IMG/VR virus record: IMGVR_UViG_3300030099_004882
Coordinates: 1-40,983 of that record
Strand: one strand, 5' to 3'
Length of the DNA stretch: 40,983 nucleotides
Source of the DNA: a virus
Position 1 is the stretch's first letter. Every line of letters begins with the position of its first letter. This document shows, piece after piece, positions 1 through 40,983 of the stretch. A program made the position numbers and the translations under genes. Under the pieces are notes generated by a model. It was given only the letters and a program-made list of their open reading frames with translations. It was not told the DNA's origin and made no database searches.

Positions 1-1
1 T

Positions 2-3000
2 AAGAAACGTCAGCCTGGCGACAGAACTTCTATGGGTGGCGTCATGGTGTTCGTTCCCGGTGTGAACGTGGACAACACGCAGATCGCCAGAGTTCTCAAG
101 GGTGTCAAGAACAAAGACATCAACCCGCTGGTGCAGCAGGTGTCCAACGGCACGATCATCACCTTCGCTAACTTTGCACCAGAAGCACAGATCAGCTTGG
201 ACGAGGTCGCACAGATTCGAGACGCATCTACAAATGAGTTTGGCGACAGTATCCGTGTCTCTAGTCCCGATGAAATTGCAATCGAGGGCGGGTACATACT
301 GCCCTTCGGTGATGAATGGAACAACAAGGGTTATCCGAACGGCCAAATCGGACCATCCGAGGCTGACATCATCACCCGTGAAAACGAAATCATTCTCGAA
401 GCAGCAGAGAATGAAATTGATTCCGGTTCTTGGTATGATGGATTGGTTGTCACCGAGGGTGGCACAGAGGTAATGGAGGATGAGGCCAAGTTCCTCAAGC
501 GTCAAGAGAAGTTTACTCGGGCGCTCGAGAAAGCTCGCAAGGCACGACGCAAAGCGGAGTCTGCTTACGACGCCGCCGTCGAGTCGGGTGATGCAGCCGC
601 AGTCCAGGAAGCAAAAGAAGAAAGAGCCCTGCGTCGCACTGAAGAACGCAAGGCGAAAGGTGAACTAGATGGCAACAGAAGACAACCAAAACGAAGCCGT
701 GGACTCAGCAGTGTCCAAATCAAACTCATTGAACAAGTCGCCCCAACCCGAGCAGACAAGCTCGCCCTCATCGCCCCGTCCGTCACGGCCACCGGTGGGA
801 CCTCTGGTCGCGCGGGACGAGCTGCCACTCGAGAAGTATGGGGACGTATTGCCGCCCTCGATTCGGATGACCGAGGAAGAATTGTCTCAGCTCTTGGCCG
901 AAGTCGAGGGTTCCGCCTTCATCATGTTCGATCGTCCATTCGCGCGCACCGGGCCGACTTCCTCCGAAGCCAACAACAGTCCAACGATGAAGTCGCCAAC
1001 TCCATCAGCAAGCGAACCGGCGGAGACATCGCCTTCGCCAGAAAGCGACCAGACAACCACGACTACTACGCCTACGCAAGAGTAGATACTCGAGGTAGTT
1101 CTGGTGCTCCTCGCAAAAGTCTCGTAGATGACCGGGACGAGCAGAATGCCAGAGAGGCAATCAAGTACCTGAGCAGCGACAAGTCTGGTCGTGTTATTGG
1201 CGCTTTGCTTTATGGCATCAGCGACTGGCGTGGCATGAGCGACGACGCTTGCAAGTTTGCCGCCAAAAGAATCGCCCAACTCTTCGAGCCAGACGCTTCC
1301 GGACGTGAGGCCGAGTTTACACCTGGTATTGATGCATTCAACTTGGGGACAGGTCTCTCGCAAACTGACGAGTTTGGAAGAGTGATTGGACCGGAAGAGG
1401 GCCGGCTGATTCAGCTTACTGAGCGGTTGGTTTATCACCCGAACGACGCACTGGCTGACGAGGTTGAGGATTGCGAGTACGTCAGTGATGTGCTTGAGCT
1501 TGGGCTCCGCCTTGATCCGCGTGCCAAGATGGAAGCTCGGTTGACCAAGCTGTGGGATCTCATCCAACAGGAGCCTGAGGGTGATCACCGTGACCGTGCT
1601 GAGATGGCTTGGTATGCAATCAAAGACGCACAAGAAGCGGTTCTCAAGTTTGTTGAACCACAGATTGCGGCACAAAAAGACGTGGCCCGGCAAATCATCG
1701 ACAGCGGGGTAGATGTCCGCATCCCGTTTGATACTGGAGTTGCAATTGGTATTGCGTTCTGGCATCCACCGTTTGAATTTAGAGCAGGTGTAAAGGGTGG
1801 GTTTATTCAGGACGGCGGTCGCAGTTACTTCAGAAATCACCCCGCCTCCAAGCTCAACGCTAAAACCTTTGGCAAGAAGGGGCTCATTGTGTTTGGGCCA
1901 CAACCTTGGATAGAGAGAAGGAGAGAACACTACGCCTACAGCGAAGGCATGGCGTCCAAGCCTGAACATTGCATTGGGGTTCACTCGCATCATTGGCTTG
2001 GTGTCGTGCTGCACGAACTCACACATGGCCGAACCATGCTGACGATTCAAGATGAGCTGATCCGAGTCTTGGGCGGCACAGACGCCGGTGCTGATCAGGA
2101 GCTCGAACACGGTCAAGACACCGTCATCCACACAACAAGAGTCAAATCTGTATCTGGGCAACAAGACAAAGAAATCATTCAGTTTGTTGAGCCAAGATCC
2201 ACTCCAGAAGGCAGGAAGGCCGCGAACCTCCGCCAGGTCAATGGAACAAATCCCGAGACCCTGCTCTACAAAGACCTGTCGGTCGCTATGTCTTACTTGA
2301 TGTCTCCTCTTAACAATCAGCGACCTTGGATGCGGGCACTGCTGATTGCATATGTAGCCCAAGCTCACTTCCACGCCAGTCCCTCAGAGGCAGTCAAGAT
2401 TGATCCAGAGATGGGTCTTGACCCCAACACCCCCGGTCGCGATTTGCTCGGAGACCGTGTGGATGTGGGGTACATGTGCAGCAACCTGGTCGAGTTTGTT
2501 GCTCAGTGCATGCAGCACCGTCAACTTCAACAAACCTTGGCGCACATGGCCATCATTGACACAGCTGATCCAAAAAATGTCGGCAAGAGTTTGAGTCCAA
2601 TCGCACCAATGCTTGGTGATCAAAGCCAGGGCAACGATGTTTACTTCCAAGTTATGGAGTTGGACGAGGGCGACATCCACCTGATTGACAAAGGCAACAC
2701 CGGTATGGGCGCAGTGCTTGAGGCTGTCGCTGCTTCGTTGGGCATCGACAACCGCGCCATCGTTGACAACTCGGGACGTGAACGAACGGTGCTGGAACTG
2801 GCACTTGCAAGTCTGCACCACTTGATGCAGAACGCACCGACTCACACCGTCAACCTTCACAAGGCACGAGCCAAGAAGTTGCAAGGTGCTCAGACTGCTG
2901 AGAAGCAGGGCAACAAAAGACCTGACGTACCCCCCCTGGTGTACGCACGGGACAACGCCAACGTCGGTAAGACTCGGTACATGTTCGTCTACAAGACGCA

Positions 3001-6000
3001 GTTCAGGGGTGACCCAGGCACTGCGGACGATGGCCGATCTGCCCGAGTTGCGTACCACCGCGACCGCGTCATGATCTTCGCCAACACTGAGGAAGAAGCG
3101 AGAGAGCAGTTCAGGCGACGGGCCAAGACTGACGAGTTCAGGCAGCCCTTGTACGACCAGCTCCCTGATAGTTTGGTCGTGGCAATCATGGACCGCAACA
3201 TGCCTGAGTACCGCAGGCCAGCGGTTCGGGTCGAGCGTGTCTATGACATGGGTGTTGTTGAATCGACTGACTCTGCATTCGCACGAGACCCTGGCTTCCG
3301 TGAGGCTGACCGAGAACGATTGAACCAAGAGAAGCGAGCACGGGCCCGTGTTGGCGACTCTCTTGATGCGATGATGGCAACGATCATGGGTCGTGAGAAG
3401 CAGAGGCTTGCCGACCGTAAGGGTACACGGCCAGACGTTGCTGCTCTTGCCGGCGTCATCGCTGGAGCTGACGCTCAGAAAGCCCTGAGCAAAGCAGACC
3501 AGAAAGCGGCGCTCGATGATCAACTCCGACGCATGCGTCAACGTGCGGCTGATCTCAAGGCCAAACGTGTGAAGATTGAGACCGCACGACAAGAGACTCG
3601 CAAGTTCATCCAAAAGAATTTGCCAGTTGCTTTGCGTGGCAAGCTGCTCACCAAGTTGACTCAAGCTAAAACAGAGGCAGCTCTGCTCAAGGTTGAGAAA
3701 GAGGTCATGCTGGTTGCAGCACAAGGCCGCATGCGTGAGGCCACGGTCAAGTTCAACAAGAAAGCCAAGGGTCTTCTCCGCAAGGGCGTGAAGATGTCGG
3801 ATGAAACCCGACAGAAGATCAATCAAATCACAGCACAGGCAGAAGCTTTGCTCAAGCTTTTTAAGAAGCAGCCTGAAGCTGCACGTTTGTCTGAGTACGA
3901 GGGTGATTTGCAGGCTCTCGAAGAGCTGCATACCGAGCTGGACTTAGCCATCCAGGACGACCGTGATCTGCAAAAGCAGAATCGACGAGAGTTCAACGAG
4001 AAGGTTGACTCAGGCAAGAGCTCCGTCCTTGGCAAGATGGCCGAGCGTAAGGGTGAAGCTCCCGTTGGTCCAGGTGGCGTGACACAAAGCAGCATGTTCG
4101 GCATGGCTCAACGTGGTGGTCTTGACCTGGAGTCGATCTTGAAGCTGGTCGGTCTTGACTTCATCTGGGACAGCTTGGTGGCGGCAGAGTCTGCGATGCT
4201 TTCTCGACGCCGTGAGACCATGAACAAGATGGACGAGGCTGTACGTCGAGCAGGCTTCAGAGACTTAGCAGACTTCCGAGCTCGCACCAGCATGACTCGA
4301 GGTCGGGCCATGGTTGGTACACGATCCGTCATTCTTGGCGGACGCAAAATCGAGTTGACCATGGGCCAGTATCTCAAGCTGTTGGCCATGGACAATGAGA
4401 CTTTGGAGATGATCGCTAAGCGTGGACAGATGTCACTGCGTGTCGGTCCTGCCGGCGAAGGCACGATTGTCTCTGGAGACAACCTGCTCGATGACATCCT
4501 GAAGATTCGCAAACTTGCAGAGCCACGGCTTGTCCGCCTGGTGAGCGACATGAAGGACATTCGTGAGACTGATCTTCGTGCGCCAGCCATGGGCATTTTG
4601 TACCGCATGACTGGCCGCATGCCTCCCCAGGTGGCAGGCTACGAGCCACGCTCAGCCGAGCAAGTTACTGCCCAGTCTGCCCTCGACCGTCTGCTGAACA
4701 GCGACAACGTCATGCAAATCTTTGCAGAGAACGCAGGGTTCACCAAGCAGCGTGGCCGCAACACCATTCCGGTAGTGTCCGACTTTACGTCCGATTACTT
4801 GGACCACCTGGATAGCTCACTTGAGCTGGCCCATATGGCTGAGCCCACACGCCTGGCGTGGACTATCCTGACTGACCCAGATGTACGTCGTGCCATCACG
4901 GCCAAATTTGGCAGCCAACAGTACGACCGCATTTTGAAGCACGTCGGGTATGCCACTCGAGTCTTGCCGGCACGTGGTGACAAGATGCTCGGAGCCCTTG
5001 CACCGGTGACCGGCGGCATCCTGGTGCTCAGCCCCACCAGTTGGGGACGAATCTTTTTCGGCGGCCTTAACTCCCTGATGATCACCATGGGTGCGGGCGA
5101 GATGGCTGGTGCTACTGCTAAGGTTATGCAACGTCTGGTGACTGGCGACTTCAACCGATTCTTCAAAGAAGACGTTGCAGGTCGGTCGGGCTATCTCTGG
5201 GATCGAGATTCCAGCAACGCCGTGGATCGTCGGGTTGTCTTCAATCGTGACGATGGGGCATCAGGCATGGCGGACATGGTTCAGTTCTTGGACGTCATGA
5301 ACGACATCATCACCAACATAGCCCGTGCTGGGCGAGCAGCTCGCGATGGAAACATGTCTATTGCACGCGAGCACCTAGCGCAAACGGCAAAATCAGTAGG
5401 TTCTGTGAGCAAAGCGATCCCAACTCTGCGTCTTTTGGATCGGTTTATCGTGGCGGTTGCGGTTCAAGCAGAGATGACCAGGCGGAAAGAGAGCACCCCG
5501 TCAGCCGAGACCATCAGCGCCGCCGAGAACCACATCCGACGCACCCAGAACACGTCGTCCCCCCTGGATGACTCCAACGTCACGGCAAACATGCGTGCCG
5601 ATGGCAGCTTCAGCCAAGCGTTCTTGACCTTTACGTCCGATCCTATGAAGACATACTCCAGAATCTATGAGCCCGACGTCACTAAGGGGAGACGAACTCG
5701 TGCTGCTGCGGTGTCGATTGCTGGTAACGCTGCCATCAACATTGGCGTGACGTATCTCTGGAAGATGTTGCTCGCCTCGCTGTATGACGACGAGGATGAG
5801 AAGGAACAAATCCTTGCCGAGGTCCACCGACAGAAGGCAAGTGATCGGGCGTTGGACATGTGGATCGAGGAAGCTCTGGTCCGGACATCGCCGTTCCCAG
5901 TGCTCACCTTCCTGGCATCGCGACCGTTGGCCGGCATCATTGCCGAGCAGGTTGAAGCATTCCGTGAGGGTCGTGACGTCAGGGACGAGGGCCGCTACCT

Positions 6001-6340
6001 GGAGTCATCCTTCCAGAACGTGGGCTTCGGCGTGGGGTTGAGCACCTTGCGTAAGACGCAGCAAACCTTGCAAACTCCAGACCCAGATAAATCCACGGAG
6101 TACCTGGAGCAAGCGTCGGTTGACTTGTTGACTTTGATGGGCGTGCCCGCCCGGTCACCATTCCAGATGCTGGAGATTCTGATGACCGGGGCGAGCCCTG
6201 CCGAATTGCGTACGGCTGAATATCAGCTTCGCGAGGCTGGCGTTGAGTTCACTGAAGAGCAAAAAGAAATCTTCAAGTGGGCCAGGGATGAGTCTAAGCG
6301 TCACCGTGAGGAGCGTCAGTCTCTTCGGGAGGGTAGATGA
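2..6340 (+). CDS. Giant polyvalent virion protein, C-terminal part (partial at window start)
   Basis: The frame is open from base 2, so the start lies outside the window; the ATG at 32 has no Shine-Dalgarno and is probably internal. Numbering from that ATG there are about 2,100 residues. A zincin-like metallopeptidase motif, HELTH, sits at residues 661-665 (bases 2012-2026), with a possible third zinc ligand E821 in a SNLVEFVAQ helix. A long charged helical and coiled-coil stretch covers bases 3380-4010. Hydrophobic segments lie at about 4985-5130 and 5700-5790. The FLTFTSDPMK-type region near the end resembles the LPD38-like C-termini of phage polyvalent proteins (family assignment from memory). 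The motif IAFAR occurs at 1028-1042. Such proteins are ejected with DNA or sit inside the capsid; that role is inferred from family and position. It is probably continuous with the open frame at 35871-40983. Its last 47 bases overlap the convergent gene at 6294-6587. Confidence 0.85.
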   Translation, partial: KKRQPGDRTSMGGVMVFVPGVNVDNTQIARVLKGVKNKDINPLVQQVSNGTIITFANFAPEAQISLDEVAQIRDASTNEFGDSIRVSSPDEIAIEGGYILPFGDEWNNKGYPNGQIGPSEADIITRENEIILEAAENEIDSGSWYDGLVVTEGGTEVMEDEAKFLKRQEKFTRALEKARKARRKAESAYDAAVESGDAAAVQEAKEERALRRTEERKAKGELDGNRRQPKRSRGLSSVQIKLIEQVAPTRADKLALIAPSVTATGGTSGRAGRAATREVWGRIAALDSDDRGRIVSALGRSRGFRLHHVRSSIRAHRADFLRSQQQSNDEVANSISKRTGGDIAFARKRPDNHDYYAYARVDTRGSSGAPRKSLVDDRDEQNAREAIKYLSSDKSGRVIGALLYGISDWRGMSDDACKFAAKRIAQLFEPDASGREAEFTPGIDAFNLGTGLSQTDEFGRVIGPEEGRLIQLTERLVYHPNDALADEVEDCEYVSDVLELGLRLDPRAKMEARLTKLWDLIQQEPEGDHRDRAEMAWYAIKDAQEAVLKFVEPQIAAQKDVARQIIDSGVDVRIPFDTGVAIGIAFWHPPFEFRAGVKGGFIQDGGRSYFRNHPASKLNAKTFGKKGLIVFGPQPWIERRREHYAYSEGMASKPEHCIGVHSHHWLGVVLHELTHGRTMLTIQDELIRVLGGTDAGADQELEHGQDTVIHTTRVKSVSGQQDKEIIQFVEPRSTPEGRKAANLRQVNGTNPETLLYKDLSVAMSYLMSPLNNQRPWMRALLIAYVAQAHFHASPSEAVKIDPEMGLDPNTPGRDLLGDRVDVGYMCSNLVEFVAQCMQHRQLQQTLAHMAIIDTADPKNVGKSLSPIAPMLGDQSQGNDVYFQVMELDEGDIHLIDKGNTGMGAVLEAVAASLGIDNRAIVDNSGRERTVLELALASLHHLMQNAPTHTVNLHKARAKKLQGAQTAEKQGNKRPDVPPLVYARDNANVGKTRYMFVYKTQFRGDPGTADDGRSARVAYHRDRVMIFANTEEEAREQFRRRAKTDEFRQPLYDQLPDSLVVAIMDRNMPEYRRPAVRVERVYDMGVVESTDSAFARDPGFREADRERLNQEKRARARVGDSLDAMMATIMGREKQRLADRKGTRPDVAALAGVIAGADAQKALSKADQKAALDDQLRRMRQRAADLKAKRVKIETARQETRKFIQKNLPVALRGKLLTKLTQAKTEAALLKVEKEVMLVAAQGRMREATVKFNKKAKGLLRKGVKMSDETRQKINQITAQAEALLKLFKKQPEAARLSEYEGDLQALEELHTELDLAIQDDRDLQKQNRREFNEKVDSGKSSVLGKMAERKGEAPVGPGGVTQSSMFGMAQRGGLDLESILKLVGLDFIWDSLVAAESAMLSRRRETMNKMDEAVRRAGFRDLADFRARTSMTRGRAMVGTRSVILGGRKIELTMGQYLKLLAMDNETLEMIAKRGQMSLRVGPAGEGTIVSGDNLLDDILKIRKLAEPRLVRLVSDMKDIRETDLRAPAMGILYRMTGRMPPQVAGYEPRSAEQVTAQSALDRLLNSDNVMQIFAENAGFTKQRGRNTIPVVSDFTSDYLDHLDSSLELAHMAEPTRLAWTILTDPDVRRAITAKFGSQQYDRILKHVGYATRVLPARGDKMLGALAPVTGGILVLSPTSWGRIFFGGLNSLMITMGAGEMAGATAKVMQRLVTGDFNRFFKEDVAGRSGYLWDRDSSNAVDRRVVFNRDDGASGMADMVQFLDVMNDIITNIARAGRAARDGNMSIAREHLAQTAKSVGSVSKAIPTLRLLDRFIVAVAVQAEMTRRKESTPSAETISAAENHIRRTQNTSSPLDDSNVTANMRADGSFSQAFLTFTSDPMKTYSRIYEPDVTKGRRTRAAAVSIAGNAAINIGVTYLWKMLLASLYDDEDEKEQILAEVHRQKASDRALDMWIEEALVRTSPFPVLTFLASRPLAGIIAEQVEAFREGRDVRDEGRYLESSFQNVGFGVGLSTLRKTQQTLQTPDPDKSTEYLEQASVDLLTLMGVPARSPFQMLEILMTGASPAELRTAEYQLREAGVEFTEEQKEIFKWARDESKRHREERQSLREGR

Positions 6341-6587
6341 TCATCGGGGTGCGAACCCCAAAAGACATCTGCACGACCTCGGTCTTGAACTTTTCGACGG
6401 CTTCTTCTGGGCTGCACTTGTCAGCTTCCACAATTAATTCGATGACCTTGTCAAACAGGTAGACCGCTACGGGTGGCCCACCCAATTGCTGGCCCACGCC
6501 AAGCATAGCGTCATCAAACCCGCTGTACTTTACGACGTCTGTTGGTTGCAGGGCGACGTACTCCCCCTTTGTATTGTCCTCAGGCAT
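6294..6587 (-). CDS. Hypothetical 97-aa acidic protein
   Basis: The ATG at 6587 follows a clear AAGGAG Shine-Dalgarno. The product is acidic, without signal peptide or membrane segment, and has a helical middle (DKVIELIVEADK, EEAVEKFKTEV) and a C-terminus containing TPMIIYPPEE. I do not recognise the family. It is the last gene of the leftward block, its start overlaps the end of the RusA-like gene, and its 3' end overlaps the giant rightward gene by 47 bases. With no room for a terminator between them, the two convergent transcripts should form an antisense overlap. Confidence 0.7.
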   Translation of the reverse strand: MPEDNTKGEYVALQPTDVVKYSGFDDAMLGVGQQLGGPPVAVYLFDKVIELIVEADKCSPEEAVEKFKTEVVQMSFGVRTPMIIYPPEETDAPHGDA

Positions 6588-7039
6588 ACTAGAACTCCTT
6601 CGTCTGGGCCATATATCTTCATGGCATCCAGCGCAACTATTTGTGAATCGTCAGTGTAAGCCACTTCATTGAGCGCGTCCATTACTGCCTTGCTGAGGTT
6701 GTCAATGTCGGGCCGGTGGGGCATGTGCCACGCCTCAGACTTGAGCAAACCCTTGTTGGTGTAGTGAGACTTGGGTCGCTTGAATTGAAAGACCAGTCGC
6801 AAGGAAAGAGGGCTGCCGGTGGCGATCCATCCACACGCCGCCATAGCTTCGAGTGCCGCACACCGGACAGCTCCCTTCCATGCGTTGGCCCTTGTTGAGT
6901 TTGAGAACACGCGACCCTTCGCGAATCGTGGCCTGGGCATGGCCACGGGTTTGATCCCAAACACTTTAAAGTCTAAAGACCGTACTGATTCTTGATGATC
7001 TTCCTCAGGTACGCGATTGGGCTTCTCTTCGTGTTGCAT
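6530..7039 (-). CDS. rusA: RusA-like Holliday junction resolvase
   Basis: RusA-family enzymes cut four-way DNA junctions as dimers and use three aspartates to bind Mg2+. The sequence carries the family hallmarks: an N-terminal strand followed by PVAMPRPRF, then RPDIDNLSKAVMDALN and YTDDSQIVAL, which supply the expected Asp residues. Length (169 aa from the ATG at 7039) is slightly above the usual 120-140, because about 24 residues precede the conserved LDFKVFGIKP strand. That start overlaps the upstream gene by 67 bases and has only a weak ribosome site, so the true start may be further in. It belongs with the exonuclease and annealing-type genes as a recombination or concatemer-resolution set. 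The symbol is by family. Confidence 0.85.
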   Translation of the reverse strand: MQHEEKPNRVPEEDHQESVRSLDFKVFGIKPVAMPRPRFAKGRVFSNSTRANAWKGAVRCAALEAMAACGWIATGSPLSLRLVFQFKRPKSHYTNKGLLKSEAWHMPHRPDIDNLSKAVMDALNEVAYTDDSQIVALDAMKIYGPDEGVLVCLRTIQRGSTSPCNQQTS

Positions 7040-7575
7040 GTCTCAACCACTCTGGTCAGCCACTCTTCCCCCGCTTCACCATGCTCGTCAAACACACGCT
7101 TGACCAGTTGGATGGACTGCATCTTGTCCAGTCCCATGGCATCGAGGCGGCTGTACCATTCGATCTTACCACCTGCTGCCTCTTCCTGGGGCTCAGGAGC
7201 CGCCTGGGGGGCGGCGGCGTCCTGAACCTCTTGGGCTCTTGCACGGTAGCTCGCAGCCCTGGAGGCTCCCTGAGCCCGCTTCTTGGCTGATCTACCGTTG
7301 TGGTCTTCAAATCGAGGCACGACCACCTCTCCATCTGTGGTTGCATCTGCCCACTCGACCTCCGCCAAGGCGCTGAAGAAGCCGGGACACGTCTCATCAT
7401 CGACGGACTCCTTGTCCCAGTTCTTCAAGACTCCATCGGTGGAATGCTCATCGGCGAGTGACCAGAAGACGAAGAGGTGGCCAATGCACTCGGCCTTGGT
7501 GATGCCGCAGGATCTTGCAATCCGACGCACCCGACCGTCAGTCCGAAGGTTGGTTCGCATCTTGATCCACGACAT
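6973..7575 (-). CDS. Phage replication initiator / replisome-organiser-like protein
   Basis: The 200-residue product begins SWIKMRTNLRTDGRVRRIA and continues with helix-turn-helix-like and conserved elements: GHLFVFWSLADEHSTDG, then CPGFFSALAEVEWA and VPRFEDHNGRSAKKRAQG. This is the pattern of a common phage protein with a winged-helix N-terminus encoded beside replication genes and thought to load replication factors at the phage origin. A Pro/Ala/Gln/Glu-rich linker at about residues 110-135 separates it from a helical C-terminal part, which could be a partner-binding domain. The ATG at 7575 overlaps the upstream stop (TGATG), so it is translationally coupled. The role is inferred from family resemblance; no origin was identified. 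Confidence 0.65.
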   Translation of the reverse strand: MSWIKMRTNLRTDGRVRRIARSCGITKAECIGHLFVFWSLADEHSTDGVLKNWDKESVDDETCPGFFSALAEVEWADATTDGEVVVPRFEDHNGRSAKKRAQGASRAASYRARAQEVQDAAAPQAAPEPQEEAAGGKIEWYSRLDAMGLDKMQSIQLVKRVFDEHGEAGEEWLTRVVETCNTKRSPIAYLRKIIKNQYGL

Positions 7576-7937
7576 CAGTAAGAGACGGCTCCGAGATAGT
7601 CGTCCTCGTTGCCTCCTCCAAAGAGTTGTTCACGCACACGGTCGATCACACTTTCGTGAGTCTCCGCCTGCATGGCATGGTTAAGTATGTCAGCAACCGC
7701 TTCCTTCTGAATGAGGGTGTAAATCTTGTAGAAGAAAAACTTGGTTCGGGGTCGCTCAACAATCCACTCGCTGATCTGCCGGTGCAGGCCAACCGCAAGC
7801 TGACGGTGGTACTTGGACGTGTCAACGTACGGGTGTGGCTGGATCAAGTACAAGCCGATGCCAGTCTGCACATGACGTGCCTCGACCTCGGTCATGGTCA
7901 GCTCAAAGATGGCATCAGAATGGGATGTCTGAGTCAT
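7575..7937 (-). CDS. Hypothetical 120-aa protein
   Basis: The start at 7937 is supported by a very strong AGGGGAGGAG ribosome site lying inside the end of the upstream annealing-protein gene (23-base overlap). The product has an N-terminal helix (IFELTMTEVEARHVQTGIG), an aromatic FFFYKIY stretch and a C-terminal helix; no zinc, nucleotide-binding or membrane motif is visible. I do not recognise the family. Its place between a replication-initiator-like and an annealing-like gene suggests a DNA metabolism accessory role, but this is context only. Confidence 0.7.
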   Translation of the reverse strand: MTQTSHSDAIFELTMTEVEARHVQTGIGLYLIQPHPYVDTSKYHRQLAVGLHRQISEWIVERPRTKFFFYKIYTLIQKEAVADILNHAMQAETHESVIDRVREQLFGGGNEDDYLGAVSY

Positions 7938-8688
7938 CGAACTCCTCCCCTCTGGCTGGCGGTTGCTCCGAGTTGTCTACGATCTCGGTCAGTTTGAACC
8001 GACGCTTGCCACGGAACGTGTCGAACTCACCTTTGCCAACCAACTCTCCTGGGCATGCGTCACGCACTTGCTGAAGCAGGTCGTCTATCCAGCACACGAC
8101 GTCCATGTCCTCGCCATTGACATCGGCAAAGCACTTGATGTACGCCTGGCCTTTGGCACTTGTGTTGTCGTAATACTTGCGGAGCTTGATGTGCTCGCAG
8201 TCATCAGGCACGTTGGCCGGCCTGGGGGCGTTGCGTTGCCCAGACGCTGCCCCGCCCCCCTGATCTGCTGGAGGTGTAGCAGACGGAGGGGGAGCGTGGG
8301 GGGCTGGGGCAGACGAAGAGAAAGGTTTAGAGTTCTGTTGGGATATAGCCCGCTCAACCTCATCGGCAGATGCGATTGAGTTGCAAACATCATACCCAAG
8401 AATGCCAAGGGCGCGTCCAATGGCAGAAGTTTCACAGTTCTCGGTGGCCGAAGTCTTGTTGATCATGCCGGCATTGCGATACTCCTCGGCATGGCCTACC
8501 GCGATGGGCAGATGATTGTCATCGCAAATCGTAGCCTTGTACACCACCCGGTCTTCACCGTTGTGGATGCACTCGGTCAGGATGGCACGTTCGGGGTGGT
8601 CGTGCCGGAACCGGGCGACCCGGCTTGCAACGACCTCGTAGTCCTTGCCTTTGATGTTCTGAATGATTGGTGTTGGTGCAGTCATCAT
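7915..8688 (-). CDS. Putative single-strand annealing / ssDNA-binding recombination protein (ERF/Rad52-like)
   Basis: About 257 residues. The N-terminal 120 residues carry KGKDYEVVASRVARFR, HPERAIL, a beta-rich ATICDDNHLPIAVGHAEE section and ENCETSAIGRALGILGY. The last resembles the SAVGRAL-type motif of Rad52/ERF-superfamily annealing proteins found beside phage exonucleases. A Ser/Pro/Ala-rich linker (about 145-175) leads to a C-terminal domain ending GEEFDDSDIPF, an acidic tail like those of ssDNA-binding proteins. The first in-frame ATG is at 8700, but GGAGG spacing and the TGATG overlap with the upstream micro-gene favour 8688 (or 8685). With the exonuclease at 8804-9661 it would form an exonuclease/annealase recombination pair. 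An unrelated OB-fold ssDNA-binding protein is the main alternative. Confidence 0.6.
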   Translation of the reverse strand: MMTAPTPIIQNIKGKDYEVVASRVARFRHDHPERAILTECIHNGEDRVVYKATICDDNHLPIAVGHAEEYRNAGMINKTSATENCETSAIGRALGILGYDVCNSIASADEVERAISQQNSKPFSSSAPAPHAPPPSATPPADQGGGAASGQRNAPRPANVPDDCEHIKLRKYYDNTSAKGQAYIKCFADVNGEDMDVVCWIDDLLQQVRDACPGELVGKGEFDTFRGKRRFKLTEIVDNSEQPPARGEEFDDSDIPF

Positions 8689-8774
8689 CATTTCCTCCAT
8701 GTTGCTGCGATGTGGCCAACGGTGATCAGGATGCAGAGAGCACCGAAGGCCAGAAGTATTTGTTCAATCGTCAT
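8688..8774 (-). CDS. 28-aa single-pass membrane micro-protein
   Basis: A short frame starts with ATG at 8774 after GGAGAACCTC, encodes MTIEQILLAFGALCILITVG followed by HIAATWRK, and stops in TGATG overlap with the annealing-protein start. Residues 5-20 form one hydrophobic helix. It is too short to assign. The good ribosome site, stop/start overlap and exact filling of the gap between two genes support translation. It could be a real membrane micro-protein or a leader that couples translation into the next gene. Confidence 0.5.
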   Translation of the reverse strand: MTIEQILLAFGALCILITVGHIAATWRK

Positions 8775-8803
8775 GAGGTTCTCCAGATAGAGCCAGAGCC
8801 AGA

Positions 8804-9661
8804 TCACTGGATCGAGTTCCCATACCACGCTGGCATCTCAAGGTCAGCGATGGGTTCGTCGTTGTCTTCTGGGCAGTCCCAGTCAGCATTCTTCCACATG
8901 CACAGTCGAAGCAGGTTGACCTGCGTTGCCGCCTGGAGCCAGTCAGGGGTCAGTTCACAGACGCGGACAGGGTACGGAGCCTTGCTGCCCACGAACCCGA
9001 TCAGCACCCGAGAGTGACCGATGCCGGCCTGCTTGCACATGGCGCTGTAGAAGGCGAGTTGCTCGACGTACCCGTAGTTGGCACAGGTGCGGACGAGATC
9101 ATCCACGGCCATGGATCGGCTCGTGGTCTTCAGGTCAAGCAGTACAAGTTCGTTATTGTCCATGATGGAGATTGCATCAATGCGTGCCTTGCACGGCACG
9201 TCCGCATACTCGTAGAACAGAGAGCGTTCGGTGTTCCCGGACTTCACTGCTCGCTCAACCATGCGACCCAAGGTCGAATGCTGCATGACTGCGTCACGCA
9301 TGCCGTTGACCTGGTATTCTTGCTCGGCGTTGAGGATGTCAGCCCCTTGTGAGTTGAGCTGAAGTTTGGCGTACTCCTCTTTGCCGGCCTTGGTGCGGCG
9401 GTCACCCTTCCACACTCGGAACTCTTGGTTGAACAGGTCGGGGGTCAGGATCTTGCTGTGCATGGCCGAGCCCAAGACCATGGCTGCGGATGGCTGTGCT
9501 GGGTTTTCCACCTCGTGGGTTACGGTGGCTGCTCCCCATTGGGAGAACATGGCCAGTCGGTGGGCAGAACACCATGGCAACCCAACCGAGTGGTACTCGG
9601 CGTTGCTCATCTGTGTTGCTTCGTATTCCCCGCGATAGCCGGGGTCGTTGGTGTGTAACAT
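8804..9661 (-). CDS. PD-(D/E)XK exonuclease (RecE / exodeoxyribonuclease VIII-like)
   Basis: A 285-residue protein with the RecE-type nuclease order: AAMVLGSAMHSKILTP (GxxxH motif) near residue 60, CKARIDAISI (catalytic Asp), ELVLLDLKTT (the D-x-K part of PD-(D/E)XK) and YVEQLAFYSAMC (QxxxY motif). These enzymes resect duplex DNA to leave ssDNA for annealing. The start is placed at the ATG at 9661, preceded by AAAAGGAG; the frame stays open to 9859, but that extension reads through intergenic repeats and looks non-coding. The partner is likely the annealing-type protein at 7915-8688. RecB-family Cas4-like nucleases are a less likely alternative. Confidence 0.85.
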   Translation of the reverse strand: MLHTNDPGYRGEYEATQMSNAEYHSVGLPWCSAHRLAMFSQWGAATVTHEVENPAQPSAAMVLGSAMHSKILTPDLFNQEFRVWKGDRRTKAGKEEYAKLQLNSQGADILNAEQEYQVNGMRDAVMQHSTLGRMVERAVKSGNTERSLFYEYADVPCKARIDAISIMDNNELVLLDLKTTSRSMAVDDLVRTCANYGYVEQLAFYSAMCKQAGIGHSRVLIGFVGSKAPYPVRVCELTPDWLQAATQVNLLRLCMWKNADWDCPEDNDEPIADLEMPAWYGNSIQ

Positions 9662-9833
9662 CAGTCGCTCCTTTTCTGATTGGTTGTCGCCCGAAGGCAA
9701 AGACCGAAGGCTGCGGGTGGATGCAGCCTCCGGCTGAAGGGTGGGATGTCGCCCGAAGGCAAAGCCCGAAGGAAGCAGCGAAGTTCCTCCTCCGGGGGGA
9801 GAACTGGCGACCAAGCCAGTTAGGTCAGAGAGA
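9662..9833 (-). repeat. Non-coding gap with 26-base direct repeats and a hairpin
   Basis: Two copies of a 26-base sequence (9685-9710 and 9747-9772) differ at one base; each contains a tandem of the core CCCGAAGG. Between them, from the end of copy 1, lies an inverted repeat: CCGAAGGCTGC, an 8-base loop, then GCAGCCTCCGG (11 pairs with one mismatch, about 9704-9733). On the minus strand it is followed by TCTTTGCC, a weak terminator-like tail. It sits upstream of the exonuclease and may be an attenuator or a protein-binding array. No gene is seen here. Confidence 0.6.
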
Positions 9834-10094
9834 TTACCCGGCGTCGGGTGGCTGGTCAAGACCTTTTGTTGCGATCTTTGCCAACTTCATGCCGAGTTCT
9901 GATTGGCTGTTCATCTCGGTGTTGATAGCCTTCATCAGAATGCTGCGTGCAATCTCGGCTCTGGAGAAGTTGATCTCCACGTTGCCCAGTGTCGTGGACA
10001 CCTGAGCTGATTCCGTTGATGCCCACTCGTCGAGTTGATCCATCATGGTTTGGCTGCAAGTCAAGCCGAGGTACGGCTTCTTAGGATTTGTCAT
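9834..10094 (-). CDS. Small protein with ribbon-helix-helix-like region
   Basis: 86 residues from the ATG at 10094, chosen because GGAG lies 6 bases upstream and because it overlaps the upstream stop as ATGA. The segment VEINFSRAEIARSILMKAIN looks like the strand-helix-helix core of a ribbon-helix-helix (CopG/Arc-like) DNA-binding protein, flanked by an N-terminal QTMMDQLDEWA helix. If so it would be a dimeric repressor or accessory DNA-binding protein; the palindrome at 13078-13094 is one candidate target. The assignment rests on pattern alone. Confidence 0.5.
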   Translation of the reverse strand: MTNPKKPYLGLTCSQTMMDQLDEWASTESAQVSTTLGNVEINFSRAEIARSILMKAINTEMNSQSELGMKLAKIATKGLDQPPDAG

Positions 10095-10645
10095 CGAATA
10101 CTCCAATCTCGGTGCGAATATCTCAGTCGGTAGGTCAGCATACGGTTCTCGTAGGCTTCCACCATGTCGTCGGCCAGGCACTGCTGGTCTTCAGGTGTGT
10201 GTTCATCTTGTGCCTCAATCGCCCGTTGGATCTTGATGCAAAGGTGTCGATACAGGTGATCCATCTGGCTGACGATCCGGTCGCGATCCCAAGGCGTGAT
10301 CTGCTGGGTCGTAGGCCACAGCCACCCACCACTTTTGTTGTTGTGCAAGTTGCCGTGGTGGTGCGGCACTGGATCAGTGATGCCCGTGCCCTCAGGTGGC
10401 GTGTACTCGTCAGTGAACCCGTTCATCAGTGCGAAGATGCACTCGGCCTCTCGATTGTTTCGTGCTGCAATTTGCAGAGAGAACGGTCGATCCCGCACAT
10501 CCTCGAAGTAGACGATGGAGTACGGCGTGCCGGCACTGGGGTGCGAGCCTTCGGGGATGTGTGTCGGGCAGGGCATCCCCCCCTCGCTCGCTGGTTTGAA
10601 CAGCGGAGCAAGTTGGGAGATGGCGTATTGGGGTGAGAACTCCAT
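10091..10645 (-). CDS. Hypothetical 184-aa protein
   Basis: The start at ATG 10645 is preceded by GGAGG at a somewhat long spacing; the frame opens further upstream but that part lies inside the previous gene. The product has a conserved-looking middle (YSIVYFEDVRDRPFSLQIAA, NREAECIFALMNGF), a His-rich VPHHHGNLHNN stretch and a helical C-terminus (YENRMLTYRLRY). I do not recognise it. It sits between two other unknown genes in the leftward operon, with a 4-base ATGA overlap to the downstream gene. Confidence 0.65.
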   Translation of the reverse strand: MEFSPQYAISQLAPLFKPASEGGMPCPTHIPEGSHPSAGTPYSIVYFEDVRDRPFSLQIAARNNREAECIFALMNGFTDEYTPPEGTGITDPVPHHHGNLHNNKSGGWLWPTTQQITPWDRDRIVSQMDHLYRHLCIKIQRAIEAQDEHTPEDQQCLADDMVEAYENRMLTYRLRYSHRDWSIR

Positions 10646-10647
10646 GG

Positions 10648-11016
10648 TCAGCAGTCCTCCGCCACAAGGTTCTCGCGAACAGGCCACTCACCGCCACTGC
10701 TCTTGTAGTACCGATCCATGACCAAATCCTCCGCCTCGGACACAGACAGCCCGTACTGGCCGCAGAAGAACTTGGCCTTTGCCGGATACCCGCAGTCCAC
10801 GGGCAAGTACGCCCCGACGAAGTGGACGCAGAACCCGCCCTTGTTGACGCTGTAGTACGCGATAGCGCCCTCTTGGACGATGGTCTCCACGCCGTCGTGC
10901 ATGGCTGGCTTCTTGGGGCATCGCATGCGGAGGGAGTGGATGACCCCATCCCCCCCGGTGATCTCGCTGACCTTGTCAGCGATCTTGGTAATAAGCAAAC
11001 TTTTATATTCATTCAT
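10648..11016 (-). CDS. Hypothetical 122-aa cysteine-containing protein
   Basis: The ATG at 11016 follows an excellent AAGGAGGG ribosome site. The product has five cysteines scattered through the chain (MRCPKKP, GGFCVHF, VDCGYP, KFFCGQYG, AEDC), not in an obvious CxxC pair, and a helix SVSEAEDLVMDRYYKSS near the end. It may be a small alpha/beta regulatory or DNA-metabolism protein; no family recognised. It lies two bases upstream of the next gene's start. Confidence 0.7.
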   Translation of the reverse strand: MNEYKSLLITKIADKVSEITGGDGVIHSLRMRCPKKPAMHDGVETIVQEGAIAYYSVNKGGFCVHFVGAYLPVDCGYPAKAKFFCGQYGLSVSEAEDLVMDRYYKSSGGEWPVRENLVAEDC

Positions 11017-11028
11017 GGTAGACCCTCC

Positions 11029-11136
11029 TTATCGGTCAAAATCTTCTTCACTCATCTGGCCGTGCAGCCAGCGGTAATCAATGTCATCCCCCGTGGTTTC
11101 AGCAGCATTCTCTTCGTGCTCTTGGTCACCCGTCAT
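11029..11136 (-). CDS. 35-aa acidic micro-protein
   Basis: A short frame from ATG 11136, with GGAGG 5 bases upstream, to TAA at 11029. It encodes an acidic peptide with the C-terminal segment DIDYRWLHGQMSEEDFDR. The start overlaps the previous gene by 11 bases, and the stop lies next to the ribosome site of the following gene, matching the compact style of this operon. Too short for function prediction; acidic phage micro-proteins are often inhibitors, but that is only a possibility. Confidence 0.55.
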   Translation of the reverse strand: MTGDQEHEENAAETTGDDIDYRWLHGQMSEEDFDR

Positions 11137-11341
11137 CGTGACCTCCAAGCAGATTCTCCATCTGCCGCTGCATCGCCTTGGCCTTGGCTTGGTGTTGCAG
11201 GAACCGGGATCGGTACTCGGCCTCGAGAGGCTCGCCTTCGACCACGTTGGTTCGTCGCTCCCACAACGCCGCCTGGCGTTGATGATACCTCGCCTCGTCC
11301 TGCAAGAACAGAACTTTTGCTTTGGTGCTTACTGGTTTCAT
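11126..11341 (-). CDS. Hypothetical 71-aa helical protein
   Basis: Start at ATG 11341 (AGGGGAA upstream, ATGA overlap with the previous stop). The product is almost all helix and rich in Arg, Gln and Ala (DEARYHQRQAALWERRTN, QHQAKAKAMQRQMENLLG), suggesting a short coiled coil or nucleic-acid-binding helical hairpin. No family recognised. The longer frame reaching 11476 reads through the preceding gene and is rejected. Confidence 0.6.
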   Translation of the reverse strand: MKPVSTKAKVLFLQDEARYHQRQAALWERRTNVVEGEPLEAEYRSRFLQHQAKAKAMQRQMENLLGGHDDG

Positions 11342-11763
11342 AAAAATTCCCCTTCTGGATTTGATCCGTTGGTTAGTACGCAGTCCACGAGTTGGCCGAC
11401 CCGTTCGTCGTACTGGTCGTGGATCACCTTGGCGGCAATCTCCATCATGGCCACGACGTCGGCCTGCAATCCCCACGGTGCTCCGCAGAATGTGCCGGTG
11501 ACCTCGAGCATGTACTCGAGCATGGAGTCGATGGCACAGGCCACGGTTCGGGCATCACCGTCGCCGGTTACTTGCCCAATCTGGTTTTGCCCCGGATTCT
11601 TCTCGGTTGTCCAAAGCACTGAGCCATCGTCCTCGAGCCAGACTGTGAAGCCCATGGACATGGGCGGGTCGCCGTTGTAGAGGAACTGCACGGTGGTGGC
11701 TGCATCCACTGGCGAGTATTCGTACTGGCATGTGATCTCAGATGTGATGTTGAATGAGTTCAT
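11338..11763 (-). CDS. Hypothetical 141-aa protein
   Basis: The start at 11763 is preceded by GAGAGGA. The N-terminal half looks beta-rich (ATTVQFLYNGDPPMSMGFTV, DGSVLWTTEK) and the C-terminal half helical (ARTVACAIDSMLEYML, VVAMMEIAAKVIHDQYDER). It has no membrane or signal segment, and no family is recognised. Both ends overlap neighbouring genes by four bases (ATGA), so it is part of one co-translated string running from about 12417 to 11029. Confidence 0.65.
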   Translation of the reverse strand: MNSFNITSEITCQYEYSPVDAATTVQFLYNGDPPMSMGFTVWLEDDGSVLWTTEKNPGQNQIGQVTGDGDARTVACAIDSMLEYMLEVTGTFCGAPWGLQADVVAMMEIAAKVIHDQYDERVGQLVDCVLTNGSNPEGEFL

Positions 11764-11933
11764 TGTGCGTCCTCTCTTAATTTTTTGATTTGATCGCCGA
11801 GGTAGTGGAACCAGAAGTGGTGGCTCCTTGCCTCTCTCCAGTTCCCTGCCTTCATTGCAGACTGCATCTTTTGATCGGTCTCTTTTCTCTCACGATTGAG
11901 TTGCTTGAGTCTTCGTTGGATCTTGGTGGTCAT
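11760..11933 (-). CDS. 57-aa basic helical protein
   Basis: Start at ATG 11933, overlapping the upstream stop as ATGA and preceded by AAGGGG. The product is strongly basic and helical (KIQRRLKQLNRERKETDQKM, WREARSHHFWFHYLGDQIKK), like a small nucleic-acid-binding or coiled-coil peptide. The frame continues open to 12236, but that extension covers two better-supported genes and is Arg/Ser-rich shadow sequence. Confidence 0.55.
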   Translation of the reverse strand: MTTKIQRRLKQLNRERKETDQKMQSAMKAGNWREARSHHFWFHYLGDQIKKLREDAQ

Positions 11934-12145
11934 TGATCGAACCCCTTTTCTTCGATTGACCATTCGGTCTCGACCTCGGTGCAGACGAGACGTTTGACTT
12001 CGTCTGGCTCGCGATTCTCGGCAATGTCGTAGGCGACTTCCTCGGCATCCACGGTGTTGGGCACTTTGACGTCCCACTTCCTTACTACCTCCACCATCTG
12101 GGATGAGGTCACGATGAATCTCTTGGTATGAAAGTTCTTGATCAT
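11930..12145 (-). CDS. Hypothetical 71-aa protein, possible paralogue of the next gene upstream
   Basis: Start at ATG 12145 (ATGA overlap; GAGGTGG upstream). A basic N-terminus (IKNFHTKRFIV) is followed by an acidic body with VDAEEVAYDIAENREPDEVK and the ending TEVETEWSIEE. The order of a beta strand, an acidic EE-hydrophobic helix and a terminal TE/ETE strand is also seen in the product of 12142-12417, so the two may be diverged duplicates. Function unknown. Confidence 0.55.
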   Translation of the reverse strand: MIKNFHTKRFIVTSSQMVEVVRKWDVKVPNTVDAEEVAYDIAENREPDEVKRLVCTEVETEWSIEEKGFDQ

Positions 12146-12417
12146 TCGACCACCTCGCATTCGGTCTCGATGCTTCCGCCCCAGTCGTATGATCGGTTGC
12201 ATTGATCCGTGCCGACGAACACCTTCTTGGGGTCATCGTTGTCGTACTGGATGCAGGCAGCCTCTTGGGTCTTCTCGATCAGGTCATCGGCCAAGCCGTC
12301 ATCCTCGATGTCGATGATGAGTTCCTCGGGGTCTTGCCCCTCAGGCACGTCCATGTAGACCTCGGTGGTCTCGCAGACGGTGGCATATTCGGTTCGCGTG
12401 ATTTTGATTCTTGGCAT
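12142..12417 (-). CDS. Hypothetical 91-aa acidic protein
   Basis: The ATG at 12417 follows AAAGGGA. The acidic product begins with strands (RIKITRTEYATVCETTEVYM), followed by DPEELIIDIEDDGLADDLIE and a Cys-containing C-terminal part ending ETECEVVE. It shows weak similarity of layout to its neighbour at 11930-12145. No family recognised. Its stop overlaps the next start as ATGA. Confidence 0.6.
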   Translation of the reverse strand: MPRIKITRTEYATVCETTEVYMDVPEGQDPEELIIDIEDDGLADDLIEKTQEAACIQYDNDDPKKVFVGTDQCNRSYDWGGSIETECEVVE

Positions 12418-12419
12418 AG

Positions 12420-12656
12420 TCAGTTTCCCTTTCTCATTGCGTTGGCAATGGCTTGCTTGACGCCGTCGTTGGTCATCAGGGTGTCGATGTGTCCATCAAG
12501 CACGTCGATCAGATAGATCACTCGGTCTTGCGCGTCGCTGTGAAATGCGCTGTCAATCGTGCCGTCAAGATGCTTCACCGGAAATCCAAGTTGATCAAGG
12601 ATCGACTCGAGGGTGTCGGCGTCTTGCGCCCATGGTGATGGTTCTTCAATATTCAT
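12420..12656 (-). CDS. Hypothetical 78-aa acidic protein
   Basis: The start at ATG 12656 is chosen by comparison: in five genes of this region the initiation codon lies 9-10 bases after the same GGAG within a shared leader, and 12656 fits while the ATG at 12662 is too close. The product is acidic with TLESILDQLGFPVKHLDG and DRVIYLIDVLDGHIDTLMTN segments and no recognised family. It is the first gene after leader copy A and is followed at once by the tightly overlapped string of unknown genes. Confidence 0.6.
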   Translation of the reverse strand: MNIEEPSPWAQDADTLESILDQLGFPVKHLDGTIDSAFHSDAQDRVIYLIDVLDGHIDTLMTNDGVKQAIANAMRKGN

Positions 12657-12733
12657 GGTCATAGTTCTCCGTTGGGCAGGGTCGCCCATCCCGCCCCCTC
12701 CGAAGAGGGAGCAGGTGGGGGATCGTGCATTGA
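12657..12733 (-). promoter_or_regulatory. Leader element copy A (two hairpins plus SD)
   Basis: Read on the minus strand, this intergenic block has a distal hairpin CCCTC-TTCG-GAGGG (12709-12696), closed as C(UUCG)G, a very stable RNA tetraloop. A proximal hairpin GGGC-GACCCT-GCCC (12687-12674) follows, then GGAGAA and the start codon. Copies C and D share almost the whole block, including CCCCCACCTG upstream of the first hairpin. Likely a regulatory leader acting on translation. Confidence 0.65.
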
Positions 12734-13018
12734 TCATCCGTTGATGACCCGGTCGATGCATTCATTCAACACTTCCCAGTCCCAATCGAAAAGGTCAGCG
12801 ATTTCAAGTTGAGTTGCCACACGGTTCCACTGCTCGTCGGTCAGTGGCGGCTCGTCTCTCTCCTCCCGATCATCGTCTATGTCGGCCTTGCACCACATGA
12901 CTGGGACGCCAAGTCGATGCCCATCTTCGGACACGGCGGCAATGGTCTCGAGCAGGTCGCGGTTTGGATCATCTTGGGGTACGAGGTCAAGCCATGTTGC
13001 TGAATTAGTGTTGGTCAT
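12734..13018 (-). CDS. Hypothetical 94-aa acidic protein
   Basis: The start at ATG 13018 is set by the shared leader (GGAGAACCGACC just upstream). The product is very acidic, with DDDREERDEPPLTDEQWNRV followed by QLEIADLFDWDWEVLNEC. Such Asp/Glu/Trp-rich small early proteins sometimes mimic DNA or bind host enzymes, but there is no direct evidence here. It is the first gene behind the best promoter of this block, so it may be expressed early and strongly. Confidence 0.65.
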   Translation of the reverse strand: MTNTNSATWLDLVPQDDPNRDLLETIAAVSEDGHRLGVPVMWCKADIDDDREERDEPPLTDEQWNRVATQLEIADLFDWDWEVLNECIDRVING

Positions 13019-13047
13019 TGGTCGGTTCTCCGTGGGCACAATCGCCC
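13019..13047 (-). promoter_or_regulatory. Leader element copy B (5'-terminal hairpin plus SD)
   Basis: On the minus strand GGGC-GATTGT-GCCC (13047-13034) is followed by two bases and GGAGAA. If the promoter at 13054-13081 fires 7 bases after its -10 box, the transcript would begin exactly at the first G of this hairpin, giving a structured 5' end directly ahead of the ribosome site. Confidence 0.6.
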
Positions 13048-13053
13048 GAAATC

Positions 13054-13081
13054 ATTTTAAGGTGCAATTGATCGTTGTCAA
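13054..13081 (-). promoter_or_regulatory. Sigma70-type promoter
   Basis: On the minus strand a perfect TTGACA (-35, 13081-13076) is separated by 16 bases from TAAAAT (-10, 13059-13054, five of six consensus bases) in an AT-rich pocket unlike the surrounding GC-rich DNA. It reads leftward into 12734-13018 and the downstream genes. This is the most convincing promoter in the window. Confidence 0.65.
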
Positions 13082-13094
13082 GCATAATACTTGA
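13078..13094. promoter_or_regulatory. Palindromic operator candidate over the -35 box
   Basis: TCAAG-CATAATA-CTTGA is a perfect inverted repeat with 5-base arms and a 7-base spacer, overlapping the -35 hexamer of the leftward promoter. This placement is typical of repressor operators. The remaining bases 13095-13113 carry nothing further that I can identify. Confidence 0.4.
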
Positions 13095-13113
13095 AAATAA
13101 TCAGGGATCTTCA

Positions 13114-13314
13114 TCAGTCGCCGAGCATCGACTTGAGGTTGTCAATGTTGAGTTGCCGGGCTCGGATGGCCTGCTCGGTGGCGTCCTCGTCAACGCAGCC
13201 CTCGTCCGTCAGTACAACGATCTGGGCATTACGAAGCAGTTCGATCTGCTCCTCGATGCACTGGATCGCAAAGCGGATCCACGTCTTCTCTGGCTTGTTC
13301 AATTTGGTCTTCAT
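13114..13314 (-). CDS. Hypothetical 66-aa helical protein
   Basis: The start at ATG 13314 follows the shared GGAGAATACGACC leader. The product is helical, with a basic N-terminus (KTKLNKPEKTWIRFAIQ), a middle helix (CIEEQIELLRNAQIVVL) and a C-terminal helix (TEQAIRARQLNIDNLKSML). No family recognised. It lies immediately upstream of the promoter region and may therefore end a separate transcription unit. Confidence 0.6.
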   Translation of the reverse strand: MKTKLNKPEKTWIRFAIQCIEEQIELLRNAQIVVLTDEGCVDEDATEQAIRARQLNIDNLKSMLGD

Positions 13315-13393
13315 GGTCGTATTCTCCGTGGGCAGGTCAGGGTCGCCCAGTCCGCCCACTGCTCCGACACAGTGGACAGGTGGGGGATCGTGA
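13315..13393 (-). promoter_or_regulatory. Leader element copy C (two hairpins plus SD)
   Basis: On the minus strand the distal stem is CCACTG-loop-CAGTGG (13375-13356, 8-base loop). The proximal stem is GGGC-loop-GCCC (13348-13330) with an 11-base loop, then GGAGAA. The distal arms differ from copies A and D on both sides yet remain fully complementary, which is compensatory change supporting a folded RNA. Confidence 0.65.
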
Positions 13394-13837
13394 TCAGCCG
13401 CCGTATGGGTATTTCTCAGGCTCAGGCCAGTAGTCCCACGCGGGCGCGCCGTCGATCATCTTCACCCAGCCAGCACCAGCATCCAGCCCGGTGCTACTCG
13501 AGGATCTAAGCATCTGATCGTCGATGGCAGCGAGCATCAGGGTCATCGTGGTCTGGCTGATGTGGCCTTTGCGAAGGCACTCCTCGAGCATCTTCTCAAC
13601 GCCAGCACGGTCGGTCTTGATCCGGACGCCCCGGTGATCAAACCCGGCCTCATGGCCGAGTTGACTCAGGGTCGGCTTGATGTCGTGGAATCCGACTTGA
13701 ACCAAGTATCGAGTACCGCCCATGAAGGTGGACTTCTTGCGATATTGGATCTCGACGAGCAGTTGGCAATCGCGTCTGGCACGGACTTTCAGTCGGCTGT
13801 GTGCGTCGTAGAATGAAATAGATTCTGGGGTGGTCAT
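13394..13837 (-). CDS. Hypothetical 147-aa protein
   Basis: The ATG at 13837 follows the shared leader (AAGGAGAATTACGACC). The N-terminal half is beta-rich and basic (SRLKVRARRDCQLLVEIQYR, GTRYLVQVGFHD), followed by a helical region (AGVEKMLEECLRKGHISQ, MTLMLAAIDDQML) and a C-terminal tail rich in Trp, Pro and Tyr. No known motif is visible. It is bracketed by leader copies D (upstream) and C (downstream). Confidence 0.65.
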   Translation of the reverse strand: MTTPESISFYDAHSRLKVRARRDCQLLVEIQYRKKSTFMGGTRYLVQVGFHDIKPTLSQLGHEAGFDHRGVRIKTDRAGVEKMLEECLRKGHISQTTMTLMLAAIDDQMLRSSSSTGLDAGAGWVKMIDGAPAWDYWPEPEKYPYGG

Positions 13838-13917
13838 GGTCGTAATTCTCCTTGGGGCAGGGTCGCCCAGTCCGCCCCCTCCGCAGAGGGGACAGGTGGG
13901 GGATCGTGCAGGTGGGA
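13838..13917 (-). promoter_or_regulatory. Leader element copy D (two hairpins plus SD)
   Basis: On the minus strand the distal stem is CCCCTC-TGCG-GAGGGG (13891-13876). The proximal stem is GGGC-GACCCT-GCCC (13868-13855), then AAGGAGAA and the start codon. It is the closest relative of copy A, with the distal loop and one outer pair changed. Confidence 0.65.
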
Positions 13918-14235
13918 TCAGTCCTCGGCTTCGGTGTCGTACAACTCGATCTCGCAGGGCATCGCATAGCCCGACTTGAGACCAGCGTAGATGCCGTGCC
14001 TGTTCAGTTCATCGACCCGATCCTTCAGGTCATCCCAACTGATGCTGTCGTCGCAGACCTCGAACTTGATCCACATCTTGAAGTCATCGGTCTGGGTGGA
14101 CGAGTCCCATTCGTGGTAACCAGCACCCATATCAAACATCCGAACAGGGATCATCATTTTCTTGGTGATGCCGCTGATGACGGACAGCAGTTCGTTGGCT
14201 TTGGTCGAGGAAACAAATACTTTCAGGTAACGCAT
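13918..14235 (-). CDS. Hypothetical 105-aa protein, first gene of the leftward block
   Basis: The ATG at 14235 follows GGAGAATTGCGACC. The product starts with a strand (RYLKVFVSSTKANELLSVIS) and a helix, then MIPVRMFDMGAGYHEW and a WIKFEVCDDSISWDDLKDRV section. This could be a compact ferredoxin-like alpha/beta fold, but no family is recognised. As the promoter-proximal gene of the leftward operon it is likely an early protein. Confidence 0.65.
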   Translation of the reverse strand: MRYLKVFVSSTKANELLSVISGITKKMMIPVRMFDMGAGYHEWDSSTQTDDFKMWIKFEVCDDSISWDDLKDRVDELNRHGIYAGLKSGYAMPCEIELYDTEAED

Positions 14236-14265
14236 GGTCGCAATTCTCCAAGGGCATCATCGCCC
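14236..14265 (-). promoter_or_regulatory. Leader element copy E (hairpin plus SD)
   Basis: On the minus strand GGGC-GATGAT-GCCC (14265-14252) precedes TTGGAGAA and the ATG of the first leftward gene. It has only the proximal hairpin, like copy B, and both B and E are the copies with a promoter candidate immediately upstream. Confidence 0.6.
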
Positions 14266-14435
14266 ACAAGGCAAGAAGATAACCGCCAACACATTGCCAA
14301 TCAAGACAATTGCCAAAGATTTTTTTGTTCGGGTTCTGTACGGGTCGAGCCTATCCAGCGTACAACCCCCATTCACGCCCAACCATCGCGGTCGCCGGGC
14401 AACCAACCAGTAGAGCCAGTAGAGGAGCAGAGCCA
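14266..14435. other. Divergent intergenic region between early and virion operons
   Basis: About 170 bases separate the leftward first gene from the small terminase gene. It contains two exact copies of ATTGCCAA (14293-14300 and 14309-14316) spaced 16 bases start to start, and a run of seven T at about 14320. A rightward promoter must lie here or upstream, but I could not pick convincing -35/-10 boxes. The paired 8-mers are on the face-to-face spacing expected for a binding protein or a small iteron set. Confidence 0.4.
14276..14304 (-). promoter_or_regulatory. Candidate leftward promoter
   Basis: On the minus strand TTGATT (14304-14299) lies 17 bases from TATCTT (14281-14276); each matches four of six sigma70 consensus bases. 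A start about 7 bases on would fall within a few bases of the copy E hairpin. Weak boxes, but the position is right for the first gene of the leftward block. Confidence 0.3.
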
Positions 14436-15092
14436 ATGCCTCGAGCACGCATAGACCACCAGCCCCACCCGCAGCCCGCAGCCAGCCACCACCAGCACCA
14501 CAGTCAACACGCGCACGAGGAGCAGGCGCAGCCAGCCCCCCCGCCAGCCAGCGAGCAGGGCACTGGCCAGCCAGCCGCCAGCGATGGGGGGGGTAGGCTT
14601 GCAGGTCAGCCGCAGGCAAGCCATGCACAGGGTTCCCGCAAGAGAGGGGACTCGGACAGCACACCAACAAAACAGCTCAGGCAGTGGGAGACCAAGCGAA
14701 TCCCGTACCTGGAGGCCCGCAGGCAGGGCTGGTCTGCCGCCGAGGCATGTCGAATGATTGATCTGAACTACGACACCATGCGAAGCTGGCGAATCCGGCA
14801 GGAGGGCTTCCGTGAGGAGGAGGCTGAAGCCGAGGGTCAGGGCGATCAGGCGATGATGGACATGCTTCGGGGCTTGGCTTTGTCTGCCGAGGACGAGCGA
14901 AACAAGATCCGTGCGGCTGAGGTTTGGCTGCGTGCCCGGTTGCCCCGGATCGAGCGGGTCGAGCTCTCGGGTCCCAACGGGGGTCCGATTATGGGTATTG
15001 GTGCAGGTTCGGACGCTGTTAGGGCTGCGGCCCAGGCGTGGGCTGGTAAGTTGGACTTCGACCAGAAAGAACTTCCGAGTGAATCAGACTGA
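14436..15092 (+). CDS. terS: Small terminase subunit with low-complexity N-terminus
   Basis: TerS binds the packaging site on phage DNA and feeds the motor. The ATG at 14436 follows AGAGGAG; the upstream extension through a TTG at 14310 has no good ribosome site. The first 85 residues or so are a Pro/Ala/His/Gln/Ser-rich tract of unusual length. Then comes a helix-turn-helix (YLEARRQGWSAAEACRMIDL, NYDTMRSWRIRQEGF) typical of TerS DNA-binding domains, a helical oligomerisation region (EDERNKIRAAEVWLRARLP) and a short acidic tail. It directly precedes and overlaps TerL by 14 bases, the classic terS-terL order. Identification rests on position and the HTH. Confidence 0.75.
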   Translation: MPRARIDHQPHPQPAASHHQHHSQHAHEEQAQPAPPPASEQGTGQPAASDGGGRLAGQPQASHAQGSRKRGDSDSTPTKQLRQWETKRIPYLEARRQGWSAAEACRMIDLNYDTMRSWRIRQEGFREEEAEAEGQGDQAMMDMLRGLALSAEDERNKIRAAEVWLRARLPRIERVELSGPNGGPIMGIGAGSDAVRAAAQAWAGKLDFDQKELPSESD

Positions 15093-16833
15093 TATCCAGA
15101 ACATCCGGCTGGTCTTGGCTGGCGCAAAAGAGCCCGAAGAGTTCGGGTGGGGGCCTGCTGACGTGGCGGCGTGGGCGGAACTGGCCGCCGGGGACCCCGT
15201 GGCGTTTGTAACGCTGGGTGTTTGGTCTCGGCGGGTCAAGATCGTGGACGAAGTGACTGGCGAGGAGCGGCCTGCCGAGCACAAGCTGGTCCCGTTCATC
15301 CCGTGGCCGGCCCAGATCAAGATGATCCGGATGATGTCCGGGTGCGTCGAGAGCGGTCGGGACATGGCGGTGGCCAAGAGCCGGGAGACCGGGGTGTCGG
15401 TGCTAAGCACGGCCCTGTCAGTCTGGGGCTGGCTGTTCAAAGGCTGGGATGTACTGCTGTGTTCGCGGACTGAAGCCTTGGTGGACCGGACTGGTGACCC
15501 CGATACGCTGTTTGCCAAGGTCGAACACGTCATCAAGTACCTTCCACCGTCCTGGTTGCCGTGTCCTTTGGTGGATCTGCTGCCAGGTGGGAAGCGAAGA
15601 CGCCACTGCATCCTTGAACATCCTGACGGGAACGCGATCACTGGTGAAGCCACGACGTCCCACATCGGTCGGGGTGCTCGGAAGACGGTGGTCCTGTTTG
15701 ACGAGGCCGCGTCCCAGGACAGATTCGAGGAGGGATGGCGTTCTGCGGCAGATACCGCTGCGAGCCGCTGGGCCGTCTCTACGCACCTTGTAGGCTCATA
15801 CTTCACTGGGACCCTCTGGGAGACCGCAAAGGCCACACACGACCCTCAGGACCTGCTATTGACCTATGTCGATGACCCCGACAAGTCGGCGGGGGGTGAG
15901 GCTCGGGTTGATGTCGATGGTTCGATCACTGGGGACCCCGGACGCGGGTACTGGTGGTCACCTTGGCTTGAGCGTCAGATGAAGCGACGGGACGTCCATG
16001 ACCTCCGTGAGAACGTCTTCGCCTTGCCGTCTAGCCGTGGTCGAAGCTTCTTCCCCGTGGTGGACCTCGAACGACAGCGTCAGTACACCCGCAAACCTCG
16101 CCGATGCGAGGCTGTTCGTGGAGACCTTGTGGATAACCCAACCGGACGTTGGAGGATCTTCCAGGAGCCAGACGAGCATTCAGTGCTGTGTGCGTTCATG
16201 GACCCGGCGTACGGAACCGGGGCGGCGAACGCCTGCTGCGTGATGATGGATGTCAACCAGCGTGAGGTCGTGGCGACGTTTGTGGACCCCGCGATCCCAC
16301 CATATGACCTGGCCCGTGAGGTGGTCGGGGCTGCTCGAAGCTGGGCCCGAGGCCGGGCGGACATGATGATCGGATGGGAAGTCAACGGACCTGGTGCATC
16401 CATGCAGCACGACTTTGAGCGGCTGCGTTGGTACAACGTGTTCCACCATCGGCGACTGGGACAACGTGTCGAAAGCCGTTCAAAACGTGTCGGATGGACT
16501 TCTACGCGGGTTACGAAGCGAGTTTTGTTTGGTGACCTAGCCCGTGCAATTGCTGACGACACAGTGATCTGCCCGGACGCTGAGATCCTGGATGAGATGG
16601 AATCGACCGTGATCTACAAGGACGGGGGCATCGGCCCAGCCAGGCTGGAGATCGACGTCAGCTCAGGGGCCCGTGATGCTCACGGTGACCGGGTCATTGC
16701 ATTTGGCGGATGCGTCATGCTTTTGGGTGAGGTGAACCCAGACAGCGAAAGACCCGTACACGATTACGGCAAGCCTGACTTCTCGTGGCGTACGATGTTG
16801 AATATGGATAACGATATCGTCATGGATGAGTAA
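15079..16833 (+). CDS. terL: Terminase large subunit
   Basis: 584 residues from a GTG at 15079 that overlaps the terS stop; no ATG is suitably placed. It is the ATPase-nuclease that pumps and cuts DNA at the portal. The ATPase domain has a Walker A-like AKSRETGVS at about residue 98 and Walker B VVLFDEAA at about residue 205, with the coupling segment VGSYFTGTLW downstream. The RNase H-like nuclease domain has FMDPAYGTG (first catalytic Asp), GWEVNGPG (second acidic residue) and AHGDRVIAFGG (third Asp region). Length is normal. The virion operon starts here. Confidence 0.92.
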   Translation: MNQTDIQNIRLVLAGAKEPEEFGWGPADVAAWAELAAGDPVAFVTLGVWSRRVKIVDEVTGEERPAEHKLVPFIPWPAQIKMIRMMSGCVESGRDMAVAKSRETGVSVLSTALSVWGWLFKGWDVLLCSRTEALVDRTGDPDTLFAKVEHVIKYLPPSWLPCPLVDLLPGGKRRRHCILEHPDGNAITGEATTSHIGRGARKTVVLFDEAASQDRFEEGWRSAADTAASRWAVSTHLVGSYFTGTLWETAKATHDPQDLLLTYVDDPDKSAGGEARVDVDGSITGDPGRGYWWSPWLERQMKRRDVHDLRENVFALPSSRGRSFFPVVDLERQRQYTRKPRRCEAVRGDLVDNPTGRWRIFQEPDEHSVLCAFMDPAYGTGAANACCVMMDVNQREVVATFVDPAIPPYDLAREVVGAARSWARGRADMMIGWEVNGPGASMQHDFERLRWYNVFHHRRLGQRVESRSKRVGWTSTRVTKRVLFGDLARAIADDTVICPDAEILDEMESTVIYKDGGIGPARLEIDVSSGARDAHGDRVIAFGGCVMLLGEVNPDSERPVHDYGKPDFSWRTMLNMDNDIVMDE

Positions 16834-17212
16834 CGCATGCGTAACGCAAAAGGCGAACCTAGAGGAGAGGAGAACAGAGGAGAGGAGAAGAGATTATGGT
16901 GATGTCGTGCTAATTCGGATTCTGAACATCTACTTGCCCTTGAGCTCTATCGCTGCTGTTGAAGTGACGGCTCAGGGTTGTGCTGTTCATTTGCATCCTG
17001 ATTGTGCAGAAATGCTGGGGAGGAAACTGATAGTTGTTCCGCATGATGACACGACCGATCTGCTGACCCACCTGGAGATAGCCAGTGAGCCACCTCTTCT
17101 GTTGAGCCGCTCGGACATTGAAGACGACATGGCCCCTATCGAGCCAGTCCCATACGACCCGCCAAAGAAGGCGACCCCGAGAAAGCCAAGAGGTAAACGT
17201 GCTTCGGATTGA
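16826..17212 (+). CDS. Hypothetical 128-aa protein between terminase and portal
   Basis: The frame starts with an ATG at 16826 overlapping the terminase stop by 8 bases. Residues 13-22 are EERRTEERRR, encoded by a 30-base polypurine tandem repeat. The rest has a beta-rich body (LIRILNIYLPLSSIAAVEV) and a Lys/Pro-rich tail (PPKKATPRKPRGKRASD). The best ribosome site and ATG (16896) is out of frame and leads only to a five-codon minicistron, so the true start is uncertain; a GTG at 16907 is in frame. No family recognised. The basic tail suggests nucleic-acid or capsid contact. Confidence 0.55.
   Translation: MSNACVTQKANLEERRTEERRRDYGDVVLIRILNIYLPLSSIAAVEVTAQGCAVHLHPDCAEMLGRKLIVVPHDDTTDLLTHLEIASEPPLLLSRSDIEDDMAPIEPVPYDPPKKATPRKPRGKRASD
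16861..16890 (+). repeat. 15-base polypurine tandem repeat
   Basis: Two adjacent copies of AGAGGAGAGGAGAA plus one base (C in the first, G in the second) create four overlapping GAGGAG-type anti-16S matches in 30 bases. The last lies 8 bases from an ATG at 16896. It may act as a ribosome loading site upstream of the portal region. Confidence 0.6.
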
Positions 17213-18965
17213 CAGCGACAACCTGCGTGACGAGATTAAGGCAGCCCGCGAATGGCGGGAGAAGCACCTTCGTCATTGGAGAGGAATGAAAGAGCGGTTT
17301 GCTGGATTGGGCTATCGGTCTGATACCAGTTACGACTACGACCACGATATTGAGAACATCATCGGCCAGTATGTCTCCCTGGTGCTCCCACGGGTGGCTT
17401 ACGACGTGCCACGAGTGCACGTTACCGCTGACGATCCTGAGAACAACAAACGAGCACAAGCACTTGAACTGGCGATGAACCAGTGGTGCAAACGCTCGGC
17501 CACCCGCCCCACGTTGCAGCAACTCGCTACAGACATGTGCATGACATGGGGTGTTGGTCTAGTTACGCCTGAGCCCGTGAAACACCTGCGTCGTATCGAC
17601 ATGGGTGGAGCCGGCCTCATGCCAAGGATCTATCGGATTGCACCCGAGAAGTTCTTTATCGACCCAGCTGCGGAGACGGCGAGAGAGGCCCGATACTTTG
17701 GCCACGAGTACAACATGGATTTGGATGACCTGCTGGTGCAGGCTGAATCCGACTCAGCTTTTGACCTTGATGTGGTCCGAGATATCAAGGCGGGGTACGA
17801 CAAGCGGAACGAGGACTATGCCCGTGCCGCCATCAGTGTCCCTGATCGAAACGAAGTCACCATCATCGAGATGTGGATTCCTGAGCTTGAAGTTCAAGGA
17901 GCCAAAGACGGTGAACACCACGGTGGTCTAGTTCGGTTGATCGAGGACGCAGAGTACAGCTGCATCATGGCTGGTGAGCCCAAGCCGTACTACGGCCCAG
18001 CTTGTGGCCCATACACCGTGTTTGGTGCGTACTCTGTGCCGTCTGACGTGTATCCGCTTGGACCGATGACGATGGCCTTGCCGCTCATCGAAGAGACCAA
18101 CGACCACGCCAAGACCATGTCGTACTCGGCTGCTGCTTACCGCCGCCTGGTCATGGTGGACTCACGGGGCTCCAAGATGGCCCAAGATGTTGCATCTACC
18201 CCAGACATGTTCGTCGTGCCGGCAGAGAACATGGACCGTGATCGCGTGATCCCCCTGGAGATCGGTGGCGTCACAGAGCAGCAGATGGCTTACCAGAACA
18301 TCATGGCTGCCCGTATCGACCGACTGACTGGTATGTCTGAGGTGATCCGTGGTTCAGTGACTGGTGATGCAACTGCAACCGAAGTCTCGACTGCGTCAGC
18401 CTCCTCAAGCCTGCGTCTGGGCTACATCCAACGCCAGTTCGCCGATGCTGTCAACAGCCTCATGTACAAAGCGGCCTGGTACATCATCAACGATGACACC
18501 GAAGTGCCGTTGGGTCCAAAGGCTGCCGCATACAAACTGCCGCCACGGGCCAAGGGTCGTGACATGGGTATTGACCTCACCGAGATGACACTTGATGTGC
18601 AGGCATACTCCATGGAACGCACCAGCGAAGCTTTGCAACAGCGTCGTGCCGTCGAACTGATGCAGATTGTTGGCAATGTCGGCCAGCAAGTTGCCGCCAT
18701 GCCGTTCATCAACTGGGAACGACTCATGGCAATCGTCGGTGATGCCCTGAATGTCCCAGATATGGGCGACATCTTGAACGCCAAAGAGCTCAAACAGGCT
18801 ATGAAGCAGGCACAAGAGGCCCAACAAGCCCAAGTTCAAGAGCAAGAGGCCCAGGCAGCGTCCCAACAAGCCGCAGCCCGTAGCCGAATGCAGACTGGGC
18901 CAGCAGATGCAGCGCAAGAACTGCGCAATCAAGAGCGAGGGGCACGCGGAAGAGGTGGATTCTGA
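17199..18965 (+). CDS. Portal protein
   Basis: 588 residues from GTG 17199, preceded by AAGAGGT and overlapping the upstream gene by 14 bases. The portal is the dodecameric ring through which DNA enters and leaves. Supporting features are the helical N-terminus (EWREKHLRHWRGMKERFAG), an acidic-aromatic body with YYGPACGPYTVFGAY, and the portal-type GSVTGDATATEVSTASASSS followed by a long helix (LGYIQRQFADAVNSLMYKAA). The C-terminus is a Gln/Ala-rich coiled coil (about residues 525-570) like portal barrels. Position straight after the terminase agrees. Family placement within podovirus portals is inferred. Confidence 0.88.
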   Translation: MLRIDSDNLRDEIKAAREWREKHLRHWRGMKERFAGLGYRSDTSYDYDHDIENIIGQYVSLVLPRVAYDVPRVHVTADDPENNKRAQALELAMNQWCKRSATRPTLQQLATDMCMTWGVGLVTPEPVKHLRRIDMGGAGLMPRIYRIAPEKFFIDPAAETAREARYFGHEYNMDLDDLLVQAESDSAFDLDVVRDIKAGYDKRNEDYARAAISVPDRNEVTIIEMWIPELEVQGAKDGEHHGGLVRLIEDAEYSCIMAGEPKPYYGPACGPYTVFGAYSVPSDVYPLGPMTMALPLIEETNDHAKTMSYSAAAYRRLVMVDSRGSKMAQDVASTPDMFVVPAENMDRDRVIPLEIGGVTEQQMAYQNIMAARIDRLTGMSEVIRGSVTGDATATEVSTASASSSLRLGYIQRQFADAVNSLMYKAAWYIINDDTEVPLGPKAAAYKLPPRAKGRDMGIDLTEMTLDVQAYSMERTSEALQQRRAVELMQIVGNVGQQVAAMPFINWERLMAIVGDALNVPDMGDILNAKELKQAMKQAQEAQQAQVQEQEAQAASQQAAARSRMQTGPADAAQELRNQERGARGRGGF

Positions 18966-19267
18966 TGCCGATGTACGAATTCAGCCGAGAATCGGACGGC
19001 AAAATCGTCGAGTTGCACTACAACATGGCTGATGCACCACCGATTGGCTCAGTCATCGAACAAGACGGCGAACGTCTGACCAGAATTGTAAGCAATTCAC
19101 AAATCTCTGCGGCTGTAGAAGTTGTGACCCACCAGTATCCCTATGTGAGTAGGTCAATGCCACGGAATGTACCTGGCTGTGAGACCAACAAGCATGGACA
19201 ACCAATCATTTCATCCCAACGGCATGAACGAGAAGTCATGAACCGTCTTGGATTGGAGCGAGACTAA
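18965..19267 (+). CDS. FmdB-like small protein without zinc ligands
   Basis: The ATG at 18965 overlaps the portal stop (TGATG). The 100-residue product starts PMYEFSRESDGKIVELHYNM, like the PxYEF opening of FmdB-type zinc-ribbon proteins common next to phage portal and scaffold genes. The paired cysteines of the ribbon are absent; only one Cys is present (VPGCETN). It may be a degenerate ribbon used as a structural or assembly factor. The ending NRLGLERD is consistent with the phage homologues I recall. Function unproven. Confidence 0.55.
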   Translation: MPMYEFSRESDGKIVELHYNMADAPPIGSVIEQDGERLTRIVSNSQISAAVEVVTHQYPYVSRSMPRNVPGCETNKHGQPIISSQRHEREVMNRLGLERD

Positions 19268-20145
19268 TGGCAGAAGACACACAACCAGAGTTCACGCCAG
19301 AAGAAGAAGAAATTCTTGGCCGTATTATTGACCAAAAAGAGGCCAATGCCGCCAAGGCAGCAGAATTTGCTGAAAAATCTGGGGAACAAACCTCAGACGA
19401 CGGCGTACAGACTGAACAACCCAAGGATCTCACGCTGACACCCGAACGAGTACGCGCACTCAAGCGGGCGAAAGTACCTGAGGCAGTGCTCGACAAGTTT
19501 GCGGACTCACCTGAGTCGCTTTCTGAATGGGCCGACACCCTCATGGAGATGCAAGGGAACGTGGATGGCTACTCTGAGAAGATGCGCCATCTTGAAGAGC
19601 AAGTCGCAGCTCAGGATAACCAATCCAAAAGCGACACAACGCGGACTGCGGAACCAAGCAGCGCACCTGACGACCCCGAACCAACGGAAGTCGCCGAGAC
19701 TGAAGACAAAAGTCCTGAGTTGGAAGCAGCAAACCAGTTGCAGTCAGCCCCAGACCGGAGTCAGAAGTTACTTGTGGAGACCCTGATTGGCGAGATTGCC
19801 AAGCTGCGGATTGATGAAGCTCTGAAGTCCTATGACGATGTCACAGACCGCGAAAGAGCCCATATCGCAGAACGCATGACCGCTTTGTATGACGGGAATC
19901 CAGGTGAATTCAACGGCATTGAAAGCTTAGCCAAGCGTGCCGTCACAGAGGTTATGGGAGTTCCGAAGTCGCAGGCTGCGGACAGGTCAACATCAGTGGA
20001 TCCGGCAAGAGTATCTACCCCGCCGAAAGGCACATCAGTAAAATCTGAACGGCCACTGACACCTGACGAAGCAGACGAAATCGCACTCGACATCATCCTC
20101 AATGGCGGTTCTAAAGAAGACGCAAGGCGAGCCACAATGCGATAA
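19267..20145 (+). CDS. Scaffolding protein
   Basis: 292 residues, start at ATG 19267 in TAATG overlap. The sequence is strongly acidic and mostly helical, with a Glu-rich N-terminus (EFTPEEEEILGRIIDQKEAN), a central disordered Ser/Asp/Glu/Pro stretch (about 120-165) and a C-terminal helical end (DEADEIALDIILNGGSKEDA). This composition and the position immediately before the major capsid gene are the hallmarks of phage scaffolds, which guide capsid assembly and then leave. No protease domain is visible, so scaffold removal may not need proteolysis. Confidence 0.8.
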   Translation: MAEDTQPEFTPEEEEILGRIIDQKEANAAKAAEFAEKSGEQTSDDGVQTEQPKDLTLTPERVRALKRAKVPEAVLDKFADSPESLSEWADTLMEMQGNVDGYSEKMRHLEEQVAAQDNQSKSDTTRTAEPSSAPDDPEPTEVAETEDKSPELEAANQLQSAPDRSQKLLVETLIGEIAKLRIDEALKSYDDVTDRERAHIAERMTALYDGNPGEFNGIESLAKRAVTEVMGVPKSQAADRSTSVDPARVSTPPKGTSVKSERPLTPDEADEIALDIILNGGSKEDARRATMR

Positions 20146-20149
20146 ACCC

Positions 20150-20163
20150 GCCCCGCAAGGGGC
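20150..20163 (+). other. GCAA-loop hairpin upstream of the capsid gene
   Basis: GCCCC-GCAA-GGGGC is a five-pair GC stem with a GNRA tetraloop, in the 42-base gap between scaffold and major capsid, just ahead of the CAAGGAG ribosome site. It has no T run, so it is more likely a stabilising 5' structure or RNA-processing end than a terminator. Confidence 0.5.
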
Positions 20164-20187
20164 TAGTCCCTTTCAAGGAGTTTTATC

Positions 20188-21561
20188 GTGGCAGGAACCC
20201 ACATTAAGAACTTCCTCGATTTCATGGAGGCGACTGGCCCGGTATATCTCACCGGACCTGACGTTCTCATCAACGAAGCAGTTAAGCGTAACTACCTCTT
20301 CGGTGATTTGATTCGAGAGAAGAACCAGGCCATCCAAGGTGGCAACGAGATTCGTGACGTCCTCATGTTCGATGACGCACGGTCATTCCAGTTCTATCAA
20401 CCAAACGAGACCTTCACCTACAGCAATCCGCAGGTGATGGACACCATCACAGCCAACTGGCGATTCTCGATGGACCACATGACCTTCACCGACGCAGAAG
20501 TAGAACTGCAAGGTGGAGCCGGTCTGTCCGCAGATGCAACCAAGGCTATGTACAAGAACCTGAAGCGTTCCAAGGAACAGCGAATGGTGACCTCCATGGT
20601 CAACGGCTTTGAAGAAGCTTTGTTCAAGCCAACGCAAGGCAACTTCTCTGAAATGGAAACCGAGAGTGGCAAGCATCCATACTCGATTCCTTCCTTGATC
20701 ACTGAAGTTTGCGTTCAAACTGAGCTTGATGGCGGCGGTGCTAACGGTGTTCGTGGTGGTCGTCCAGTCGGTTGCTCCGGCAACTTGCTCGGTATTGACC
20801 CAGATTCCGAAGATCGTTGGACCAACGAAGTTGTGTTCTACGACACGACCGCAACCCAAGCCATCAGTGACGCTGGTGTACTTGGCGGTGGAGGCAGTGC
20901 ATCCTTTGACGGTTCTAAGGCAGTCATCGACTACGCCTCTGTCACCGGAACGATGCCGTACAACAACTTCGCTGCCATCAACGTGTTCAGCTACTTGGGC
21001 GCGTTTGACGAGATGTACTTGCGGCTTCAGTTCCGTCCGCCCCCGACCTTCGAGGCGTACTTCGAGAACATCGTGTTCAACCGTCAGAAGATTCTCTGCT
21101 CCCGTGAAGGTTTGAACCTTTACAAGCAGGCTCTTCGTGCTAGCAACGACCGTTCGTTTGCTCCGCAAGACATGGCTTACAACCAGCCCACCTACTCTGG
21201 TGTGCCGTTGACCTACGTTGCTGAGTTGGACACCGCAGCTATTTACCCAGCTGCAACTGTGGGAACCGCTGCCCAGTATCAAGCAACCGAACTTGCTGCT
21301 TTGACTTTGGATAGCTCCGCTGGTGCTACCGAGCTCGGTGCAAATGTCATCCAGCCTGGTCCTCGTTACCACTTCATCAATGGTGATTACCTCACTCCTG
21401 TGATCCACTCCAACCGATACATGGAGAAGCACGAAGTGATGCGTCACCCAAATCAACCGTTTACCTACGTCCAAATCACGGACTGCTGGTACAACATTCT
21501 TGCAAACTCACGTCAGCGTCACGGCATCCTTGCCCCGACTGTCACCGACGTGACCGGATAA
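20188..21561 (+). CDS. Major capsid protein
   Basis: 457 residues from GTG 20188, with AAGGAG at good spacing. The protein follows the scaffold gene and precedes a decoration-type gene, the standard head order. It has the layout of HK97-fold capsid proteins: a long N-terminal helix (IKNFLDFMEATGPVYLTG), an E-loop-like basic/acidic section (IREKNQAIQGGNEIRDVLMF), a central helix (SKEQRMVTSMVNGFEEALF) and a beta-rich C-terminal half. It lacks an obvious cleavable pro-region. Exact capsid subfamily not recognised; the assignment is by position, size and composition. Confidence 0.85.
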   Translation: MAGTHIKNFLDFMEATGPVYLTGPDVLINEAVKRNYLFGDLIREKNQAIQGGNEIRDVLMFDDARSFQFYQPNETFTYSNPQVMDTITANWRFSMDHMTFTDAEVELQGGAGLSADATKAMYKNLKRSKEQRMVTSMVNGFEEALFKPTQGNFSEMETESGKHPYSIPSLITEVCVQTELDGGGANGVRGGRPVGCSGNLLGIDPDSEDRWTNEVVFYDTTATQAISDAGVLGGGGSASFDGSKAVIDYASVTGTMPYNNFAAINVFSYLGAFDEMYLRLQFRPPPTFEAYFENIVFNRQKILCSREGLNLYKQALRASNDRSFAPQDMAYNQPTYSGVPLTYVAELDTAAIYPAATVGTAAQYQATELAALTLDSSAGATELGANVIQPGPRYHFINGDYLTPVIHSNRYMEKHEVMRHPNQPFTYVQITDCWYNILANSRQRHGILAPTVTDVTG

Positions 21562-21582
21562 ACCTAAAGAGGATCTGTTCCC

Positions 21583-22044
21583 ATGGTAAAAATTGCAACA
21601 CAAGCTGGCGACGGCGCTGTAGCCTTCGCCCAAGAATCCGTAGTCATCACCTGTTCCGAAGCTGTGGCTAAGGGCGACGTGATGGTTCTCACGCTTGCCG
21701 CTGGCAAGTTCTCCGCTGCCCGTCAGCACAATCAAGCTGACAGCACTCCAAATCTCCTTTTGGGCATTGCTTCTGATGCAGTGTCTAGTGGAGCCAAAGG
21801 TCGCATCGTTCTACGCGGTGTGGTTGATGCCAAATGCGAAGACACCGCTAATGCTGGCATTGCCCTTGTTGGATCTGCAACCACTGATGGTCGCCTTGAA
21901 GCTCAAGGGACTAACCCAGCGGATAATGGCGGAGCGTTTGAAAAAGTCGTGGGCGTTGCCCTCGAAGACACAGCCACGTCTGGTGATTTGACATCGGTCC
22001 TGTTTGACGGGATCAATGGCTTCTCATCGCCAGGTAATGTCTGA
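21583..22044 (+). CDS. Capsid decoration / DUF2190-like protein
   Basis: 153 residues, AGAGGA upstream. The product is Ala/Gly/Val-rich beta sequence (CSEAVAKGDVMVLTLAAGKF, LLLGIASDAVSSGAKGRIVL, GVVDAKCEDTANAGIALVGS), the pattern of DUF2190-type capsid cement proteins that sit on the capsid surface. Position directly after the major capsid gene agrees. A short head-fibre protein would be an alternative. Confidence 0.7.
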   Translation: MVKIATQAGDGAVAFAQESVVITCSEAVAKGDVMVLTLAAGKFSAARQHNQADSTPNLLLGIASDAVSSGAKGRIVLRGVVDAKCEDTANAGIALVGSATTDGRLEAQGTNPADNGGAFEKVVGVALEDTATSGDLTSVLFDGINGFSSPGNV

Positions 22045-22063
22045 TTGATCTAACGATCACACG

Positions 22064-22091
22064 GGAGATGGGGGCTACCGCCCCCTTCTCC
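22064..22091 (+). terminator. Strong GC hairpin after the head genes, terminator-like
   Basis: GGAGA-T-GGGGGC-TACC-GCCCCC-T-TCTCC forms 11 pairs with one T-T mismatch, followed by TCTTCCT. The U content after the stem is modest, so termination would be partial. It lies eight bases before the next start codon and no clear ribosome site remains for that gene. It could therefore both reduce transcription beyond the capsid genes and limit initiation of 22099-22899. Confidence 0.5.
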
Positions 22092-22098
22092 TCTTCCT

Positions 22099-22899
22099 AT
22101 GCCGATTACCGTACAACGAGCAAAGGCTGCCGTACTTCTTGCTTGCGGTGGCAACCCTTCGACTGCCACGGGTATGACCGTGGATGAGCGTGTCGCAGAG
22201 ATCATTAACTCTGCCGGCCAGCAGTTGTTTCATCACGCTTGGACATGGAAAGAACGCACCTCTCAGGTCAAGCTTGGGTTCACAGCCGGCAGCGATGTTG
22301 TGACTTTGCCGACAGACAACGTTCTCAACGAAGTTCTGTCTGGTCAAATCATCTCGGTAGTGCCTGACGGCAACACATTTCGGACCGTTCAGTTCACGAC
22401 CCCTGAGAAGTTTGCGTCCCTCGAGGCCAACAATCTGCAACTGACAGACGGCCAGTTCTTCATTTTGGTCACAAAGCCTGACACTGATTTCGGCACAGCC
22501 ATCAGCGATTTGCGTCTTGAGATTTATCCCAAGCCAGCAAACACAGAGACATCAGCTTTGATAATCCGATATCGAAGGAACTTTCCAAACGTGCGTTCCA
22601 CGGACGTGACTGGCTCGGACACAAGTGCCAATGCGTCCCTACTGTTTGAGCTGCCGGTAGACGACATTGCCATCCCGCTATTCCTGGAGTACCTCCGGGC
22701 CTTTGGGGAAGGTGGCGAGTACGGCGACGCCAGCCAGCGTGTGGCCGCCGTCGAGGCTGGACCAATTTACGACCAAGCGTTGAGGCGTGACGGGACAACT
22801 AATCCGAACTACGGGCCCATCCCCCTGGCAGTTCGCAAAGGTTCCTCATACTCAGGATTGAATTTCTTCCCTAACGGCAACATACCGGACCCCTCTTGA
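22099..22899 (+). CDS. Head-tail adaptor / completion protein
   Basis: 266 residues starting at ATG 22099. The N-terminal helical part (VDERVAEIINSAGQQLFHHA, WTWKERTSQV) and beta-rich middle followed by LLFELPVDDIAIPLFLEYLR resemble podovirus adaptor proteins of the T7 gp11 or P22 gp4 type that dock below the portal. The location between head and tail genes agrees. No Shine-Dalgarno is visible because the upstream space is occupied by the hairpin at 22064-22091. Identification is moderate, on layout and position. Confidence 0.65.
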   Translation: MPITVQRAKAAVLLACGGNPSTATGMTVDERVAEIINSAGQQLFHHAWTWKERTSQVKLGFTAGSDVVTLPTDNVLNEVLSGQIISVVPDGNTFRTVQFTTPEKFASLEANNLQLTDGQFFILVTKPDTDFGTAISDLRLEIYPKPANTETSALIIRYRRNFPNVRSTDVTGSDTSANASLLFELPVDDIAIPLFLEYLRAFGEGGEYGDASQRVAAVEAGPIYDQALRRDGTTNPNYGPIPLAVRKGSSYSGLNFFPNGNIPDPS

Positions 22900-23189
22900 T
22901 GGCTACCAAAAGAAAAGGCATGAAGGGTATGAGCGTCCGGAGTGGGCACAAGCGGCCTACGTCGAAGGGTGCAGGCATGACCAAAAAGGGTGTAGCTGCG
23001 TACCGCCGACGCAACCCTGGGTCAAAGCTCAAGACCGCAGTCACAGAAAAAAAGCCAACAGGATCGAGAGCAAAGAGACGCAAGTCTTACTGCTCACGTT
23101 CTGCCGGCCAGATGAAGATGCATGGCATCAACTGCTCCAAGACACCAAAGAAACGCATATGTGCAGCACGGCGGAGATGGAGATGTTGA
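22899..23189 (+). CDS. Basic 96-aa protein (DUF6321-like)
   Basis: Start at ATG 22899 in TGATG overlap. The product is extremely rich in Lys, Arg and Gly, with KGAGMTKKGVAAYRRRNPGS, LKTAVTEKKPTGSRAKRRKS and a Cys-containing end (CSRSAGQMKMHG, CAARRRWRC). This order is familiar from small basic proteins of cyanophages and marine metagenomic viruses (DUF6321-like, from memory). The high charge suggests nucleic-acid binding, perhaps packaging with virion DNA; four cysteines may bind metal. Function is not established. Confidence 0.75.
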   Translation: MATKRKGMKGMSVRSGHKRPTSKGAGMTKKGVAAYRRRNPGSKLKTAVTEKKPTGSRAKRRKSYCSRSAGQMKMHGINCSKTPKKRICAARRRWRC

Positions 23190-23960
23190 ATGTCTCACGA
23201 CTACGCCAAAATTGTTGCAATCAGTTGCACTCATAGTCCTCACACCCCACCGGAGACCCACAAGTGGATTCTCGACAACCTCGACAAACTGGACGGTGTG
23301 ACTCATTTCGTGCATTGCGGAGACGTATTCGACGCCGCCGCAGCCTCCGTTCATCCGGACGAATGCGACCATACTTTGATGGACGAGTATCGGCATGCCG
23401 CCGCCTTCATGAAGAGCATCAGGGAGGCATTGCCGGACAGCTGCCGGATGGTCGTCTGCGAAGGGAATCACGACGACAACATTCGGAGAGCGGACCCGAG
23501 ACGGATACCCAAGGGCTTGAGAGAGACGTGCGACTGGATGAACACGGAGTACGCGAACGAGTTCAAGCAGTGGCACTGGCGGCCCTACATCAAATCATCG
23601 AAGGGCTGCTACAAGGTGGGCCAGATCGTGTTCTACCACGGGTTCGATTGCGGGTTGACATCGGACGAACTCGAAGGACTTCAGATGAACAACTCGACGG
23701 GGTGTCACCCTTACCGCCTGTTTGTGAGGGGACACACTCACCGACCGGTCCCACCAACCAGGATGATGAGAACAAAGAAGGTTTCCCTGCCCTGGTGGTT
23801 TATGAATGTTGGGACCTGTGGACCCCTGAAGCCGGACTACATGAGCCGGAAAGACACGGGCAACTGGGGATCGGGGATGGCGATTATCGAAGCGAGGATG
23901 GAGACAGCTTCAAGATTGAATGCGAAGGAATGGGAAGCAGAGCTTCTGACGATGCCATGA
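23190..23960 (+). CDS. Calcineurin-like metallophosphoesterase
   Basis: 256 residues, ATG directly after the previous stop. The family motifs appear in order: AISCTHSP (first metal-binding motif, with Cys-Thr replacing the usual GD), FVHCGDVFDA (GDxxD), VCEGNHDDN (GNHD), IVFYHGFD (metal His) and FVRGHTHRP (GHTH). Enzymes of this superfamily hydrolyse phosphodiesters or phosphomonoesters using two metals; the substrate cannot be told. The loss of the first Asp in the GDxH motif could weaken one metal site. The location among virion genes rather than the leftward block is unusual. Confidence 0.88.
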   Translation: MSHDYAKIVAISCTHSPHTPPETHKWILDNLDKLDGVTHFVHCGDVFDAAAASVHPDECDHTLMDEYRHAAAFMKSIREALPDSCRMVVCEGNHDDNIRRADPRRIPKGLRETCDWMNTEYANEFKQWHWRPYIKSSKGCYKVGQIVFYHGFDCGLTSDELEGLQMNNSTGCHPYRLFVRGHTHRPVPPTRMMRTKKVSLPWWFMNVGTCGPLKPDYMSRKDTGNWGSGMAIIEARMETASRLNAKEWEAELLTMP

Positions 23961-24130
23961 TAACGCCACCTCAACACCTCAAGCACAAACTCGAGCAACT
24001 GGTAAACAACTACGCACTTGAGTTCAACATGGACAAATGGACAGTGTCTGGAGTGCTTGCAGAGGTTGCGGTTGACATCTTGTTCAAAGAAGACGACTAC
24101 CCAAACGAAAACGAGGATTTTGACGAGTGA
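23957..24130 (+). CDS. 57-aa acidic hypothetical protein
   Basis: Start at ATG 23957 overlapping the phosphoesterase stop as ATGA. One amphipathic helix region (LKHKLEQLVNNYALEFNMDK) and a second (SGVLAEVAVDILFKED) are followed by an acidic tail (YPNENEDFDE). It may be a partner of the adjacent phosphoesterase. No family recognised. Confidence 0.55.
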   Translation: MITPPQHLKHKLEQLVNNYALEFNMDKWTVSGVLAEVAVDILFKEDDYPNENEDFDE

Positions 24131-24453
24131 GGGTTGCCAACCTACTAGATTTGACGAACCAAACAGGGGCCTCGACAGGGCTCGTGTTCAACCCGTTTCG
24201 GGGCAAAGACGATCGTGTCATCAGGGGCACGGGTGGGCTTGCTACGTTCAAGCTGTCAGATGCTGCATGCTCTTGCCGGCTCGAAGGATCTATCGACGGC
24301 GTCAACTTTGTAAACATCAAGACGGTGACTCGTACCGGTTCAGGCAGCGATGTTCTTGAGGGTCATTCAATTGCCATCTTTCCTCACATGCGTGGCAAGG
24401 TCACGTCAGCGTCTATTGGTGCTGACATCAAATTGGACATAGCGTTTGAGTGA
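24127..24453 (+). CDS. 108-aa beta-rich hypothetical protein
   Basis: GTG start at 24127 in GTGA overlap with the previous stop. The composition is beta-type (GGLATFKLSDAACSCRLEGS, GVNFVNIKTVTRTGSG, HSIAIFPHMRGKV, ADIKLDIAFE), like a small jelly-roll or immunoglobulin-like virion protein. It sits just before a LamG-like protein and so is probably a surface or fibre accessory, by context only. Confidence 0.6.
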   Translation: MRVANLLDLTNQTGASTGLVFNPFRGKDDRVIRGTGGLATFKLSDAACSCRLEGSIDGVNFVNIKTVTRTGSGSDVLEGHSIAIFPHMRGKVTSASIGADIKLDIAFE

Positions 24454-25334
24454 TGGCGTACTGGGACCCTAACAACCTGACTGAACATCTGTTCATGTGG
24501 CTGCCCATCGAGGACGTCAACACTAGCTTGGTGAGTGCTACGAACCAAGCCACTACGGGTCCGATCCAGGGTCTGCTTGGTGATCAAAACAACTTCAGAG
24601 ACAACACTCCAGCAGATGCCCCGGACGTCGAAGCCTTTGGACCAAGCGTAGCTCTGTTGTTTGAAGACGGTGACGACTTCTTTACTGGTGATGAAAACTC
24701 CGCCAGCCTAGGGACAAACAGGTACATCCAGACCTTTTCCAAATGTGATAGCCAAGTTGGCCTGCTCAACACCGTACTCGCTTTGGAAAGCACAGACTGT
24801 GTAATTAGGTACTCATCACAAAACAAAGCTGGCAATCGCACGATTACCGCAAAGGCTGGAGCTTTTTCTTCAGCAAACCTTGGCACTGTAGTTGGAGACT
24901 CGACCAACATCATTGCTATCGAGGTTAATGAAGAGGCGTCTGACGACGGACTAGAAGAGCACCGGTACTTCTTGAACACTCAAGTTGCAGCTACAACAGA
25001 AGACAATCCTGCTGTTACGTTTGATCTTGAGAGCCAGATATTCTTAGGGTCCGACGCAGGGTTTGCGGATAGCAACAACGACTTTGCCGGCAGCATTGGC
25101 GACGTAGTGGTGCTTGACTTTCTGCCCAGCGAATCTCAACGCAAACGGCTGGAAGGCTGGATTGCCCATACCTACGGTGTCGTGGGTCGCACCGGCATTC
25201 TTCCCACGGGTCACGAGTATCGGAACGGCAGGCCGATAGCACAGTTTATTTCTAACAAGTTCAGCGACGGTCTTTCACAGATGCTTCAAGGTGACATCAA
25301 CGACGGGCTGAACACCTCACTCACTTTTAATTAG
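24453..25334 (+). CDS. LamG/concanavalin-like virion protein
   Basis: 293 residues from ATG 24453 (TGATG overlap). The C-terminal part IGDVVVLDFLPSESQRKRLE followed by GWIAHTYGV matches the ending of phage LamG/ConA-like domains, where a last strand precedes an ExxxxEGYLAHKWG-type helix. Such domains bind sugars, and in phages are found in capsid or tail decorations. The N-terminal 60 residues are a separate strand-rich region. The binding target is unknown. Confidence 0.6.
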   Translation: MAYWDPNNLTEHLFMWLPIEDVNTSLVSATNQATTGPIQGLLGDQNNFRDNTPADAPDVEAFGPSVALLFEDGDDFFTGDENSASLGTNRYIQTFSKCDSQVGLLNTVLALESTDCVIRYSSQNKAGNRTITAKAGAFSSANLGTVVGDSTNIIAIEVNEEASDDGLEEHRYFLNTQVAATTEDNPAVTFDLESQIFLGSDAGFADSNNDFAGSIGDVVVLDFLPSESQRKRLEGWIAHTYGVVGRTGILPTGHEYRNGRPIAQFISNKFSDGLSQMLQGDINDGLNTSLTFN

Positions 25335-25342
25335 GAAGCAAC

Positions 25343-25573
25343 ATGGCTAAGAAGAAAAAAGCAAAGAAAGACAAGCTGGAAATCAAGAAGTCTAAGTCTA
25401 AGTCCACTGCTAAGGGCAGAGGTCGAAGTGCTGCCTCTAGAGCAGCAATCTCCTTTGGCAGCCAAAAGACCAAAAGCAAGCCCAAGACCAAAGGCAAAGT
25501 TGGTGGCAAAAAAGTTGTCACTCCCCCATCAAAGCCCGGTCGCGCAAAGGGCGGTCGCGGCGGGGGCGGCTGA
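25343..25573 (+). CDS. 76-aa lysine-rich disordered protein
   Basis: ATG 25343 follows TTAGGAAG. Nearly every second residue is Lys, Arg, Ser or Gly (KKKKAKKDKLEIKKSKSKST, then KPGRAKGGRGGGG). No folded core is predicted by eye. It resembles eukaryotic histone-tail or protamine-like chains and may bind the genome or RNA. One of five very basic proteins in this segment. The composition makes a coding artefact unlikely given a good start and in-frame fit. Confidence 0.7.
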   Translation: MAKKKKAKKDKLEIKKSKSKSTAKGRGRSAASRAAISFGSQKTKSKPKTKGKVGGKKVVTPPSKPGRAKGGRGGGG

Positions 25574-25575
25574 AG

Positions 25576-26103
25576 ATGACAACCGCAAACCCCGAGTTCA
25601 ACTTGACCAACGTCCAAGAAGAGATCCACAACTGGGTGGTGAACTATCTTGACGTACCAAGCGATCACTACAGTGGACACAAGCCTTGCCCGTTTGCAAA
25701 GAAAGCATGGGTTCAGGACAAGTGTTTAGTGATGCTTGGTGGCGAAAAGGAACTTACAGACGCGATTCTTTCATGGGATGACTCTTACGAGATTATCGCG
25801 TTTGCAGTGTCCGAAGATGGTAGCAGCGGTCTAGAAGAATACTGCGACCAGACAAACGAAGAGTTGGTCGAGAGAAACATCGACCTGGTTCTACTTCCGT
25901 TCATAGCGGGGGACGAAGATCCTGATGATCCTGATCTAGAACCAGACCACTGGGGAAAGTTACTAGACGAGGCGTACTCGTTAGTGTTTGTGCAACGGTT
26001 GTCTGTCGTAAATAAGACATCCGAAGTCCTTCAACAAATGGGCTACTACGACAAGGTAAGCCCTGAATTTTTTCAATACGTCAAAGAAAGACGAGGTTTG
26101 TAA
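25576..26103 (+). CDS. Hypothetical 175-aa acidic protein
   Basis: ATG at 25576, two bases after the previous stop. A helical acidic protein with HNWVVNYLDVPSDHYSGHKP near the N-terminus, a conserved-looking CPFAKKAWVQDKCLV segment, a strand-rich EIIAFAVSEDG section and an Asp-rich loop (AGDEDPDDPDLEPDHWGK). The Cys/His spacing does not form a standard zinc motif. I do not recognise the family, although similar small proteins occur among marine viruses. Its charge complements the basic neighbours on both sides, which might hint at a binding partner. Confidence 0.65.
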   Translation: MTTANPEFNLTNVQEEIHNWVVNYLDVPSDHYSGHKPCPFAKKAWVQDKCLVMLGGEKELTDAILSWDDSYEIIAFAVSEDGSSGLEEYCDQTNEELVERNIDLVLLPFIAGDEDPDDPDLEPDHWGKLLDEAYSLVFVQRLSVVNKTSEVLQQMGYYDKVSPEFFQYVKERRGL

Positions 26104-26228
26104 TGGCCGGACGAAAGAAAACCAATGGTAAGAAGAAGACCATGGGTAAGAAAAGAGTCGCTAAAGCTGGAGCTAAGAAGTTTGGCAACACTGCTTTCGG
26201 CAAGAAAGTGATGAAGCGACGTAAGTAA
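26103..26228 (+). CDS. 41-aa highly basic micro-protein
   Basis: The start overlaps the previous stop (TAATG) and its own stop overlaps the next start (TAATG). It encodes AGRKKTNGKKKTMGKKRVAK and a C-terminus KKFGNTAFGKKVMKRRK. About half the residues are Lys or Arg. The exact two-sided coupling is the main evidence for expression. Probably a DNA- or RNA-binding virion peptide. Confidence 0.6.
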   Translation: MAGRKKTNGKKKTMGKKRVAKAGAKKFGNTAFGKKVMKRRK

Positions 26229-26395
26229 TGGCAAAGAAAAAAGCCAAAAAAAAGTCGGGGCCGAAGCCCAGTAACCCATCGCTGTACAGCCGGGTGAAGG
26301 CAGAGGCCAAGCGTAAGTTTGATGTGTACCCATCTGCGTATGCAAATGCGTGGTTGGTTCGCACCTACAAGAAGCGTGGCGGCGGATACAAATGA
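26228..26395 (+). CDS. 55-aa basic micro-protein with KFDVYPSAYANAW motif
   Basis: Start at ATG 26228. A Lys-rich head (KKKAKKKSGPKPSNPSLY) leads to a conserved core, AKRKFDVYPSAYANAWLVRT, and a tail KKRGGGYK. I recognise this core as a recurrent sequence in cyanophages and large DNA viruses (DUF5872-like, from memory). Aromatic and basic residues suggest nucleic-acid contact, but the function is unknown. Confidence 0.75.
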   Translation: MAKKKAKKKSGPKPSNPSLYSRVKAEAKRKFDVYPSAYANAWLVRTYKKRGGGYK

Positions 26396-26997
26396 GTTGT
26401 CCTGAGTGTCAGAAACGACAGGCTGAAGAACAGAAGCAGCTCTCCGATTGCGAGAGCCGCTGCAAAGAAATCAGCGCCAAGAACCAGCGTCTTACGCTGG
26501 CTCTTACTGTCGTTTCTACACTCGCCGGCAAAGAGTCATTGGACTTTGCCTTGGGCCTCTCAACAACAATTGGCTCCGTCGCAGCAGCTACAGGTGTCGG
26601 AGTGCCGGATCGCATCGTCGGGTTTGAGGTCGTGGACCAGGACGGGAGTCTTGACTCCAAGGCCGAGGCCAGCGATGTTGAAGTTGAAGAACTCGAACGC
26701 GCATTCCCAACAGATGTCGTCTCTGGTCATCAAGATGTCCAGTATTTTTCTAACGCTGTAGGTAGCTACTTGCCCGATGCCGCCATTCTGCTCACCGATC
26801 CCAATCAAAGCCTCTTCCAGGCCATCGAGCAAAATGACCTCCTCGTCAATCCAGTCTTTGTCTTCGAGAATAGTGGTCAAGAGATGCTCCTTTTGGATTG
26901 GGATTTCGGGGGAGATGAGTATACGACGATCCCTGAAGCAGGGGTCTGGCCACTTCTCACGATTAGCTGTTTATTCAATAAACGAAAGAGGTCGTAA
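26392..26997 (+). CDS. Hypothetical 201-aa protein with PEP-CTERM-like tail
   Basis: Start at ATG 26392 in ATGA overlap. The N-terminus has a CPEC pair and a short Gln/Glu coiled coil with two more cysteines, then a hydrophobic stretch (LTLALTVVSTLAG, then LGLSTTIGSVAAATGVGV). The middle is acidic and beta-like. The chain ends TTIPEAGVWPLLTISCLFNK followed by RKRS: a PE-A motif, a short hydrophobic segment and a basic end, like bacterial PEP-CTERM sorting signals. The hydrophobic part is shorter than usual and no ordinary signal peptide is visible at the N-terminus. A lysis or membrane-anchored virion role is possible. Confidence 0.55.
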   Translation: MSCPECQKRQAEEQKQLSDCESRCKEISAKNQRLTLALTVVSTLAGKESLDFALGLSTTIGSVAAATGVGVPDRIVGFEVVDQDGSLDSKAEASDVEVEELERAFPTDVVSGHQDVQYFSNAVGSYLPDAAILLTDPNQSLFQAIEQNDLLVNPVFVFENSGQEMLLLDWDFGGDEYTTIPEAGVWPLLTISCLFNKRKRS

Positions 26998-27242
26998 TGG
27001 CGTACCAAGGCGGATTGCGTAAGTGGTTCAAAGAGGACTGGCGGGACATCAAGACCGGCAAGAAGTGTGGTCGTTCAGGCAAAGAGAAGGGCAAGCGTCC
27101 CTACCCCGCCTGCCGGCCAGCCAAGGTTGCCAAGCGAATGACAGCGGCAGAGAAGCGTTCGGCTGCCGCCCGTAAGACTGGACCCTCTAGGGTCGAATAT
27201 GCCGTGACCGCAGGCGGTCGTCGAAGAAAGAAGAAGAAGTGA
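26997..27242 (+). CDS. 81-aa basic protein (KxWFKEDWRDIKTGKKCGRS type)
   Basis: TAATG-coupled start at 26997. The head AYQGGLRKWFKEDWRDIKTG followed by KKCGRSGKEKGKRPYPACRP is a familiar marker in marine phages and large DNA viruses. The two Cys residues flank a basic loop and may bind metal. The tail (RRRKKKK) is very basic. Function is not known; nucleic-acid binding is likely. Confidence 0.75.
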   Translation: MAYQGGLRKWFKEDWRDIKTGKKCGRSGKEKGKRPYPACRPAKVAKRMTAAEKRSAAARKTGPSRVEYAVTAGGRRRKKKK

Positions 27243-27439
27243 TGGAACACCTTGACTCATGGGCTACACCAGCCTCAATCATCGTTGGAATCATCTTCGG
27301 TGCGGCACAAGTCAAGGCTGCCATTGAATCGCTTCGGCACGCCGTGGACCGTCTGGACCAAGCAGTTAGACTGCTTGAAACACGAACCCAAAGTGTCGAA
27401 CAGCGTATTGCACGTTTAGAAGGTAAGACAGAGAAATGA
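27242..27439 (+). CDS. Holin-like or spanin-like membrane/coiled-coil protein
   Basis: 65 residues from ATG 27242 (TGATG overlap). One N-terminal membrane helix (ATPASIIVGIIFGAAQVKAA) is followed by a heptad-patterned coiled coil (LRHAVDRLDQAVRLLETRTQ, SVEQRIARLEGK). This is the layout of short class-III-like holins or inner-membrane lysis partners. It is followed at once by a lipoprotein and another membrane protein, so the three may form a lysis cassette. No endolysin is recognisable beside them. Confidence 0.55.
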   Translation: MEHLDSWATPASIIVGIIFGAAQVKAAIESLRHAVDRLDQAVRLLETRTQSVEQRIARLEGKTEK

Positions 27440-27906
27440 TGCGGTATTGGTGGATATTTCTGATGCTTGGCTGCCAAACCTCTGGAGGGGGCGGCCTGGG
27501 TTTTACTTTGCCCCAGGTGGGGCTGAGTCCCGAACAAGCAGCGGACCCAGCGATAGCAGCTCTGGAACCCTTTCGGTGGGCAGGGGGATTGTGCTTGATG
27601 AGTGGGGCGGTACTGCTCTTCATCAGCCGGGGGGTCAAGGGGTGGATTCCCCTTCTGACTGGTATTGGACTTATTGTCCTCAATGTGTTGCTGGCGGAAG
27701 CCTTGACCTATCTGTGGACCCTGGTGCTGATCATCGGGACAGTTGGGGTGGCGACGCTGGTATTTGGAATCAATCTAAAGGATCTCAAGTTATGTTCGAT
27801 TCGTTCTCTAATGTTCTTGCCTCCCTGCTCGTCGTGTCCGGGGCCTTCCTCGCCGGAGTGTGGGTTGGACGACCCATCCTCGAGTGGCTCAAAGCCAAAA
27901 TCCTGA
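27436..27906 (+). CDS. Putative lipoprotein with membrane helices
   Basis: Start at ATG 27436 in ATGA overlap. A short signal ends in a lipobox-like LMLGC at residues 9-13, followed by GGGG. Three hydrophobic segments then follow (GLCLMSGAVLLFISRG, IPLLTGIGLIVLNVLLAE, TYLWTLVLIIGTVGVATLVF). The last 37 residues are Ser/Pro/Cys-rich and overlap a separate reading frame at 27792-27920, so they are probably not conserved. It may be a lysis accessory; the combination of lipobox and several membrane helices is not a standard spanin. Confidence 0.5.
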   Translation: MMRYWWIFLMLGCQTSGGGGLGFTLPQVGLSPEQAADPAIAALEPFRWAGGLCLMSGAVLLFISRGVKGWIPLLTGIGLIVLNVLLAEALTYLWTLVLIIGTVGVATLVFGINLKDLKLCSIRSLMFLPPCSSCPGPSSPECGLDDPSSSGSKPKS

Positions 27907-27920
27907 AGGAACTTGACTGA
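27792..27920 (+). CDS. 42-aa membrane micro-protein overlapping the lipoprotein gene
   Basis: ATG 27792 has AAAGGA upstream. It encodes FDSFSNVLASLLVVSGAFLA, then GVWVGRPILEWLKAKILKEL: one membrane helix and a short amphipathic tail. It overlaps the last 115 bases of the lipoprotein gene in another frame and ends in TGATG overlap with the fibre gene. The ribosome site and the coupled end favour a real gene over chance. Confidence 0.5.
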   Translation: MFDSFSNVLASLLVVSGAFLAGVWVGRPILEWLKAKILKELD

Positions 27921-29233
27921 TGCCAGTAACCATCCAACTACGACGTGATACCGCATCAGCCTTTGCAGCCTCTAACAACACCCTTGTGTTAGCTGCGGGT
28001 GAAATGGCTCTTGTCACCGACGAGCGATATGCCGTCGTAGGGGATGGTACGTCTGACTTTGCGACCCTTTCGACTGAGCAAAAGCGGTTCTACTACAACA
28101 ACGACCGTGGTCGTACGCTTGGTGGATTCTCTGACGTGGTCCAACTCACGGTGAAGGGGCACGCCTCGCAATCTGCCGGAAACCCCATCTTCAAGGTGGT
28201 GGACTCTGGCAACAATGATATCTACAAGGTCAGCTCTGGTGCTGCTACAGCACTTGAAGTTACCGCAAGAAATATGACGACAGGCACAGCCTTCCTGTTG
28301 TCACAGCCTCTTACCTCTACTGCCAGCAATACTTTTGAACTCAAGCGTCAAGGAGCAGACGCAGATGTTCCGGTCTTCCAAGTTACCAAGTCCGGTCGGC
28401 TAGTTGTAAAGCCAGACGCAGACTTGACAACCAAAGTTGAAACCTCAGCGTCCATGGTGGTCAAGGGTTCAGGTGCTAATAACACTGGCATCTTTGAGGT
28501 GCAATCAAACACGGGAACAGTTTTGTTCCGGATCAAAGACTTGGTGAAGGCAGATGGTACTTCAACAGACGGCTTTGCGTTCGTGCGGGGCGGTCTTCAA
28601 ATTGGCGATACAACACAACTTTGTCTATTCAAAAGCTCTGCCTCACCTTCATCGTTTGCCGGTGAATCTGGCACGCACAGCGACTTCCCGTATTACGCCC
28701 TAACTGGATTTGGCACAGGCGCTTCAACCGTGGGACAATTGAATTTGACCGCTGGTTCAAGCGCATCCACAGCTTTCATCCAGTGTCGAAGGGTGGGCAG
28801 CACGACGGACCGGTTCCGAGTTATGGCTGACGGCACGGTTGAGTGTGGTTCATTACGGTCGAGCAGTACCGTTGCTGCAAACGACTTCCAGCTCTCAGGA
28901 GCTGCACGCAACACAGGTAGCATCAGCGCTACAGCCACAGGAATAAACACTGACCAGGTCATGACTCGACGAGAGATCATGAATTATGTCGAAGCAATGT
29001 TTGATGAGGCTGTTGCAATCAATACATCTAATAGTGCTTCTTTTACTGTGCCAACAAGCCCAAGTGGTAAGAAATATTTTGTGTTTCTTGTGGAGTTCTT
29101 CAAAGGAACTCAGGGCTCAGCTGGGGCAATAATCCAAACACGGGCAGTTGGAGTCTTTAACCCCGGCGCTACTTTCTCACCTAGCGCAGGATTTACTGAG
29201 ATGTCTGGGTTCCACATGAGGTTCACCCCCTAA
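27920..29233 (+). CDS. Tail/capsid fibre with Mtd-like N-terminal domain
   Basis: 437 residues, start in TGATG overlap. The N-terminal 50 residues (TIQLRRDTASAFAASN, VLAAGEMALVTDE, YAVVGDGTSDFATL) match the fold found at the base of many phage fibres (major tropism determinant N-terminal type). The body is repetitive beta sequence rich in Ser, Thr, Gly and Ala, with FKVVDSGNNDIYKVSSGAA and FRVMADGTVECGSLRSSSTV units, and a compact C-terminal part. It is probably a receptor-binding or capsid fibre. The product of 29233-30759 is its paralogue. Confidence 0.75.
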   Translation: MPVTIQLRRDTASAFAASNNTLVLAAGEMALVTDERYAVVGDGTSDFATLSTEQKRFYYNNDRGRTLGGFSDVVQLTVKGHASQSAGNPIFKVVDSGNNDIYKVSSGAATALEVTARNMTTGTAFLLSQPLTSTASNTFELKRQGADADVPVFQVTKSGRLVVKPDADLTTKVETSASMVVKGSGANNTGIFEVQSNTGTVLFRIKDLVKADGTSTDGFAFVRGGLQIGDTTQLCLFKSSASPSSFAGESGTHSDFPYYALTGFGTGASTVGQLNLTAGSSASTAFIQCRRVGSTTDRFRVMADGTVECGSLRSSSTVAANDFQLSGAARNTGSISATATGINTDQVMTRREIMNYVEAMFDEAVAINTSNSASFTVPTSPSGKKYFVFLVEFFKGTQGSAGAIIQTRAVGVFNPGATFSPSAGFTEMSGFHMRFTP

Positions 29234-30759
29234 TGCCGCAAGCTACCGGAACAATTCAGTTTAGACGCAGCTCGTACAACTCGGGCACGATGGGAGCGAA
29301 GGTTCTCGCTGAAGGCGAGCCAGGTATCTTGGTTGATCATCGCATGGTCATTGGCCAAGACCGAGGAGGTTCTCTTTCGACTATTGCACAAGCTTTGGCG
29401 GACAACAGGGCTTTTGCCTATCACAACGGTGAAGCCCATCAGTTTGGCGGTGCAACCAACCGTGTGCAGCTGGAAGTAAAATCGCACCCCACTCAGACGG
29501 CATCAAGAGCAACTGTCAACATCACGAACAGAATTAGCGGAGTTGATGAGAGCGCGGTTGCGATCTTCCCAGATCGTGGCCATAACAGACTCGGTCAGCA
29601 CATTTTGCATCCGACAAGTTGCGCCATGGTTGTCAACTCTGGAGCTGTGTCGTCTACGACGATGAAGTCTTTTGAGGTAAAGCGGGGAGACGACACAGTA
29701 TTTTCAGTGTCTAATTCAGGGTGCACGACAATATCTCCCACAACAGAAACCTCTACCTCTCCGTCTTTAGGTGTGTTGGGTTCTGGTCACGCGAGTCAGA
29801 CTGATGCTTTCCGTGTGGAGGAGCATGATGGCAATCTGATGATGAAGATCACCAACTCGCAAACAGCCAGTGCTACTAATTTTATTAATTGCAAAGAACT
29901 GATTATTGCTGGTCGAGATCCAAACGATCCGGCTGATGATTCAAGCGAACAAAATGCCAGTGCAAGTTTGCCCAGAACTCACTCTTTGAAATCCGGGCGC
30001 GGTCCGAGCCATAGCGGTGCTTCTACTCAGGGGACGCCTTTCCACTCGTTTCCTTACTACTCAATAAGGACAGAGCAGCCCCAAAGTAATGTGTACAACT
30101 CTGGGCAGGCTGGAAGCACAACGCACGTCATGGGGCACTTGATGCTTCTGACCGCACCAACAAACGACGACAACAACAAGCCGTTTATTTTTCGCAAGGT
30201 CGATGGACCAAACCTAGGTGCTGGAAATGGAGCATCTTTTGTCGTTCAGTTTGGCACAAGTAACCCGTCTCCTAGAATTTTTTGCGGCCCTGTGAATGTC
30301 GAGTCTGACCGGTTCGGACCAGACATGATTCACCCAAATGGTTCGTCTGCTGCAATCGCACAAGCTGCTGCCGGTCGTTTGATTATTGACGACAAGAGCA
30401 CAGTTGTCCGGTCTCTTGTGACAGACACTATGAAAGCTTACAGCCTGGACGACTCCGGGGCTCTTGACGCGCGAGTGCTTGCTCGTGAAGAGCTGATAAA
30501 GGCTTTCGAGTTGATTTTTTCAAACCCTTCGACCGGTGTAGCTGAAGAAGACACCACACTGCCCAATCCAGTGTCTGAAAGTAAATTCTTTGCGTGGCGT
30601 ATTGTGTTTGACGTATTTACCACATTAGATGTAGGTAATGGCAAGCCACATATTACAGGTATTACTACCACAGTCAGCAAAAACCTTAATGGCGGCACGC
30701 AGGTTGGCAGTGGCTCGGGCGATTTTGGTAATGCTGGTTTCTTTGTGAGAACGAGGTAA
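29233..30759 (+). CDS. Second fibre protein, paralogue of the preceding gene
   Basis: 508 residues, TAATG start. The N-terminus repeats the neighbour's pattern: IQFRR, VLAEGEPGILVDHRMVIGQD, then NRAFAYHNGEAHQFGG and VQLEVKSHPTQTA, matching IQLRR, VLAAGEMALVTDER, TLGGF and VQLTVKGHASQSA in the first. The body is a beta-rich fibre with FSVSNSGCTTISPTTETSTS. The C-terminal 120 residues include a helix (REELIKAFELIFSN) before a beta tail. Tandem duplication followed by divergence is inferred. Two different receptors or a fibre with two chains are both possible. Confidence 0.75.
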   Translation: MPQATGTIQFRRSSYNSGTMGAKVLAEGEPGILVDHRMVIGQDRGGSLSTIAQALADNRAFAYHNGEAHQFGGATNRVQLEVKSHPTQTASRATVNITNRISGVDESAVAIFPDRGHNRLGQHILHPTSCAMVVNSGAVSSTTMKSFEVKRGDDTVFSVSNSGCTTISPTTETSTSPSLGVLGSGHASQTDAFRVEEHDGNLMMKITNSQTASATNFINCKELIIAGRDPNDPADDSSEQNASASLPRTHSLKSGRGPSHSGASTQGTPFHSFPYYSIRTEQPQSNVYNSGQAGSTTHVMGHLMLLTAPTNDDNNKPFIFRKVDGPNLGAGNGASFVVQFGTSNPSPRIFCGPVNVESDRFGPDMIHPNGSSAAIAQAAAGRLIIDDKSTVVRSLVTDTMKAYSLDDSGALDARVLAREELIKAFELIFSNPSTGVAEEDTTLPNPVSESKFFAWRIVFDVFTTLDVGNGKPHITGITTTVSKNLNGGTQVGSGSGDFGNAGFFVRTR

Positions 30760-33185
30760 TGCCGTACTCAAAAGTCCCCATCCCGTTTGACGGCTTTTCG
30801 GATTCTCTTCCTTTCCGTACTTCAGTACCGAACTTGACCAAAGAGTGTTTGAACCTGTTTCCATTTGACTCTTTTGACAACCGGAAGCGTTTGGGTACGC
30901 GACCGCCATTCCGATTGATTGGCGATGCCGGGGCAGCAAGCGGCATCCAGGGCGCTATTTCTGTTGAGTCTATTGTCGGTAAGGGCAGCACTGCGGTGCG
31001 CAAACGACGGCTGATCTATGTTGCCAACGGCAAGGTGTTCGCCACAGACTTGTCTGGCCAGCCCAAGCAACTCAAACTTGTCGCCCAAGCCACATACAAC
31101 GGCACTGTTGACATCGGCGGCAATATCTTGGCAAACGGTAGCGGCGCTGGGGTTGTATACGACCAGAGCGGTGCTTTGTCTAACTTTGGCGGCTCTGCTG
31201 TAACCGCAGAGCTTTTGCCAGATGGCGTGTTTGATTTTGGAACGGGCGGAAGCTTTGACAACAAGGCTGCCATATTCCCGTCCACCAGGCGGGTTGAGAT
31301 GGCCCACTTCCGCCATGTCGGACCAAAGGACTTTGAAAACGAGAAGACATCTTCTACCCCACCTGACGTCGTAAACGATTTTGTCTACATGACTGATGGC
31401 CAACGATACGTCAAAGTGGACATGTCCTTGGATGACGGCACGGGTGTCATCTCGGCTTGGATTGGCGCGTCTCGCACTGTGTTCGATACGACCCTAAACA
31501 ACAGTTCTTCTGAAGGCAACAAAGCACAGCTGATCACTCAGTTTGGTACGAGGATCGCTTTGGCTCGTGTTGGTTCACAGTTGAACAACTGGTTCATCAG
31601 CAAGATCAATAATCCTTTTGACTGGACACCTAACGCCGGCACTGCAAGTGAAGCTCAGGCCGGTAGCACGGCAGTCAAGTTTGGTCAGGTTGGTGACAAC
31701 ATCGTCGCCCTTAGCCCAATCGGCACGAGCGGCTTGCTGTATGCGTGTGAGAGCAGCCTTGTGGTCTTGACCAATGACCCAGTGTTTGACGACGCTACCT
31801 TGCGTCGAGTGTCAAAAGAGGTGGGTTGCCTGGGGCCAAGGGCTACGACAAACCTCGGCGAGCTTGGCGTGTTGGTGGCAAGCCGGCAGGGCGTGTTTGG
31901 GATCAACCCTAACGACTTCAACATCGACCGTGGTACACGAACCACCAGCGGCAAACTTGACGCACTGTTTGCGACCACCGACTTCGAGGATGCAGAAATC
32001 ATCATGGGCTTCGATGAGGGCCGCTCTATGGCCCTTGTCTGCATTACGCGGTCTGATGACCCAACGGCATCCCGGATCTTTGCGCTGTCCACAGACAACG
32101 GCAGTTGGTGGCCCTGGCAGATTGGTACGTCCGGACTTCGTGCCGTCAACATGATTGTGCCGTTTAGACCAGTATCTGGCACACGTCAGGTCCCTTACTT
32201 CTTCACCGACAATGGCAAGATCATGGTCATACCCGAAGAGGTGGCTGGTGGTACTGATGGCAAGATATTGACCAGTACGTCATTTACCGACCCAGGCGAA
32301 ACACCTGGAGATCGAGTGGACCACAGGGCTACCGAAGATTTGCAGCAGTTCAAATCATCATTGATCATTGGCCCGATCAACTCTGACCCAAGCCGTCGTG
32401 TGTTGTTGCGAGAAATCAGGTTCATTTTGGGTGAGCGGAATGAGATTCTGAACAACCAGATTCTTACGCCAAACATCACGAACGGTCCGTACTTCACATT
32501 GGTGACCGGAGAGACTGCACAGAGAGCACTGGGCTTTGAGGGCAATCTTTCTATCCAAGATGTTGTCAACCTCTTGGACGGAGGTAACGCGACTGAACTT
32601 CTAAACAACGGGGCAGGTGGACCGGCAGCTGCTGTTCAGTTTGACGGCACGACACTTGACGGTGGAACGCTTGATGGCACATATCACACAGCCGGGTCTG
32701 GAACAAAGGTGTTTCTGTTTGGCGGCTATGCGACCAACCCTGGATCTGACTCTAGCTGGGCGATCACTGCTACTGATGAGCTGATCAATGACTCATCGTG
32801 GTCAGGCCCTTCGTTCTGGCTTTTGGATCGTAGTAGTGCCGGCAAGTGGCAGATTACCTGGACGGACGCCAACGACGAGTTCGTGCCCAACCGGGTGTAC
32901 TATGAGACGGAAAATGCAGTCGATGGTTTGCCTGCATCTATTCCATTAAAAGATGAGTTCGTGGGCTCGGGGCTCGCTGACTCAATCGCCGTTGAAGGCG
33001 GACAATTTTTGGATCGAACTGAATCCGACAAAACCGTGTTGGAAAGGGGCCGATCAAATGCGAAACGTGTGCGTATTAGAGCGAGTGACATATTTATCAA
33101 CATTGAGGCCGATGGCCGTTCATGGGCGCTGGAGGACATCTCCGTAGACGTCGAAGACGGTGGGCCATTTAGGAGCGTTGACTGA
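30759..33185 (+). CDS. Tail nozzle / tubular protein
   Basis: 808 residues, TAATG start. The N-terminus (KVPIPFDGFSDSLPFRTSV, LTKECLNLFPFDSF) and repeated strand units such as RLIYVANGKVFATDLSGQ, DFVYMTDGQRYVKVD, LLYACESSLVVLTND and STDNGSWWPWQIGTSG resemble the beta-propeller of T7 gp12-like nozzle proteins. The nozzle forms the tip of the short tail. Size and position after the fibres and before the ejection proteins agree. It is strong evidence for a podovirus particle. Confidence 0.8.
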   Translation: MPYSKVPIPFDGFSDSLPFRTSVPNLTKECLNLFPFDSFDNRKRLGTRPPFRLIGDAGAASGIQGAISVESIVGKGSTAVRKRRLIYVANGKVFATDLSGQPKQLKLVAQATYNGTVDIGGNILANGSGAGVVYDQSGALSNFGGSAVTAELLPDGVFDFGTGGSFDNKAAIFPSTRRVEMAHFRHVGPKDFENEKTSSTPPDVVNDFVYMTDGQRYVKVDMSLDDGTGVISAWIGASRTVFDTTLNNSSSEGNKAQLITQFGTRIALARVGSQLNNWFISKINNPFDWTPNAGTASEAQAGSTAVKFGQVGDNIVALSPIGTSGLLYACESSLVVLTNDPVFDDATLRRVSKEVGCLGPRATTNLGELGVLVASRQGVFGINPNDFNIDRGTRTTSGKLDALFATTDFEDAEIIMGFDEGRSMALVCITRSDDPTASRIFALSTDNGSWWPWQIGTSGLRAVNMIVPFRPVSGTRQVPYFFTDNGKIMVIPEEVAGGTDGKILTSTSFTDPGETPGDRVDHRATEDLQQFKSSLIIGPINSDPSRRVLLREIRFILGERNEILNNQILTPNITNGPYFTLVTGETAQRALGFEGNLSIQDVVNLLDGGNATELLNNGAGGPAAAVQFDGTTLDGGTLDGTYHTAGSGTKVFLFGGYATNPGSDSSWAITATDELINDSSWSGPSFWLLDRSSAGKWQITWTDANDEFVPNRVYYETENAVDGLPASIPLKDEFVGSGLADSIAVEGGQFLDRTESDKTVLERGRSNAKRVRIRASDIFINIEADGRSWALEDISVDVEDGGPFRSVD

Positions 33186-33973
33186 TGGGCTTTTTGAGTG
33201 ACCTATTCGGAGATGAAGCAGACCGCGACCGCGCCATGCGGGAGGCTTTTGCACAGTACAAAGCCTCTATGGGCGCGTACCTTGAAGAGTTCGAGGGTCG
33301 CATGTTGTCCACCATTGGTGATGTGCAGGCTGCTGAACAAGAGGACATTGGCGCTTTGCAGGAAGCGTTCCAGAACCAGATCGCGTCGTTTGACAGCCTG
33401 GTGATGGGATCGTTGACTGAGGGCTTTGACGCTGCCCAAGCCAAGATGGCTGAAGGCTTCTCGATTGAGCAGGAAGATATCCGCCGAGCAGCAGAGAGTG
33501 CCGAGCTTCGACAGATGGCCCAGAATCAGCTGACTGGTGTAGGGGCTACATCCTTCGGGCAGTCTATGTTGGCCGCTACACGCATGGAGGGCGAGCGGGA
33601 ACTACGTCGGTCTGAAGAGAAGTACCGCATGGCTGATATTGACTTGCTGCTCAACCGAGCGAGCACGATGTCGGCTGCCGGCCAGCAGCGGGTCGCTTTG
33701 GAAGGCCAGCAAGCCGGGGCTCTGAGTGACGTACGCCGTGCGTACACGACCAGCATTACAGGTCTGTCAACCAGCATTGCTCAGGGCATGCTCGAGGGCG
33801 GGTCCGCAATTGCTTCTACCGGATACAACACAGCCATGGGCCGGGCACAGAACATCGGCTCGGGCTTCAACCTTGGCGGCGCTCTGTTGGGCGCTGGCCT
33901 CTCACTCGCAACAGCAGGCATCGGCGGAGCCTTGGGCATCCCGATGTACCAAACCCCAACTACAGGAAGCTAA
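33185..33973 (+). CDS. Internal virion / ejection protein 1
   Basis: 262 residues (TGATG start). The protein is almost all helix, with Gln, Ala, Glu and Met (AFAQYKASMGAYLEEFEGRM, SAELRQMAQNQLTGVGATSF, RELRRSEEKYRMADIDLLLN), and ends in a Gly/Ala-rich hydrophobic part (GSGFNLGGALLGAGLSLATA). This matches internal core proteins of the T7 gp14 or P22 gp7 type, which are ejected first and line a channel through the cell envelope. Assignment rests on composition and gene order. Confidence 0.65.
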   Translation: MGFLSDLFGDEADRDRAMREAFAQYKASMGAYLEEFEGRMLSTIGDVQAAEQEDIGALQEAFQNQIASFDSLVMGSLTEGFDAAQAKMAEGFSIEQEDIRRAAESAELRQMAQNQLTGVGATSFGQSMLAATRMEGERELRRSEEKYRMADIDLLLNRASTMSAAGQQRVALEGQQAGALSDVRRAYTTSITGLSTSIAQGMLEGGSAIASTGYNTAMGRAQNIGSGFNLGGALLGAGLSLATAGIGGALGIPMYQTPTTGS

Positions 33974-33975
33974 CC

Positions 33976-34410
33976 ATGGTGGCCAAAGAGTATGTTACTG
34001 AAGGTGCTAAAGAGCCAAACGAAGGGACAAAACAAGTCGGCCTTGGTGGTCAGATGTTCTCTGCCTTTGCAACCTCACTGGCTTCTGGCTTAGAGGCTGA
34101 AGGTGCACGACGGGCCGCGAGGGGCCTTAGCGGCGCTGGCTTTGCGTCTGCTTACAGTTCTGGCATCAAGGGTTTGAAAGACTTTACTGGCAAACTTAAC
34201 GAAGCAAATGCAGCTGAGCTTGACAAGATGTATTTCAAATCAATCGACGATGGCCTTGCGAACGAAGAAGCCAACAATCTGGCCCAACTTGATTTGGCTG
34301 AGCAGATTCAACAGGGATTGACGGAAACCTTTGCAGCCTTGGGCATCGCATCTTTGTTCCAACGAAACAAACAAGACGACACATCAGATTTTGACGGAGA
34401 TACAGAATGA
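33976..34410 (+). CDS. Internal virion / ejection protein 2
   Basis: 144 residues. The N-terminal and middle part is Gly/Ala-rich (MFSAFATSLASGLEAEGARR, AARGLSGAGFASAYSSGIKG); the C-terminal part is a helix with a strongly acidic end. Gene order between two other ejection-like proteins and the Gly/Ala-rich character suggest a small pore or core protein. No family recognised. Confidence 0.55.
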   Translation: MVAKEYVTEGAKEPNEGTKQVGLGGQMFSAFATSLASGLEAEGARRAARGLSGAGFASAYSSGIKGLKDFTGKLNEANAAELDKMYFKSIDDGLANEEANNLAQLDLAEQIQQGLTETFAALGIASLFQRNKQDDTSDFDGDTE

Positions 34411-35864
34411 GCCAGGCAAGTGGATTTAGTCTAAACCTTGCGTACCCAATGTCCGATCCTGGACGTGCTGTGCTGGGTCGTTTTGCGGAACGCAACCGTG
34501 AGCAGATTGCTGAAGGCGACATGAAGGCGTTTGGCAACCTGTCTGCTGCGGACGCTATGGAGGCACTGAGCACCGGGTCTTACCGGGGTCTTGAGGGTAT
34601 TGACTTTGGCACGTCCTTTGGACGACCAGTGGCCAAGCTTCCCAACGGTGCAGTGATCCAGGTGTCTGCCGGCGAGATGCTCGCAGCAATTCGCAAGCGC
34701 GAATCTACACGACGCCAGGTAATCTCAAAGGCTGTTGAACAAATCAACCGGGACGAGTTTGCGGCAGAGAACGAAGATGTGTTTGAAGCCATGCTGGAAA
34801 ATGCAGTGGCTTTGGAGCAGATCAGTCCAGACACCGCTAACTCATATCGAGCGTTCTACAAGATGGACCCAATGGGTGTCTTGGCGTATGTCGGTGGGGT
34901 TGACCTCGCAGACAAGCGGCAGGCTAAGAGCTTGGAAGCCAAAGCCCGCACGGAAACTTACAGAATGCAGTCGGGTGCAGTACAACAGGCGGTTGCCGCT
35001 TTTGGAGCTCGCATAAGCAGCGACATTACAGGTAACCAAGCAAACCAAAATCACGCTGCCGCTGCCGCTTCTACAAACACGATGCAGGGTGTACAGGCGA
35101 TTGCAGGCTTGATGACAGCCGGTGACGCTATGGATCGCAGCTTTACCCCTCAAAACCTCCCAGCCTTTGCTGACGCTGTAAAAACTTTGTCGATGGGAAA
35201 TGATCAGCTCAGGGCTTTGTTGATCAGAATCGACCAACTTATGAAGACAGACGATGAAGGCTACCCAGCCAGCCGCGACAGTTTGGACGCACAAATTCAA
35301 CAGGCCACTAGCCAGGCGGCGGACATGGTCTCGAGGACTCTTGGTCAGGTAACCATATCTATGGACCGGGGCTACCTTGAACAGGTAATTATGCAGGCTG
35401 CTGACCCCACTCAGGCCCCAGGCACACCAAAGCGTGCAACCATAGAATCACAAGTGGCGGCTAATCAAAGTCGAGCGCTGGACAGCAGCTTTGAAGAGTT
35501 GGAAACTGACCTTGATAGAAACCCTCTGGAAGGCAACCAACGTAAGCAGGTCGATCAACTTGTAGCTTTCTTCAACCGCAATAGTCAGGAGCTCTTCGAC
35601 GAAAGAAAGTTCTTGAATGCTAATAACATCAATGAAGAAGTTATGGCATTGAGCGCACGTCGAGACCCAATCGCGCAAAGCACTCTTGCACGTTTGGAGT
35701 CTCTTGGTCTTGTATTCCAAGACATAAATGGCAACTACTACGCAACCGAGTCCGCAGCACGGCAGGCCAATAAAGATGCTAAGCCAAAACAAACTCCTGA
35801 TCAGCGTGACCGAGAGCGGGAAGCTAATTCAAGCGTTGGTCGTCGCAACAACCCCTCACAATAA
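34407..35864 (+). CDS. Internal virion / ejection protein 3
   Basis: 485 residues, ATGA overlap with the previous gene. Long helical regions with Gln and Ala dominate (STRRQVISKAVEQINRDEFA, NHAAAAASTNTMQGVQAIAG, DSLDAQIQQATSQAADMVSR), as in T7 gp15-like core proteins. A Lys/Arg/Asp-rich disordered tail ends the chain. It precedes the giant polyvalent gene, mirroring the gp14-gp15-gp16 order of T7-like phages; sequence similarity to T7 gp15 is not claimed. Confidence 0.6.
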   Translation: MSQASGFSLNLAYPMSDPGRAVLGRFAERNREQIAEGDMKAFGNLSAADAMEALSTGSYRGLEGIDFGTSFGRPVAKLPNGAVIQVSAGEMLAAIRKRESTRRQVISKAVEQINRDEFAAENEDVFEAMLENAVALEQISPDTANSYRAFYKMDPMGVLAYVGGVDLADKRQAKSLEAKARTETYRMQSGAVQQAVAAFGARISSDITGNQANQNHAAAAASTNTMQGVQAIAGLMTAGDAMDRSFTPQNLPAFADAVKTLSMGNDQLRALLIRIDQLMKTDDEGYPASRDSLDAQIQQATSQAADMVSRTLGQVTISMDRGYLEQVIMQAADPTQAPGTPKRATIESQVAANQSRALDSSFEELETDLDRNPLEGNQRKQVDQLVAFFNRNSQELFDERKFLNANNINEEVMALSARRDPIAQSTLARLESLGLVFQDINGNYYATESAARQANKDAKPKQTPDQRDREREANSSVGRRNNPSQ

Positions 35865-35870
35865 ACGATC

Positions 35871-38800
35871 ATGAGCAGATACGACCCTAATGACCCTTAC
35901 GGCTTCTTGAGAGACGCTGGCCTTGCCCCAACCAGGAGGTCACGCGGTAGGGCGGTCGCTCCACCTTTGAGTCACTCTGCTCCTTTGAGCATGACAGAGA
36001 CCGAGTTCTTGGCTCGTGGTTTGTTTGAAGACAAGGAAAGCTACCGAGTCTACGAAGATACAATGCGTACCAGCAAGGTCGATCCGGCTGACGGTATCTT
36101 CTCAAACCTGGTTGCTGGCTTTGCCCAGTCTTCTGAAGACGGTGTGATTCAGCTGCAACAAATTGGTTTGGGTGTGGGCATTGGTGACGAGCAAGACGAA
36201 GCCCGGCTCATGGCAATCCAGCAGCAATCTACTGGGTCTATGGGTGACGATTTCTTTGAACAGACTGCTTACACCGTTGGACAGGTGGGGTCCGAAACAG
36301 TCGGTACGGCTGCGCTGGGGGCTCTCATTGGGGGTGGTATTGGCTTTTTGTTTGGTGGTGTCGGCGCTATACCAGGAGCGGCGATTGGTGCAAAAATCGG
36401 TGGTGCTATCGGGTTTGGACGAACCCTGTATCGAGCATTTGACGGCGGGTACTACGAGGCTCTCAACGATCAGATGAACGCAAACATCGAACGCATGGAG
36501 AACGGACTAGATCCAATCGCGTTCGACCCTTCTGAAGCAAATGTCCGCGCCTTTTCTGCTATGGCAGTCGAAGGTGCGTTGGAGAAGCTTGTTCCGAAAC
36601 CACTTCGAGGTCAAAGCAAAGGTAGCAACCGTCTGCTCCGTGAGGCTCTTGGGGAAGCTGGGCAAGAAGGTCTTCAGGAAATCGGTGCTGAGATTTCAAG
36701 CATCACTGTTGGTGAGACCTATGACTTCTTCAAAGACCGGGACGTAGATCGCTTCAGCATAGAGAGATTGGTCAAAGCTGGTCTCATGGGGTCTATCGCC
36801 GGCGGTATTGTCTCTGGTCCAACACAGGCTATGCAAGGTGGACTCAACCGCCTAAATGCTGATCGTGCAGCTGATGCAATTATCCCAGGCGTGACCGACG
36901 CTTTAAACGAGTCTTTGGACACCCTTGACGCACAGGTGTCTACGTTTGCAAACAAGGACCAAGATGGTCGGCAAGCTGAGCTCGATGAAAGAAGGCAGCA
37001 GCTTCAAGATGACCAACAGGACATCGAGGCTGAAGGCGATAAGTACAACGAGGCTATCGCGCGTTCAGAAGACGAATCGTTGTCAGACGCGGAACGTGCA
37101 GCAGCCAAAGAAGAAGCCGTCGAAATTGCCAAGCGAGTTACGGGCAAGGTGCAGAAGGCCAAAATCCAGGCCGCAGTGCTGAACCATGCGGAAGAGATTG
37201 ATCAAAAGCTACGCGGCGGTGCAAGTGTCGCTGACGTGTTGGCGCTGACTGAAGTTACCGCAGAAGAACTTCTTGATGGCTTGAACAAGAAGGCTGAGAA
37301 AGCGGGGCAGTTTGCGGATGATTCCAAAACCCCTGCAACCCGTATCTCCATCGTTGACGAAGGCGACCTGACTGAAGCAGAAAAGGCGGCAGCAGAGAAG
37401 CTCGGCAAGCTTGGTGCTGGTCGCGTTGTGTTCTTTGATGGTGGCGAGGGCATGGGTGAAGTTGGTGTTGCACCGGCTATGTACAGCCCCAAGACCCCAG
37501 ACACTGTGTACATCAGGCGTCAAGAGGGAGCGCCAGAAAGCGGCCTGAGTCAACAGCTGCGATACCTGTCGCTTGGCCTGCACGAGCTCTTGCACGTCAT
37601 CCAGTACACCAACCCTGAGCTGTACCGGCAGATCGAGGAGCTTGGCGGCAAAGTCAATGTGCTTCGCGGAGCATCCAGATATTTCCAAGAGGGCGATGGC
37701 ACAGTTGCTCACGAGGAGATGAACCGCAATGTGTCCAGTGTTCTTGCTGGTGTAGCGTCTTTGGAACAAATTACTGAAAAAGGTGACGATGCCATCCTTG
37801 TTGCCTCAGGTATTACGTCTGAGGGCTTGACCCAGGCAGTGCAAGACGGCGTGACTGAGCTTGAGGGTCCTATGGCTAGACGCCTTGCCTCTATGGGACT
37901 TCTTGGCTCGCAAGCGCAATTCGCTGTACGGCTCATGTCTTTGCTTGAAGCTACCGCTTCCGCAACAGAGACTGGTGTGCTGCCTAGATCGGTGGACTCC
38001 AATGGTCTGTCGCGAACAGCGCTTCGCTACTTCACGAGTCAAGGTCGGGACTACGGTGCATCCGACCCTGCGACCACTCCTGACGGGCATATTGCCTTTG
38101 CACGATCTCGTGGACCACACAGCAATGTGTTGCCAGGCGACTACCCCAGCAGCACAAAAGATTTCGAGTTGGAGAACGTCGATAACGGGGTTCAAATCAC
38201 AATTGATGGCATCAAGTATGGCGGCGGCATGACAGTGCCAGGCCAGACCTCCGACACCATGTCTCCGTTTCATAGGGGCTTCATCAAGTTTATGACGCCC
38301 ATGCAGTTCTTGTCTTTGACTTCAGGCAGCGTACGCAACGCCAAGATCATGGTGACTGAGCAGCAATATCTTCCGGGACACGAGGGCACTCAGAAGTTTA
38401 TGGCTGAACGCCTGCGGAACCAAGAGGCTATCGGCATGCCGATGCTGACAGTCGAAGAGATGGACATTGACTTCTTAGGGGAACAAAGAAAAGCTTGGTC
38501 AGTGAGAGGCCACGAGGCTAGGCATCGTTCTTCCGTCGTTGCACTGTCAAATGAGTTTGACCTGCCCGGTGACGAAGGTCGAGAAGGTCAGCGAATGATG
38601 CCGGTGTACATTCATTTGAGTGGACGCGACTACGACCCAGAGCTTATTTCTAAACCAACAGTTGTGGGCAACATGTCAAAGGACATGCCTCTTCTAGATG
38701 ACAACATCCGAGACGGCTCCTCAGACTCGTACCTGACAACAGAACTTTGGTTGCCCGAGTCAACACCTAAGTCAGTTGGATTGTCCGCGAAGCAGTTTGA

Positions 38801-40983
38801 TACTACTACCTACTACCCAGACTTAGATGAGCAAATGCGACACATGGTCCAGGCTGATGGCCCAGTCTTGGCAAACATCCAGGTTCCTCAAGGGGAAGAG
38901 ATGGCGGGCCTTGGAGCTCGTGGATTCCAATCACTGAAGATGCTTCGCACTCATATGCGGGCCAAGGACAATCTTGAGCCTGCTGACCCTGACTTGCCAA
39001 GCTCGATTGCTTTTGCACGAGAGCAGGGCTACGGCAAAGCTAAGACCAACGTCACGGAGTCAGACGTTCGCAACATGATCCCTGAGGTCATCCGTAAGGG
39101 TGGACCTGACCGTATTGGCCTGACACCGAACGAGCCTGTCAAGATGGTCAACGGTAGGGACTTTGCCACCTATGGTGACTCTGACCCTGTTGCAATGCAA
39201 CAGCTTCGTGGAACCCGTGCCCCCAAGGCCGTGCGTGTGTCGCAGCTCGAGCTCGACGATTTGATGCAGCAGTCCAAGGACGCCCTGCGTGCTCGCCACG
39301 GTGAGGACGCCATGCAGGATGTCGAGGAGGACATTGCTCGGCGTGCCGCTCAGGTCAAGACTGAGGGTCTGGAAGATGGCACGGTTCAGTTCGCCATCGG
39401 TAACACTCGTGACGGTATCGACCCGTCTGCTCGTGGTGTAATGAGTGAGGCAGAGTACGAGGCCGCCGTCAAGGCAAACCCAGCTGACCCCAAGGTCGAG
39501 GACCCCAAGCCGATCTACCACGTTCACAAGTACGACGGCACAGTGCGTACCCCAAACGCGGAGTTCGTGTCTGATTCCCTGGGTGGGACTTGGGCTCAAC
39601 GATTCTGGTACGAGGCGTTTGGCAGCGACCTGATCCGGGCGTTCCCATTCCTCAAAGGCAAGAAGAGCCTGGTCGAGTTGTTTGCTGCCTACATCTCAGC
39701 GACCTCACCACGGACAGAAGTGCGTGACAACCTGCGTCGTGCGATTGGTTTGATGACCGCTCACATCGCTGGACGTGCCACCAACATCACCGTGATGGAT
39801 CAAACTTCTGCTCTGGAAGCCGCTCGGGGGGGGTATGGCGGTAAACCAGGACAGTACAAGGTAGGGTCTTTCAACCAAACCTTGGGTCTTGGTATGGGGA
39901 CAGCCACCGAAGTGCCAATGGCCACGCTCGACGTGATCATGGCCCGGTTCTTCGGCATCCCCCAAGAGGCGTTTGCTAACCCACTGATGTACGAGTTGGG
40001 TGCGGACTTCATGGGCCGACTGGCCGCCTTGATCAACTCCAAGACGCAAGCAACCAAGGAGTACCGCGAGGCCAAGGAGAAGCACGAAGGCAAAGCAGAG
40101 TTGACCGCAGAAGAAGCCATGATGCTCGAGCCCTTCCGACCGTGGCAGCTTCAGGCAGCGATGTGGTCAAACCGTCTCGACGACACCGGTACATTCTCTG
40201 AGTCCCTTGACGAGTTCCTGGAACAAGCGTACGAAGCTGGCCTCGCTACCAAAGAGGGCGACATCATCTTCATGTCCGAGGAGAACTTCACGGACGAGAA
40301 CATTGAGCCGATCATCGAAGAGGCAGCAGAGTTCCGTGGTGGTGTCCGTGCTACGGTTGAAGTTGCAACTGAAGCCACAGCTCAGGGCCGCCGGTCCAAC
40401 CACATGGCCAAGTTCTTGCTGTCTGCCGCGATTGATCCCAACAACCTGCCTGCCGAACGTGCGTACTTCCAGAATCTTTTGGCCAAGTTGTTCAAACCCA
40501 ACCGCGCCTTCTTGAACACGCTGTCTGCTAAACGTCGAGACGTTTCTGCTACCGGCCTGGTTCAGATGGCCCTCGAGGTTGGCGACACTGACGTTGATGT
40601 GATGCTTGACGTGCTGATTGACCCCGCCGGCACGGGTGCTATGAAGGGCACGATCAACAAAGGCGCTCGCAGCAAGTTGTACGGCAAGACCACCAAGGTG
40701 CGGTCCGGCAAGAAGACTGTTGAAGTCAAGACCAGACTGGCCTCCAACGAGACATTGGTTGAGAACGCAGCAGCAGCAGAGCTCAACCGTCCTCTCGGTA
40801 AGACCACCGCCTTGTCAATTGTGGCTAAGGACAAGATGGACGTCCGAACCACATCGCCGGGCAACGTCAACGTGGGCCAAGGTCTCGATGGCGGTACTGT
40901 GGTTACTGGCCCGCTTGGTGCGTACCCAGACTCTGATGGTGACATGATCCTGAACAACGTGGTGAACATTGTTGTTCCTGGCC
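35871..40983 (+). CDS. Giant polyvalent virion protein, N-terminal part (runs off the window)
   Basis: Starts at ATG 35871, seven bases after the previous stop and without a visible Shine-Dalgarno; no stop occurs before the window end (1,704 codons). A Gly-rich hydrophobic segment at about residues 146-183 (GALIGGGIGFLFGGVGAIPG) could insert into membranes. A charged coiled-coil stretch follows (about 340-440). A zincin motif HELLHVIQYTNPEL is at residues 571-584 (37581-37622), with a possible third ligand in VAHEEMN. A second domain carries GHEARHRSSVVALSN at about residue 880, then VYIHLSG. A third contains SATSPRTEVRDNLRRAI and MATLDVIMARFFGIP. IAFAR appears at residues 741 and 1046. It is probably the same gene as bases 2-6340, making a protein of roughly 3,800 residues. 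Confidence 0.85.
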   Translation, partial: MSRYDPNDPYGFLRDAGLAPTRRSRGRAVAPPLSHSAPLSMTETEFLARGLFEDKESYRVYEDTMRTSKVDPADGIFSNLVAGFAQSSEDGVIQLQQIGLGVGIGDEQDEARLMAIQQQSTGSMGDDFFEQTAYTVGQVGSETVGTAALGALIGGGIGFLFGGVGAIPGAAIGAKIGGAIGFGRTLYRAFDGGYYEALNDQMNANIERMENGLDPIAFDPSEANVRAFSAMAVEGALEKLVPKPLRGQSKGSNRLLREALGEAGQEGLQEIGAEISSITVGETYDFFKDRDVDRFSIERLVKAGLMGSIAGGIVSGPTQAMQGGLNRLNADRAADAIIPGVTDALNESLDTLDAQVSTFANKDQDGRQAELDERRQQLQDDQQDIEAEGDKYNEAIARSEDESLSDAERAAAKEEAVEIAKRVTGKVQKAKIQAAVLNHAEEIDQKLRGGASVADVLALTEVTAEELLDGLNKKAEKAGQFADDSKTPATRISIVDEGDLTEAEKAAAEKLGKLGAGRVVFFDGGEGMGEVGVAPAMYSPKTPDTVYIRRQEGAPESGLSQQLRYLSLGLHELLHVIQYTNPELYRQIEELGGKVNVLRGASRYFQEGDGTVAHEEMNRNVSSVLAGVASLEQITEKGDDAILVASGITSEGLTQAVQDGVTELEGPMARRLASMGLLGSQAQFAVRLMSLLEATASATETGVLPRSVDSNGLSRTALRYFTSQGRDYGASDPATTPDGHIAFARSRGPHSNVLPGDYPSSTKDFELENVDNGVQITIDGIKYGGGMTVPGQTSDTMSPFHRGFIKFMTPMQFLSLTSGSVRNAKIMVTEQQYLPGHEGTQKFMAERLRNQEAIGMPMLTVEEMDIDFLGEQRKAWSVRGHEARHRSSVVALSNEFDLPGDEGREGQRMMPVYIHLSGRDYDPELISKPTVVGNMSKDMPLLDDNIRDGSSDSYLTTELWLPESTPKSVGLSAKQFDTTTYYPDLDEQMRHMVQADGPVLANIQVPQGEEMAGLGARGFQSLKMLRTHMRAKDNLEPADPDLPSSIAFAREQGYGKAKTNVTESDVRNMIPEVIRKGGPDRIGLTPNEPVKMVNGRDFATYGDSDPVAMQQLRGTRAPKAVRVSQLELDDLMQQSKDALRARHGEDAMQDVEEDIARRAAQVKTEGLEDGTVQFAIGNTRDGIDPSARGVMSEAEYEAAVKANPADPKVEDPKPIYHVHKYDGTVRTPNAEFVSDSLGGTWAQRFWYEAFGSDLIRAFPFLKGKKSLVELFAAYISATSPRTEVRDNLRRAIGLMTAHIAGRATNITVMDQTSALEAARGGYGGKPGQYKVGSFNQTLGLGMGTATEVPMATLDVIMARFFGIPQEAFANPLMYELGADFMGRLAALINSKTQATKEYREAKEKHEGKAELTAEEAMMLEPFRPWQLQAAMWSNRLDDTGTFSESLDEFLEQAYEAGLATKEGDIIFMSEENFTDENIEPIIEEAAEFRGGVRATVEVATEATAQGRRSNHMAKFLLSAAIDPNNLPAERAYFQNLLAKLFKPNRAFLNTLSAKRRDVSATGLVQMALEVGDTDVDVMLDVLIDPAGTGAMKGTINKGARSKLYGKTTKVRSGKKTVEVKTRLASNETLVENAAAAELNRPLGKTTALSIVAKDKMDVRTTSPGNVNVGQGLDGGTVVTGPLGAYPDSDGDMILNNVVNIVVPG

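Follow-up and report, generated by a model that had tools for sequence, protein, structure and literature searches.

The five leaders with GGGC and GCCC arms that stand directly before the ribosome sites of early genes in this virus are two different things, one linked to promoters (type A) and one lying between cistrons (type B). With moderate confidence we read both as portable start cassettes, the hairpins of which would shield mRNA ends or mark processing points, rather than as one shared switch. A type A cassette would run from a promoter through a short hairpin at the start of the mRNA to GGAGAA and the ATG; in type B, a stop codon would be followed by a hairpin of 16 pairs between the cistrons and then by GGAGAA and the ATG.

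Source stretch and the five leaders

The window, that is, the whole stretch of DNA analysed, was an IMG/VR virus record of 40,983 nt whose relatives are known only from environmental sequences. Its leftward early region encodes a RusA-like resolvase, an exonuclease VIII-like protein and a replication initiation protein, and terminase and portal genes lie rightward of 14.9 kb. Nine related viral records (G001-G009), few, close and in some cases only fragments, were gathered using the terminase and showed 86-98% identity across matched stretches and 89-98% in the terminase itself. Against named phages, the 11.0-15.2 kb part of the window gave no DNA match, the portal protein gave no match and the terminase gave distant matches only (29-34% identity across 33-40% of its length). 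The terminase frame in the list of open reading frames (14911-15090, plus strand) probably extends too far upstream: in the relative L128 this frame is interrupted by a stop at codon 48, and a later start, at MNESEIQ, is likely for the protein. Three further features were observed on the plus strand of the window: a 2102-aa open reading frame at 32-6340, opposite several long minus-strand frames and with no Pfam or PHROG match; a GC-rich GCCCC-GCAA-GGGGC hairpin at 20143-20188, shortly upstream of a late, capsid-like gene at 20188; and a GC-rich GGGGGC-TACC-GCCCCC hairpin followed by a pyrimidine run at 22050-22099, shortly before another late gene at 22099.

The pattern GGGCGA-N(2-14)-GCCC-N(1-5)-GGAG was found exactly five times in the window, always on the minus strand (14265, 13868, 13348, 13047 and 12687), compared with a chance expectation of 0.04; five occurrences were reached in none of 100 shuffles. 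Behind each copy stands GGAGAA and, a few bases further, an ATG. The initial annotation, which had described these five leaders before ribosome sites, was thus correct as to their existence and position. It had also taken them for one family, and here alignment of the leaders from the window and its relatives separated two kinds: the copies at 14265 and 13047 lie behind promoters, whereas those at 13868, 13348 and 12687 belong to the 3' end of a longer repeat, the copies of which begin at 13908, 13392 and 12727, respectively. The near-constant ACGACC noted before the ATG is present, but GGAGAAC(AC)GACC-ATG proved to be a start context common to the entire phage group, found at hairpin-free starts as well. 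The genes behind the five leaders, which gave no PHROG or NCBIfam match and, in Pfam, nothing above a family's cut-off, are as follows.

13918..14235, minus strand: 105-aa gene behind leader A1, function unassigned; homologues in G003 and G004 have other leaders
13394..13837, minus strand: 147-aa gene behind element B copy 1; a 91% identical homologue in G001 also has B
13114..13314, minus strand: 66-aa gene behind element B copy 2; the relatives yielded no homologue
12734..13018, minus strand: 94-aa gene behind leader A2; the homologue in G005 is without a leader hairpin
12420..12656, minus strand: 78-aa gene behind element B copy 3; homologues with A2 or leader C in relatives

Leaders and genes are unlinked among the relatives. 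The 78-aa gene is preceded by B in the window, by A2 in G001 (96% identical protein) and by leader C in G003, G004 and G007 (74%), and the 105-aa gene by A1 in the window, leader D in G003 and a diverged B in G004. Conversely, the genes that A1 precedes in the window, in G001 and in G002 are unrelated to one another. The suggestion that the leaders had spread among unrelated genes was therefore borne out, the same gene carrying different leaders across relatives.

Promoter-linked hairpins of type A

Leaders A1 and A2 sit just downstream of predicted sigma-70-like promoters, with the following arrangement.

14276..14304, minus strand: predicted promoter of leader A1, TTGATT-17-TATCTT; a weak match, its position conserved in G001 and G002
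14252..14265, minus strand: leader A1 hairpin, GGGC-GATGAT-GCCC; 11 nt past the -10 box and 2 nt before GGAGAA (p=0.024 against shuffles)
13054..13081, minus strand: predicted promoter of leader A2, TTGACA-16-TAAAAT; 11 of 12 matches
13034..13047, minus strand: leader A2 hairpin, GGGC-GATTGT-GCCC; 7 nt past the -10 box (p=0.016 against shuffles)

The GGGC of A2 begins at the predicted +1, and the GGGC/GCCC hairpins of 14265 and 13047 would form the predicted 5' end of the mRNA, as judged from promoter spacing. Type A is also present in G001, G002 and G006, and across the group six different leader hairpins occupy this promoter-proximal place. Besides A1 and A2 these are leader C (TATAAT, GAGCCC-GAG-GGGCTC, AGGAGA) in G003, G004, G005, G007 and twice in G006, where one of the two copies is without the outermost pair; leader D (GTCCG-GCGAAA-CGGGC) in G003 and G004; leader E (GAGGC-GACGATA-GCCTC) in G005 and G006; and leader F, a bulged hairpin, in G007. 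Strong predicted promoters in the early regions are followed by a hairpin 6-11 nt past the -10 box and then by GGAGA, and the hairpin started within this interval in all 13 type A leaders tested, the transcription starts themselves being predicted. These 13 hairpins were more stable than most of their dinucleotide shuffles (p=0.002-0.07).

Since the arms of A1 and A2 are invariant, covariation is absent within those types. The promoter of leaders D, E and F is recognisably the same (47-60 of 66 bases identical, 71-91%), and all three leaders are 33 nt long; only 14-20 of the 33 positions match, yet each still folds, which is what a structural, non-sequence-specific requirement predicts. Type A keeps its structure and not its letters. 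Sites of the MS2 coat or T4 RegA repressor type, which require one conserved hairpin or loop motif, were rejected on account of the unrelated hairpins found at equivalent places in relatives. The location of the inverted repeats at the predicted +1 could also be explained if they were DNA operators placed over the transcription start and bound by a repressor. We consider this very unlikely: relatives have unrelated half-sites, the stem of leader D depends on a G-U pair and that of F is bulged, both of which suit RNA better than DNA symmetry, and B is internal to operons and has no separate promoter.

The intercistronic element B

Element B is about 60 bases long and spans the gap from a stop codon to a Shine-Dalgarno site. 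Three copies were identified in the window.

13851..13908, minus strand: element B copy 1; 16-pair hairpin at 13903-13863 and competing GGGC/GCCC stem at 13868-13855; 9 nt after the stop codon
13331..13392, minus strand: element B copy 2; compensated inner stem CCACTG/CAGTGG; 1 nt after the stop codon
12670..12727, minus strand: element B copy 3; 6 nt after the stop codon

The consensus reads CACGA-Y-CCCCCA-CCTG-(stem-loop)-CGG-NN-TGGGCG-R-CCCTG. Its fold, obtained using RNAfold in combination with sequence comparison, has 16 pairs, consisting of Y-R, C-G, a C-C mismatch, CCCA/TGGG, a small internal loop and a ten-pair inner helix, which in most short variants ends in a UNCG-type loop. A covariance model recovered 14 copies in eight records (E of about 1e-20 to 1e-12). 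Paired bases occupy 98.1% of the cells of the alignment in the 16-pair fold, and half of the pairs never vary among these close relatives. Five of the 16 pairs have changed on both sides (C-G to U-A twice, A-U to G-C, C-G to A-U and C-G to G-C), a covariation score matched by none of 500 shuffles. Sliding the partner by 1-3 bases lowered the pairing to about 50%, a comparison in which the fold is favoured by having been chosen from the same sequences. The outermost Y-R pair (T/C with A/G) changes together on every inner-stem background and hence does not simply represent two inherited haplotypes. A diverged copy in L144 (5792-5849) carries two extra compensatory changes in the outer helix (A-U to G-C and C-G to U-A). 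The invariant U-G pair and the other U-G pairs, in a coding-strand reading of the sequence, would fit a sense RNA rather than a DNA palindrome.

Several searches delimited the element. In more distant records sharing one early gene (L164, L165 and L168) element B was absent. Its pattern gave one match in an unrelated viral contig (L156) and, in species genomes, a single match inside actinomycete sequence, which was ascribed to chance; the broad leader pattern gave one match per stretch among the viral-contig matches listed, and these were likewise taken as mostly chance. Rfam (4227 families) gave no match up to E=1 over positions 12300-15200 and none at the gathering score in the window and three relatives.

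B begins 1-9 nt after the stop codon in all 13 copies with an upstream gene in view, and complete copies reach as far as the Shine-Dalgarno site of the gene that follows. No promoter was found inside it, and a role as intrinsic terminator was set aside, since it has no T-run behind it. The GGGC/GCCC stem overlaps the 3' arm of the 16-pair hairpin, which uses up the GGGC. Among type B copies, 84% of the cells of this short stem are paired, a level that gives no covariation signal when set against shuffles, and GCGG/CCGC takes the place of its arms in two copies, one from G002 and one from G004. The short stem is weakly conserved in type B, and the covariation seen among the relatives belongs to the larger hairpin.

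These results bear directly on the proposal of a shared translational switch, in which a phage or host RNA-binding protein would bind GGGC-loop-GCCC and repress a set of early genes. The fixed distance to GGAGAA agrees with it, as does the ability of A1, A2 and most B copies to form one and the same stem of 4 bp, in most cases around a 6-nt loop, and the annotation was right that structured RNA leaders stand at a fixed position before the ribosome site. However, three of the five copies contain a larger covarying hairpin that draws on the same GGGC arm, and within B the short stem is disrupted in some copies and shows no covariation. Equivalent type A places in relatives hold unrelated hairpin sequences, which speaks against a single sequence-specific RNA-binding repressor, and none of the genes searched was recognised as encoding such a protein. 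We regard the shared switch as quite improbable. Nor did folding indicate that the Shine-Dalgarno site is concealed or exposed by the hairpins, since its predicted accessibility showed no consistent difference from that of shuffled leaders. It follows that neither switching or repression at this site nor its insulation is supported, which leaves protection or processing as the probable mechanism.

A second kind of switch would be confined to B: a ribosome terminating on the upstream gene would open the outer helix, allowing GGGC to pair with GCCC and coupling translation of the two genes. Because B lies 1-9 nt past the stop codon, a terminating ribosome would reach its 5' arm, and in the window copies the outer and local folds are close in energy (predicted probabilities of 0.70/0.18, 0.16/0.81 and 0.37/0.61). 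In several relatives, however, the outer helix is dominant (0.88-0.96) or the GCCC arm is absent, and Shine-Dalgarno accessibility is predicted to be middling throughout, as in shuffled leaders. Two-state switching of B is thus possible according to the folding model but not conserved, and as an account of the element it appears rather improbable. Similarly speculative, and with as little chance of being correct, is the idea that B represents a new class of structured intercistronic RNA, which would sense the departing upstream ribosome, refold from the outer helix to the GGGC/GCCC hairpin so as to govern how the following gene is translated or processed, and move between genes as a cassette.

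Truncated copies of B abutting promoter A2, without a start codon behind them, were observed in G001 (L139, 5859-5916) and G006 (L142, 101-158). Both have lost part of the outer pairing and, to judge from their sequence, look like scars of deleted genes. Such apparent deletion scars, together with the unlinking of genes and leaders, might indicate that the repeats are mainly recombination boundaries, serving as linkers for swaps of early genes without a regulatory role. This is unlikely, in that pure linkers would neither maintain pairing through compensatory changes nor keep a hairpin while its letters change; a linker function and a structural role can nevertheless both hold.

With the start-cassette reading, the hairpins would work through their structure. 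We infer transcription starts, stabilisation and processing, stabilisation by precedent from other systems: type A, at the 5' end, would shield the message from 5'-end-dependent decay of the RppH/RNase E type, and B, between cistrons, would act as an exonuclease barrier, as an endonuclease (RNase III type) processing point or as both. Each early gene would thereby obtain its own stable, independently translated message segment.

Comparison with known systems and significance

In the early region of T7, the intercistronic RNase III sites consist of homologous hairpins with internal loops that recur between one early gene and the next. Element B resembles these sites in being a hairpin with an internal loop between adjacent early cistrons, and by analogy it may be cleaved; it differs from them in being shorter and in running right up to the Shine-Dalgarno site.

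For type A, the relevant precedents are the 5' stabiliser hairpins. In E. coli a hairpin at the 5' end impedes RppH and stabilises the mRNA, and in B. subtilis hairpins at or near the 5' end are likewise stabilising (reviewed in PMC3997798). The hairpins of type A, at starts that are predicted, would resemble the stabilisers of ompA and papA (PMC3997798) in standing close to the 5' end of the message and immediately upstream of the ribosome site; they differ in that many different short hairpins are found within one phage group.

The closest layout is that of the SAS and ESAS repeats of cluster K mycobacteriophages, which occupy a comparable place, although the leaders described here are not members. 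SAS are short repeats just upstream of the ATG of unrelated genes in the non-structural half of the genome (Pope et al., 2011, PMC3203893), and are defined by the 13-bp consensus GGGATAGGAGCCC, with up to two changes, 3-9 bp before the start. In a subset, the SAS is extended upstream by an imperfect 17-bp inverted repeat (ESAS), which in Adephagia contains a SigA-like promoter (PMC11373665); the function is unproven, and according to the authors departures in the repeats do not generally support RNA pairing (PMC3203893). Both systems place repeats at the starts of unrelated genes, and the promoter of the Adephagia ESAS parallels type A. However, the SAS consensus includes the Shine-Dalgarno sequence itself and has no sequence in common with the present leaders, which read GGGCGA-N-GCCC-N-GGAGAA. 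B has an inverted repeat without a promoter, and type A has a promoter with arms of 4-6 bp downstream of it, so that neither corresponds to an ESAS. ESAS are largely tied to gene families, whereas the leaders here are not, and RNA pairing has little support in ESAS, whereas element B covaries.

Gene-start repeats of the SAS/ESAS kind have had no proven function since 2011, and in the present system covariation points to RNA structure. As the same gene occurs in nature with three different leaders, cause and effect could be tested using reporters. The start-cassette reading would suggest that phages protect their early messages with interchangeable 5' and intercistronic hairpins.
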